From Amanita rubescens (Eukaryota; Basidiomycota; Agaricomycetes; Agaricales; Amanitaceae), in NCBI GenBank assembly GCA_015039365.1, contig WION01000107.1, positions 62,001-126,000 of the forward strand: 64,000 nucleotides of DNA. The letters run 5' to 3'. Position numbers and translations under genes: made by a program. Below are positions 1 to 64,000 of this stretch, one piece after another. The notes under the pieces are model-generated. The model did not search any database and had not been told where the DNA came from. It worked only from the letters and a program-made list of their open reading frames with translations. The stretch's first letter is position 1. Each line of letters opens with the position of its first letter.

Positions 1-790
1 TGGATGACTTTACCCACTATCACGTCGCGTAGTATTCCGTGATCGGACGTAATGTTCGTTATAATGGGTTTGTAATCGCATAGTAGGATATAGGACGGGC
101 AAGGACCCGTGACTGGGTAAAGTTGAACCTGCAAGCTATCGAAGAGCCCGTAATAACAAGATTCGCCTCAAGATTAGTAATGGCATCCTGCCGTCTTCTT
201 CTCCTGTCATACTTTCGATAGCTCGTTGTGAAGCACGTTTTGCCCGCCACTCGGCGCTTCCTTTCTACTCCTGTCAATTCGCGCTTTTGTCGGGGAGATG
301 GTGATAAGGACTGCGTCACAAATAAGAGCAAATGATGGACGACGAGGCGATCGCTTTAGTTGAATCTTTGGGTCCTGAGGATGGCGAGGACCACGACGAG
401 GACGAGGACGTTGGCTATGATGCACTATGAACGACATTTGGCTTGCGGCCAGGTATTGGTTTCATTCAAAAAGCGACCCACATACGTAGTTATTATTAAC
501 AGTAACTTGAAGTACAAGCGTCGAGATACATGTATATACGACTCGGAATTACTATAATTGTAATTGGGCGCTACTACCTCCCGATGCCATGGTGTCAGCT
601 GCCAGCCTGCTACAAGCCTTGCCAGGCGGATGTGAGGCTGGGAACACCCTTGCCAGGCGGGGCAGAGCCTGGAACTGGCCTGGCCAGGGGCACAGCCACT
701 GATCCATGTTCGAGCCGTTTTGTAGATGGACTAAGCTATCATGCAAGGTTACGCGTTACGAAAGGAAACTGCTTCGATCGCATTACTTAT
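1..790. repeat. Dispersed repeat, copy 1 (direct repeat of 11366-11870)
   Basis: Positions 1-360 and 729-790 match 11366-11797 and 11799-11850 closely, in the same orientation. Shared landmarks are the GTAGTATTCCGTGATCGG block near the left edge, the GCACGTTTTGCCCGCCACTC block near 233, and the GAAACTGCTTCGATCG block near 765. Copy 1 has about 368 extra bases (361-728), while copy 2 has an extra stretch near 11500. The inserted part contains the twice-occurring word TTGCCAGGCGG. No coding potential is visible. The left end is outside the window. Confidence 0.75.
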
Positions 791-1008
791 GCTCATTTGG
801 TCGGAGATAGCAAGTGCCATGGCGGCATATTCCGATCAGACTCATTGCGTACGTCTGTGTGTGTTTGTTCGCATCATCCATGTCTGGTACGCTCACCCCT
901 GCTCTCGCCCAGGTACGATGTTATGCAAAGGCTCCAGCATTTTCGTCGCGCTGACGCGTTATATACGCATATAACTTCAAGTCTAGGGAAGGATTTGACC
1001 GGAATCCT

Positions 1009-2069
1009 GTGAAACGCGGTCATTCAAACGACTCCCAAGAAACGCAAGATTCGCCATTTGGTTCCAGCCTTGCGACGCCTCTCGATCCGGATGACGTTAG
1101 TCTGAGGAACACCTCGACTTCCGCAGGCTCGGCGTTGCGGTTTCTCGCTGGGGCTGGGGACGCCCCCCTCCTCGACTACTTTAGATTCAAGAGAAATGGT
1201 TCGCCTATCTTGTCGATGGCCCGCGAGTTGAGCTCTGAGGGCAAGTTAACTGCCGAAGACATTGCCTCGGATTACACGAATGCAGGAACATCGCGTGTAT
1301 GCAGCGCGATCGGTACGCCCGCCGAGGACACGCTCGTCCGCAAGAAGGTAAGCGCCTATGAATTACACGATTCCGTCCTAAATACCGGAGATGATAGAGC
1401 ATATACAACTTGCCTAACTCGCCTATCGGTGTACAAGCCCGGCATTTTAGGCGCTCAGCTTCAGAGAGTTCTTCTGTTTCCGACCCGATGGACGACACGC
1501 GGGACGCTTGTATCTCGGAAGATAATGGGACGCATATGCTACTGGTTGATTCCTCGGCGACGGAAGAGTGCACTCCTGGCGACGACTTCGCTTTCGCCGA
1601 TGAAGATCTACTATGGTTCCTTCGTCCCGAACACTTTTCTTCTCTGGATATCACAGCATCGATTACAAGGGTCATCTGCTTCATTCCTTGGTGTATCTGT
1701 GTTGGCGGAACGATGCTTCTATGGCCCGATAAACTGGAGCAGGTCGCTTTCGAAGCCGGATATATGGATTCTACGCAAGGCATACGCAGGTTTGCGCACT
1801 GGGCGGACGTAGGCCATCAATTCGTTATGATATTTTTGGCGTTCCTTGCAACTGCTCTCTGGGCTTTACCCGTAACTGTCGGTGCTACTCTTTTCGTTGG
1901 TCTCGCTACCCGTTTCGGATATGTTTGGCGGGGATTCCCAGTGGACCACTCTATGCCCTTGGGGAATGATGACCGGCAGTCACTATACCTTTTGGCCACA
2001 GTAGGGCGAGACTTGATGGAGAAATCGGTCCTTGCCAAAACCGAAGCAGGGTTTGTTATTATTGCGTAG
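1009..2069 (+). CDS. Hypothetical membrane protein, two exons, 5' end unsure
   Basis: I do not recognise this protein. The open frame 1009-1347 joins 1467-2069 through an intron with a GTAAGC donor at 1348 and an AG acceptor at 1465-1466; both exons are then in phase, about 313 codons. The second exon holds two hydrophobic stretches, one around 'ICFIPWCICVGGTMLL' (about 1670-1720) and a longer one around 'FVMIFLAFLATALWALPV' (about 1820-1900), so a double-spanning membrane protein is likely. The frame at 1009 opens with GTG; the first in-frame ATG is at 1216, so the true start is either there or in an unseen upstream exon. It is convergent with the GTPase gene. Confidence 0.45.
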
Positions 2070-2482
2070 TGAGCGTAAACTCGGAGGTTGGTGGGTCGAG
2101 ATGTCGTTCAAACTAATCGTACACTGGCACAACCTAATTATATGTAAAGTGTCCATTGAATAGTAGTTACTTTAATTATAGCACCCCAGCTCGCTATTCT
2201 ACCTTCGTTAAAACCTCAGTTCTCGCAATCCGTCGTGATGATCAACACTTTAAAAAGGACACATTTACATTGCAAACTTATCAATATACAAGTCAACAAA
2301 GGCTGCAGTACCCATGTTGAAGGGAAATTTCAAATGCCAGACAAAGGAATCATATACAGACAAACAAAATGGGCAGACTGGGAAGAAAGATAGGTAGAAG
2401 CATGTCATAGTCTTTAATATCCCATTCCGACCTGTAACATATTTGAGCATATTGCCCATGCAAACTGTGCAGGTACACACCA
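2070..2482. other. Intergenic, convergent 3' flanks
   Basis: No gene is visible. The stretch separates the stops of two convergent genes. Composition becomes AT-rich from about 2130, matching the neighbouring minus-strand gene and presumably including its 3' UTR. Confidence 0.6.
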
Positions 2483-5400
2483 TCACTGGGTCACATGAGT
2501 AGTAATCTGTTCATAGAGAAATGTATACAAATCATCCTCATCAGAGGGTATAGACTTTGAAGTCATCTGAATCTTCAGTTTCTCTGCATAGTCTTGTGTC
2601 TTGAACTGGTCCAAGGCATCCAAGATTGAAGCCTGGATTGGCTTCTTGATAAAGAATGATAGCTTGGCAATGATATTGATTGCTTTTGGATATTAGCCCA
2701 GCAAGTAAATCCAACATAATTGAACATATTACCAACTAAGATTTGGCAAGCTGTGATCTGGTCACAAGAGGGTTAATTGCATATTGCATATCAAAGATAT
2801 GTAGGCCTTACATCCTTGAAAAAGCTTGTTTTTGCATCTCCAAATGAAGAGAAAAGCTCAGACTTTGAATGATGATGGGCAATACTCTTCAATTGAAATT
2901 TAGATGTGAACATACCAGCTATGTAAGAGATGAATTAGCATGCTCATTAAAACCATTAATAATATCATTTCTCACCTAAAGGAGTGAAAGAATAAATTTG
3001 TCACAAAGGGGTGTAAATAATATCTTACAATCTATGAATATACAGCAGTAAAATCAATGAAGAAAAAAAAAAAACATGAGTCTAGTCTTTACTTACTTTC
3101 TGATGAGTTTACACATGTCACTATGTTGTACACTTTGGGAAAAACTTGATCCACTTACCTCCTATTGACAATGGATGAGGTATTCATGCCCAAGTGTGTG
3201 CATTGCCACTCACTGTCTGTTAATCATGTGCTAAAGTTACCTATAAAACAAGAATTGTGGCACTCACTGCCTAACACCATGCAATGCAATATAGTGACAC
3301 TGTCTAGGAGAAAAAATACAGTGGCACTCACTTCCTTTTTCAGGTGATAAATTGTAATAAGAAGTTGGCATGACCACATTGTATTACTCACTTCCTGATG
3401 GTCATGGGATGAGATGATAAGATATAAGCCTCAAGAGAATTTTGTCTAAAATCACTTACCACCTATTGGACATTGGATTGGAATCAATTGAGATTCTCCA
3501 ATAAAATATGATATTGCTTACTTCCTGTTGATGAGGAATTGCATTTGATAAGGTTCCCAAAATAACAGAATCACTTACTTCCTACTCCATCAATGCAATG
3601 TAATACTATGATGAGAGAGCTGAGGAAAGGAATATGGTGTCACTTACAAACTGTCCATGATAGAATTGAATGTGATGATATTAATTGACAGAATAAATGC
3701 ATCATCACTTACAAACTGACAATTAATACATGTGACACTGATGAGAATGTGCAGCAGATCAATGCCAGTGTCACTCACTGCCTGGTCATTATGGGATAGT
3801 AGGAGTTTGCCTGGTAAAAGATATATATGTTTCTTACCATCTATTGGTCATGGATGAGACTTGGACTGCATAAGTGGAAATATGTGCAATATGACTTACA
3901 CTCTTTTGGTCATGCAATAAAACTATGTAGAAAAGGAAAATGCATTGTTACTCACTTTCTGTAGGTCAATCATGTCATGAGCTGTTTAAGTTGAAAGAAA
4001 GAAAATATTCAGTGATACACACAAGCTTTTGTCATGGGGTGAGTGTGTTTAACAAAAAAGAAAGGTATAGTGGTGCATACTTGCTGTTCATTGTATTGCA
4101 ATGAGATGAGCTGAGGAAAATGTAAAGTATCACTTACAGTGGCTCCCTATTGATCATGTTGAAAGATCACCTGGTGGGGAAATGTCCAATTTAACTCACT
4201 TGCTGTCATGTGAGAAGTGAAAAGACTGCCTTTCAAAAAAAGTTGAGTACCACTTACTTGCTATTGGTCATATACAGTAAAAATGAATCAATAGAAATAT
4301 GTTACAGTATCCCTTACATTCTGTTGCCATGGGACAAAATGTGACAAAACTATTAGAAGAAAGATTCCTTCTTACCACCATCTGTTGGAAATGCAATAAG
4401 ACATGATGGGAAAACTTGCCAACCAGTGTCACTGCACCACTTACATACTGTTCATATTGCTTAACACAACACAAGGCTATCCAATGGCAACATTCACTAT
4501 CACTCACTCTCTGTTTGATTTATGAGATGACTTGGATAAACCTATCTGGGAGATATGGACTGATGCTCACTGTCTGTTGGTCTTGGGATAAGACCATCTG
4601 CCATAAAGTTTGTGCTATCACTCACTCTCTGTTGGTTAATGTATGAGATATGATATTATAAATATGGCTCAGAGTCACTTACTGTCTGTTGTTCATAGAA
4701 TGAGACTAAAGCAGAAAATATAATATATCACTGACTGTCTGGGACCATAGAAAATCATGATAAGATTGAAAAAATGAGGTTAGGCACTCACAAACTGTTT
4801 TTCATCAAATGGGATTTTTTAGACTAGCTGGGGAGAGGTGCATGACATGATTTACTTTCTGTAGACCATGAAATTTGGAAGATGAGATTGCCTAAAAAGA
4901 GTAAATGCAGCATTGCTTACATCCTGTTGGAATAAGATACATATAAAGACTGCCCAAGAGAGATGTACCACAGTCCACTTACAGACTGTTATGCCAATGT
5001 ATGCCAAGATCTTTGAGGTTACTGTAAAACAAATCCACAGCACCACTCACAAACTGTTCATAGTTCATAGTTTTAATATGTGAGAACTGCTTGACCACCA
5101 CAAATTGTAATGCTTACAAGCTATTCATCATACAATGATGGGAACAGTGTTTAGTGGAAAATAACAGTGTGACTCACTGTCTATTAGTCATGACATTTTA
5201 ATTAGTGAGGTTGCCATCTAGCAAACAGTTAGGTGTTACTCACTTTCTATTGGTGATATACATGATAGTGAGATGGCCTGAAAAAATGTGCAGATTCACT
5301 TACAAACTGTTGTGATAAGATGAGGTGAGGAGTGGCTGAGATAATTGCAGTGTTACTCACTTCCACCTGGTCATGAAATGAGATCAGGTGTTCTACAATA

Positions 5401-7703
5401 AAGGGTTACATAAAAACCCACTGCCTATTTGGCATAATGAAAATACCCAAGAGAAATGTACAAAGTCACTCACTGGCTGTTGATCATGAAATGGGATGCA
5501 GTCAAAGTGATTAAAACAAAGTATCCTCACCTTCTATTGATAATGGAATGAGATCACTACACAAGACTGGGCAAACTGGACAATGTCACTTACTGTCTGT
5601 TAGTCAGGCAAGATGACTCAGGTGAATTGATGTACCTGGCAGTAAAATGTGCAGCACCACTCACTGCCTGTTAGTCATGTGGCATCAGATGCAAAGCCTC
5701 CAGAAGAGAATGTGGGGAATACTCACTTTATTTGGTCACAAATTAGGATATGTATGGTGCATCTTTGCAGAAAAACAAAAGTGATACTTGCAGTCTATTG
5801 GAACTGAGACAATGAGATGCCCAGAAATATCTGCAGATACTCACAAGCTATTAGGCAAAGGATGAGGCATGGCAAGAATCCCTATGAGGTGTGGAATATA
5901 ACACACTCTCTATTTGTTGTACAATGGTATGTAATCAGATAGTCTATCAGAATATAATGTTGCTCACTGGAGTTCTGGTGGGGCCACAGATGAGACACAT
6001 GAAAAGCATGGCAGAAAAATGGGTCATGTCACTCACAAACTGGTGATTGTAAGATGAACACTCATCAGGGTCATGGCTACTTCTTACCCACTGTTATCAA
6101 TGACATTAGATAGCTGTAGAAAATGTCACAATTTCACTCACATTTATTTCATTATGCTGTTTTCAAAATGTCATTGTTTATCAGACCTTCCTAGTACAGG
6201 TCAAGGGGACAGTCATACATCCTGATTATCATTCAACCAAGCATTTCTTTTTTTTTTTGGAAAAATCATACTCACATCTGACTGTTTCAATTTTCCCAAC
6301 AGTTCATGCATCTTTGCACAAATGGAGCTTACATTTCTGTCTACCTGGTTTTTACTTAGCTTTGTAGATCCACATGACATTACTTTGGAAACCTACCCAA
6401 TAATGGGGAAACTTGCTAAGAACCATGCTCATGACTGTATTCCATGAAAGTTCATTTTGAGCCAAGATATGTCTAAAGGTAGTTAATATCTATTAACATT
6501 CTGAATCTGATCCTCACTGAAGTGCAGTATTTGCACAAAGATCAAGATTGTTCCTTTGTGTTGAGACAAAGAGCTCTTGTAGGCTGCTATCATCAATTGC
6601 TTCTGCTGTCACTGTGGCTAATTCAGGACAGTCCTTCTCTGGCAAATCCATATCTGCCAAAAATCATTACTTTTGGAACAAGGATTATTTGTTTCCCCTC
6701 CCTTCCAATTGTACATATGCTTTTGGAGGATGTTTAGTGTTCAAAACCTTGGGCAGATAAATTTGCTGGAAAGCAGATTTAGCATTTATTCTAGCTTCAC
6801 CCCACTTATCTTTATCTTCTCCTGAATCACACAATTTTCCATATTCTGCAATGATTTGGCCATCAAATTTAGTGAATATAGTCACCAAGGGGACTGTTTA
6901 GATGAAATTTATATGTATGTAGACTGCAGGTGGTCCTGGACAGGACTTACCCTTCCCAGTTCCCTTGCTGAAAAATTCAAGTTCTGCAGATAAGAGAGGG
7001 CGAGGGCTGTCCATGGGTATACAATACCTATGAAAATTCATTCATTCACAGGCATGCAAAAAACCAGAATAAAATACCAAATTGCATGTAACTGATCTCT
7101 TAGCTCAATTGAAGCAGAACGCTTTTCAATGAATTTCCAAACAAGCTCCAGCTCCTCAGTAGCACCAGATTCAAATCCTTGGGAATCATGGAAGACAAAG
7201 TTGCTGCCTCTATAAGTAATCTGGTGCTCAATCTCATGGAGACCCCTCTGAAGATTGTTGCAATCCATGAAACCATCCAATAATCCTTTATTTGACTCAC
7301 CTCAGCAGATGGCATCAGATGTGTTTTAGAGGGTTCCAGTTGTTCACCTAAAAATCCTGAATGTCACAACAGTAGAAGCCTTTGCTTTAGCTCAGCTTAC
7401 CATTCTGATCATATATCATGGAGATTGTCCCCCGTGCCACACCACAAACCTTCTCAAGAATGGTTGTTTTTCCAGCATTAGCCCTCCCTATGACAAGGAT
7501 ACGAAAATAGGGGCATCTGTATCGATCTTTAAGTGTCCTAAGCAGGAAGTCTGCATCACCGCGGTTAGCAAGTCAGATTCAGATCCGAACAACTGATGAT
7601 AAAACTCACTGGACACCTTGCCAGAATTGTAGTTTAACTTTGAAATCTCTGCCAGCCTTGATTGACGACTCGGACGTGCATCGGTGATCTCCGAGTCTGC
7701 CAT
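2483..7703 (-). CDS. P-loop GTPase interrupted by an array of one-codon microexons
   Basis: Predicted G-domain protein of a family common in Agaricomycetes. Nine ordinary exons come first: 7610-7703, 7401-7550, 7301-7347, 7078-7247, 6951-7027, 6702-6893, 6518-6653, 6397-6472, 6276-6344. They encode the Walker A/G1 loop GRANAGKTT, the G3-like segment HDSQGFESG and the G4 motif TKFD. The microexon array follows (6221 down to 2916), then 2812-2862, 2733-2757 and 2483-2682 ending in TGA. Summed length is 1011 + 180 + 276 = 1467 nt, 488 codons plus stop, with no internal stop and all phases matching. The chosen start is ATG 7703; an in-frame ATG at 7757 would add 18 residues. One intron (6654-6701) lacks a GT donor. 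The gene is far more AT-rich than its neighbours, which hints at different origin or intron-driven drift. G-domain identity is firm; the biological role is unknown. Confidence 0.85.
2916..6221 (-). other. Microexon array: 48 exons of 3 nt, plus 6-, 9- and 15-nt exons
   Basis: In gene order, with the residue encoded if phase 0: 6219 D; 6142-6156 HNEIN; 6088 W; 6037 F; 5907 R; 5845 L; 5792 T (GC donor); 5665 A; 5594 T; 5531 K; 5474 P; 5423 A; 5361-5366 VE; 5304 F; 5244 K; 5178 T; 5118 L; 5051 F; 4983 S; 4921 D; 4856 K; 4792 F; 4736 T; 4683 T; 4626 R; 4571 T; 4508 R; 4445 Y; 4376-4381 MV; 4318 N; 4258 Q; 4200 Q; 4138-4146 GAT; 4081 Q; 4023 L; 3956 K; 3900 S; 3838 M; 3779 A; 3713 F; 3648 F; 3579 E; 3522 E; 3460 V; 3392 E; 3332 E; 3268 A; 3214 T; 3159 E; 3097 K; 3029 I; 2916 L (single numbers are the lowest base of a 3-nt exon). 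On the plus strand each unit reads cactYAC-NNN-CTgttggtcatg; on the gene strand that is putative branch site CATGAC, then acceptor AG, one codon, then donor GTRAGTG. The interiors of the introns are not similar to each other. Confidence 0.8.
2975..2976 (-). other. Zero-length exon / recursive splice site
   Basis: On the gene strand TCCTTTAG is followed immediately by GTGAGAAATG, with no codon between. It lies 53 nt from the preceding donor (3028) and 57 nt from the next acceptor (2919), exactly the spacing of its neighbours. It therefore looks like an array unit that has lost its codon. It could act as a ratchet point or simply be skipped within a 110-nt intron. Confidence 0.6.
6654..6701 (-). 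other. Intron without a GT donor in the GTPase gene
   Basis: Phase and family conservation place the exon junction at GAAG, which is followed by GGAGGGG instead of GT; the acceptor GGCAG is normal. An in-frame alternative uses the GTACAA donor a few bases upstream in the exon together with a later acceptor (GCCAGAG), losing about ten residues. This is either a donor mutation, a base error or a real GG-AG intron. Confidence 0.5.
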
Positions 7704-8289
7704 AACTCTAGTATTTTTTGATCTAGCAAATACTAGTGAGATGCCCGCAATAAGCACAGGTAAAGAACGGAGCCTGAAAGTTAAAGAGCAAAAGGAGCCG
7801 CGGCATGTGATTAGTAATCGTCACTAACAAATTTCCACGAGTCCCTCGTTTTCTCACCCTTTGATCTGGCATTTGGCGCTCCTGCGAGCTAACTACTGCG
7901 TCCGTATACGATCACGTATATCCTCCTACGATCTTGCCAGCTCGATCGGACCCAATAAAGCAACCCAGTAAGAACGTAAGATGTTCACGGCGGTCGGCGG
8001 CCCGGGAGCGGCGACTGATATCGCAATCATGGGCTCTGGACACTCCCTAACGGACTGATCCTCTGTCTTTCAGGTGATAGGTTATGCGCATCAAAGGATT
8101 ATTTGGAACTCAAGCTCAAGAGATCCACCAAATGGGCAACATGGAATCAGCGGAGCTCTTCTCGGTAAGCTTTTACCATAAAACAAACAACAAAACAAAT
8201 TCTGATTAAGAGGAGTTGCAGCGAGAGGAGGTAAGGACATCCATAATCTATCAGCATCTTGTAGTACCATTTATATTACATTGATTCAA

Positions 8290-11340
<3,051 letters not shown>

Positions 11341-11365
11341 GATGGTTCACGAGAAATCCCAATAG

Positions 11366-11870
11366 TGGATGACTTTACCCACTATCACGTCGCGTAGTAT
11401 TCCGTGATCGGACGTAATGTTCGTTGTAATGGGTTTGTTATCGCATAGGGTATAGGACGGGCGAGGACCCGTGACTGGGTAATGTTGAACCTGCAGGTGG
11501 TGTCACGCGTGAGTCTTATGCTGCAACTGTTCCTCAAGCTCTCGAGCCCGCAATAAAAAATTGTCCAGGATGGTTCGCCTCGGGACTTAGTAATGGCCAC
11601 CCGCCTTCTTCTCATGCCACAATTCCGATAGTTCGTTGTGAAGCACGTTTTGCCCGCCACTCGCTTCCATTCTACTCAATTTCGACGGCATTTTCCCTTC
11701 TTTGAGCTGTCAGTTCGCGCTTTTGTCGGGGAGATGGTGATAAGGACTGCGTCAAAAATAAAAGCAAATGATGGACGACGAGGCGATCGCTTTAGTTGTG
11801 ACTAAGCTAACATGTAAGGTTACGAAAGGAAACTGCTTCGATCGTATTATGTACATGAGCGCAGCAAGCT
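11366..11870. repeat. Dispersed repeat, copy 2
   Basis: Direct-orientation partner of the repeat at 1-790. The two copies bracket the interval with the microexon GTPase and monooxygenase copy 1. No coding potential is seen. Confidence 0.75.
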
Positions 11871-11949
11871 TTTTTGGGCTGCATATCACCAGCATATGCT
11901 AATCTCAACGTAATGGTAGTAATAAATTGGCGTAAGCTCAATCAACAAG

Positions 11950-12036
11950 TCGGATATGGTGTAACGGCTAACATTGCCGCCTCTCATATTGCGAGATGGA
12001 ACGCGGCAGCTCGGGGTTCGATTCCCCGTATCCGAA
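11950..12036 (+). tRNA. tRNA-Glu(CTC) with intron
   Basis: Acceptor stem TCGGATA pairs with TATCCGA. An A box (TGGTGTAACGG) and B box (GGTTCGATTCC) are present. Anticodon stem arms GCCGC and GCGGC enclose 22 nt, that is a 7-nt loop with anticodon CTC plus an intron of about 15 nt 3' of the anticodon. Confidence 0.9.
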
Positions 12037-12566
12037 TATTTTTTTGTCACTCATCAGACTGTTAACTGTTGCAGTGTATGTGAGCAGTCCATAGACTATG
12101 ATGCGCTCGATACGCACTTATCGACATGTTATCTATGCCTAACGCGTTTTAGTGTAGTCTTCCGAGGGCCTATCTTACGAACAGAAATAGCGTCACTTTT
12201 AGCCGCGGACATTACCGTGGGCGCTGATGGGTTGATGGCGTCGGAATGAGACGGATATATCAAGCTCCCCGAACGACTCTTCGGGAGACCGAGAAGTCTA
12301 GATCCATTTGGTGGTAGGCGGTGGTGGAGCAAAGTATAAGTGCACACAATAGCGAGGACGCAGTTAGACTGCGCCAGAAGGATAAGGACAACCGCATGAG
12401 CGACTTAGGAGGTTCAGTCGCACGTTCATTGCCACAGGATCCGATTGCCAAGCCAAATATATCGAGGACGAGCGGAAACTGGGAACAACACCCAAATAAG
12501 GACGACCACTGAAACAATTGACATCTAGTAAAAAGGCTCACTATGGCTTCCTAGTCTTTATCCCTC
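12037..12566. other. Intergenic
   Basis: No gene is supported. It holds only short overlapping frames of no recognisable content and should include the promoter of the trehalose gene at 12567. Confidence 0.5.
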
Positions 12567-15500
12567 ATGTCTTCCTTCAAGACCCATCGCGTCCTAGTCG
12601 CCTCACTCTTCCTCCCAACCACCGCCGTTCAAGGCGAAGTCTCAGCCTTCCACCCCAGATCTCTCATATTCCTATCCTATCTCAATCTCCATTGCCGCTT
12701 CTGCTGTCGCCGCGGGCCTACCCGGAACAGAGGTATCAAAGCTCGGTGTTCCGCCAACTTCGCCTGCTCCCAAGCGATCCTCTTTTGCCTACCCATTCTC
12801 GGAAGCCCAGCAACTCTGGCGGCGCGGCACTCGGTAGCAGCCTAAGCCCTTTGAAGAGTATCGTCGATGATCTCAAAGACAAGGTACGCACACTATTCAA
12901 GCATATATACGCAACACAGATAACACTTTGTTGTTCTAGACAAGGTTTTCCACCCCCAGTTCTCGCTCACCCACAGCGGAAATAGCCAATCCCTTTGCCA
13001 AAGTTCTTAGGTTCAGCACAGGACGTCGTCGTCAACGCGGCAGGCAAGACAATTGAAGAGATCCATGATGTTGATGGCGACTCAGTTTCTTCACCCGTTG
13101 ACTTTGTGCCTCCTTCCGATTCTCCTGGAGCCGGCTCTCGGTCTGCTTCACGCAGGCATATAACCACCCATTCTGACCTCGGTTCCGGACCCTCGTGTTA
13201 AGCGCAAAAAGTCTCGCTCGTCTTCTCGACGCGTCACGGACACGGATACGGCCACCTCTTTGCGCGCTTCTGTTTCGAACGTTTCCTTCTTACGCCAACA
13301 GCATCAACGGCGGGAATGAGAACGCCTGGCACTTTGTAGACAACTCCCACTGCAATGGGGGGCTCAAGAACGCTATTCAAAGTGTTGACAAGTTGAAGAA
13401 TCTGCTGTGGGTTGGCACTCTCGGTACCCATACCGACGGCTTTAGCGAAGCTATGCGGAACGATATCGATACCAGAATGAGTGAAGAACGCTCCAGTGTC
13501 CCTGTTTGGATCCCAGACGACGAATTTAACAGCTTTTACGACGAGTTTTGTCATCAGGTTTGTCACTCTATTTGTTCCGCCATATTTCGACTCATGTTTT
13601 GGTAGGTGTTGTGGCCGTGCTTGCACTATGCAGTTCCCGATGCTCCAAAGACAAAACTGTTTTACGAGTCTGCGACCTGGAAGCAATATGTCGCTGTTAA
13701 CCGTCGATTTGCAGATGTCATCATGGAGCACGTCCGAGACGGAGACATCAGTATGTTGCCTTCATTCTTGACAGCTAGTTTTTCGGCTGAACGTGGATGT
13801 AGTTTGGGTCAACGATTACCACCTTATGCTTCTTCCTGCGCTCATCCGCAATCACCCCAAATATTCCTCCTCACATGCTATCGGGTTCTTCATGCACGTC
13901 GCATTCCCCTCTTCCGAGATTTTCCGGTGTCTTAGTGTCCGTGAGGCGCTATTAAACGGAATACTGGGAGCAGATCTCGTTGGCTTCCAAACCGCCAACT
14001 ATGCACGGCACTTCCGTCAGACCGTTAGCCGTATTCTTGCTTATGAAGCGTTGCCCAAAGGAATTCAAATCATTACTGATACCGAAACTGATCAAACCGA
14101 AGCGAACAACTTTAGGAATGGAAAGACTAGAGATGAAGCTGGAATGGGAACAGCTAGCATGGGTCGGTTTGTTGACGTCGGCGTTTTCCCTATGGGAATC
14201 GATGTAACGGCCTTGAAGGAAAAGAAGTAAGATTCTGCTGCCCGGTTTTCATTAGAGAGATGCTAACTTGTTCGTTTCATAGGAAGAACCCCGAAGTACG
14301 TGAATGGGTTCAGGTTTTGAAGCAACGGTATGCAGGCAAGAAGATTATCGTTGGAAGAGACAAGTTGGACGAAGTTCAGGTACTATATTCAGGTTATGAG
14401 TTATATAGATCTGCTGAACCAGCGGGTAGGGTGTACGGCACAAGATTCTGGCGTTTGAACGGTTCCTGGACCAAAATCCAGAATTTCAGGAGAAGGTGTG
14501 CTTCTTCTTCCTTCGTTAATCGATACTTTGACTCACTTTCTTGACAGGTTGTACTTATACAGGTTGCACTTCAAACGACTGAAATTAACGAATTTCATGG
14601 CGGAGTGGCGGATGTCGTGTCAAGGATTAATTCGAGATACTCGACGCTGACATATCAACCTGTGATTTTCTTGCACACTCAGGTAATATTCATGACCCGT
14701 TCACATGGATTTTCGAACTCAGTCGTGTACAGGATTTAACTTTCAGCCAATATCTTGCGCTTTTGATTGTTGCGGATGCTTTCATGGTGACAAGTCTGCG
14801 AGAAGGAATGGCGTTGCGTACGCATGAATACGTCATTTGTCAGGAAGGCAACTACCATCCGTTGATCTTGTCCGAGGTAGGCCTTCATACAGTGCTCTTC
14901 GTACGCAGACGCTCAGTGTAGCCTTTAGTTCACCGGCAGTTATAGTTACAGCGGATTCAGATCTTGCATCGCGGTTAATCCATGGGACAAAAGAGACACC
15001 GCAAATGCTATACATCAGGTATTCCAGAACTTTCTTCGCTCGCTTCCGCTGATGCATCTTCAAGGCCTTCACCATGGATCGCGAGCAAATGAAGACCCGC
15101 TGGGAGGTGATTATTTTCCCCCAAGTAACTTACAAGTTTGCTCAGAACAACCTGGTTTTAGGAACTTCATAGCCATGTCGTTGCCCAAACGGCACAGGCG
15201 TTTGTTACATCTTTCTTGACGCGCTGCGTCCGGGCTCATACGGAACACATGCTGCACGACCTTTCAGAAGTGCCCACCTTTGATGCGCCGCTCGTAATTC
15301 CTAGATGGAAACACTCGAGTCGAAGAATAATTCTTGGTTCGTAAGATGGCTGACCTCTTAGTTTATTGACTGACAGTTATGTAGTTGACTTTGAGGCAAC
15401 ATTATGGAAGAGAGATCTCACGAAGGAAGGTTTGGCGACCGTGATGGCGGGCGAAGTTGAAATACCGGAAGAGCCGCTCAACGTCCTGAAATCTCTCGCG

Positions 15501-16387
15501 GAGAATAAGAATAACGAAGTATGGCTTTTGAGTGGGCTTCAAGTCAAGGGCGTCCTGGACCGTGTGGCAGAGAAAATACCTAAGCTTGGTATTGTGTGAG
15601 TAACACGCCCGTTTTTTGTTTGGTTCGGAAGTGGTCGCTGAACTTGCGGCTGGCAGCGCTGAAAATGGATGCTTCATTCGTCCTCGTCCGAACGCACGCA
15701 AGAACACTGGTGAATGGTTGAACATGGTGTCTAACCTTGACATGTCCTGGAAAAATGCTTGCTTGGAAATGTTGCACTATGTCTGTGCCCTTTTTCTTGA
15801 TATATGATATTGATCGGTTGACAAGTTTTATTCAGTTCACCGAGCGAACCCCTGGATCGTTCGTCGAGGAACGTGAGGCTTCGGTCGTATGGCGCTACTG
15901 GACTGGAGAGACGAAGGACGGTTCGGTCAGACCTTGGGCAAGGCGACAAGCCGCCGAAGCTCAAAACCACATTTTTGACAGGTAACGGGATTCACGACTT
16001 AACCAGTGCCCACTTACATAGTTTTCTAGTCTTGGCGAGCGCTTTGGGCTCCGTATCATTCCCGGGAAGAACAGCTTCCTCGTCCTTCCTAACAACATCT
16101 CGAGATCCACAGCCGTGGGTGCCATCCTTCATCCCGGTGGGCCTGCGCGCTCTCCGTTGTCGGGAACTCGAGGCCCTTGGCTTTCGTCTGATTTCGACGA
16201 GGTCACCAATGTAGGCGAAGACCTGGATCTACTCGTCGCCATCAGCTCGGACGAGAAGTTACTCAGACGCCTGAACGAGTTTGATAGGTCTGAAACGTGC
16301 TCCACTAGTGGCAGAAGAACAGACGCTAAATGGAAGTTGGATCCTAGCGAGGCCAAGAATGTGCTTGAACTGTTCATCCGCGTGTGA
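12567..16387 (+). pseudogene. Trehalose-6-P synthase/phosphatase-domain protein with 5' frameshifts
   Basis: Glycosyltransferase family 20 domain followed by a trehalose-phosphatase-like domain, the layout of fungal Tps2 and Tsl1/Tps3. The start MSSFKTHRVLVASLFLPTT is at 12567. GT20 signatures include WVNDYHLMLLPALIR and the loop corresponding to REGMNL, here REGMALRTHEY. The phosphatase motif DxDGTL reads DFEATL, so the second catalytic Asp is Glu and the Gly is missing, which favours a regulatory (Tsl1-like) subunit over an active enzyme. More than ten short introns are present. In the first 750 bases five one-base insertions are needed to keep frame (near 12634, 12811, 13009, 13187 and 13314); from about 13315 onwards the exons read cleanly to the stop. 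It may be a functional gene with assembly indels. Confidence 0.7.
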
Positions 16388-16567
16388 ATTAATGTATGAA
16401 ATAGAGTCTGTTGTTTGAATAGAGGAAGTTGTGTAGCAATAAGATAACATGGAATTAGAGTTGTTTAGATATCTGATTGTGATGGTTGAAATCGAATCAT
16501 CGATCGATTTCGCCGAAGGTTACCTTATTTTATGGTCATGTTGATTATAGATGTAAATATATTTCAA

Positions 16568-16653
16568 TCGGATATGGTGTAACGGCTAACATTACCGCCT
16601 CTCATTGAGTGAGATGATCGCGGTAGCTCGGGGTTCGATTCCCCGTATCCGAA
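16568..16653 (+). tRNA. tRNA-Glu(CTC) with intron
   Basis: Acceptor stem TCGGATA/TATCCGA. The D and T arms are nearly identical to the tRNA at 11950. Anticodon stem ACCGC/GCGGT encloses CTC and an intron of about 14 nt. Confidence 0.9.
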
Positions 16654-17277
16654 AACTTTTTTTTTTGTAATTGTTGCGGCCCAACCTGGCCCAACCCACT
16701 AGACAAGCTACCTAGCTTGCAAGGTATCTGAAATATGAATTGCTTGGGTGACTCATTTTGGTTCCGAAAGGGCTTCAAAGTTGTGCTGATCTCTCGGATT
16801 GGGCGAGTTTTCAAACTCCGCCAGATATTTTCGCCGCACCTGGAAAGGTCGATCCCAGTGACTTCCATATTTTATATCAGGAATACACCAACCCATATCC
16901 CATATGTTGAAAAACCACCGCGTCACGGATTACAGCAAGTTGCTAATAGTTAGCGCAACATGAAGATGGCACCAGGCGTGAGTACTGAGTAATCTAAACA
17001 GACTAATAGTTGGCGCAACGTGAGGATGGCATCAAATTAGTACTCGTTCAAGTATCAACGCCTCACAGGCCTCATCCGTCTTATTTCTCATCCCATCGTG
17101 TCAGAAACATCCAACCGCTTTACCTTCCAGAATCCAGAGCAAGGCCACAGCAGCGGTCGTACGGTACTAGTGATGAACGAAATACAAGCGAGTTTAATCT
17201 TCTATATAATGGTTCCAGTAGGATGTAAAATTGACTTTCGCGATCATCGATCATCGATCATCTAGGACGCGGATCTC
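16654..17277. other. Intergenic
   Basis: No gene is seen. It contains a short direct repeat (AATAGTTAGCGCAACATGAAGATGGCA near 16945, and AATAGTTGGCGCAACGTGAGGATGGCA near 17005) and a CGATCAT triplet repeat just before 17278. Confidence 0.5.
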
Positions 17278-18324
17278 ATGTCGGAAAAGAGCCTTCTGAC
17301 GACTGCTGTGAGTAATGCTGTTTTCATCGGCAACTTTCTGCACACCTCATTTCCAAACAGCTGGTCAATGCAAAAGTTGAACGAAAGTTGGTATTACAGA
17401 AGATGCAATCACGACTCCACAATGTTTGTAGCACTGGGACCCTGGATTCAAAGGAATCCTCGTTTCCGGATAACGCTGCCATTTACACTAAAATTAATCG
17501 TGCGATTTGCGACATGGAAAAAGATGTACGATTCTGATTCTTCATCGCATCTAAGCCTTCTAAGTAAATTTCAATCAGTTGGACAATGTGAATCTCGAGT
17601 TGGTGAAGCGGGGTCATTACGACGGTGACGCTGTGGCATGGTCTAAGGCATGTCTTCTCGTCTGCATCGATCAAACAACTGATAGCAACATTTTGCAGGC
17701 AATGAAAGTTTGGATATCGGAGGACGTGTGCACGTGGGTGGCAACACTCTGTGGTGTTGGTGCGGCGTTTACGTACACAACCATTTTCAGGTTTTTCGTC
17801 TTTATCCGATTCCTGCTTTCGGGCCTCAATTTCTTTTTACGTCTAGCGCGACCCGTGGTTCTATTGGCTTCATGTGTTGGGCGTTCGTTCTTTACCTCAC
17901 AGGGCTCGTCCTTCCCATGGGCATTCGGGCTTTGCTTAGCGTGGCGGAGACACTCATATCTCATTTCACCGGCGCTGGTACCCAACTGCCGCCAAGTCGG
18001 AGACAATTGAAGTTGGCTGAATCCTGCCTCTCATTCATCATGCTCATCGGATATTTTTCCGCGGCTTCGGCCGTATTTATTACCCTAATACCCTTGTACG
18101 GGCTCCAATATTCCCCAATCACCTCTGGGGCCTCTGCAACCACACTCTTATTCACGAACTCACCGCGAAACGCATTTTGGCTTGCCATGTCAATTACTTC
18201 CTTCATCTATCTAATCTATTCCGTGTTGTATACAGTGTGGTATGCCCGGGTGACTTATCGTATGTATCGGGTAGTTTTCAAACTTATTGTAGAGATGTAT
18301 CTTAGTGCCTGTGATGCTATATGA
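17278..18324 (+). CDS. Hypothetical four-helix membrane protein
   Basis: I do not recognise the family. Exons are 17278-17307, 17361-17525, 17579-17647, 17699-17790 and 17847-18324, together 834 nt or 277 residues with all phases consistent. The fourth exon follows a GC-AG intron (donor GCATGT at 17648). The N-terminal half is hydrophilic with a predicted helical Lys/Gln-rich stretch. Four hydrophobic segments follow, around VATLCGVGAAFTYTTIF, CWAFVLYLTGLVLP, FIMLIGYFSAASAVFITLI and LAMSITSFIYLIYSVLYTVW. It is isolated between a tRNA and repetitive DNA. Confidence 0.6.
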
Positions 18325-19415
18325 GGCATTATACATTATGCATTATAGTTGTGGCCCCATGCAAAGCAGTGGCACTGTGGAAAAAAATGACGCAGAGGTC
18401 CAAAATCGGGCTGCAGTAATTCTCTCTTCAATGGAACCATCAGTATCAAGTCACGTACATTTGTTGTCTTATTCAAAGCTTGGTTTCGTGAAGCGCCGTC
18501 TTCCGAGTCGCTGCGACCGGGCGGACAGTGGGAATCCGTTTGAGCACTACTTGGCGCTCGACATCTGCAAAGATGTCACTGGGTCATTACGAAGGGCCCA
18601 TTCAACAGATATCACTGGATTCGAAGGGATCTCAGTGGTAGTGAGGGCAGACCGTAAAATGGTGAGAGAGGGAGGGTCCCTACCGAAGGAGAGCGGAGGC
18701 GGAGTTTTGAGCCGATTGTACCCTGTCTAGTGCAGGACTTCGTAAGTGCGGCAGTCCGAGATGGGCGAGAGCACGGGACAGCTGCAGTGGCTGCAGTTTC
18801 AGCTCCATAGGACTTAAAGAGGGGTAGTTTTCCCGCAAGGAAACACGGGGGTTGCTGGAGAGAACGGGTCTGGGCTGGACCAGAGGTCACCGGTTGAACG
18901 GGAGTCTTCGGAGCGAGAATCTGGGCAGAGGGGTTTGAGATGGGGCAAGAGGAGGCGGGGTCTCCTCACGTCTGGCCAGCCTGACGCCATTCAAGGCATC
19001 CAGGTGATGAAAAAAGCGACGCAGATACACACATTGTTGCGAGGGTAGCCAAGTCACGAAGCATCAACTTTCTCAAGCGTCGAAATCAGGAGGTCGGCAC
19101 AAGCAAAGATCTCCTCGTAGGGATCTTCAGACTCGTCATCGTCATCGTCGTCAGTCTCAAAACGGGGTCACGGCAGGAAGACATGACGAGATGTTCCCGG
19201 GCGGAGCCTGAAGCGGGGGCGAAATTTCTGACGAAAGCTGGGCTCCTCCTAGAACGGTGCAGGCAACACTGCGCGCGATGTTGCGGTCACACTTGAATAA
19301 TTTGATATCCCAGTATACGAGAGTATACGTGATGTCCAAAGTCGCGCCAAAAAAATTGCCCCCGCTTCACACTCCGCTCGGATCTATCCGCTGCCCCATG
19401 AGAGGAGAAAAAACT
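18325..19415. other. Intergenic, no supported gene
   Basis: The open frames here have no recognisable content or splice structure. Local purine-rich and CAGC-rich stretches occur near 18660-18960. Confidence 0.4.
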
Positions 19416-19503
19416 TTCCGGTACGGGGAATCGAACCCCGAGCTGCCGCGTTCTCGTCTTTCAACTTGAAAGGCGGCAATGTTAGCCGTTACACCATACC
19501 GGA
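19416..19503 (-). tRNA. tRNA-Glu(TTC) with intron
   Basis: On the minus strand the acceptor stem TCCGGTA pairs with TACCGGA. The D and T arms are as in the two tRNA-Glu(CTC) genes. Anticodon stem GCCGC/GCGGC encloses TTC plus an intron of about 16 nt. Confidence 0.88.
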
Positions 19504-20091
19504 TATGATATGTTCGATTAGTATGTGCTACACGACACGGGTAAAAGAGCACATTGGAGGCTTAGTTCGAGTAGTCCTCAGCGCCACTTTGCCTTAGATT
19601 CCCCGCGTATGCGTCATGACCCTTCCAGCCCCTTCATTCCCAGAAGTCTGTTTGTAGCCCGAACCTGACCGCTCGCACTCAGAATCATGGCACGAGACGA
19701 AACCGAAAAATTGAAGCTTACGCCTTGACGTGGGTAATATCGTTTAATTTCTGCCTCACCCTGACGGCGTTCTAGGTGTTCTATCTCCACATCTCAGGGG
19801 CAGAGAAGCAGGGAAGAAACGACGTGCGGATTTCCAACATTACAAATCTCATCTTTGGCATTTTTTCATGTCAGCCGCCACCCCCGATAAGCTGATATAG
19901 GGGCCTTTCCTTTGCCAGTGACAGTCTTTTCTACAACGACATAGGAGATCATTGAATCAATGAATTGTGCCTGTCCTGTTTCCCAGTACACGTCCATATG
20001 GACGCTTTCCAAGCTCAATTCTGTATAACGGAGATTAATTCCTTGAAAGCGAGGCTGGGCCCGAACAATTGCGTTTTTCGATATACCTTCA
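19504..20091. other. Intergenic
   Basis: Nothing is recognised apart from presumed 5' flank of the interrupted transporter gene. Confidence 0.4.
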
Positions 20092-20635
20092 TGCTCGCAT
20101 CTACTCTTGGGACGTTGAAGGCGTACGTTGCGAACAACGAAGGCCTTTTATTCGTTATTGCCGCAGAGGGATTTTTCGCGTTGATGAACCTCTCAGTTAA
20201 GATTCTTGGAGAGGATGTTTCTGTTCTAGAGGTAATTGTCGATCAAATGACGCGGTTAACCTTTATGCTGATGCTCTCAGTAGATTATGTGGATTCGAAT
20301 GGTGAGCCTAGCCACCGAGTAACGAAGGAGCTGATTTTTTTCCTTCCAATTTCAAGATAATAACTTGCCTTTGTGCAGTCGCATACATGTACGTGCGTCC
20401 GAGTGCTCCGAACGACGTGGTAATTAACACATCTCGGAAGGCACTTTGCAAAAATAAACGATCCCGTGCTTGGGCCACCGGGCATTCGTATTTTGCTCTG
20501 CCTTCGTGGATTTACGGGGTAGGTATCCAAGTTGTCTTCAATCACCCTGCCTACCTTCCCTCATTGTAGATTCTTTGGCATCTTTGGTCTTTGGTTCTCG
20601 TTACAGTACCTATCCCTCTCTGATGCGATAGTTTT
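20092..20635 (+). pseudogene. DMT/EamA transporter, 5' part, split by retrotransposon
   Basis: Paralogue of the intact transporter at 34754-35901. It starts at ATG 20092 and reads NNEGLLFVIAAEGFFAL, comparable to NNEGLLLIIASEAFFAL in the intact copy, then LGPPGIRILLCLRGFTG, an intron, and LQYLSLSDAIV. It breaks off exactly at the retrotransposon insertion. The remainder continues at 28810. Introns differ from the intact copy, including one near 20300-20380. Confidence 0.75.
20631..20635. repeat. Target-site duplication GTTTT (left)
   Basis: GTTTT immediately precedes the LTR start TGTCA at 20636 and recurs at 28810-28814 directly after the other LTR. Confidence 0.85.
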
Positions 20636-20966
20636 TGTCACGAGCCTTAGACAGGCTACACAACACAAGACTCAATCACTCTATAGCTACTGCTGACCGT
20701 GTCAAGCAGCGAGGGCGTATACAAGAACCGTCGAGGTTCAGGGCAAGTTTAGAAGGGAGGAGCTCCGAGCTGTCCAAGGAAAGACTAGCTTGTTGCTTAG
20801 AGTATGTACTACAATATACGCTACTTATATACTACTTGGGGCATAGGGTATGAGTCATTGGGTACAGGGTATGAGTCATACTATGTCATAGGGCGTAGGG
20901 TACATGAGTCAGTACTGACATGCACGAAGCATGCGGCGTGTCAAGGAGTAAAACAGGGGCTTGACA
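20636..20966 (-). repeat. 3' LTR (331 bp)
   Basis: Left LTR, nearly identical to 28483-28809 apart from a 4-bp insertion near 20920. Bounded by TGTCA and TGACA. Confidence 0.9.
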
Positions 20967-21320
20967 TAGCCTCCGTTTCAAGGTTCGGATTCCAGACGAA
21001 CTGGAAGGGGATCCAAAAATTCGATGGTATGACAATTGGCACTCACGTTCTTCCTGATGCTCTTTCGTCTTTACCCGTTACCAGACCTGCGTCCGATGCC
21101 GACGGGAGGTTACTATCGAGTGCTAAGGTTAGGCCTTTTGACTTTCCACATAGGGGTCCGTCTCCAGGGTTCACCGAATACCCTATTGACATCTCGCAAT
21201 TCCTCGTTTGAGGCGTCACCCATGATCTTGCCTAGGTGCGTCCTCTCCCGATTCCTCGTTGTTTCTTTCTTTTTCTCTCCCTTTTCGTATCGGATCTTGT
21301 TGCTACAGGCATCAATCACT
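20967..21320 (-). other. Retrotransposon 3' untranslated region
   Basis: Between the Pol stop and the 3' LTR. The short purine stretch GAAACGGAGG next to the LTR is the best candidate polypurine tract but is weak. Confidence 0.4.
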
Positions 21321-24300
21321 TTAAACTGGTGTGGGTCCTTGCGACGAATTCGCTTCTTCGCGTGCGCTCTTCCAGCGTTGCCAGTTCCCTTCGAGTTTTC
21401 GTCGATACTCTTCGTCGAAGGCCTTGTCATCCCACCCATAAAGGCGCGGATGTGGAACATAGAGGGGGAGAAGGTGTGGAGGTGTCGGCGTCGGCGGTCC
21501 AGAGGGGGTTGGAGACAGAGATGATGGGGGGAGGAGAGGAAGGGGTTTGTTTTGTCGTAACGCTGAAGGGTTTTTCTTATAGTATTCCTTTATTGCTTTC
21601 TTCGCGTTTTCCATGTGTTCCTCGGGTTCCCAGGTATTTTCTTCTTCGGGTAACCCTTTCCATTTCACCAGGAAACGTTTCCCTTGCCTCGTTTTTCTTA
21701 CCCCTTTCACCGCTTCTACTTCGTATTCTTCACATCCATTAATAATTTCCGGTGGCGGCCGTGGTTCGTTTTCCTGCTGCGCCGGGAATTGCGGTTCATA
21801 AACTGGTTTAAGTTTCGACTCATGGAAGACGTCGTGTATCCCCCATGTCGGTGGTAATTCCAGTTTATATGCTGATTTCCCTACCTCGGAAATTACTTTG
21901 AAGGGTCCGTGGAACTTTGCATCGAGCTTTTTCGATGTCCTTGTTGTTTTAATTTTGGACGCATCTAGGTATACTCGATCTCCTGGTTGATATCGTCGGG
22001 ATGGTTTGACGTGTTTATCGTGTTGTCTTTTCATCCTTTCCGCGGCTTGTTCCAAGTTCGCTTTCACCGTTTTCCATGTCTCTTTAAACCTTTCGATATA
22101 TTCCGCAGCCGAGTGGTTTGTCGTTTCCGTTTTACCTTCCGTTCCTTTGAATGGATTTCTTCCCGTTGTAATCATGAAAGGGGAGAACCCTGTCGCCGAA
22201 TGTCGTCGATCATTATGGCAGAATTGAGCTATGGGGAGCCAATCCGTCCAATCATCTTGTTTTTCATTTACATACATCCGTAGATATTCTTCCAGTTCTT
22301 GATTTACTCGTTCCGTTTGTCCGTCCGTTTGTGGATGGTACGCCGTTGAAGGGTTTGCTTCTATTCCTAGTATTTGGTATAATCCTTTCATAAACCCGGA
22401 TACGAATTGCGTTCCTCGATCCGATATGACCTTTTTTGGTAGTCCTTGTTCCTTGAATATATGTTCTCGGTAAAGGTTTGCTACTCCTTGCGATGTTATC
22501 GTTGTATTGCATGGAATGAAGTAAGCCTTTTTCGAGAATCGATCGACAATTACCAAGATCATATCTTTTCCTTTTGATGGTACTAACGGTCCGATGAGGT
22601 CCACGCTGATTACTGCCCATGGTTCCGACGGGATTTCATTTGGTTGTAATGGTGCCGCCCGTGGTTGTCTATCGGGTTTATTGATCTGGCATTGATGACA
22701 TGCTTTGATGTACGTTTCAATGTCCCGTTTCATGTTAGGCCACCAGAATCCTCTCGTTGTTAATTCCAGGGTTTTTGCGACTCCTGGATGTCCTGCCGTT
22801 TTTACGTCATGGTTTGAGCTGATTACCCTTTCTCGGATTTCTGGTTTTGCTGGTACGTATATTCGTCCTTTCCATTCCCAGCATTGATCGAGGGTATCGT
22901 ATTTGAAATCTGGGTCTTTTTCCTTTATTCCCTTGGTTACTTGTTTATCGAAATATCGACGATGCGTGTTACGAATTTCTTGTCGAATACTTAGCCATTC
23001 GTAACTTTCGTCATCTATTCTGATTTCGACTTTTCCAAATATATCTTCTTTTAGGAGAATGATTCCTTCGTTATCATTTTCTCCTTTTGGATGTCCGGCT
23101 CTTCTAGATAATATATCGGCTTTAGTATTCGTTTTCCCGGATCGATGTTTTATGACGAAGTTATACTCTTGTAGATCCATGATCCATCGGGCTTGTCTCC
23201 TGTTCAGGTTTTGTGGTTTTCGGAAATATGTAAGATTTTGATGATCTGTCAATACTTCCGTTACCGTTTCTGTTCCTTTTAGGTAGTGAGCCCAATCGTA
23301 GAATCCTTGCATTACCGCTAGCATTTCTTTGTCATATACTTCATAATTTCTTTCTGCGTCGTTTAATGCTTTTGATATGAATGCTACGGGTTTCCAAATT
23401 CCGTCGTCGTCGAGTTGAGAAAGTATCGCCGCGATTGCAAAGTCCGATGCGTCTGTTTCCATTCGGAAGGGTCTTCCTGGTTTAGGGATGATGAGGACCC
23501 TTTCGGAGGCGATTTCCCTTTTTAGTCCTTCGAACGCTTCCTGTTGCAATTCCGTCCATAGCCATTCAATTTTTCCCGTAAGTTTCGTTAATGCTTTCGC
23601 TATTTTCGCAAAGCCTTTAATGAACCTTCGATAGAAGTTGACAAATCCGAGGAATTGTTGAAGTTCCCTTTTCGTTGTTGGCGTTGGCCATTCGGCTATC
23701 GCTTTTACCTTATTAGGGTCCATTCGTATTCCTTTATTTGAAATGATTAATCCTAGGAATTCGATCTCCTCTTGTTCGAAGTAACATTTTTCCGCCTTTA
23801 AGGAAAGTTGGTGTTGTCGCAATTTTTCGAGGATTCTTTTGACTTGTCCTTGATGTTCTTTCTTGTCTTTTGAGAATACTAGGATGTCATCCATATAGAT
23901 TACGACCCATCCTTCGGCGATTTCTTCTCTAAAGATATCATTCATCATCGTCTGGAATGTTGCCGGTGAATTGGTTAATCCAAAGAACATTACCAGCGGT
24001 TCGAACAATCCACGATTCGTTCGGAATGCGGCTTTCCATTCGTCTCCTTCTTTGATCCTGATGTTATTGTATCCCCATCTTACGTCCATCTTCGAGAAGT
24101 ATTTCGCTTCGGATAACTTGTCGATTAATTCCGAGATTAACGGTAATGGATATCTGTTTTTGATAGTCATTTCATTTAATTTCCGATAATCTTGGACTGG
24201 TCGTAGTTTTCCGTCTTTCTTTTTTACGAAGAAGAACGGCGATGCCATTGGTGATTTACTTGGTTTGATTCTTCCCGTTTCTAATTGTTCTTTCAGGAAT

Positions 24301-25409
24301 TCGTCCAATTGTTTTTGTTCTTCTGGGTTTAACGGGTATATTTTGCAATCCACCATTTTTGCTCCTGGTGTTAATTCGATCGCGTGGTCCCATGCCCTTC
24401 TCGGCGGTAATTGGTCGAATGTCTGTTTTTCGAATACTTCTTTGTAGTCGCGATAGACTTCCGGCACTATTTCCTTCCAGGTTCTTTCGATTTGGTTGGC
24501 TCCCGCAATATCAGTTGCAAAATTTGATTTTGCTCGTACTTTTATCCAGGGGAGATCAACGTGTCGTATGAATTCGGGTCGATCAATATCAATGGCCAGT
24601 ATTTTATCTTCTTCTGGATTGTATTGATTGATTTCATCTTCTGGTTCTCTGACCCATGATTCCTCGTAACATTCTCCTGGACATTTTGAGAATTTTATTT
24701 GGGCTTTTCTCCATTCGATTTCTGGATTATGATGTTCTAACCAATCGTGTCCGAGGAATACGTCTTTCTTTCCAATATTCACCACCGCTAGTTCTAGCGT
24801 TTCTTCATGGTCGTAAATTCTCATTTTAATCGTGACCATGTCCGTTATCTTTCCTCCGACGTTTAACGTTCCATCGGCGTTAGTAGCGGTTATTGCTCGT
24901 GGTAGTTTGGTTGTGTTGATTTTATGTTCCTCGACAAATTGTTTAGATATTGCAGACATCATGCATCCGCTGTCGATTAATGCTATGGTGTCGAAGCTTT
25001 CTTCTGTATCCAGGGTGGTGAGGATGATTCGTATGTCCATTTCCCTGTGTCCCGATGCTCCGATCCATTGCGGTTCTCTGAGTTTTCGCAGGTACCAGAT
25101 CGCTTCTTCTTCTCCAAGATCATTGATTTTATTGATTAATTCTTCATCAATTTGTTCCCTAAAGGTTTGGTGGGCGAACGTTCGTAATTGCGTAACTCCT
25201 TGTTCCGGGTATTTCCATAATTGTCTTATCATCCATGCGGACGATGAATTTCTGAGTTTACTTGTTTTGTCCCTTATCGATGTGTTCCGAATCTTTCCTT
25301 CCTTTTGTTTCACCTCGTATATTATTGATTCAAGGGATACATATTCGGAAGGTACTAGAGATTCGTAAATACATCGATCGGAGATCAACGAAGAGGGACT
25401 ATCCTTCAT
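21321..25409 (-). CDS. pol: Pol polyprotein of the chromovirus
   Basis: Single open frame of 1362 residues, no stops. N-terminal aspartic protease with the motif DSG; reverse transcriptase with YMDD in VVIYMDDILVFSK; RNase H (LTDHQN and the DASD segment); integrase with an HHCC zinc-binding region (HPGVAKTLE and CHQC), a DDE core with VDLIGP, SDRGTQF and QTDGQTERV; and a C-terminal chromodomain with FLVKWKGLPEEENTWEP. The start ATG overlaps the Gag stop as ATGA (25406-25409), so Pol could be made by coupled re-initiation or -1 frameshifting. All catalytic motifs look intact. Confidence 0.93.
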   Translation of the reverse strand: MKDSPSSLISDRCIYESLVPSEYVSLESIIYEVKQKEGKIRNTSIRDKTSKLRNSSSAWMIRQLWKYPEQGVTQLRTFAHQTFREQIDEELINKINDLGEEEAIWYLRKLREPQWIGASGHREMDIRIILTTLDTEESFDTIALIDSGCMMSAISKQFVEEHKINTTKLPRAITATNADGTLNVGGKITDMVTIKMRIYDHEETLELAVVNIGKKDVFLGHDWLEHHNPEIEWRKAQIKFSKCPGECYEESWVREPEDEINQYNPEEDKILAIDIDRPEFIRHVDLPWIKVRAKSNFATDIAGANQIERTWKEIVPEVYRDYKEVFEKQTFDQLPPRRAWDHAIELTPGAKMVDCKIYPLNPEEQKQLDEFLKEQLETGRIKPSKSPMASPFFFVKKKDGKLRPVQDYRKLNEMTIKNRYPLPLISELIDKLSEAKYFSKMDVRWGYNNIRIKEGDEWKAAFRTNRGLFEPLVMFFGLTNSPATFQTMMNDIFREEIAEGWVVIYMDDILVFSKDKKEHQGQVKRILEKLRQHQLSLKAEKCYFEQEEIEFLGLIISNKGIRMDPNKVKAIAEWPTPTTKRELQQFLGFVNFYRRFIKGFAKIAKALTKLTGKIEWLWTELQQEAFEGLKREIASERVLIIPKPGRPFRMETDASDFAIAAILSQLDDDGIWKPVAFISKALNDAERNYEVYDKEMLAVMQGFYDWAHYLKGTETVTEVLTDHQNLTYFRKPQNLNRRQARWIMDLQEYNFVIKHRSGKTNTKADILSRRAGHPKGENDNEGIILLKEDIFGKVEIRIDDESYEWLSIRQEIRNTHRRYFDKQVTKGIKEKDPDFKYDTLDQCWEWKGRIYVPAKPEIRERVISSNHDVKTAGHPGVAKTLELTTRGFWWPNMKRDIETYIKACHQCQINKPDRQPRAAPLQPNEIPSEPWAVISVDLIGPLVPSKGKDMILVIVDRFSKKAYFIPCNTTITSQGVANLYREHIFKEQGLPKKVISDRGTQFVSGFMKGLYQILGIEANPSTAYHPQTDGQTERVNQELEEYLRMYVNEKQDDWTDWLPIAQFCHNDRRHSATGFSPFMITTGRNPFKGTEGKTETTNHSAAEYIERFKETWKTVKANLEQAAERMKRQHDKHVKPSRRYQPGDRVYLDASKIKTTRTSKKLDAKFHGPFKVISEVGKSAYKLELPPTWGIHDVFHESKLKPVYEPQFPAQQENEPRPPPEIINGCEEYEVEAVKGVRKTRQGKRFLVKWKGLPEEENTWEPEEHMENAKKAIKEYYKKNPSALRQNKPLPLLPPSSLSPTPSGPPTPTPPHLLPLYVPHPRLYGWDDKAFDEEYRRKLEGNWQRWKSAREEANSSQGPTPV

Positions 25410-26709
25410 TGATCTTTCACAAAACCCAACTTCTCTTTCATTTCCGTCTTTTCTTCTTCGGTCATTGATCCGAAGTAGTCTCCTACAGCTTGCCTTCTAA
25501 TCACGGTTTTCCCCTTGCAGTACTTTGCGATGTGACCGATTTTTCCACAATTATAACATTTAGGTGGAGGACGGGTTGTCGGGGTCTGGTCAACATCCAT
25601 TGCATTTTCGTCTTTTACTTTAACCGTAATTGTTTCTCTTTTTGTTTGGCTTGGTCCGGCTTGCGCATTTGTTCTTGTGACCTTGAATTCTCTCTTGCCA
25701 TAGTACCTTTCAGCTTCTCGGAATTGTTTTTCTATTTCCGTGGCCCTGGTGTACCATGCTTGTAGTTGTCCTGGTGCGCTACCGTCTCCTGGGTTTCCTA
25801 ATTCGATTACCCTTCTTCCTACTCCGGTTTTAACGCCTTTTTTGAATTGATCGATTAAGGCGATTTCGTCGAAGCCGGAGAGTTGGGCCCATCCTTTGAA
25901 TTCGATAATATATTCTTCGATGGTTTTGTCTCCTTGTTTTAGTTCCCGTAATTTCTTTATTGCTTCGTCCCGGGTTTCCGTTGTGAGGAAGTATTGTCTT
26001 GCTTCTTCCGCGAATGTATTCCAGTTCACAAAGGGGGGTTTGTGAATGAAGACATATTCTTCCCATGCCGGATGTTCTGGAGTCGCTTCTTCTGCCGGTA
26101 CCATTGTGCATGCTTGGTAATGGGTACAGGTTCGTCCCGGATAGGTATTTGCGAACCTGATCCTTTCTTCGTCGTTCTGAGCGATTTCTCCTATTTTTCC
26201 ATTTGCCCAGTTTGATGCTCGGTTTCCTTTTCCTTTCCTAATTCGTTGGATTGCATATGTGACCCGTGCAATATCATCCGTTAACCTTACTTGGACGAAG
26301 TAATAATTCATCCTTCTGAGCCATGAATCGATTTCCGCTGGTTCGCCTTCGTAATGTTCCGGTGGTTCTATCTTTAATTCCGGTGGTCGTGTCCTAAGTC
26401 TGTCGGCGTCTCTGTCGGCTCTTTCTGCGGCTCTTCGTTCTCGTCCGAGTTGTCTTTCAAACTCTTGTTGTTGTTCCTGCAATTGTCGTTGGAAATTTTC
26501 GTTTTGTTGCCGTAGTTGTTCTATTACATTTGTAATATTCGCTCCCATTGCTGCGGCAGCGACGGTTGCATCTTCAGTTTCCATTGCGATAGTTTCCATT
26601 GTAGGTACGGCCATTGCTGAGATTGCTCCAACGATGTTTCCGTGTTCGTCAAAGGTTGGTTGGACAACCTGTATCCTGTTTCGTCTCATGATGTAAGTGA
26701 ATCCTGCCA

Positions 26710-26717
26710 GCGCAATG
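26710..26717. repeat. hAT-like target-site duplication (left)
   Basis: GCGCAATG, repeated at 28291-28298. Confidence 0.85.
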
Positions 26718-26990
26718 TAGTGTTGTTGCCGGCTCGGCTTCAAGCTGCAAGCCAGTTGAGCTGAGCCAATCGGGAGCTGAGCTGGAGCTGAATTTTCAAA
26801 GCCAGCTACAGCCGGCTCTAGCCAGCTGTAGCCGGCGTCCCAGTACTGATCCACAGGTAAACCCCCTGCCTCTAGTAAAGCCCCCCTGCATCACTTAAGC
26901 ATTTAGGATGCTTTGTTTTGCTCATTACTTGCATCAAGAGGGTTGGGGAGTAGTGGCTGCATGGGTAAGGTCTGGGAACAAGGTAAGTAA

Positions 26991-27280
26991 AGATTTGATC
27001 ATATCTCAGCCATTTCTTGACGGATTCCCTTCAATATAGGATCATCTGAAAGCTCTTTCCAAGCTTATTCTCGACGTCTTAACCGTTTGGCACCGCGCGC
27101 ACTTGATTCCGCCCGTTAAGGCAGAGCTGAGTCACACCATATGTTTTCTTTTATCATATCTCCCCCATTTCCCGACGCTTTTGCTTCGATCTTGGACCAT
27201 TTAGAAGCGATTTTGGCCCTCTTTCTCGTCGCATTGACCGCTTGATGCGGCGCGCTTTCGTTCTTTCGCTATTCATCAAT
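26991..27280. repeat. Left arm of 290-bp inverted repeat in the hAT-like element
   Basis: The arm from AGATTTGATCATATCTC to CTATTCATCAAT is the reverse complement of 27733-28022 over its full length, with very few differences. Similarity continues more weakly outwards to about 26890. Confidence 0.85.
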
Positions 27281-27732
27281 ATTTCATTCAAATTGTATTT
27301 TACATGCTTGTGGGGTCATATCTCACTCATTTATGGTCAGTTTCACTCCAATTATGTCGCATTCAGAAGCATTTTCTCAACACATAGGCAACTTAATGCA
27401 TTGCAAGCACTTTTGGCCAGGATGGGTAATTACAGTAATGAGACATAATGATACCTAGCCTATTTTATCACAGTCCACTCATAGCTTGAAATGCCAATGG
27501 AAATAACTTTAATCTATGTGAATTTGATAGAATTACATGCAAAACTGGACCTACATGAGGAAAAACCAGTACTGAGTATACAGATTTGTGAATAATGAGA
27601 CAATGAATTTGCAGAGCATAAAGCGGTCACTGCGTCGAGAAATAGAGTGAAAAGCACTTCTAAATGGTGCAGGATTGAAGTAAAACCATTGAGAAACAGA
27701 TGGGATATGATAAAAATTGTTTTGAAGGAAAG

Positions 27733-28022
27733 ATTGATGAATAGCGAAAGAACGAAAGCGCGCCGCATCAAGCGGTCAATGCGACGAGAAAGAGGGCCAA
27801 AATCGCTTCTAAATGGTCCAAGATCGAAGCAAAAGCGTCGGGAAATGGGGGAGATATGATGAAAGAAAACATATGGTGTGACTCAGCTCTGCCTTAACGG
27901 GCGGAATCAAGTGCGCGCGGTGCCAAACGGTTAAGACGTCGAGAATAAGCTTGGAAAGAGCTTTCAGATGATCCTATATTGAAGGGAATCCGTCAAGAAA
28001 TGGCTGAGATATGATCAAATCT
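27733..28022. repeat. Right arm of 290-bp inverted repeat in the hAT-like element
   Basis: Reverse complement of 26991-27280, separated by a 452-base spacer. A transcript through it would form a very long hairpin. Confidence 0.85.
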
Positions 28023-28290
28023 TTACTCACCTTGTGCCCAGACCCTACCCTGGCTTCCAGTCATGCAGCCAGCACTCTCCAACCTTCCTGAGGCAAGGGA
28101 TATGCGAAGCAAAGGTTCCAAAATGCCTACAATGCCTGAGGAGGCATTTACCTGGGGTAGGGCATCGGTTGCTTGAAAACCATAGCCAGAGCCGGCTATA
28201 GCTGGCTCTGGGAGCCGAGCTGAGCCGAAAAATCGGCTCCGGTGACTAAGCTGAGCCGAAGCCGAGCTTAGCCGAGCCCCAACAACACTA

Positions 28291-28298
28291 GCGCAATG
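28291..28298. repeat. hAT-like target-site duplication (right)
   Basis: GCGCAATG, repeated at 26710-26717. It lies in the native 5' end of gag. Confidence 0.85.
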
Positions 28299-28468
28299 GC
28301 TGTGAGCGCAGCTGGTAGGGCCATGGTTTAGCGGGTGTTTGGGGTTGTGTAGAGTTGTTGATGTACTTGTGCAATATAAACTGCTACAAGGTAAAGGTAT
28401 GTGAGGTGTGCTATCAGGGCGATAGCAAGGAAAATTCGTAGGAAATTCGTGGTGAGTGGTGTGAAGAA

Positions 28469-28480
28469 AAGCAACAAGCT
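28469..28480 (-). promoter_or_regulatory. Self-priming type primer-binding site
   Basis: Plus-strand AAGCAACAAGCT lies two bases inside the 5' LTR boundary. On the element strand this is AGCTTGTTGCTT. It is the exact complement of AAGCAACAAGCT on the element strand within the 5' LTR (plus 28634-28645), just where transcription should start. This is the arrangement known from Tf1-type elements whose RNA 5' end primes reverse transcription. Confidence 0.7.
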
Positions 28481-28482
28481 TA

Positions 28483-28809
28483 TGTCACGAGCCTTAGACA
28501 GGCTACACAACACAAGACTCAATCACTCTATAGCTACTGCTGACCGTGTCAAGCAGCGAGGGCGTATACAAGAACCGTCGAGGTTCAGGGCAAGTTTAGA
28601 AGGGAGGAGCTCCGAGCTGTCCAAGGAAAGACTAGCTTGTTGCTTAGAGTATGTACTACAATATACGCTACTTATATACTACTTGGGGCATAGGGTATGA
28701 GTCATTGGGTACAGGGTATGAGTCATACTATGTCATAGGGCGTAGGGTACATGAGTCAGTACATGCACGAAGCATGCGGCGTGTCAAGGAGTAAAACAGG
28801 GGCTTGACA
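28483..28809 (-). repeat. 5' LTR (327 bp)
   Basis: Right LTR, partner of 20636-20966. Bounded by TGTCA and TGACA, and followed by the target duplication GTTTT. Confidence 0.9.
28671..28678 (-). promoter_or_regulatory. TATA box of the 5' LTR
   Basis: TATATAAG on the minus strand, about 26-33 bases upstream of the AAGCAACAAGCT segment proposed as the RNA 5' end. Confidence 0.65.
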
Positions 28810-29786
28810 GTTTTGACGTTCCTTACCCCGCTATGTTCCGCCGCTGTCGGATCCTTTCTGCTTAAAGAAAAATTTACGATGAAAGAGGTACTAGCGGGAA
28901 GTAAGTATTAATTTTTTCCGAGACGATGTTAGACTTATTATTGGTAGTTGTGAGCCTCGTAGGCGTCGTGCTTATTGCACGACCACCTTTCATTTTTGAC
29001 GCTATCCGAGTCGGACATCTTCCGGGAGAGAAAGAACTCTCGTTACGCGCGTATCAAGTCGACGCAGCAAAGTTGGTCACGACAAGAGAGAGAATGGTTG
29101 CGGTCGGGTACGCGCTAAGTTGATCTTTGAAATTATTTAAACAACTTTCTTAAACAGCGTTGCATTGTTGGGAGTCGCCGCAGTGACTTGCGAATGTAAG
29201 TTCCTCGCCGAGATCCATTACTACCTAAACAAACGAACGACAGACAATATACTCCGCGTCATCGGAAAACGCGCTCATCCGTTTCATAACATCGTATACC
29301 TCTCCTCGTTTAGCGTCATCGCCTCTTCTTTCGGGTACGTACATAGTACTACACATCCCGCGTCCACTTTAACCCACTTACACGCTAGCATGGCCATAAC
29401 ACAAACCCACCTCACCATCCCTGCGACCTCCCAAAAATGGCCACTATTCGCCGCTCTCCTCCTGCTGGTCACCTTATTCGGCCTTTTCGCGCAGGATCTG
29501 CATGATCCTTGGATTCCAACGTGAAGCAGTAGGCCGCGCGTCGACGGGCGTGTACTCTGGAATCATATTCGCGCTGATTTTGGGAAGGGTAGTGTTTGGG
29601 ACTGTACCTGGGGCCTTGTCTGTCATTGGAATTGTGTTGATATTGGGTTCGGCGGTGTTTGTGGTGGTGATGAAGCAAGCGAGGGAGGGTGAGGAGAGTA
29701 GTTCAGGTACGGAAGGATTGAGTGAGAAGAGGGGTGTTGAGGATGTTGAGGTGGGGTTGCTGGAAATGGCCGAAGTGGAGGAATAG
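28810..29786 (+). pseudogene. DMT/EamA transporter, 3' part after the retrotransposon
   Basis: Continues the gene split at 20635: LTFLTPLC-like text at the junction, then LVGVVLIARPPFIF, MVAVGYALS, VIGKRAHPFHNIVYLSS and VGRASTGVYSG, each matching the intact paralogue at 34754-35901. It includes the GTTTT duplication at 28810-28814. A one-base insertion near 29487 (after LFAQ) shifts the frame relative to the paralogue. So the gene has two lesions, one transposon and one frameshift. Confidence 0.75.
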
Positions 29787-29935
29787 CCCTTATGCTGGAA
29801 AGCTAAGGTTTTGCAAATGCAAACAGCTTAAATTCGATTCGCGCGTCCGGACATGAAAACTCACAAGGCACTTGAGATTATCCCATCTGAATGAGTAATG
29901 AGGAAGGGTGCAACCCCCCCCCCCCCAACGCCTTG
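29787..29935. repeat. Copy of the spacer found between monooxygenase and transporter genes
   Basis: Matches 34548-34735 in blocks (AAGGTTTTGCAAA, CGGCATGAAAACTCACA-like, TCTGAATGAGTAATGAG). It ends at a run of 13 C near 29913. Confidence 0.65.
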
Positions 29936-29949
29936 GAAGGACCTAGAGC

Positions 29950-30245
29950 AACATCTCGACTCGCTCTGAGCTCATATTTCGAGGCTTCAGTCTTGTAACC
30001 GTTTTATATCCCGGATATTGATTAGCCGATAGCCGGATTGCCAGGTATCGACCGGGTATATTGGCCAGCTATCACCCGGAATCCCACGCTCACTTCACCA
30101 GTGCTTTACGAAAAACAAAGGCCGTCGGGCCTGCCACGAAGTGGCGGCCCAGATTCATCAAGTCAAGAACAACGAAGGTCTTCTGTGTCGCGGTCGGATT
30201 TCTCGGAACGGATGTTTCCGTCTTGCAAATCGTATGGATGACCAC
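29950..30245 (+). pseudogene. Truncated 5' fragment of a DMT transporter
   Basis: The segment around 30150-30235 aligns with the start of the intact transporter (TCAAGAACAACGAAGGTCT, TTTCTCGGAA, GTTTCCGTCTTGCAAATCGTATGGAT) but has an internal deletion and ends abruptly. It is preceded by the same spacer as in the intact locus. It is a relic of a third copy. Confidence 0.65.
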
Positions 30246-30530
30246 TCCCGCTCTGGCAGCGACAGCTCCGGTGACTGTAGCTCAGGCCAGAGGCCACGAC
30301 GTATCTCATTGCTCAAGTCGCTCTGGGATGCACGGTGCACTACTTTTAATAGTGAGTGTTATCTCCCACTGCTTTATTTACTGCTGACGGTCCCCGCACC
30401 ACGGTTGACTCCCAGCCAACACAACCTTCCTCGCCGCCGCTGTTCTCCTTCGCCCTAGCCTTTGCTCACTGCTTGCAGACGTGCCAAGTCCATCCACGCC
30501 TGCTGCCAGGCCCCAGTGCTCCAATCCGCA

Positions 30531-30893
30531 ATGAACGACAACTCGCTGCTTATTGATGCCACCCTTCCACGCCCAGTGATTCCAGCCGCCTATGTCCCTA
30601 CCAGCCGCCTGCTCACCCTCTTGTGCGGGACGCTCGCCACCGCCGCATTATCCTTCACCATTGTTGCTACATGTGCACTTTCTGGCATCCACGAAACAAT
30701 TTCGAAGAAAAAGATACCATTGGAAATGATATTATCTATCATTGACACTAACACGGACGCCGTAAAGGTAAGCGATAACGAACACCCATACGCGTGATAA
30801 AATTAAAATAATGGATCCTTTTTGCAGCGCATGGGTCGATCACTCGTCGTACGACCTCGAGTCAGAAACATATGGCCCTCTCCTCAACGGTAA
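30531..30893 (+). CDS. Small hypothetical protein with one hydrophobic segment
   Basis: I do not recognise it. ATG 30531; exons 30531-30767 and 30828-30893 with a GTAAGC donor and TTTTTGCAG acceptor, giving 100 residues. A hydrophobic segment, TLLCGTLATAALSFTIVAT, lies near the middle, so a small membrane protein is possible. Evidence is limited to the frame, the splice sites and the hydrophobicity. Confidence 0.3.
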
Positions 30894-31569
30894 ACCGGTA
30901 CAACGCAGACGAATTAAGTTCCGAGGAAACACCATCAGAATTTAAAATAGATAATCGACGTGTTAGTGATTGGGTTCAATATCATATAAATCCGCAGCCT
31001 GGGGTTTCATGCCATTCGGCGAATATATTCACTTGCATGTAAAATTCGACAAATTGAACAGCCCTTTCTGATTGGATGATGACTGGACAATGGTAACGTT
31101 GGCGGATGACTAAATAACTTGCGTATTCTTGAAATTGTATTAGTACGAAATTTGTCATGTGCTAGGAGCATGACGGCAGACTCTAAGGTTGCTGCGGATG
31201 AAGGCAGCGCTCAGAAACAAATTCCTATTATACATTGTAGTGGTCTATAACTTCATCTTGGAGTCGCACAGATTTCCATCCAGATGATAATACAGTACTT
31301 GACTTTGAATCACGATCACGATTTGATCAAGTGATAACAATAACTAGTCACCTATTCCACGGCCGTTCACGAGCGATCACTAATGATCACCAATGATCAT
31401 TAGTGATCATTCCCCACTCACTACACCCTCCGAGGGTCATATAAACGTTGTCGATGATGAGCCGCTCAGCCGTCACTTGAGGAATGTTACGTCAGCGATT
31501 GTGATCACGCGATCACGCGACTGATCGCGTCCACTTTTGGCATGCCATCCACGACCGAGCCAGCGCGAC

Positions 31570-34600
<3,031 letters not shown>

Positions 34601-34753
34601 GAATTTGATTCTCGCCAAGCCGTATACATACACTTGTCATATGTCCATGTCCCTGGCATCACATGAGACTCAGAAACCCGTATGTCCGGCATGAAAACTC
34701 ACATGGGACTTCCCATCTGAATGAGTAATGAGTATTCCACGTCTTATCACACC

Positions 34754-35901
34754 ATGAAGAACCACTTCGACTCGCTCCGAGCTCATATCAAGAACAATGA
34801 AGGTCTACTCCTGATCATAGCCTCTGAAGCGTTCTTTGCCTTGGTAGGCGTCGCCGTCAAATTTCTCGGAATGAACGTTTCCGTCCTACAAATCGTATGG
34901 ATTCGAATGACGATAACCTACATCTGTTCCATCGCCTACATGTTCTACGCCCAAATCCCTTCCCCCCTCCTCGGTCCTCCCGGAACTCGAATCTTACTAT
35001 GCTTTAGAGGACTAACCGGGTTCTTTGGGATCTTCGGACTCTACTTTTCACTCCAGTATCTCTCGTTATCGGACGCTATCGTGTTGACGTTTCTTACTCC
35101 GTTGTGTTCGGCGATAGTTGGGTGGGTTTTTCTCAAGGAAAAGATGGAGGTGAGGGAGGTTGTGGCGGGGTTGGTGAGTTTGGTGGGGGTGGTTTTGATT
35201 GCTCGTCCGCCGTTTTTATTTTTGAGCGCCGCGGTGCCGGGACTCGGAGGTCCTACTACTGATTTGAATTCGGAGTTGCGTCGGGCCGTGGTTGAGAAGG
35301 GAGTGACGACGGCGCAGAGGATGGTGGCGGTGGGGGTTGCGTTAAGTGGTGTTGCTGGGGTGACGTGTGAATGTGAGTGGCCAGGTCTGTTGAGGGTCGT
35401 GGCACGGATCTGACCCCGAGGTGCAAGACAATTTGATCCGCGTTATTGGAAAACGTGCGCATCCGTTACACAATATCGTGTACCTCGCGGCTTTTTGCGT
35501 CGTTTCGTCATCCATAGGGTGATTTGTTTCTTCCCATCTCGGACCGCTGTGGGCTAACTGGCATGGTTAGGATGGCTATAGCGCGTACGCCGATCGTGGT
35601 TCCCACGCGGTGGTCGTTGATTGGTCTTTTGGTGTTGGTTGGGGTGTTTGGTCTTTTTGCGCAGACGTTAATGACGATGGGGTTTCAAAGGGAAAAGGTG
35701 GGACGTGCGTCGATGGGGGTGTATACTGGGATTGTGTATGCATTAGGGTTTGGGTGGGTGTTTTTTGGGAGTGTGCCAGGGGTGTTGTCAATGCTTGGGA
35801 CGGTGTTGATATTGGGCTCAGCGGTGTATGTTGTTTTGGCAAGGGGTCCAGAAGAAGAAAAAAGTGATGTTGAAGTGGGTTTGTTGGAAGGAGAAAAATG
35901 A
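34754..35901 (+). CDS. DMT/EamA family transporter, intact copy
   Basis: Multi-span membrane transporter of the drug/metabolite superfamily (SLC35G-like). Exons 34754-35372, 35428-35518 and 35571-35901 total 1041 nt, 346 residues. About ten hydrophobic helices, with family-typical text SLSDAIVLTFLTPLC in helix 4 and VGRASMGVYTGIVYAL in the second EamA repeat. The C-terminal tail is acidic. ATG 34721 is an alternative start that adds 11 residues. It lies 216 bases downstream of the monooxygenase on the same strand. Substrate unknown. Confidence 0.88.
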
Positions 35902-36341
35902 CAAGATTATTTTTTATTGCTAATATCCTCGCTCTCCTGACTCGCTGCACTTCCCAAACCTTCAAAACGTCTACGAAACCTGCCCAGTCTGCCCGTTGCC
36001 TGTTCCTCGTCCTCCATGGTGCTGTCTGTGAGCCACATGCGGGTGTTCCATACAGGGTTGTTTGTTGTGTCCCGCGTAAGACGGATACGGGAACGCGGGG
36101 ATGTGGTCCAGTGAGTGAACGAGGTGCCGTCTGAGCGAATGACGAGTTGTGGGTATTTTGGCACGACTGGATTTGGAAGGGTTGGCCTGCGCCTGCGCCA
36201 GACGTGGGTACGTCCGTAGGGAGAGGACGAGACGGGACGGACGAAAGGCGGGAGGATGATGACGGGGACAGAGAATTTGAGCATGGGATATTTGGCGTTG
36301 TTTGTGTCCTTTACAGCTGTGCGTGAGCTAAATATATCAGC
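35902..36341. other. Intergenic
   Basis: No gene is seen. Possible 5' exon or promoter of the PH-CRIB gene near the right end. Confidence 0.4.
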
Positions 36342-36873
36342 ATGGATCTTGTAACCTATCTGGTCTGTGCTCGCCGGTCTGCGGCTGAGCCACCGTCCAA
36401 CGACGAGCCACATGAGGTCGTGCGCAGTGGAATTGTGCGTATGAAGCGCGATGGACTGTTTGCAGGGTGGAGAGAAAAGTGGATGGTGCTCCAGGGCGAT
36501 ACTCTGACGTTCTACAATACTGGGGTGGGTGTTGCTGTGCTGAGTTGAGTTGACTTTTGCTAATTCTCCGTAGACACCGCGCCGGATAAAGACGGGTGTG
36601 ATCCAGTTAAAGGATGTGGACCGAATTGAACGAGTGGATGCAAAGCCATATTGCCTCGAACTAGAAGCAAATGGGCGGCGATACTTGGTTGCATTGAAGA
36701 GCGACGGGGAGTTATATGAATGGCAAGATGAAGTTTACGTTCGAAGTGGAAGTGGTGGATTCAGTCAACCATTTGGTTTTGCTCACGTAGGTCATGTTGG
36801 ATGGGACGCACCATCAGGTGGATTTACGGTCGTCGGGGCAACGGCACAGGCCGCCGCCCGCCTCCTTAGTTAG
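36342..36873 (+). pseudogene. PH-CRIB fragment, truncated duplicate of the PAK gene 5' half
   Basis: Exons 36342-36534 and 36574-36873 encode a pleckstrin-homology domain (IVRMKRDGLFAGWREKWMVL and DVDRIERVDAKPYCLELEA) followed by the first half of a CRIB motif (FGFAHVGHVGWDAPSGGFT). It then ends at the position where the intact PAK gene has an intron; a stop follows shortly. The PAK start codon lies only 26 bases further on. It could still be a short PH protein, but the cut CRIB argues for a partial tandem duplicate. Confidence 0.65.
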
Positions 36874-36899
36874 CGTGGGAATGTATTGTAGCTTCTCTC

Positions 36900-39492
36900 A
36901 TGTCATTCCATCCCATCTCCGCCTCATCGCTTACTCCCTCCCGCCCCGCTCCCCCAGCTCCTAATAGGCGTCCAACTGACCCGCTCACTGGCTCTTACTC
37001 GGGCATCGGAGCAACACCAGGCGGTGATACTTTCGCGACAGGCATCATCAGAAGTGGCTTCCTCACCATCAAAGAGGAGGGAGGCTTCTCGAGTTGGATA
37101 TGGAAGACAAAATGGGTTGTTCTCAAAGAGCAGGCAATCACCATCCATAAATCAGAGGTCCGTCGCTTCTACTTTCCTTCTTTCGTCTTTCATGCCCTCC
37201 CTAGTTCGCTCCGCCTCAGCTTATCATCTACCTCCGTGACATTTCAAACATCGAGCGCATCGACCTCAAGCCCTACTGTCTGCTTCTAGAAGCAAAGGAA
37301 AAACGTTTCTATCTATCCCTTAAAGGCGACGAGGAGCTTTACGGATGGCAGGACGACGTCTACGCACGCACACCAATGGGCGCTAGCGGTCCCACCAATT
37401 TTGTCCATAAAATCCATGTCGGCTTCGACCCTATCTCAGGCGCGTTTACCGTGCGTGTTCATCTATCAAATCCCGCTTTTTTACTTACCCCCCTTCAGGG
37501 TATGCCTGATCAATGGGCCAAATTGCTCACCAAATCCAACATCACAAAGGAAGACTATGCCAGAGACCCTCAAGCTGTGCTCGACGTGCTCGAGTTTTAC
37601 ACCGATCATAAAAAACGCGAGATGGATGATCTAGGCGCTCCACCCCGCTTTGATCGCGGCACGGGGCTCGGCGGACTCGCCGCTACTGCCTCCCGTTCCG
37701 AGCCGACCTTGAACACAAACGAAAGTCTATCCAACTCTGCCAAAGCCGCGCTCGAACTCGTCAATGGATCGAGCAAGTCAACGGTTCCGAGGTCGCCTTT
37801 ACCCCCAACGCCCCCTCAACAACATGCCACAGCAGCGGGATCTCTCCAATCTTCTAGGCCTGCTCCGCCTAGACCGACCTATGCCGGCTCACGACCTTTA
37901 CCTCCTACCTCGACTACCTCGTCTACGCCGGGTAGTGGGCCCCCGACACCCAAGCTCGAACACGTGCCCTCTGCGGCGGATCTTCAGGCTAGGCAGAAGC
38001 AGTCGGCCAAGGTCGCTGCCGTTCCGATGAGGAAGGAAACTTCGACATCGGAGAGGGATCTGATGTGGACGCAGCAGCAATCGTCGGTGGAAGATTTGGA
38101 GAGGCAGAGGAAGGAAAAGGTTTTGGAGCAGAGAGCGAGGGAGGAACAGCGGTTGCAAGAGCAGCGACAGCGGGACAAGGAGCGTGAACGAGAGCGAGAG
38201 AGAGAAAGGGAAAGAGAAAGGGAAAGGGAGAGGGACAGAGAGAGGGAGAGGGACAGAGAAAGGGAGAGGGAAAGAGAAAGGGAGAGGGAGAGGGAACGCG
38301 AAAAGGAACGCGAACGCGAACGAGCTGCCACTCCTAACATCCCTACGACGACTATTAAACCTCTTCAGCCTGTCAAAAAAGTACACATTCAACACGACGA
38401 AAAGCCCGTCAAGGTGGCGATGGCTCCTGGATCTGTGGCCGCAGCAGCAGCCGCGCTCGAGAAGCCCAAGGAGAAGCCCAAGGAACAGAGGATCAGCACG
38501 ATGACCGAGGTGCAGATTATGGAAAAGCTTCATAATGTCGTGTCGAAGGATGATCCGAAGCAGCTCTACTCCAAGATCAAGAAGGTCGGACAAGGCGCGT
38601 CTGGGCACGTGTACGTCGCCAAGACGTTGCTTACGGGCAAGAAGGTGGCGATCAAGGAGATGGATCTTGCTCAACAACCGCGCAAGGAGCTGATTGTGAA
38701 TGAAATCATGGTCATGAAGGAGAGTCAACATCCAAACATTGTGAATTTTTTGGATTCGTATCTTGTGAAGAATAACGAGTTGTGGGTGGTGATGGAGTAT
38801 ATGGAGGGGGGTGCGTTGACGGATATTATTGAAAATAATTCGTTGGAGGAGGATCAGATTTCGAGTATTTGTTTCGAGGTGAGAGTCGGTTTTTCGTTGG
38901 TGTTCGTGGCTAATCCGACTGTGCGGTTAGACGTGCAAAGGTTTGGGACATTTGCATAGTCAGAGCATTATCCATCGGGATATCAAATCTGACAACGTGT
39001 TGCTCGACGCTCAGGGACGAGTCAAAATCAGTGAGTTCGCGCGTCCGCACTGATCCTTTTCTGACACCCTCGCCCACAGCCGACTTTGGGTTTTGCGCCA
39101 AACTGACCGACCAAAAATCGAAACGAGCCACGATGGTCGGTACGCCGTACTGGATGGCGCCTGAAGTGGTCAAACAAAAAGAGTATGGGGCCAAAGTCGA
39201 CATTTGGTCTCTCGGCATCATGGCGATTGAGATGATCGAGAACGAGCCTCCGTATTTGGACGAAGAGCCACTGAAAGCGCTATACCTGATTGCGACGAAC
39301 GGGACGCCGACGCTCAAGAAGCCAGACGCGCTGAGTCGGGAGCTCAAATCGTTTTTGGCCGTGTGTCTCTGCGTGGATGTATCGAGTCGAGCGACGGCTG
39401 CCGAGTTACTTGAACACGAATTTTTGAGAAAGGCGTGTGCGCTTTCGGGGTTGGCACCGCTTTTGAGGTTTAGATCGAAGCAGGCTACATGA
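36900..39492 (+). CDS. CLA4: Cla4-type PAK kinase (PH-CRIB-kinase), one frameshift
   Basis: Exons 36900-37157, 37220-37450, 37499-38878, 38931-39031 and 39080-39492. Domains in order: PH (about residues 50-145, with [20 protein letters not shown]); CRIB ([18 protein letters not shown]) that binds Cdc42/Rac; a Pro/Ser-rich linker; a long Arg-Glu low-complexity run (38180-38320); and a STE20-type kinase with [31 protein letters not shown] and GTPYWMAPE. Cla4-type kinases act downstream of Cdc42 in polarity and septin organisation. Summed exon length is 2383, one base too many. The extra T is at about 38999-39002, directly after HRDIKSDNV in the catalytic loop, where GTGTTTGCTC stands for expected GTGTTGCTC. 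It is either a sequencing indel or a dead kinase. Confidence 0.85.
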
Positions 39493-40171
39493 AGAAGTTA
39501 TTAATTTTTTTTGGAAGTGGATTTGGTACGTATAACGAGGATATACCAGATGATTGACGGTGTACGCTTGTTGTTGTTTTTTACGAGTATACCTATACCT
39601 ACACCTACATATATCTCTCTTTATTTTTTTCTTCTTTGGATTTGATTGTTGTGTGAGGCGAGCTGGTTACATAAGGGTCGCTTGCGTGCATTTCGGATGT
39701 AGCCTCCGATCTTGTTCGTAGTTCTCCCTTATCCGTACGTCTCAGCTGGCGAGGTTATAGCTTAATCTCCCACACACACACACGTCCGCCCCACGCCCCT
39801 GCCAAGCGGAGTTGAGCAGTTTCGCACGATCAATCAACTTCTTATTTTATTAACTTACTCGATTCAGGCGATGTTCCAGACTTCCAGTCGAATTGCAACA
39901 GAACCACGAGTTGTGCCACGGTCTTTACACACAATGCCATGGCCTGATTACAGACGGACGATTGGAAAATTTCGACGAGGTTATGAGTTGAATAGATGTT
40001 AATTACTGGTCGGTATTCATCAAGTACGCATTTAGCGCGTGCTCGGGAAAGGTACAGCACAGTTTACTAAGTAAGTAAGTGCGCACAGCCTCCCACTGTT
40101 CTAAAGAGAATAGATCCACGCTCAGGCACTCACCTATTCTTCCACATCTTCCTCTGCTCTGTAGAGCCCTG
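39493..40171. other. PAK 3' flank and promoter unit of the surface-protein array
   Basis: 39700-40171 is repeated at 43945-44353 and partly at 48280-48420 (for example AGTTTCGCACGATC, ACGAGGTTATGAGTT). It therefore is the upstream part of the duplicated unit. Confidence 0.6.
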
Positions 40172-41130
40172 ATGCTAGCGGCCGTCACCATCCTTGCTCA
40201 GGATTCAAGCAATGTACCAAACTGCACAGATAACCAATACAACTGGGTAAGCGCGCGTCTAGTACATTCCTCCTGCTGGATCAACACTGGCCGGAGTAGA
40301 CATATAACTCGCTGGATCAGAGTCCCTGTTACGTAGCTGTCGCTCTAATCTCGATGGTCAACGCTGGACAAAGTGGGATACTTTTCTGATAACTGTATCT
40401 ATTCCTCAGTTGAGCTAATGTGGTTTTTCTAGCATATACCCTCCCCTCTGTTACATTTCTGGGACAAATCTACGGCCTCGAGCCTGGTTCAAACACCTTA
40501 TACTTTTGTAATACCGTCTGGTACTCCTTGCTTTCGGCGTGTGCTCTGTGTCAGGATGGGTCCTGGTTCACGTACGTTCGCCTGCATTTCCAGGTCAGAA
40601 TCGTGGACTTGACTCGTTCATCAGATGGCCGGTTTACTCACAAAATTGCAGCCAGACGTATTTGATGGAGTAAGTTCAATCATTGGCAGTGCAAGATAGC
40701 GCTATTAAAACAGATCTCTAGGTATCCCGGTCCCATCCCTTCAAATACTAGTGTGCCAACTTGGGCTTTTTTAAATGTGACGGTGTGTACTACTGGACGA
40801 CAATTTTGTGTCTTCTGATGAGTTACTGAGAAATGAAGGCAACCAACGACAATTTTGACCCTGCAAAGGCATCTAGCCTCGCTGGTGCGTCTCACTAGAA
40901 TTGAAGCACAGGCGCCTTGACTAATATCTATTGGTATAGTTGCACCTAGTCCGACTTCTTCGGCATCAACTTCTTCGGCAGCGACATCTTCAACATCGAC
41001 ATCTTCGACATCGACATCGACATCCCATCCAACTCCTAACACATCTAAGGTTGGTGCTATCGCAGGTGGTACCATCGGAGGTTTCGTCATAGCGTTGCTC
41101 GTTCTGACTACTCCTGTTCTATCTCCATAA
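40172..41130 (+). pseudogene. Cys-motif surface protein, array member 1, frameshift in the membrane helix
   Basis: Exons 40172-40246, 40300-40372, 40433-40571, 40625-40669, 40722-40782, 40839-40884, 40940 onward. The predicted ectodomain has NCTDNQYNW, TYNSLDQSPCYVA, CNTVWYSLLSACALCQDGSW, NCSQTYLME and YPGPIPSNTSVPTWAFLNVT. A Ser/Thr-rich stalk follows, then GAIAGGTIGGFVIALLVL. One extra base near 41108 (CTGACTACTCC versus CTGACACTCC in member 2) shifts the frame inside the helix and gives a stop at 41128. The remaining cytoplasmic-tail exons are still recognisable to about 41410. The signal peptide is short and doubtful. Confidence 0.7.
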
Positions 41131-41430
41131 AAGGCACAACGGGACTACTCCGGCCCCCGTTCCGCTAACCGAACGTTCGATATCCATGCGGATAGTGCCC
41201 TCTCAGGAACTCTACGTGAGTACTTCCGTTGTCGCTGTTTTACTTGGGATGCTAGTGCAAAGACGATAGAATTCTGACGAAATCTTTCCCATCCCACCGA
41301 CAAGGACACCACAGGACGAAGTGCTTTCTGGCCCTCGGCGTCCATCTGGGCAACCCCCACGACGTTTAGTGCACTCCATACAAACGGATTCCGGTACAAC
41401 GTGGTATTCAGAATAATTCAAGTTGTAGTT

Positions 41431-41952
41431 TAAGGCATCCTTCTTTTCCAAGTGGAGCGATTGTTTCAGGGAGTATTCACCCATCTTTAAGGATACGTGG
41501 CTGTATGTGGGGAAGTTATTGTCAGCGAAAGACAGTCCTAGTTATGTGCGAGACTCTTTGGCCTTTGTTGTGTTTTATGAGTATACCTATATACCTCAGT
41601 GTGCCTTTTTACAAATTCTGTTCCCTTTTTTTTACCAGTAGCTTGGTTTCTCAGTATCATAACAAAGGGGAGTTGTGTATGAATATAGACGTTGAGCTTG
41701 TAACGTAACCTTGTATGATAAAACTTTATTGTCGGGCGCGGGACTCGGAATGTTCAGACGGTCATGACCTCCAGTCGACGGCAAGTTCTTATGGACTACG
41801 CAGATTCTCAGCCAGTGGTACTATTCGGCCTGATACTGAAATTTTAACAGTGATTTGCATATTTATTCGGTATTTCGCGGGCTCGATAACGTTGTTTGTA
41901 GGGAATGAATCAAGCATGTAGACAGGCTCAGGAAGTGCGCCAAAATTCGGCA
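41431..41952. other. Intergenic
   Basis: No gene is seen. Its beginning resembles the 3' flank of members 2 and 3 (near 45700 and 47450). Confidence 0.5.
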
Positions 41953-42794
41953 ATGTCCAAACCTGTCCAAATAAAATACCGTGATGGCAGTGTGCTCCCC
42001 ACCATGGAGTCGCTCCTTATCGAACATTACCGCTACCTAGCTCCTCATTGTGCAACAATACCTATCCCACAGTGCCTCCAAAGTCGCATCTCCTACATAC
42101 TCGACCTCCGAAACTCCACCTTTCCCCGACACTTCTGGAACGCGATTCACATCTTCCTTCGCGATTCCTTCATTGATCATGACATATCGACCTTCGCAAG
42201 CAATCTTTTAAAGCATAGTACCTGATCCAGTGTCGAGGCCGACTCTACAACACCAGCTCAGCAGGAAGGGTTGTATTCACATTATTTCCTCTCGTGAGCC
42301 ACCCTTACTCCCACATCACGAGGGGATTTCTGTTGTCGTCTCGCATCCAGTCGTACGCACTGCGCTGGTGTCAAGGCAGGGTCGTATCGATGCGTTGCCA
42401 GCATCCCTCCAACGTCGTCATTCAGGACGGGACATGCTACTTTAAAGCACGCTTTCCAGCAAAATCTACACTCCCCGATAACGAGACAACTCTGGTACTC
42501 TCCCTTTCTGGAGTTCCTGTTGCCCACATACAGTTCTTATGTATGACCTCGCACACGAATGCACATGCCAATGAGGGTCTGACACTGATAACCGGACTGG
42601 AGGTAGAAGAGGAGTATCGTGGTCAGGGATACGCAAGACTCCTATGCGGACATGTCATTGCTGAACATAGCGCGCATGGGGATGTGTGGGTAGCAGCAAA
42701 CGTGAGCAACTTTGAGGCAGTGGGACTCTATGCTCGTATGGGATTTAGAATTGAGGGAATGTGGTACGATTTAGATGTCTTTCTAGCGGAGTAG
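41953..42794 (+). CDS. GNAT-family N-acetyltransferase
   Basis: Exons 41953-42217 and 42265-42794 (47-nt intron, GTACCT donor, CAGCAG acceptor) total 795 nt, 264 residues, phases consistent. The C-terminal half carries the acetyl-CoA binding signature EVEEEYRGQGYARLLCGHV, followed by VWVAANVSNFEAVGLYARMGF, typical for Gcn5-related acetyltransferases. The N-terminal half shows no family I can name. Substrate unknown. It is inserted between members 1 and 2 of the surface-protein array, and immediately followed by a kinase scrap. Confidence 0.75.
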
Positions 42795-42816
42795 TAGTGG
42801 TGCGCACGGTTGATTT

Positions 42817-42955
42817 GTGGTCGCTGGATGGCCGGTCAAACAAAAAGAGCCCGGTGCCAAAGTCGACATCTGGTCTCTTGGTATCATCGCAATCAAGACG
42901 ATCGAGACGATCGCGAACTGGAGGCATTTGGACGAAGAGCCGCAATATACACCTA
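42817..42955 (+). pseudogene. PAK kinase-domain fragment
   Basis: Reads [16 protein letters not shown] and LDEEPQY, matching subdomains VIII-IX of the PAK gene at 39170-39270. No flanking kinase exons. It is a duplication scrap. Confidence 0.8.
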
Positions 42956-43396
42956 TTACTTTTGCCCTACTATTTTTTCTCTTTGGAATCTTGTCGGATT
43001 TGATGTCGTTCGGAGTCCGCCAAGCGGAATTTAGTCAGTAGTTTCGCACGATTGATCCAATGTTATGTAAGCCGCTCCAAGACTGCTCCGTAAGACTGGG
43101 TAGGAGTCAGACTCCTACCCAGTCCCTCGGTGCTGCGCTTGACGAGCTTAAGTAAGCGTTAACGCACCGGAGGGACTGGCTTTTAACACATGTAAACAAA
43201 ACGCTCGGCACGACGTGACGTGACCTCGTCGCTTAACTAATGCTGAAATATTCTTCCTCGACTTTATGTATTCTCTACATGCATTGTCAAAGGACTTGAG
43301 TAAATCACATATTGTTATTCCCCTACATTGCCTGGTTTTTGGGCTGGGGGAGCAAGATTGTCCTATATGTAATACATTTGAATACATAATTTAATT

Positions 43397-43470
43397 GCCT
43401 CTGTGGCTGAGTGGTTAAACTCTCAATTATTTTTGTATGGTTGAGGGTTCAATTCCAGCACCAACCACAT
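43397..43470 (+). other. tRNA-like sequence (pol III A and B boxes)
   Basis: GCCTCTGTGGCTGAGTGGTTAA resembles a tRNA 5' half with an A box, and GGTTCAATTCC is a good B box. The 3' acceptor strand does not pair with the 5' one, so this is not a functional tRNA gene. Confidence 0.5.
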
Positions 43471-43569
43471 TTTTTCTATATGAGACAGATAGTCACTATG
43501 TGCTATGCTCGTAGATGCAAATAAAATGCCACAGAGACTTATGGTGGCTAATGCTGAAGGCATAAAAAG

Positions 43570-43650
43570 GTGAGCCTGCCCGGATTTGAACCCCAAGCCA
43601 TGCAAAAACAAACCATCATAACAACCATTCAGCCAAACAGCCAATTGTAA
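43570..43650 (-). other. tRNA-like sequence (pol III A and B boxes), opposite strand
   Basis: On the minus strand TTGGCTGAATGGTTG (A box) and GGTTCAAATCC (B box) occur with tRNA-like spacing. Stems are imperfect. Confidence 0.45.
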
Positions 43651-43944
43651 CTATACATCACAGGTTTTATATATAGACGAATCTCACCCTGGCCAGCTTT
43701 AACTAGACGAGCATGGAAGCAACAACATTCCTAACCTCATCACAATTATACATCACTACTAAGCTGTATGGAGCGTACACGAATGCAAAGATAAGACAAA
43801 TGAATGTGATCGACGTGTGACGCTCGGCATTGCAGACCTTTTGTTTACATGTGTTAAAAGCCAGTCCCTCCGGTGCGTTAACGCTTACTTAAGCTCGTCA
43901 AGCGCAGCACCGAGGGACTGGGTAGGAGTCTGGGTAGGAGTCTG

Positions 43945-44353
43945 GATGTAGCCTCCGATTTTGTTCGTAGCCCAGTTCTCCCACACACACACATCCGCCC
44001 CTGCCAAGCGGAGTTGAGCAGTTTCGCACGATCGATCAACTTCTTATTTTATTAACTTACTCGATTCAGGCGACGTTCCAGACTTTCAGTCGAATTGCAC
44101 GAGTTGTGCCACGGTCTTTACACACACACAACGCCATGGCCTGAATACAGACGGACGATTGGAAGATTTCGACGAGGTTATGAGTTACTTGAATAATTGG
44201 TCGGTATTCATCAAGTACGCGTTTAGCGCGTGCTCGGGAAAGGTACAGCACAGTTTAAGTAAGTGCGCACAGCCCCATTGTTCTAAAGAGAATAGATCCA
44301 CGCTCAGGCACTCACCTATTCTTCCACATCTTCCTCCGCTCTGTAGAGCCCTG
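43945..44353. repeat. Duplicated upstream unit of the surface-protein genes
   Basis: Close copy of 39700-40171, ending at the start codon of member 2. Confidence 0.75.
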
Positions 44354-45650
44354 ATGCTAGCGGCCGTCACCATCCTTGCTCAGGATTCAAGCAATGTACC
44401 AAACTGCACAGATAACCAATACAACTGGGTAAGCGCGTGTCTAGTACAATCCTCCTGCTGGATCGACACTGGCCGGGGTAGACATATAACTCGCTGGATC
44501 AGAGCCCCTGTTACGTAGCTATCGCTCTGATCGAGATGGTCAGCTCTGGACAAGGTGAAATACATTTCTGATAACTGTATCTATTCCTCAGTTGGTTTGT
44601 CTAGCATATAGCCTCCCCCCTGTTGCGTTTCTGGGTCAAATCTACGGTCTCCCGGCCGGTGCAACTACCATATACTTTTGTAATACCGTCTGGTACTCCT
44701 TGCTTTCGGCGTGTGCTCTGTGTCAGGATGGGTCCTGGTTCACGTACGTTCGCCTGCCTTTCCAGGTCAGAATCGTGAACTTGACTCATTCATCAGATGG
44801 CCGATTTACTCACAAAATTGCAGCCAGACGTATTTGATGGAGTAAGTTCAATCATTGGCAGTGCAAGATAGCGCTATTAAAACAGATCTCTAGGTATCCC
44901 GGTCCCATCCCTTCAAATACTAGTGTGCCAACTTGGGCTTTTTTGAATGTGACGGTGTGTACTACTGGACGACAATTTTGCAACTTCTGACGAGTTACTG
45001 AGAAATGAAGGCAACCAACGACAATTTTGACCCTGCCCAGGCATCTAACCTCGCTGGTGCGTCTCACTAGAATTGAAACACAGGTGCTATGACTGATATA
45101 TACTGATATAGTTGCACCTAGTCCGACTTCTTCGGCATCAACTTCTTCGGCAGCGACATCTTCAACATCGACATCTTCGACATCGACATCGACATCACAT
45201 CCAACTCATGACACATCTAAGGTTGGTGCTATCGCAGGTGGTACCATCGGAGGTTTTATCATAGCGTTGCTCGTTCTGACACTCCTGTTCTATCTCCATA
45301 AAAGGCGCAACGGGACTACTCCGGCCCCCGTTCCGCTAACAGAACGTCCAATATCTATGCGGATAGTGTCTAGTGATGCCTCTCAGGAACTCTACGTGAG
45401 TATTTCCGTTGTCGCTGTTTTACTTGGGATGCTAATACAAAGACGATAGAATACTAACGAAATCTCTACGGCTCCTATCCCGCTGGCATTGACAAGGATC
45501 GAACGCATACCGCACTGGCGGGACGAAGTGCTTTCTGACCCTCGGCGTCCATCTGGGCGATCCCCACAACATTTAGGTACAAGAGAGATTTACAAAACCG
45601 GAGTGCGCTCCATACAAACGGATTCCGGTACAACGTGGTTTTCAGAATAA
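44354..45650 (+). CDS. Cys-motif surface protein, array member 2
   Basis: Close paralogue of member 1 without the frameshift. First exon 44354-44428 (NCTDNQYNW). Further exons carry TYNSLDQSPCYVAIALIE, YFCNTVWYSLLSACALCQDG, YPGPIPSNTSVPTWAF and ATNDNFDPAQASNLA. Then comes a stalk of Ser/Thr with repeated SST/TST, a transmembrane segment IGGFIIALLVLTLLFYL followed by KRR (stop-transfer), and a cytoplasmic tail in two more exons ending with TTWFSE at TAA 45648. Predicted type I single-span cell-surface protein. Function unknown. Confidence 0.7.
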
Positions 45651-46053
45651 TTCAGGTTGTAGTTTAAGGTATCCTTCTTTTCCAAGTGGAGCGATTGTTT
45701 CAAAGAGTCGACTGGTTATTCACCTATCTTTAAGGATACGTGGCTACTATGTGGGGAAGTTATTCAGCGAAAGACAGTTGCGAGACACTTTGGCCTTTGT
45801 TGTGTTTTATGAATATACCTATATACCTACACCTAGTATTGATATCTTCTTTTGAGACTTGATGTCGCAGGATGAATTATGGGTTGCGTGGGTATCGGAT
45901 CGGGCCAAGCGTTTTGGTTAAATTTGCTCAGTATAGTCAACTCTGATGTAGTTTGATTGTATCACGCGTGCAACCAAACTTCAATATAATGGTCTAGACT
46001 TCAAACTTACTGCCTTCCTTATACGTTCCGCAAGCAACATATGCACAGCCCTC
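45651..46053. other. Intergenic between members 2 and 3
   Basis: No gene is seen. 3' flank of member 2 and promoter of member 3. Confidence 0.5.
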
Positions 46054-47405
46054 ATGTACCTCTCGAACTGGAGAATAGGCCCACATTCACCTATTTTTCG
46101 TCTGCTCCATCGAGCTCGTACGATACTTTATCTTCAATATTGGCTTGGTCTAGTAGCTGTTCCTGTCATCGTCGCTCAGGATTCAAGTAATATAGCAAAC
46201 TGCACAGATAGCCGATATGACTGGGTAAGCGCACATCTTGTATCACTGCTTGCTCAACACTGACCGGAGTAGACATTCAGCTCACTGGGTCAGAGCCCCT
46301 GTTACGTCGCCAACGTTATATCGGAGCAGTGCTCCGGACAAAGTAGGTTACTTTCTGATAACCTGAATCAGTTGAGCAACCGTGGTTCGTCCAGTGTATG
46401 GTGTCCCCCCTACTGGGCCGGAACACAACTACAGCCCGCTCCCTTCATACTACGCCGATTACACATGCTTTTGTAATACTGTCTGGTACTCCTTGCTCTC
46501 GGCGTGTGCTCTGTGCCAGGATGGGAACTGGCTCACGTACGTTCGCCTGCCTTTCCAGGTCAGAATCGTGAACTTGACTCATTCATCAGATGGCCGGATT
46601 ACTCACTCACTTGCAACAAGACGTATTTGATGGAGTAAGTTAAATCTTTGGGAGTGCAAGATATATTAAAACAGACCTCTAGGTATCCCGATCCCATCCC
46701 TTCAAATACTAGTATACCAACCTGGGCTTATTTAAATGTGACTGTGTGTATGGATGACAATTTTGCGACTTCTGACGAGTTACTGAGAAATGAAGGCAAC
46801 CAACGGCAATTTTGACCCCGCCGCGGCATCTAGCCTCGCTGGTGCGTCGCACTAGAACTAAAGCACAGGCACCATGACGGATATCTACTGGTATAGTTGC
46901 AATTGGTTCGAATTCTTCTGCATCTTTAACATCGACCTCGATATCTTCAACATCAACGTCTTCTTCGATATCGACATCCCATCCAACTCTTGACACATCT
47001 AAGGTTGGTGCTATCGCAGGTGGTACCATCGGAGGTTTCGTCATAGCGTTGCTCGTTCTAACACTCCTGTTCTATCGCCATAAAAGGCGCAACGGGACCC
47101 CCGTTCCGCTAATCGAACGTCCAATATCTATGCGGACAATGACTTGGGGTGCCTCTCCGGGACTCTACGTGAGTATTTCCGTTGTCGCTGTTTTACTTGG
47201 GATGCTAATACAAAGACGATAGAATTCTGACGAAATCTCTCCCATCCCACCGACAAGGATCGAACGCACGTCGCAGGACGAAGTGTTTTCTGACCCTTGG
47301 CGTCCACCTGGACAATCCCCACAACCTTTAGGTACAAGAGAGATTCACCAAACCGGAGTGCGCTCCATACGAACGGATTCCGGTACAACGTGGTTTTCAG
47401 AATAA
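46054..47405 (+). CDS. Cys-motif surface protein, array member 3
   Basis: First exon 46054-46224 contains a hydrophobic leader (ILYLQYWLGLVAVPVIVAQ) before NCTDSRYDW. Later exons: TFSSLGQSPCYVANVISEQC, CFCNTVWYSLLSACALCQDG, YPDPIPSNTSIPTWAYLNVT, a Ser/Thr stalk, GAIAGGTIGGFVIALLVLTL with RHKRR after it, and a tail ending TTWFSE at TAA 47403. Frame is intact throughout. Same gene structure as member 2; predicted secretory-pathway surface protein. Confidence 0.72.
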
Positions 47406-47744
47406 TCCAAGTTGTAGTTTAAGGTATCCTTCTTTTCCAAGCGGGGCGACTGTTTCAGATAGACTGGTTATTCGCTTATCTTCAAGGGTACGTGGCTACA
47501 AGTATGTGGGGAAGTTATTGTCAACAGAGGGCAGTCCTGGTCATGTACGAGCCTTTTTTGTGTTTTACGTATATACCTACGCCTACTTTTGATATCTTCT
47601 TTAGAGATTTGATGCCGCGGGACGGATTATGGGTTGCGTGTGTGCTTATTGGATAGGGCCGAGGGGTATTTTGGTTAAATAGTCAACTCTGAGACGCCGT
47701 AGGCTTCAAGCTTACTGCCTTCGCACGTCCCGCAAGCAACATAT
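47406..47744. other. Intergenic between members 3 and 4
   Basis: No gene is seen. Confidence 0.5.
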
Positions 47745-48243
47745 GCATAGCTGTTCCTGTCATGGTTGCTCAGAATTCAAGTAATGTAACAAACCGCACA
47801 TATTACTGGGCAAGCGCACGTCTTGCATCCCTGCTAGCTCAACACTGACCGGAGTAGACGTTGGATCAGAGCCCCTGTTGCGTTGCTGACGTTTTAATGG
47901 ACCAGTAGACCGGAAAAAATGAGTTACTTTTCTGATAACCCGAATCGGCTAAGCTGACGGTGGTTCGTCCAGTGTATGGTACCCGCTCTCTTATCCCGAC
48001 AACCCGCTCCCTTCAAACTTCGCCAACTTCACATGCTTTTGTAGTATCGTCTGGTACTCCTTGATCTCGGCGTGTGCTGCTTGCCAGAATGGGACCTGGT
48101 ACTCGTACGTTTAATTTGTAGTCGCTGGATGGCGCCCGATCAAACAAAAAGAGCGCGGTGCCAAAGTCGACATCTGGTCTCCTGGTATCATGGCGATCGA
48201 GAATGACTCCCGGAGGTATTTGGACGAAGAGCCGCAGTATACA
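47745..48243 (+). pseudogene. Surface-protein member 4 relic fused to a PAK kinase scrap
   Basis: Recognisable exon pieces are VAQNSSNV, GQSPCCVADV-like text and the CNTVWYSL-equivalent (here CSIVWYSLISACAACQNGTW). At about 48115 the homology switches abruptly to the PAK kinase domain ([14 protein letters not shown] and YLDEEPQY, to 48243). Clear recombination relic. Confidence 0.75.
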
Positions 48244-48806
48244 CATTTTTTCTCAGTGTGGAATTTACGTAACATAGTCAGCCACTAGTTTCGCACGATC
48301 GATCAACTTCTCGCTTACGCCAATTACCCAATTCAGACGACGTTCCAGCCAGATTGCAACAGAACCACAAGGTGTGTCACAGTCTTTACGCACAATGCTG
48401 TGGCCTAAATGGAGACGGAGGATTGGACGATTTCGACGAGGTTATAAGGATGGCCTCGCGTGGGTATGGTTTCCGAGTAGACCAAGCGGAGTTTTTAGCT
48501 GCCAGTACTGGTCCCGCACAACCAATTTGAACTTGTCCTCTTCTACTTCCAAGAATGACGGCCGGGTACATGTTCAAAGGATCACCGTGAGGCACAAGTC
48601 GATGCCGAGTGGTATTTTGAAGTGATAATCGGACGGCGGTGTTACTCACGGTTAGTCTTTAGATGTTGAATTAGCACGAGGGATCAGTTATTCCTGAGTT
48701 TGGGTTTTAGTGCACGCAAAGCTCCGGAGCGTGCGGCCTTGCGGAGAGCCGAACTAAATGCGCATTTAGAGAAGAAGTCCACGCTTACCTTCTTTTCCTC
48801 CGCTCC
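48244..48806. other. Intergenic with partial copy of the duplicated upstream unit
   Basis: 48280-48440 resembles 39820-39990. The rest shows nothing recognisable. Confidence 0.5.
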
Positions 48807-49245
48807 TCAGGACTATGTCTTGCTGCTGTACCTCCTATACCAAGTGAAAACTGCACAGATCCCCAATTCTTCTGGGTAAGCCCACGTCTTCCATTTTGCT
48901 GGCTCAACTCTGACCGGAGTAGACGTTTAACTCGTTGTGTCAGAGCCCCTGTTCCGTTTCTCCTCTTTTAATCTCGCAGAGCACTGGACAACGTGGGTCA
49001 CTTTTCTGACAACTTAACTGTATTTAATTAAACTAACGGTGGTTCATCCAGCGTATATCATGGCCCCAATCTCATACCCGAGAGTAGCGTACCACGTAAA
49101 AATCGAACCGGCCTTCGCCAATGCCACGACCTTCTGTAATACGGTCACGTATTCGTTAATCTCGGCGTGTGCTGCCTGTCAGTCGGGGGTTTGCTACTTT
49201 CCTTATCTGCTCCACGAACAACATACGCACAGCCCTTACAGCCTC
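48807..49245 (+). pseudogene. Surface-protein member 5, truncated after the Cys motif
   Basis: Has the NCTD exon, the QSPCS exon and the exon with TFCNTVTYSLISACAACQSG. Homology stops there and continues as the promoter region of the next member. No stalk or membrane helix. Confidence 0.7.
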
Positions 49246-49299
49246 TCGCTCTGGAGAATAGGTCCACGCACAGCTATTCGCCCTCCGTCCCGTGGGGCT

Positions 49300-50765
49300 A
49301 TGATGCTTTATGTCTGTTGGCTTGGTCTAGCAGCCACGCCTGTCATCGTTGCTCTGAATGCAGCAAACTGTACAGATAGCCAATATTACTGGGTAAGCGC
49401 GTGTCTTGTATCCCTGCTGGCTCAACACTGACAGGAATAGACATTTAACTCGCTGGGTCAGAGCCCCTGTAGCGTTGCTGACGTTTTAATGATTTATTGC
49501 ACCGGACAAGGTAGATCACTTTCCTGATAACCCAAATCAGTTGAGCTAATGCCGGTGGTTCGTTCAGCGGTTATTATCCCCGCTATACCCCCGGGAGAAC
49601 AATACGCCCCGCTCGGTTCAACCGGCGCCAACGTCAAATGTTTTTGTAATACTGTCTGGTACTCCTTGATGTCGGCGTGTGCTGCTTGCCAGAATGGGTA
49701 CTGGCCTACGTACGTTCGATTTGTTCTCGGCCTTTCCAGGAATCGTGAACTTGACCCATTCATCAGATGGCCGAATTATTCAGCAGTTTGCCCCCAAATA
49801 TATTTGATGCAGTGAGTTCAATGGTCACTGCAGACTGACCTATTAAAGGAAACCTTTAGGTATCCCAGTCCTATCCCAGTGTCAAATACCAGTGTGCCAA
49901 ACTGGGCATATGTGAACGTAACGGTATGATTGATGATTCCACCTGCTTCTAACTAGTAGTAACTGACAAATGAATTCAGGCAACCAACAATACTTTTAAC
50001 GTTGCTGCTGCGTCTATCCTCGCAGGTGCGTCTCACTAGAATCAAAGCGCAGGTGCTGTGATTAACGAATTTTCTTGTATAGCTGAAGATACTCCAACCG
50101 ATTCTGTATCTCTCACCTCGACATCTGCGTCGACCTCGTTTACGTCAACGTCGGCATCCACATCCACATCGACAACACCGGCATTGATATTAGCATCAAT
50201 AACACCGGTACCAACATCAAACTCAACTTCTAATTCATCTAAAACTGGTACTATCGCAGGCGGTACTGTCGGAGGTCTTGTCATAGGTTTGCTTGTTGCG
50301 ACATTCCTGTTGTGGCTCCGTATGAGGCACAGGCGCTCCAGAATCGTTGTTCACGCATCGCCACAAGTGAATGTACAAGTGAATGAACGTGAACGAAGTA
50401 TTATGAGCGTGCGTTGCTCATTGACCGAGTCTCCTTCATCTCTTGTATTACGTCCTCTACCAACCGAATCTTCAACATCTATGCAGCCAATGTTTTTGCA
50501 CGCCCATCGGGAGCCCTGTGTGAGTATTTCCGTTGCCGCTGTCCGACTCTGGATGCTGATAAAAAGACCATAGGATACTGACGATATCTCTAACTCATCT
50601 CGCATCCCACTGGCAAGGGTCGAGCGCACGCCGCGGAGCGAACTGCTTTCCGACCCTTCATGTCCACTCGGCGAATCTTCGCAACCTTTAGGTAGTGGAG
50701 GGTTTTACCAACCCGGAGGGGGCTCCTGGAGGGATTCCTGTGTTACGTGGGTTTCAAGGGAATGA
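49300..50765 (+). CDS. Cys-motif surface protein, array member 6
   Basis: ATG 49300; exon 1 to 49392 holds the leader MMLYVCWLGLAATPVIVA and NCTDSQYYW. Further exons encode TFNSLGQSPCSVADVLM, CFCNTVWYSLMSACAACQNG, YPSPIPVSNTSVPNWAYVNV and ATNNTFNVAAASILA. A long Ser/Thr stalk (about 60 residues), a helix GGLVIGLLVATFLLWL followed by RMRHRR, and a longer cytoplasmic tail complete it, with stop at 50763. Frame intact. More diverged from members 1-3, closer in its tail to member 7. Confidence 0.72.
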
Positions 50766-50930
50766 TTCAAGTTACCATAGGAATCTGACGACATGCTTGT
50801 CACATCCTCTACTATTAGCCCACGGTTCAGAGGTGAGGGTCCGCGTGGACTGCTTCACAACACGGTTTATAATTGGGGTCGAGTTGGACAGTACGATACT
50901 GATATCCCTAAGCTAATAGCATTTACGAGC
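50766..50930 (+). pseudogene. Extra cytoplasmic-tail exon relic
   Basis: AATCTGACGACAT through GATACTGATATCCCTAAGC resembles the last exon of member 7 (54158-54287) but stands alone behind member 6. Confidence 0.6.
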
Positions 50931-52884
50931 ATATTGATAACTGCGTCGGCGAGGTTTATTTCACTCGTATTCATTTCATTTCAAGTTGGGGCTGGCCGTC
51001 AAGTAAGTATCTTTTTTTCTATGGTCAACTTGTGCCACACGTTGAAAGTTCATTTTACTAATGCCCTCTGCTCTTCTCACGAGCGGAAGCGTGTGCGTTG
51101 TTAGGGTAAGCAGGATGCGTTAGAGGGGCTTACGCGTGGATTTAATTTTGAATTTTTGAGTTAGTACAGGTGCCGGACTCGACTGACGGCACTGGTACGG
51201 GGTTACATATATGCCATGATTTTTGGTTGTTTTATGAGTGCTATACCTCCTATATATTTACCTTTTTGATATATCTTGTTTGGAGATTTCAAGTTGATGT
51301 TAGGCGTCGCGTGCGCGCGTTTCGGAGTGGGCCAAGCGGGGTTTAGCCCGTAGTTTTTAGCACGCTCGATTCGATTTGCTCTAGTAGGACACGGTCCTGC
51401 GCAGGCTACTCTCCTCTCTGCAGTCCCTCCACGCCCCTCCACGATCGCTACCAGCAGTCCTATCCCCGCCCCATCAACGGCAACCAAAGTCCTCCTGCCT
51501 ACTACTCAATCAACTCTGCAATCCCCATCCTGCTTCCCAGCGCCAGACTTATCTCGCTTCGACCATGGGCAAGCAGAACTCGGTCTGGGTTCATCCATGG
51601 TGCAGGCACGGTGGGACTGAACGCGACGGAGACAAGGAGTTGACGTTGCGAGCTACACTGCTCTTGCGCCCCGTCACTAAAGTCGAGGATCAAGATGCAC
51701 AGGGGTAGATCTTCTCTTCTCTGAAAGCGTTGCCCCTGCGCTTACTGACGAAATTGCGGCGGGGGAGGAGCAATGAGCCAAAACGTTCAATGCTCGCGTT
51801 TCAAACAAATCATATTTCCTTCTTCTTCGAGCGCCACTCGTTCCCTCAAGGAGTCAGGGTCGGGTGTCTTGGAGAGGGTCGTGGAGTGCGGATAAAAATT
51901 GCCCTATTTAGATGCTTGGTGCATTTTGCGGATAAAAATCCACTTTCCCGGATCAGGCATCTGAAGGAATATTCGGGGGTCCTAGCCATATGCAAGTGAG
52001 CCACACGAGAGGGTCACAGAGGCGTATGGGGATTTCATCTTTCTCCACTGAGAGAACTGATCGCGAGGCAGGAAGGCGAATTGGTCTCGCCGTTGGCAAA
52101 CTCAAGACTCACCGCAAAGCTCTTTCGTTCGTCTTCCAACGCACCTCGAGTTGCAACTTAGGCTTCCCCCGACATCCGCGGGCGTTGTACCTGGCAGCGC
52201 CATCGCGGACGGTTTTTCACTGACCCTGGTTTGCGGGTTTTCCCTCTGGATCAACAGTTCGATGCCAGCGACCTGGAGATGGCCTGGTTGGCAGAGGTCG
52301 AGAAGCTGAAAAAACTGAATGAACGCAAATGAGTGGGGGAATCGTTCTGTCTACGGAGCAGAATGACATGCTACCCCGTGTTCTCCGATTACTTCAAGGT
52401 TGCGCCGTTGCATGATGGCATGGAGACTCCTGAAGGCTTTAGCCTGGTTTATGAGGGGATCAAGTCGGATGTAGCCTCTTCATCTTTCGCCACAGACAGG
52501 ATCAGGGCCTGCGACCGCCACCATCTCCTCCCAGCTTCTCGCCACTCTCATCATCAGTCATTTCCGTGGAATTCGGAATCCAGTTGTAAAACCATCACCC
52601 ATGGAGGTGGTGCCCTCTTCGAAGGTCGCTTCGGCCTCGACGACATGGAGTTTCCTGGAGTAGTATGGAATCCATCTTCACTGCCGTTCACGCTGGATCA
52701 CGATCATTATGTACACTTTGTCCGACACGGACCGTCATAGAACACCGTTGTTGATTGTAACGTGTAAGATGCTATACCAAAACAAGCAAACGGCGCCTAT
52801 TACTGGTGGAGCAATCAAACTTAACATACACAGGAGAAAAACGTACGTACACCAACCTCTTCCTCTTCCTCGGCTCCTAGATCC
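50931..52884. other. Intergenic, no supported gene
   Basis: About 2 kb. A frame of 135 codons at 52333-52740 exists, but I see no family, splice context or promoter to support it. The duplicated 3' flank of the array covers the first few hundred bases. Confidence 0.45.
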
Positions 52885-54287
52885 ATGATACTCCATGTCT
52901 TTCAGTGGCTTCAACTTCTAGCTATAATAGCTCCTGTTAGCTTTGCTCAGGACACGGGCAATGTACCAAACTGCACAGATGACCAATACGATTGGGTGCG
53001 TGTCTTGCATCCCTGCTGGCTCAACACTGACCAGGGTAGACATATAATTCAATGGGTCAGAGTCCCTGTTACGTCGCTGACGTTTTAATGACACAATGCA
53101 TCGGACACCGTACGATCCTTTTTTCTGATAATCTATCCCGAGTCAGTTGAGCTGACGGTAGTTTGTCCAGCGTATTCCATGGTGCCTCTTCAACGCCCAG
53201 GGCTAGCATATGTGATTCCCGAAGCCCCGTCCAACCCCTCATGCTATTGCAATTCGATCTGGTATTCGTTAATCTCAGCATGTGCTGTTTGTCAGAATGG
53301 GACCTGGCTCCCGTACGTTAACGTAGTCATTTGCTTCTCCGAGAATCGTGAACTTAACTGATTGCTCAGATGGCCAGAATACATACTATATTGCCACAGT
53401 GTTGTATATTTGACGGTGTGGGTTCAATTTTCGGCGCAAGACAGCACTATTAAGGGAAATCTCCAGGTATCCCTTTCATATCCCGTCAAATACTAGTGTG
53501 CCAGGGTGGGCTTATCTAAATGTGACGGTATGTTTGATTGACGATCCTGCCCGCTTCGAATGAGTAACAACAAATCAATTTAGGCAACGAACAATAGTTT
53601 TGATCTTGGGGCGGCGTCTAACCTCGCTGGTGCGCCTCACTAGAAACGAAGCACAAGTACTATGATTAATACGTTTTCTACTTGTATAGCTGGACTTGGT
53701 GTGACGGCTCCTATATCTTTTGTATCGACATCGGCGACATCGGCATCAGCACCGACATCACCGACATCGACATCAAACTCCTCTTTTCATTCATCTGAAA
53801 CCAATGCGGGAACGATCGCAGGTGGCGTCATTGGAGGTGTCCTTGGAGGGGCGTTAATCTCGGCATTGTTGTTCTGGCTTTACACGAAGCGCAAGGGCTC
53901 CTGGCTTGACCCTGAGATGTCGGAGCCCCCTCCATTAACTCGGTTTTCGACGGTTCCGTCGCCTCTATCTACCGAAACTCCAGCTGTTCCTTCGCCTCGT
54001 CCACCGACTGGCACTCCAGCTGGTCCCTCGCCTCCTCCGCCGACCGCCGCTTCTCCGAATCTTATGCGCCAAGAATATCAACAAGCTCTTCCAAAAACCT
54101 ATGTGAGCATTTGTTACCATCATTTTGACTTGGGATACTAATATAAATGCCATAGGATCCTGACGACATCCCTACATCCTCTACTTACCCCCGATTCAGG
54201 CCCGAAGCCCCGCGCGGGCTACTTCCCAACACGGAACATCATTGGGGTCAAGTAGGACAATACTATGCTGATATCCCTGAGCTTTGA
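52885..54287 (+). CDS. Cys-motif surface protein, array member 7
   Basis: Best signal peptide of the family: MILHVFQWLQLLAIIAPVSF, cleaved before or near QDTG. Then NCTDDQYDW, TYNSMGQSPCYVADVLMTQC, CYCNSIWYSLISACAVCQNG, FHIPSNTSVPGWAYLNVT and ATNNSFDLGAASNLA. A Ser/Thr stalk and a Gly-rich helix follow (GVIGGVLGGALISALLFWL, then YTKRK), a Pro-rich cytoplasmic tail (repeated PSP/TPA), and a last exon ending YADIPEL at TGA 54285. Predicted type I surface protein. The position of the conserved introns is as in the other members. Confidence 0.75.
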
Positions 54288-55483
54288 GTAATTTTTATGA
54301 CAATGTCGATGAGTATGACGTCTGAACTGGTGAAGGTTAAATGGTATCTACATTACTGGATTTGTACTGGTAATATGTGCTTGAGTTTTTGGAAAAAGCA
54401 TATTGTTGGGTTGACGGAACACAGAACACAGAACACAGAACATGACTCATCCTTGTGAAACACATCACGACGTACTGCGCGCTATGCCGCGCCATTGTCC
54501 GCTTGGCCGCACCATTATGCGCATCACCACGTACAGCAATTGATCACCAGCTTAAAGACTGCCTCACCTTTCATCCTCATCTCTTTCATACGCTTCTGGT
54601 TAAGCTGACAAGCTCATACACGTATAAATATGGTCTCTTTAATGTAGTCACCTCAGTCCGATATACGAGACTGAGGTGCGTTTATTTCTACCGTTTCTAT
54701 CTCTTTGTTTTACTTATATTCATCCGTAGAGTATCATTAGGTATTTTACCTCTAATATAGTCCGATATGAGAATATCATTAGGTTACCCTCTTAAAAATC
54801 CTAACGGTAGTAACTCTTGTAATCGTTGCCCATGACCAGTTCGGCTGGGTGACTGCTCGCCTTGCATGACTGCTGGCTAAGCACAACTTGGTTGATATGA
54901 TGTCCCGTCGCCCATCGACTAAGTCTCCAACTCTTATCTTCCCTCAACCGAATTTCCAACCGAGCCGCCAGTGTCTTTGTATGCCTTTCAAGAACCTCGT
55001 GTAAGTATTACTGTTGCCATCGTTTGACTTGTGATGCTGATAGTACAAATACCATAGAATACTGCGCTGACAATATCTCCACGTCGTCTCCCATCTCACT
55101 GATAAGGATCCGAGTCAGCTGAGCGAACCGCTTTCCGACTGTCCACCTGGAACAATCACCGCAACCGACTCGAAGGGTGTTCCATACGAACGAATTCCAG
55201 TGTTACGTGGGTTTCCAGTTTGGGGTTGTTAAAGTTATCGTCCTTCCATCCGAGCGAAGCGGCTGTTTCAGGTAGACGGGTTGTGTTACCATCTATCTTA
55301 GGAGCACATGGGTATGTGGAGAAGTTACTGTCAGTGGGAGCGAGTGATAGTCATCAAGTCCGAGTCAGTGACGCGCTTCGGCACGGCTGCACTACTTACA
55401 TACTACCCACCAATAGTGGCGATCAGGGTGCCGTGTTGACGCGTGTCCTAGGTAGCCAAAAGGAGAAGTGCGTCGTATCAAGG
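54288..55483. other. Intergenic with relic of a surface-protein tail
   Basis: 54820-55240 holds disrupted pieces of the family (NCTDSQYDW-like GCCCATGACCAGTTCGGCTGG, the tail donor GTAAGTATTACTG, and the last exon). No complete gene. AACACAG triplet repeat at 54418-54440. Confidence 0.55.
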
Positions 55484-55837
55484 TCATAATTGCGTTATTA
55501 TTGAGATCCCGGAAATAAGCTTAAGCCCATTCGTAAATGGGCGCTGTGCCTCGGAAGGCTGCGTTTCTGCTGAAAGCGCTCCAAGAATAGAAGCGTTGTA
55601 TGTGACAGTAACAGAGCGTAACAAGACGTTCGGATTTCCAACGCTCGGATCATCATCGAAGAAACCGATTGGATACCTAATGCAAGCAGTAGTCTCTTTC
55701 TTCTCAAGTGATGACGCGATAATAACCGGAATATAACTTTCAGTTTCATGAACTGTACATCTGGGGTCCTTGTCAAGTTTCAAGTTCAACCTTCGGGCTC
55801 CATCGCGCATTCCATCAGCAAAGTCTCTGATAACCAT
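55484..55837 (-). CDS. Hypothetical protein, 117 residues
   Basis: Not recognised. A single frame from ATG 55837 to 55484 with a charged N terminus (DFADGMRDGARRLNLKLD). No signal peptide or helix. It is divergent to the questin-oxidase-like gene with a 189-base shared upstream region that includes a TATATAA at about 55975. Real-gene status rests on length and position only. Confidence 0.4.
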   Translation of the reverse strand: MVIRDFADGMRDGARRLNLKLDKDPRCTVHETESYIPVIIASSLEKKETTACIRYPIGFFDDDPSVGNPNVLLRSVTVTYNASILGALSAETQPSEAQRPFTNGLKLISGISIITQL

Positions 55838-56026
55838 CGCTCACCTGATGCTTGTGACAGCGCTGGCGATATGACGTTAGTTATATGACTCGAGTCGCGC
55901 GAGCGTTCCGGCTAGGAACGGCAATGACAAGAAAGCTCTTACACAGGCAAGATCAAAGTTCTCCGGCGCGCTACTATATAATGATGGGAGTACTTATAGG
56001 TCGATGGAGATCACCCAGCCTCCAAC

Positions 56027-57720
56027 ATGGCATTGAGCAAGCCTTCCCTTGATTCTCTGTTTCCTAGCCCTTCTTCGCCGCCGAGTCTTTCTGCCCCTGC
56101 TCGTTGGTCGGGAATTACGCCCCAGACTGTAGAAGTGCTCCAGAAACTGCTCAAAGACAATCATGAACGATGGCATATCTTCTTTAATGATCAGGGATTC
56201 CACAAGTACGTATACCTTTTTATCTTTAAATTTGGCTAACAATTCTTCATTTTCTAGTCATTCTGCCCATCGCATTTTGGCTGTGTGGGCCTTGGGAGCC
56301 GACGGCGCTATTATTCAGGCAGGTTACGACACGGACAGTTCTTATCTAAAGGAAATGTATCCCTCTCCAAACCCTATAACCATCGAAAATTTCAAAGACC
56401 ATCTCGGGGACCACAAGTAAGTAAACGGACGTTTACATTTCTTGATTCAAGGTTCATTTTCCCTTCCCTAGATATTGGAGTGCTTATTTAGAATTCTTCT
56501 CGCGTGAGACCCTTCGGCTCGGCCTTCCTGGTGTTTTGGAAAAGTACATCTTTTCTCGCGAATTCAACTTTGGTGGCAATGGAGAACCGCTTCGTATGCT
56601 GGATCGCTTCGTATCTGACCTACTGCACGCCTTCATCCATACGGGATACGGATATGAATTTGGTTTACCTGGGATTGTTGCGGAAGGTATGTTTACATGG
56701 AGTCCCGTTCGTGCATTAGGCTAAGAATGACACCTAGGCATCGCCCAAACGGCTCTTCATGGATCCGACTTCCAAAATGTGGTCACCGCTGAGCAATTTG
56801 ACAAGTACGCGGCAGAAGCTACTGCGACGACCAAACCCAAGCCGACGCATGCGCTGACTATAGTCGCGCGCCTTATCAAGGATAAGCGCGTTGACGATGC
56901 CAAATATTTAAGCCCAGAGAGCGACTTGAGGGAAGTATACAAGAAATATGGAGATGTTATTCGTGAATACGTTGGAAAATGGGATACTGCTACGGCGGAC
57001 CCGCAAGAAGTGTCACGCAAGTTTGAAGAGCTCGTGTGGATGAACGTGGCTATCTATGGCACCTGCGGTTTCAAGAAAGGCGGGGAATTCAATAACGACT
57101 TTTTCTTGTGAGTGACGAATTAATGTTACGTACAACTCTCGAGTCTTACTAATATTTGCAACGATATAGCGTGCATCTTGTTACATCAGTTTTGTTCCTT
57201 CCCTCTGTGCTTGCGTTCCTCAAGCCAGTCTTCGCAAGCGCTCCTCCTTCGTTATTATTTCACTGCCAGTCTTGCTGCGTTCATTTTACGTGGCCGACCG
57301 AATCTCAATATCAAGTCCTTCTATGAATCTCAGGAACTCGTGTACCCACTTCCAGGAGGTGCATTACCAACGCCTCACGAGAAAGCTCTCCCTCTTCCCG
57401 GTGCGGATCCGAATAGGATTAAGGCTATTACGCCCAATCCATGGCTTCCCATAATCGAAACGGGCCTTGCGCACCCAAATGAGCATCTCATCAAGCTTCA
57501 GCGGGCGCTGGCTCACTTCAGTGCATTGTTCGGCGCTAGAAGGCCAGGCGCGTGTGAAGGTGGCTTGGAAGGAGCTGCAGAAGAGATGGAGGGTGCAGAA
57601 TTGCTTGATGGGACTTTGTTTATCAGGGTGGCTGGGTTGGCGACGAAGAAGATGGGTAGGGTCAGGGAAGGAGAGGCTAACGGCGATTGGGATTTCACAG
57701 GCTTCTATGCAACCAAGTAG
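56027..57720 (+). CDS. Questin-oxidase-like protein (DUF4243 family), one frameshift
   Basis: Related to questin oxidase, a Baeyer-Villiger type enzyme of fungal anthraquinone metabolism; family members have many other contexts. Exons 56027-56205, 56258-56416, 56472-56686, 56738-57107 and 57170-57720. Family text: WHIFFNDQGFHNHSAHRILA, FIHTGYGYEFGLPGIVAEG, and later YFTASLAAFILRGRP and TPNPWLPIIETGLAHPNEH. Exons sum to 1474 nt, one base too many. The extra base is at about 57227, after VLAFLKP. Otherwise intact, so an assembly indel is likely. No biosynthetic gene cluster surrounds it. Confidence 0.8.
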
Positions 57721-58267
57721 AGTTATCGACTAACGTTTGTGTATATTTAGTAAAGGGAATTGCTGTGTTTCGTCGATCTTGCAAAGCGCACAGTCGTCGT
57801 CGTCGTACGTCTGCACAGCGTCTGCGATCATGTGCACCTATGTTATCGTCATGAAGATTATGTACAAGAACAATTGACAAAAAAACTTGACAACTGATGT
57901 CCCCTTACGCATCAAAGTCAATGCTGTTGTGATCAGGTTCACGTGTGCCTGAGATATCATAGAGGATTTGGATTGCAAGTAAGAAAATAAGGGTTTCACC
58001 CATAGTTGACTAGGCTTTTCCGTCACTGACACTGGTTGCGGTACCGGTGTCGGACTTTCTAGACTAGATCGCTGAAGCGGTGAAGCCTAACGCTGACAGC
58101 TCCTGTCAGCCAGTTTTTCCTCTCTGTCCCTATCTACAACAATCTCTCTCGTCATACGGTCATCCTGTTGTCTACCTCGGAGCGCTCAAGAGCCTACGGG
58201 ATCTTTAACCAAAAAAGGATCCGCCCCGCAGCGATCGACCGGCTGTTGAAATTTCGCGATTCAATCG
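57721..58267. other. Intergenic
   Basis: No gene is seen. 3' flank of one gene and promoter of CNOT11. Confidence 0.5.
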
Positions 58268-60375
58268 ATGCAGTCGTTTCTGGCTGCTTACCTACCGACT
58301 GTGGCTCCTCCGACCATAATGTCGACGTCGATGTCTGCAGCTCATCGCTCAGGCCATCATATGTCTTCTGGTCACAGTACTCAGTTGGGCGGGGTGCAAG
58401 CTACAACGGCGACGACGCAAACGACTAGTACAGGAACAGGCACGACGACAACGACAGGGACGATGAACACGGGAATGACGACGCTGATGGCGGGAAAATT
58501 GGCAAACTCAAAGACTCCTGTGGGTATGCATGGCACTGGGAATGGAAATCCGACGACGGCTCAGGCTACTACTACTCTCTCTCCATTATCGGCTGGCCGG
58601 GCATCAAGACCTGGTTCGAGTTTGGGTTTAGGTTCTGGGTTTGGTGCGGACTTTACGGGGACGAGCAAGTCTGGTGCGGATATGAACTTGAAGTTGGGGA
58701 TCACTCAGGCTGTCGCTGCGACGGCTGGTACTCACTGGGCTATGGGCGCGGCGACGCCAGGACCAGGACAGGGAACGGGGAAACCGACCCCAGTCGCTAC
58801 GCCACACCCTGTGGACCCTGTCAAAGCCTCCGTTGCCCATCTCCTGACAAAAGCTTATTCCCTCCCCTGTTCGACCGCTGCACAGGCTTTTACGCACCTC
58901 GTGCAGCCCATGGCGCGTTTTCAGCTTGCACTGGATGCATTGTTGCCCCTGTTGGATGCAGGCGCTGTGGAGGACGGGAAGAAGCGAGGTCAGCCAGAAG
59001 GAATGGTAATGGAGGGCGCTCAAGTTCAGTTGGCCGAGGTGAGTGGGTATATGCGTTTTTTATATTGCGTGATATCGATGCGTATGCTTGATTGGCAGCT
59101 CCCGCAACGGATATTGGTGGCGTATATCTTGTATTCGATGTATGCCCCTTATCCTATTACGGTTAACCCGTTCAAGAGTGTTTTGTTGGTCGCAGTTTAT
59201 GAGGGAGCGGAATAGTGCTATACGTGCTGCTAATGAAGGTAGTGTTTCTAATAGTGAGCAACTGGTATGGGTGTTATGGAAAATTCTAAGGGGAGATGGT
59301 AATGATGTGCGTATAACGGATTCTTTGTCGTGCCTTGCTCTAATTGTGCATTTGGTAGATTGGTCCTTATACTCCAAGCACGTTGGCGAAATCACCCTTG
59401 CCAGCCAAGCTGAGAGCTAGTAATTTAATTCTTGAAGACGCTTTGTACAATGCAATGGTTGATATGTACGCCTGGTATTTTCATCGTTCGACTGATGCTG
59501 ATTATGGCACGCAGAGATGATAACACATATTCTTATTTCCAATCGCACAACCACCAAAGGGCGCGGTCGGCCTCCTCCGACTCTAATCACGAAAAGAACG
59601 AGCAAAGGATGAATACAATTTCACGAACTGTAAGGATGGTCGAAGAGGATAAACATAATGAAAAAGTGATACATGGGATGAAACTGTTGTTGGCTGCGCG
59701 TGACCGGGTGTTGACGTTGTCTGAACAACGCGTATGTGCCTCCTTTCTCTTCGGGCTTCGCTCGGCTGATCTCTTTTAGTTATTGATCCCTATCATTCCT
59801 GACCTTGCTGCTTCCCAGATGGTCGCATCTCTGGATTTAGCTCCCTTGGCTGCTCTCAACCCGCAGATCACGCATCTCCTTATCGTATCCATCTTCAATA
59901 ATACAGCCAAAACTGTCGATGTTGAACTCTTGTATCCATACATTGACACGCTCTCTTGCCTGCCTCCCACTCGCCCCTCGTTTGATCTCATGGGAAGGTT
60001 GATACAGGATTCGTCGCCCATCTCGTTGACGGGATACTCTACCGTGGCGGATCTTATCCGGATGGAGGTGCTGGGTAGGTTTATACACGAATGTATAACG
60101 TGGCTCGAGAGAGCGGAAGTAGAAGAGCGAGAAGGACTCGTTAGTGATGATCGATTTGCGCAGTGCGTGCAGAATGTAAGCATGTCCGTTGATTCTTTGA
60201 TTCCAAGCTGATTCGCTTGTAGCTATGTCGCTTCTTCAACTCTTTAGTTAAATTATCCATCGTTGATCCGACTTCAGACGTCGATTGTGCCGAGATGGCA
60301 TACTTTAGCTTGCGCCACGCGCGATTCGAGGAGGCCAATGCGCTGTACCGGACACTCGCCGCTGGGAGGCTATGA
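58268..60375 (+). CDS. CNOT11: CCR4-NOT complex subunit 11 orthologue, one frameshift
   Basis: Exons 58268-59038, 59099-59306, 59359-59465, 59515-59731, 59780-60175 and 60223-60375. The N terminus is a low-complexity Gly/Thr/Ser region. The conserved part includes QRILVAYILYSMYAPYPITV, NPFKSVLL, the GPYTPSTLAKSPLPAKLRAS loop, and the C-terminal domain (PDLAASQMVASLDLAPLAAL; FSLRHARFEEANALYRTL). CNOT11 is a CCR4-NOT mRNA-deadenylation complex subunit, normally rare in yeasts but present in basidiomycetes and animals. Exons sum to 1852, one too many. The extra G is at about 59188-59189, after SVLL; without it the frame runs on as SQFMRERNSA. Confidence 0.82.
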
Positions 60376-60606
60376 TTGAGTATGCCAATTTCTTGTATGC
60401 ATCCATGGGCCGTTGTTACTTATTATGTGTTACGAGTATGAAGTGTGTGTGTGTGTATATTATATATTATAGTAGTTCATAGAACGCATAGGCATCCGTT
60501 TCGGGTAAAGCCATCATCCGAACATCTGTCTCTAAATTGGTCAATGGCCTCATGACAGTCAGCGCCTCATGCGGTCTTTCTCCCTCCTTCAACCTCAATC
60601 CTATCC

Positions 60607-62508
60607 ATGACAGACATTGACATCCAGACTGCTCAGTTGATCATCCAACTTGCCCGAGATGATCTCTATGGTCCCGATGGCTCTCCCAACGATGAATCAC
60701 TATCCGATTTGGAGTTTGCTTTGGCAGCGCAGGAGCAGGAGTTTATGCAGTATTGGATGAATTATGGAGATGCCCAAGTGACGCCTGGCAATCGTACAGG
60801 CGTGGGCCTCACTGGCAGCGGAATGGGAAACAACGTGGGGAGTCTGGGGGTCACAACGACGTCAGTCCAGGCAACGCCTGTGTCACCTGTCCCTCAACCG
60901 GTGCCTAGCACAAGCTCGGCTAGACCTGGACCTAGTTTTCAATCACCGGCAAACTCATCATCATCGAATGCTCCATTTTCCTTCTCTACTACTGGTCCAT
61001 TCGGTCAGGCCAACCTTCTCTTAGACGAAGATGAATATGAAGAAGAATCATATCCAGCACCGGGCCCTTCAACTTCCACTCTCTCGAATCTACGCCTACT
61101 AGCACCTCTTGCACCTGCACAGGGAGCCACGTGGGAACGGACACATTCCACTTCCTCGTCTGCGAGCTCTGGATCGCCCGTGGACGAACTACCCATTTTA
61201 GAATGGACAGTTGATGAGGCGCCAGCCTTTGGCTCAGAAACCATCGTCAGAGAACCACTTTTCGAAGGGGAAGATTATCCTCCTGATTCACCCGCCGCCG
61301 AGTGGCATCCAAATCTGGACGACGACGAAGAACCCGTTCCTGAATGGCCTACTATCATGACACCTCCCGTTGAATCGCCGACGACTGCGGAGGAGCCACC
61401 GTTAGTGGATTATGTGGATTATGTACAGTATACTCTTCAGGAACCTATTTCGCCGATCAGTAGTACCGGTAATTCCTCAGATTCCGAGAGTGAAGAGGAA
61501 CCTAGGAATAGTCTCATTCCATTGTTCGGTAGAGAAAACTTTGAGGATGATGCCGGACGAACGTCTCGGGTGGAAATCATTTCCAGGATACTTGAAGAGT
61601 AGTGAGTGACTTTCCTAACGAGTCTTCCCGTATTTATCTGACACCCGTCTAGTTTTAGGTCAGGCTCATTCGTCGAAGCTGTCACACCTGTTGAACCAAG
61701 GTAAGTCGACCCTTCATTTGAATCCCAAACCAAGACATATGAAAAACACACGCGACTTGATGTTGTTTCTACCACTCCCTTCATCTTTCTCAACTATGGT
61801 ATTCATGTTATGCTCACATCTGTATAAACGCAGCGTCGAATGCAACTTTTGCAAAGAACAATGCCCCAATGTCTTCGGCCCTCAGCACGTCATGCAGTCC
61901 ATTACGTCTGCCGCAGCTGCGTGACGCGTAACGTCGAACTCTGTACTACGGGACGAAACAGGCGTATCCTCCGAAATGCTGCGACAACAGACTTGCCATC
62001 CCGCGATCTGATTCATTTGCTCAAGGACAATAGTCTGATAGCGAAGTACGAATCCAAGTTTACCGAGTACAGCACGCCGATCCGTGATCGGATTTACTGC
62101 TGCAAGTGTGCCGAGTTTCTGGGGTCGAAAGCGACAAGTACCTCGGGCGCCTCATCCTCATCCTCATTCTCATCGACGCTCGTCTCCTCTGCCGTACTGG
62201 CAAGTCCACTGGTGCACCAAGGGATGTACTGTTATCGATGTCTCCTTTACACATGCGCAGCTTGCAAGCAGGCTTCCCATCCTTATCGACCTTGCCAAGA
62301 TACTCCGTCCGACATCGCTTTCAAACAGCTTACTACCGAAAAGGGATGGCAAAAGTGTCCGAACTGCGATGCTGTGGTGGAACTCCACGTGGGGTGTTAT
62401 CATATGAAGTGCAGATGTGCAACGGAGTTTTGCTATCTGTGCGCGACTAGGTGGAAGGGTTGTTCGTGCCCAAACGCTGATGAGGATAGGTTGCTTTTGG
62501 CACAATGA
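60607..62508 (+). CDS. RBR-type E3 ubiquitin ligase, frameshift in RING1
   Basis: Exons 60607-61601, 61653-61700 and 61834-62508. An acidic, Ser/Pro-rich N-terminal half (about 330 residues), then RING1 (ECNFCKEQCPNV and HYVCRSC), an in-between-RING domain (CCKCAEFLG and CYRCLLYTCAACKQ) and RING2 with CPNCDAVVELHVGCYHMKC. In the RBR scheme the Cys in GCYHMKC is the catalytic residue. Exons sum to 1718 nt, out of frame by one missing (or two extra) bases at about 61868-61880 inside RING1. Otherwise conserved. Confidence 0.75.
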
Positions 62509-63044
62509 TGTCGTAAGGCACTTCGTTTCTTCGTATTATTCGTTCTTTGTATCGGTGGAATTTGTTAGATCATCACTAACTTCTGTATCATCACTTGCAA
62601 CCTGTCTATATACTGTAATACTCACATTTGGAAGATCACGAAAGGGGTACAATCACTTACGGGACTAACTTCATAACAGGCTGGGTAAAAGCGGTCCTCG
62701 TGTCATCATATGCTTAAAACGGATATGCATCAGATACAGCTCATGTTGTGCTTCCCCGCAGCCTATCGCAGCTGAATCACAGCGTGGATCTACTACAAAT
62801 ACCTCTTAAACGTGTCCAACACACTTTAGCAGCGGGGGGGAGAAACTCATACCCACCCGCTCCCAACGTGTCTATCGCTAGAGACAGCCATTTCAAATCC
62901 AACTCAAACCCTCCAAGGCCAAGACCACACCACACCAGAATACAATCGGTCCCATATCCACGTCTCTTTCCCCGCGTTTTCGTTATTACTGCATTGCAAA
63001 TTCGCTCCAAAACCCTCGATTATCGCGTGATCGCGTATAAGGCC
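62509..63044. other. Intergenic
   Basis: The frame of the next gene is open from 62748, but with a GTG and no ATG. No separate gene is seen. Confidence 0.5.
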
Positions 63045-64000
63045 ATGCTTCGAAGGCTACCGGCTTTTTCATCTCAAGCTATTCCCGTGCCTAGACCTCT
63101 CTTGGGGCCAATGGTGCCTGAAACAAACGACAGTGGTGCGGGATTTAACTTTGACAATGGAAATCCTTCCAGGGACACTTCTCCTATCACTCGCGCTAAA
63201 CACGGGGCTGGTACCACTAATCCTAGCAAGCAAGTCGTCGTCCCTCTGTCTCCTCTAGATTTGTCCCTTTCTCTATCCCCACCACCATATACGGACTTTG
63301 CCAGTCCAAATCCTTTCTCAGGGGTAGTAGTCCCTCCTCCTTTGTCTTGGAACAGGAACGAGGCAGACGTAGAGTTCGACCTCAACCTCAGTCCGCTTCC
63401 CACCACTCCAAACGCGGGAGGTAAAGGAAAAGGACGCGCCGACTCGGACGACACCTTGGACGACTTTGGCTTGTTGGGGTCCTTTTCAGCAGTACCAGGC
63501 AAGAGCGCGGCGTACGTGCCGGATATATTAGACGCGTTGGACGAGAAAGATTTTGAATACGCTATTCAATTACAGATTGAAGAACTTCAAAGGGTCACAG
63601 CTGAGTTTGAGGACGAGAAGATGGCTAGAAAATTAGGAGGTGGTGGTGAAACTGTACAGGATCCTTCACCGTCGACGCCGAGGTATAATCTTCGCCCGAG
63701 GCCGTCGAGGACAGGGACCGCAGCTGGGAATGCGAGTAGTTCTACAAAGAGAAAAACGTGAGCGTCTCTCTCCTGACATACTTATGAATGTTATGACTTA
63801 CCACCACCATCACCCAGAGGTGTTTCAGTCAATCTCACGCGCGAATGCACGAGCTGCTTTGAATCCCTCCAACTCTTCCAAGGCATTCAATCTTCTTGCG
63901 AACATTATTATTGTCTGACTTGCGTCCGAAACATGGTCAATGCAAGCCTTTCGGATAACAGCTTCGCCCTCTTCCCGCCGAAATGCTGTAACAAGCCTTT
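63045..64000 (+). CDS. Second RBR-type E3 ligase, partial (cut by window end)
   Basis: ATG 63045. Exon 1 to 63758, intron with GTGAGC donor and CACCCAG acceptor, exon 2 from about 63822 to the window edge. The N-terminal region is Pro/Ser-rich with a helical stretch FEYAIQLQIEELQRVTAEFE typical of this fungal ligase group. Exon 2 begins RING1: ECTSCFESLQLF, SSCEHYYCLTCVRNMV. Same strand and 0.5 kb downstream of the other RBR gene, so a tandem pair. The frame is intact as far as seen. Confidence 0.75.

Follow-up and report, generated by a model that had tools for sequence, protein, structure and literature searches.

A GTPase gene with a run of predicted one-codon exons

The window, a stretch of 64,000 nucleotides from Amanita rubescens (contig WION01000107.1, positions 62,001 to 126,000), contains a P-loop GTPase gene on its minus strand, whose predicted exons sum to 1416 nt and encode 471 amino acids (Table 1). 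A Pfam search with the predicted protein at E 0.001 found no family; MMR_HSR1 was found in some of its homologues. Neither NACHT nor ANK appears in the domain tables, which places the window gene outside the NACHT-ANK (NLR) class. In a comparison with the fold of immunity-related GTPases (IRG; N-terminal helix, G domain and C-terminal helical bundle), the best PDB matches were GM4951 and Irga6 (E from 2e-5), with low TM-scores of 0.32–0.42 and identities of 9–12%. A GenBank model from A. rubescens (P0001; F5887DRAFT_1174475; contig C10, 154,969 bp) is 248 amino acids long.

Table 1. Features of the GTPase locus in window coordinates.
Feature	Position	Strand	Remarks
GTPase gene with microexon array	2483..7703	-	start codon 7703, stop codon 2485-2483
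G-domain part, eight ordinary exons	6397..7703	-	based on homologous proteins, best 120 of 1,776
G-domain exons, first four	7703-7610, 7550-7401, 7347-7301, 7247-7078	-	
G-domain exons, last four	7027-6951, 6893-6702, 6653-6518, 6472-6397	-	
GG where the GT donor of an ordinary intron is expected	6700..6701	-	same in sister copies L004-L007
VDRN exon, 12 nt	6344-6333	-	followed by a 51-nt intron
SD exon, 6 nt	6281-6276	-	
Microexon array	2916..6221	-	48 one-codon exons and exons of 15, 6, 6 and 9 nt
HNEIN exon, 15 nt	6142..6156	-	array start
7-nt gap, acceptor to donor	5968..5974	-	L004-L007 also parse with a 7-nt exon here
0-nt exon, AG/GTGAG junction	2975..2976	-	between ATT exon (3031) and CTG exon (2918)
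C-terminal exons, predicted helical	2862-2812, 2757-2733, 2682-2483	-	

Between the G-domain exons and the C-terminal exons, the original prediction had placed about 50 microexons, 48 of them exactly 3 nt long. The minus-strand reading bears this out: from the codon exon GAT at 6221 to CTG at 2918–2916 there are 48 three-nucleotide stretches, each preceded by an AG acceptor and followed by a GT donor (GC once, at 5794). The other exons scored in that prediction were also found, at 6156–6142 (15 nt), 5366 and 4381 (6 nt each) and 4146 (9 nt). The introns are mostly 48–68 nt long, with a GTRAGTG-like donor, a branch-like TGAC and a CAG-type acceptor. None of the 48 three-nucleotide exons in the curated list is a stop codon. 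The claim that the array codons are all open stands; their number changes from 60 to 62 once the 6-nt exon immediately upstream (6281–6276) is included. That small exon arises from a revision of the upstream boundary. A single 69-nt exon had been proposed at 6276–6344, which is more likely split by a 51-nt intron, because the transcript-like homologues P0021–P0023 have the length that results. The earlier total of 1467 nt would require these 51 nt to be kept, which would still be in frame.

Some units are irregular. The 7-nt unit at 5974–5968 has probably decayed and would be skipped. Near 5725, the sole AG-NNN-GT reading would be TGA before a weak donor, and the parser passed over this unit; the reading frame is kept if either unit is skipped. 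With the window locus counted, 10 of 14 loci have a junction similar to the 0-nt exon close to where the array ends.

A parser with free exon length (0–30 nt) found 45 three-nucleotide exons in the window array, with a score of 443. Eight non-array stretches of the window scored 8–23 and yielded no 3-nt exon, and a chance motif was rejected as the cause of the array on this basis. The window array is real.

Arrays across the gene family and the genome

Such arrays were present in 28 of the 29 loci of this GTPase family that were read. Genome-wide, the motif ACAG-N3-GTRAGTG occurs 4,034 times, compared with 79 in a reversed control, and its tandem form 2,816 times, compared with 2. Spacings of four (76 vs 115 in the control) and six nucleotides (119 vs 188) showed no such excess, so that among the spacings tested (3, 4 and 6 nt) only three is enriched. 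In prokaryote genomes totalling 257 Gb, a slightly longer pattern had 26 matches, and a pattern scan of a viral collection gave two. By extrapolation, the genome holds some 9,000 codon exons.

Arrays were parsed from splice signals only, with free exon length, a movable branch site and training without the tested locus. This parser replaced two earlier versions, of which the first, with a rigid acceptor and no long introns, fragmented the arrays, and the next missed acceptors. Across 23 loci, 1,152 of 1,321 parsed exons were 3 nt long and none of these was a stop codon; when stops were planted as a control, 47/47 were recovered. In the 14 non-redundant loci there were 751 three-nucleotide exons without a stop, where base composition predicts 53.5. 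The other parsed arrays contain 33–84 three-nucleotide exons each and thus, like the window array with its 48, run to dozens in a row. Exons of other lengths made up 100 of the 848 parsed in the 14 loci. Eighteen of these were 0 nt long, and only 41 of the remaining 82 were multiples of three; stops occur inside some of the longer ones, for example in the window locus, L001 and L014. We take most of these exons to be misparses over missed acceptors, or array edges.

The 776 array introns of 45–75 nt from the 14 loci have a median length of 61 nt and begin with GTGAG (505), GTAAG (117) or GCAAG (11), among others, and in 412 of them the best branch-like adenosine lies 8 nt before the intron end. 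Judged by donor (GT or GC), AG acceptor, branch-like motif and suitable length, they fit the spliceosomal GT-AG type. Codon choice in the 3-nt exons is bent by splicing: the third base is A in 52%, T in 40%, G in 7% and C in 1% (14 loci), compared with 26%, 38%, 19% and 17% in ordinary exons.

A lost donor upstream of the array

Upstream of the array, the donor GT of an ordinary intron is absent in all five copies of the window clade. Reading on past the GG at 6701/6700 leads to a stop codon, so the protein would end early unless another donor serves. All five copies, the window copy included, could be decayed or truncated genes that make the G-domain part only (~248 amino acids), with the array a passive remnant. 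The GenBank model P0001, which ends within the intron whose donor is lost, fits such a reading. However, the 48 codon exons have no stop, and comparison of the window array with the four sister copies (gapped sites dropped) gave variable sites at 6/139 codon positions and 17/418 splice-site positions, compared with 270/2545 in the rest of the array introns (P 0.014 and 7e-6). Among the copies that share the donor loss, the C-terminal exons vary at 4/273 sites and the downstream exons at 8/222. On these counts the codons downstream of the lost donor are still under constraint, and we regard decay of the five copies as rather unlikely.

In old arrays, the window array included, intron interiors change more than codons and splice sites. 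The earlier statement that only splice signals are conserved is correct for the window array and fails for several sister arrays, in which conservation extends over the full intron.

Codon differences among units with identical introns

In the youngest arrays the introns are identical and the codons differ. L058 has 23 identical 62-nt introns with five different codons alongside. In L059, 41 identical introns are neighboured by CTA, CAA, CGA and CTT, four types in 34 gaps, and there are also two 2-nt gaps and one 4-nt gap. One 62-nt intron has 352 exact copies in the genome; the 100 places listed lie on contigs C12, C13, C79 and C82 and are nearly all in tandem, in 65-bp steps. Over eight arrays, the same-codon rate was 0.17 for identical-intron pairs, mostly from L014 with its all-pairs baseline of 0.12; among the most distant pairs it was 0.06.

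The L058 introns, the 352 copies and the same-codon rates would be expected if introns had been inserted singly between existing codons, by introner-like elements or reverse splicing, instead of spreading as intron-plus-codon units. Insertion leaves the regular one-codon spacing unexplained, and L014 speaks for the copying of whole units. A duplication of 18 units in this array, spotted by eye before counting (its P of 2.7e-12 is not from a planned test), keeps rare intron variants in register, and 9 of 16 rare identical intron pairs, all in L014, share their codon. Of 39 offsets scanned in L014, 18 ranked first for shared codons and also for shared rare introns. Within the duplication, 5 of 1,181 intron bases have changed and 11 of 57 codon bases, three codons differing at all three bases. 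We consider an origin by single insertions unlikely.

The near-identical copies L014 and L053 differ by one unit (65 nt, one codon), which might alternatively stem from misassembly of the repeat. Their arrays otherwise differ at 0/82 codons and 1/5,094 intron bases, with no sign of ongoing codon hypermutation between the two, and L002 and its copy L052 have an identical array peptide. The diversity of codons beside identical introns may go back to the multiplication of a small number of original unit types, and not to many codon changes; the four types in 34 gaps of L059 are a case in point. Unequal exchange between near-identical introns would enlarge and shrink an array, and since such exchange moves whole codons, the linker could vary fast with the frame kept.

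Array peptides in transcript-like proteins

Protein P0023 (478 amino acids) comes from an intron-free contig of 1,486 bp; we infer from the absence of introns that the jgi contigs are cDNA. At the array position it carries, in order, the peptide that was predicted for the sister array L001 from splice signals alone: 37 of 43 aligned residues are identical and four residues are unpaired, with an alignment score of 191 and a best score of 72 in 1,000 shuffles (an earlier run used 2,000). The L001 array has one 4-nt exon and apparent 1-nt shifts, which may point to decay or to sequence errors. For P0015, P0021, P0022 and P0071, none of 1,000 shuffles reached the score obtained with the best locus, which had been chosen among 23 with no correction for this choice. 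The remaining two of the seven transcript-like proteins, P0007 and P0044, had no clear array match, as 7/1,000 shuffles reached the observed score in each case. P0021–P0023 have 59–77 residues at the array position. P0021 and P0022 agree at 279/292 residues in the G part and 87/92 in the C-terminal part, and at 34/58 aligned residues in their arrays of 60 and 77 residues; most simply, they are two genes. A protein search with the array region of P0023 returned P0023 itself only. The same search with the window array region gave 132 candidates, none significant, and no transcript-like homologue.

The array might instead be cut out as a block, or most codon exons skipped, leaving the codons as relics absent from the mature protein. 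A 3-nt exon can be skipped silently, and the search gave no transcript of the window copy. Against this stand the residues found at the array position in P0021–P0023, the ordered match between P0023 and L001 and the conservation of the codons, which make removal of the array very improbable. A non-coding minisatellite with a merely intron-like unit and meaningless 3-nt gaps, already disfavoured in the original prediction, has next to no likelihood: although some arrays are near-perfect 65-bp repeats, the parsed codons lack stops that the parser would have recovered, the window array has preserved its codons and its splice sites against a background of drifting interiors, and the P0023 peptide refutes it at family level, provided that P0023 is a transcript.

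Length in whole codons, freedom from stops and the peptide in P0023, whose expression is judged from its intron-free contig, thus identify the 3-nt exons as probable coding microexons. The prediction of a run of one-codon exons joined in phase 0 gains support at family level, because of P0023 and because stops are absent from the 1,152 exons and only the 3-nt spacing is enriched. For the window locus, we put the probability at roughly 0.9 that the 48 one-codon stretches are joined in turn to form a linker, some 62 residues long, leading from the G domain to the predicted helical C-terminus. The linker is predicted to be disordered and hypervariable; a test for helix periodicity in 12 array peptides was inconsistent, with P below 0.05 for five of them.

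Splicing would proceed stepwise by intron definition, because a 3-nt exon is too short for the machinery of both flanking introns together. Each intron could be recognisable alone, as the donors are strong and roughly half of the measured introns have a branch-like adenosine 8 nt before their end.

Known systems and implications

The original prediction held a run of about 50 such exons to be undescribed. Codon-sized mini-exon arrays are in fact known from truffles: the nank (NACHT-ANK) family of Tuber melanosporum is reported to have dozens of 3-bp mini-exons, with alternative splicing reported and diversification of the variable region proposed (Iotti et al., 2012, Fungal Biol 116:261; PMC9815663, PMC4986451, PMC3689799). 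The two systems share codon-sized mini-exons, an expanded fungal gene family and an ectomycorrhizal host. Tuber is an ascomycete and nank an NLR-type gene, whereas A. rubescens is a basidiomycete and its GTPase family is unrelated. The extrapolated ~9,000 codon exons, the array's place in a linker and the identical introns with different codons also set A. rubescens apart. In the portions of open-licence literature searched, we found such arrays reported for the truffle gene family only and for no basidiomycete. New here are the phylum, the gene family, the scale and the fact that codon and intron are uncoupled. Taken together with the truffle genes, the A. rubescens arrays would point to at least two origins of one-codon exon arrays in fungi, each time in an expanded gene family.

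Other systems share single elements of the arrangement. Micro-Ex8 of Drosophila homothorax is an alternatively spliced microexon of likewise exactly one codon (PMC7392893), a single one there and a run of dozens in A. rubescens. Fungal introner-like elements are spliceosomal introns multiplied to many copies (PMC4457414); in A. rubescens the copies seen so far are in tandem, one codon apart, in arrays of the kind that one gene family has. The hnwd WD-repeat genes of Podospora anserina, which act in recognition, have highly similar repeats with few hypervariable positions and repeat exchange (PMC9815663). The repeat is coding in hnwd, whereas in A. rubescens it is the intron, with three coding bases per unit. 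Schistosome micro-exon genes encode variable proteins from many tiny in-frame exons; these are longer, of several sizes and in unrelated genes.

It is conceivable, though on balance doubtful, that the array is a frame-proof device which rewrites a protein residue by residue and equips an expanded family of immune-like GTPases with a hypervariable linker that acts in self/non-self recognition, with independent origins in truffles and Amanita. The homogenised, self-similar intron would serve as scaffold and homology arm, and codons would be gained, lost and swapped with the splice signals untouched. The identical introns of L058 and L059, the L014 duplication and the one-unit difference between L014 and L053 allow for such a device.

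If the splicing is confirmed, the spliceosome can handle dozens of consecutive 3-nt exons in many gene copies of one genome, the arrays can be used in practice to test intron definition and stepwise splicing, and they provide a mechanism whereby the recombination that varies a protein is carried by introns instead of coding repeats. The arrays may also be a cause of early-ending gene models in the GTPase family.

A run of predicted one-codon exons in a GTPase gene

Between positions 6221 and 2916 on the minus strand, the window's P-loop GTPase gene contains 48 three-base stretches that each lie between an AG acceptor and a GT donor (GC in one case). No stop codon occurs among the 48, bearing out the original prediction of 48 exact 3-nt gaps free of stops. 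Further predicted exons measure 15, 6, 6 and 9 nt and, with a 6-nt exon just upstream of the array, bring the total to 62 codons. Two units appear decayed, and both can be skipped without a change of frame. The closest database protein among the matches listed is P0001 (F5887DRAFT_1174475, Amanita rubescens).

Coordinates of features in the window and at related loci
Feature	Location	Strand	Remarks
P-loop GTPase gene	start 7703, stop 2485-2483	minus	carries the array
Apparently decayed unit	5974-5968	minus	7-nt gap between acceptor and donor
Apparently decayed unit	near 5725	minus	sole AG-NNN-GT reading is TGA before a weak donor; skipped by the parser
Would-be zero-length exon, AG/GTRAG	2976/2975	minus	AG/GTGAG, near array 3' end
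Zero-length exon, AG/GTRAG	L001:6201-6202
Zero-length exon, AG/GTRAG	L002:7440-7441
Array L059	C13:581787-584708		62-nt intron present in 41 identical copies; gaps mostly C-T/A/G-A
tRNA-like gene	11950-12036		Glu-CTC (ARAGORN)
tRNA-like gene	16568-16653		anticodon type not assigned (ARAGORN, Rfam)
tRNA-like gene	19416-19503		Glu-TTC (ARAGORN, Rfam)

In all five copies of the window gene's clade (window and sister loci L004-L007), the ordinary donor after VQLE (6700-6701, minus strand) reads GG, not GT, and read-through ends at a stop codon, as it does in the GenBank model. Because the coding parts behind this site are still constrained (variable sites across the five copies: 8/222 in downstream and 4/273 in C-terminal exons), we think that this clade may use an alternative, possibly non-GT, donor.

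Exon lengths and stop codons in related loci

Related arrays were read with a parser that scores only donor, acceptor and branch-like signals, leaves exon length free between 0 and 30 nt and was trained without the locus under test. Across 23 GTPase-family loci, which include copies of one another, 1,152 of 1,321 exons were 3 nt long, with no stop among the 1,152. The 14 loci forming a non-redundant set held 751 three-nt exons (the window's 48 from a curated list, the remainder as parsed) and no stops, against 53.5 expected from base composition. The parser is not blind to stops, since it recovered 47/47 when random codons were planted as a control. Among the 848 exons parsed in these 14 loci, 18 had zero length and 82 other lengths (41 of them multiples of three). 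Stops do occur in some parsed exons of other than 3 nt, most of which we take to be misparses over a missed acceptor, or array edges.

The zero-length junction near the array end, a possible recursive splice junction, was found by explicit scan in seven of the 14 loci (window, L001, L002, L010, L011, L013, L019); the free parser added L016, L018 and L021, giving 10/14. L020 has such a junction in a different setting, and none is seen in L008, L012 or L014.

Genome-wide extent

The motif ACAG-N3-GTRAGTG occurs 2,078 + 1,956 times in the 75.7-Mb assembly (reversed control, 38 + 41); the N4 and N6 spacing variants gave 43 + 33 (control 80 + 35) and 60 + 59 (control 88 + 100). Since the strict motif picks up 326 of the 748 three-nt exons called by the parser, the assembly would hold about 9,300 codon exons by extrapolation, haplotype copies included. 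Arrays were present in 28 of the 29 GTPase loci read (window, L001, L002, L004-L023, L052, L053, L055-L058; L003 overlaps the window and was left out); no array was seen in L056, where the gene is represented by its front part alone. L054, chosen for its array, has 82 three-nt exons. At C190:186272-188422 and C229:26302-28450 there are 6-nt gaps (AAATCT, CAATCT, CAATAT), several spaced 68 bp, from which arrays of two-codon exons may also exist.

Array codons in transcript-like proteins

Several 'jgi' homologues nearly fill contigs of ~1.5 kb (P0023 has 478 aa on 1,486 bp) although their genes are many-introned, and we infer that these proteins derive from RNA. P0023 carries ...DWFESADDAAGKEREYYDDGIHSGGYGYYGGKKISEKERDHRRDFVEREIL..., and the splice-signal-only parse of the one-codon exons of L001 gives DWFESADNAAA-ER-YYDDGVH--GYGYYGGEKISEKERDKRKDFVERE. 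In their alignment 37 of 43 residues are identical and four P0023 residues have no partner; the score of 191 compares with a maximum of 72 in 1,000 exon-order shuffles. Five of seven transcript-like proteins (P0015, P0021, P0022, P0023, P0071) beat all shuffles at their best locus, chosen from 23 and uncorrected, with modest margins apart from P0023 (70-78 versus 55-59). For P0007 and P0044, 7/1,000 shuffles each reached the observed score. In 7-8 of the 12 loci listed, single-codon exons at the array start spell W-F-E-Q-G-K-K-E-T-D-R-E or a near variant, a sequence also found in P0015 and P0071. A homologue search with the window's array region found no transcript of that copy. L001 shows apparent single-base shifts near 2135 and near 6317 relative to the transcript-like P0093 and P0023, apparently sequence errors or decay.

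The predicted AlphaFold model of P0023 (16 sequences; mean pLDDT 72.5) shows a G domain and a helical C-terminus. Its residues 316-360, which correspond to the array, stay under pLDDT 50 (means of 34-38 per block across 321-360) and are predicted to form a disordered linker. Foldseek ranked immunity-related GTPases top (GM4951, Irga6; E from 2e-5), but with weak TM-scores of 0.32-0.42, so that this kinship is a lead only. P0021 and P0022 share 279/292 residues in the G part, 87/92 in the C-terminus and 34/58 aligned in the array region (60 versus 77 residues); by this comparison the array-encoded linker is hypervariable.

Constraint and codon choice

Excluding gapped sites, the window array and L004-L007 vary at 6/139 codon, 17/418 splice-signal and 270/2,545 other intron sites (Fisher P 0.014 and 7e-6 for codon and splice-signal sites versus remaining intron). 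In single pairs the codon-intron contrast is smaller or absent (L005 versus L006: codons 5/129, introns 121/2706).

Across 14 array loci the third base of one-codon exons is A, T, G and C in 52, 40, 7 and 1%, whereas the ordinary exons of these genes have 26, 38, 19 and 17%; for phenylalanine the one-codon exons use TTT 72 times and TTC never, versus 45 and 36 in ordinary exons. The donor site thus bends codon choice. G is usually preferred before a donor, making its rarity here unexpected; part of this avoidance may be avoidance of AG inside the exon.

How the arrays change

Several arrays have a 62-nt consensus intron in common, and one exact intron sequence has 352 genome copies (control 0). 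In L014 mean site diversity is 0.13 in intron interiors and 0.57-0.70 at codon positions. Unit pairs with identical introns (n = 836, eight arrays) have the same codon in 17%, against 12% of all L014 pairs and 6% of the most distant pairs, and L058 places CGA, GGA, CAA, GAA and CTT beside 23 identical introns. The simplest account is that units would be copied together with their codon, the introns remaining alike and the codons being replaced or selected when units duplicate; the rival is that introns were inserted between existing codons.

Within an 18-unit duplication in L014, a region picked by eye, rare intron variants stay in register, and 5/1,181 intron bases and 11/57 codon bases (5/19 codons) differ. 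The L014 and L053 arrays differ at 1/5,094 intron and 0/246 codon bases, and by one whole 65-nt unit plus 7 further gap bases; divergence is higher outside the array, with 52 mismatches over 6,956 aligned sites. L059 has 34 gaps of one codon, falling into four kinds; three longer gaps come with variant introns, and two gaps of 2 nt and one of 4 nt would shift the frame if real and are either errors or frame breaks.

Precedent and gene models

Passages citing Iotti et al. 2012 credit truffle nank genes with codon-sized mini-exons, numbering dozens or tens, and with alternative splicing (PMC9815663, PMC4986451, PMC3689799). On these reports such arrays are of an already known kind, and the original suggestion, made to the best of its author's knowledge, that a run of about 50 three-nt exons had not been described has to be narrowed. 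Against the open-licence literature searched, what is new in Amanita is another phylum and another gene family than in truffle, the genome-wide scale, and identical introns beside different codons.

The GenBank models P0001, P0064 and P0107 and the Jaapia and Athelia homologues P0102 and P0116 stop short of the array position or go astray there. Gene prediction may fail on one-codon exons, and arrays may also occur outside Amanita.
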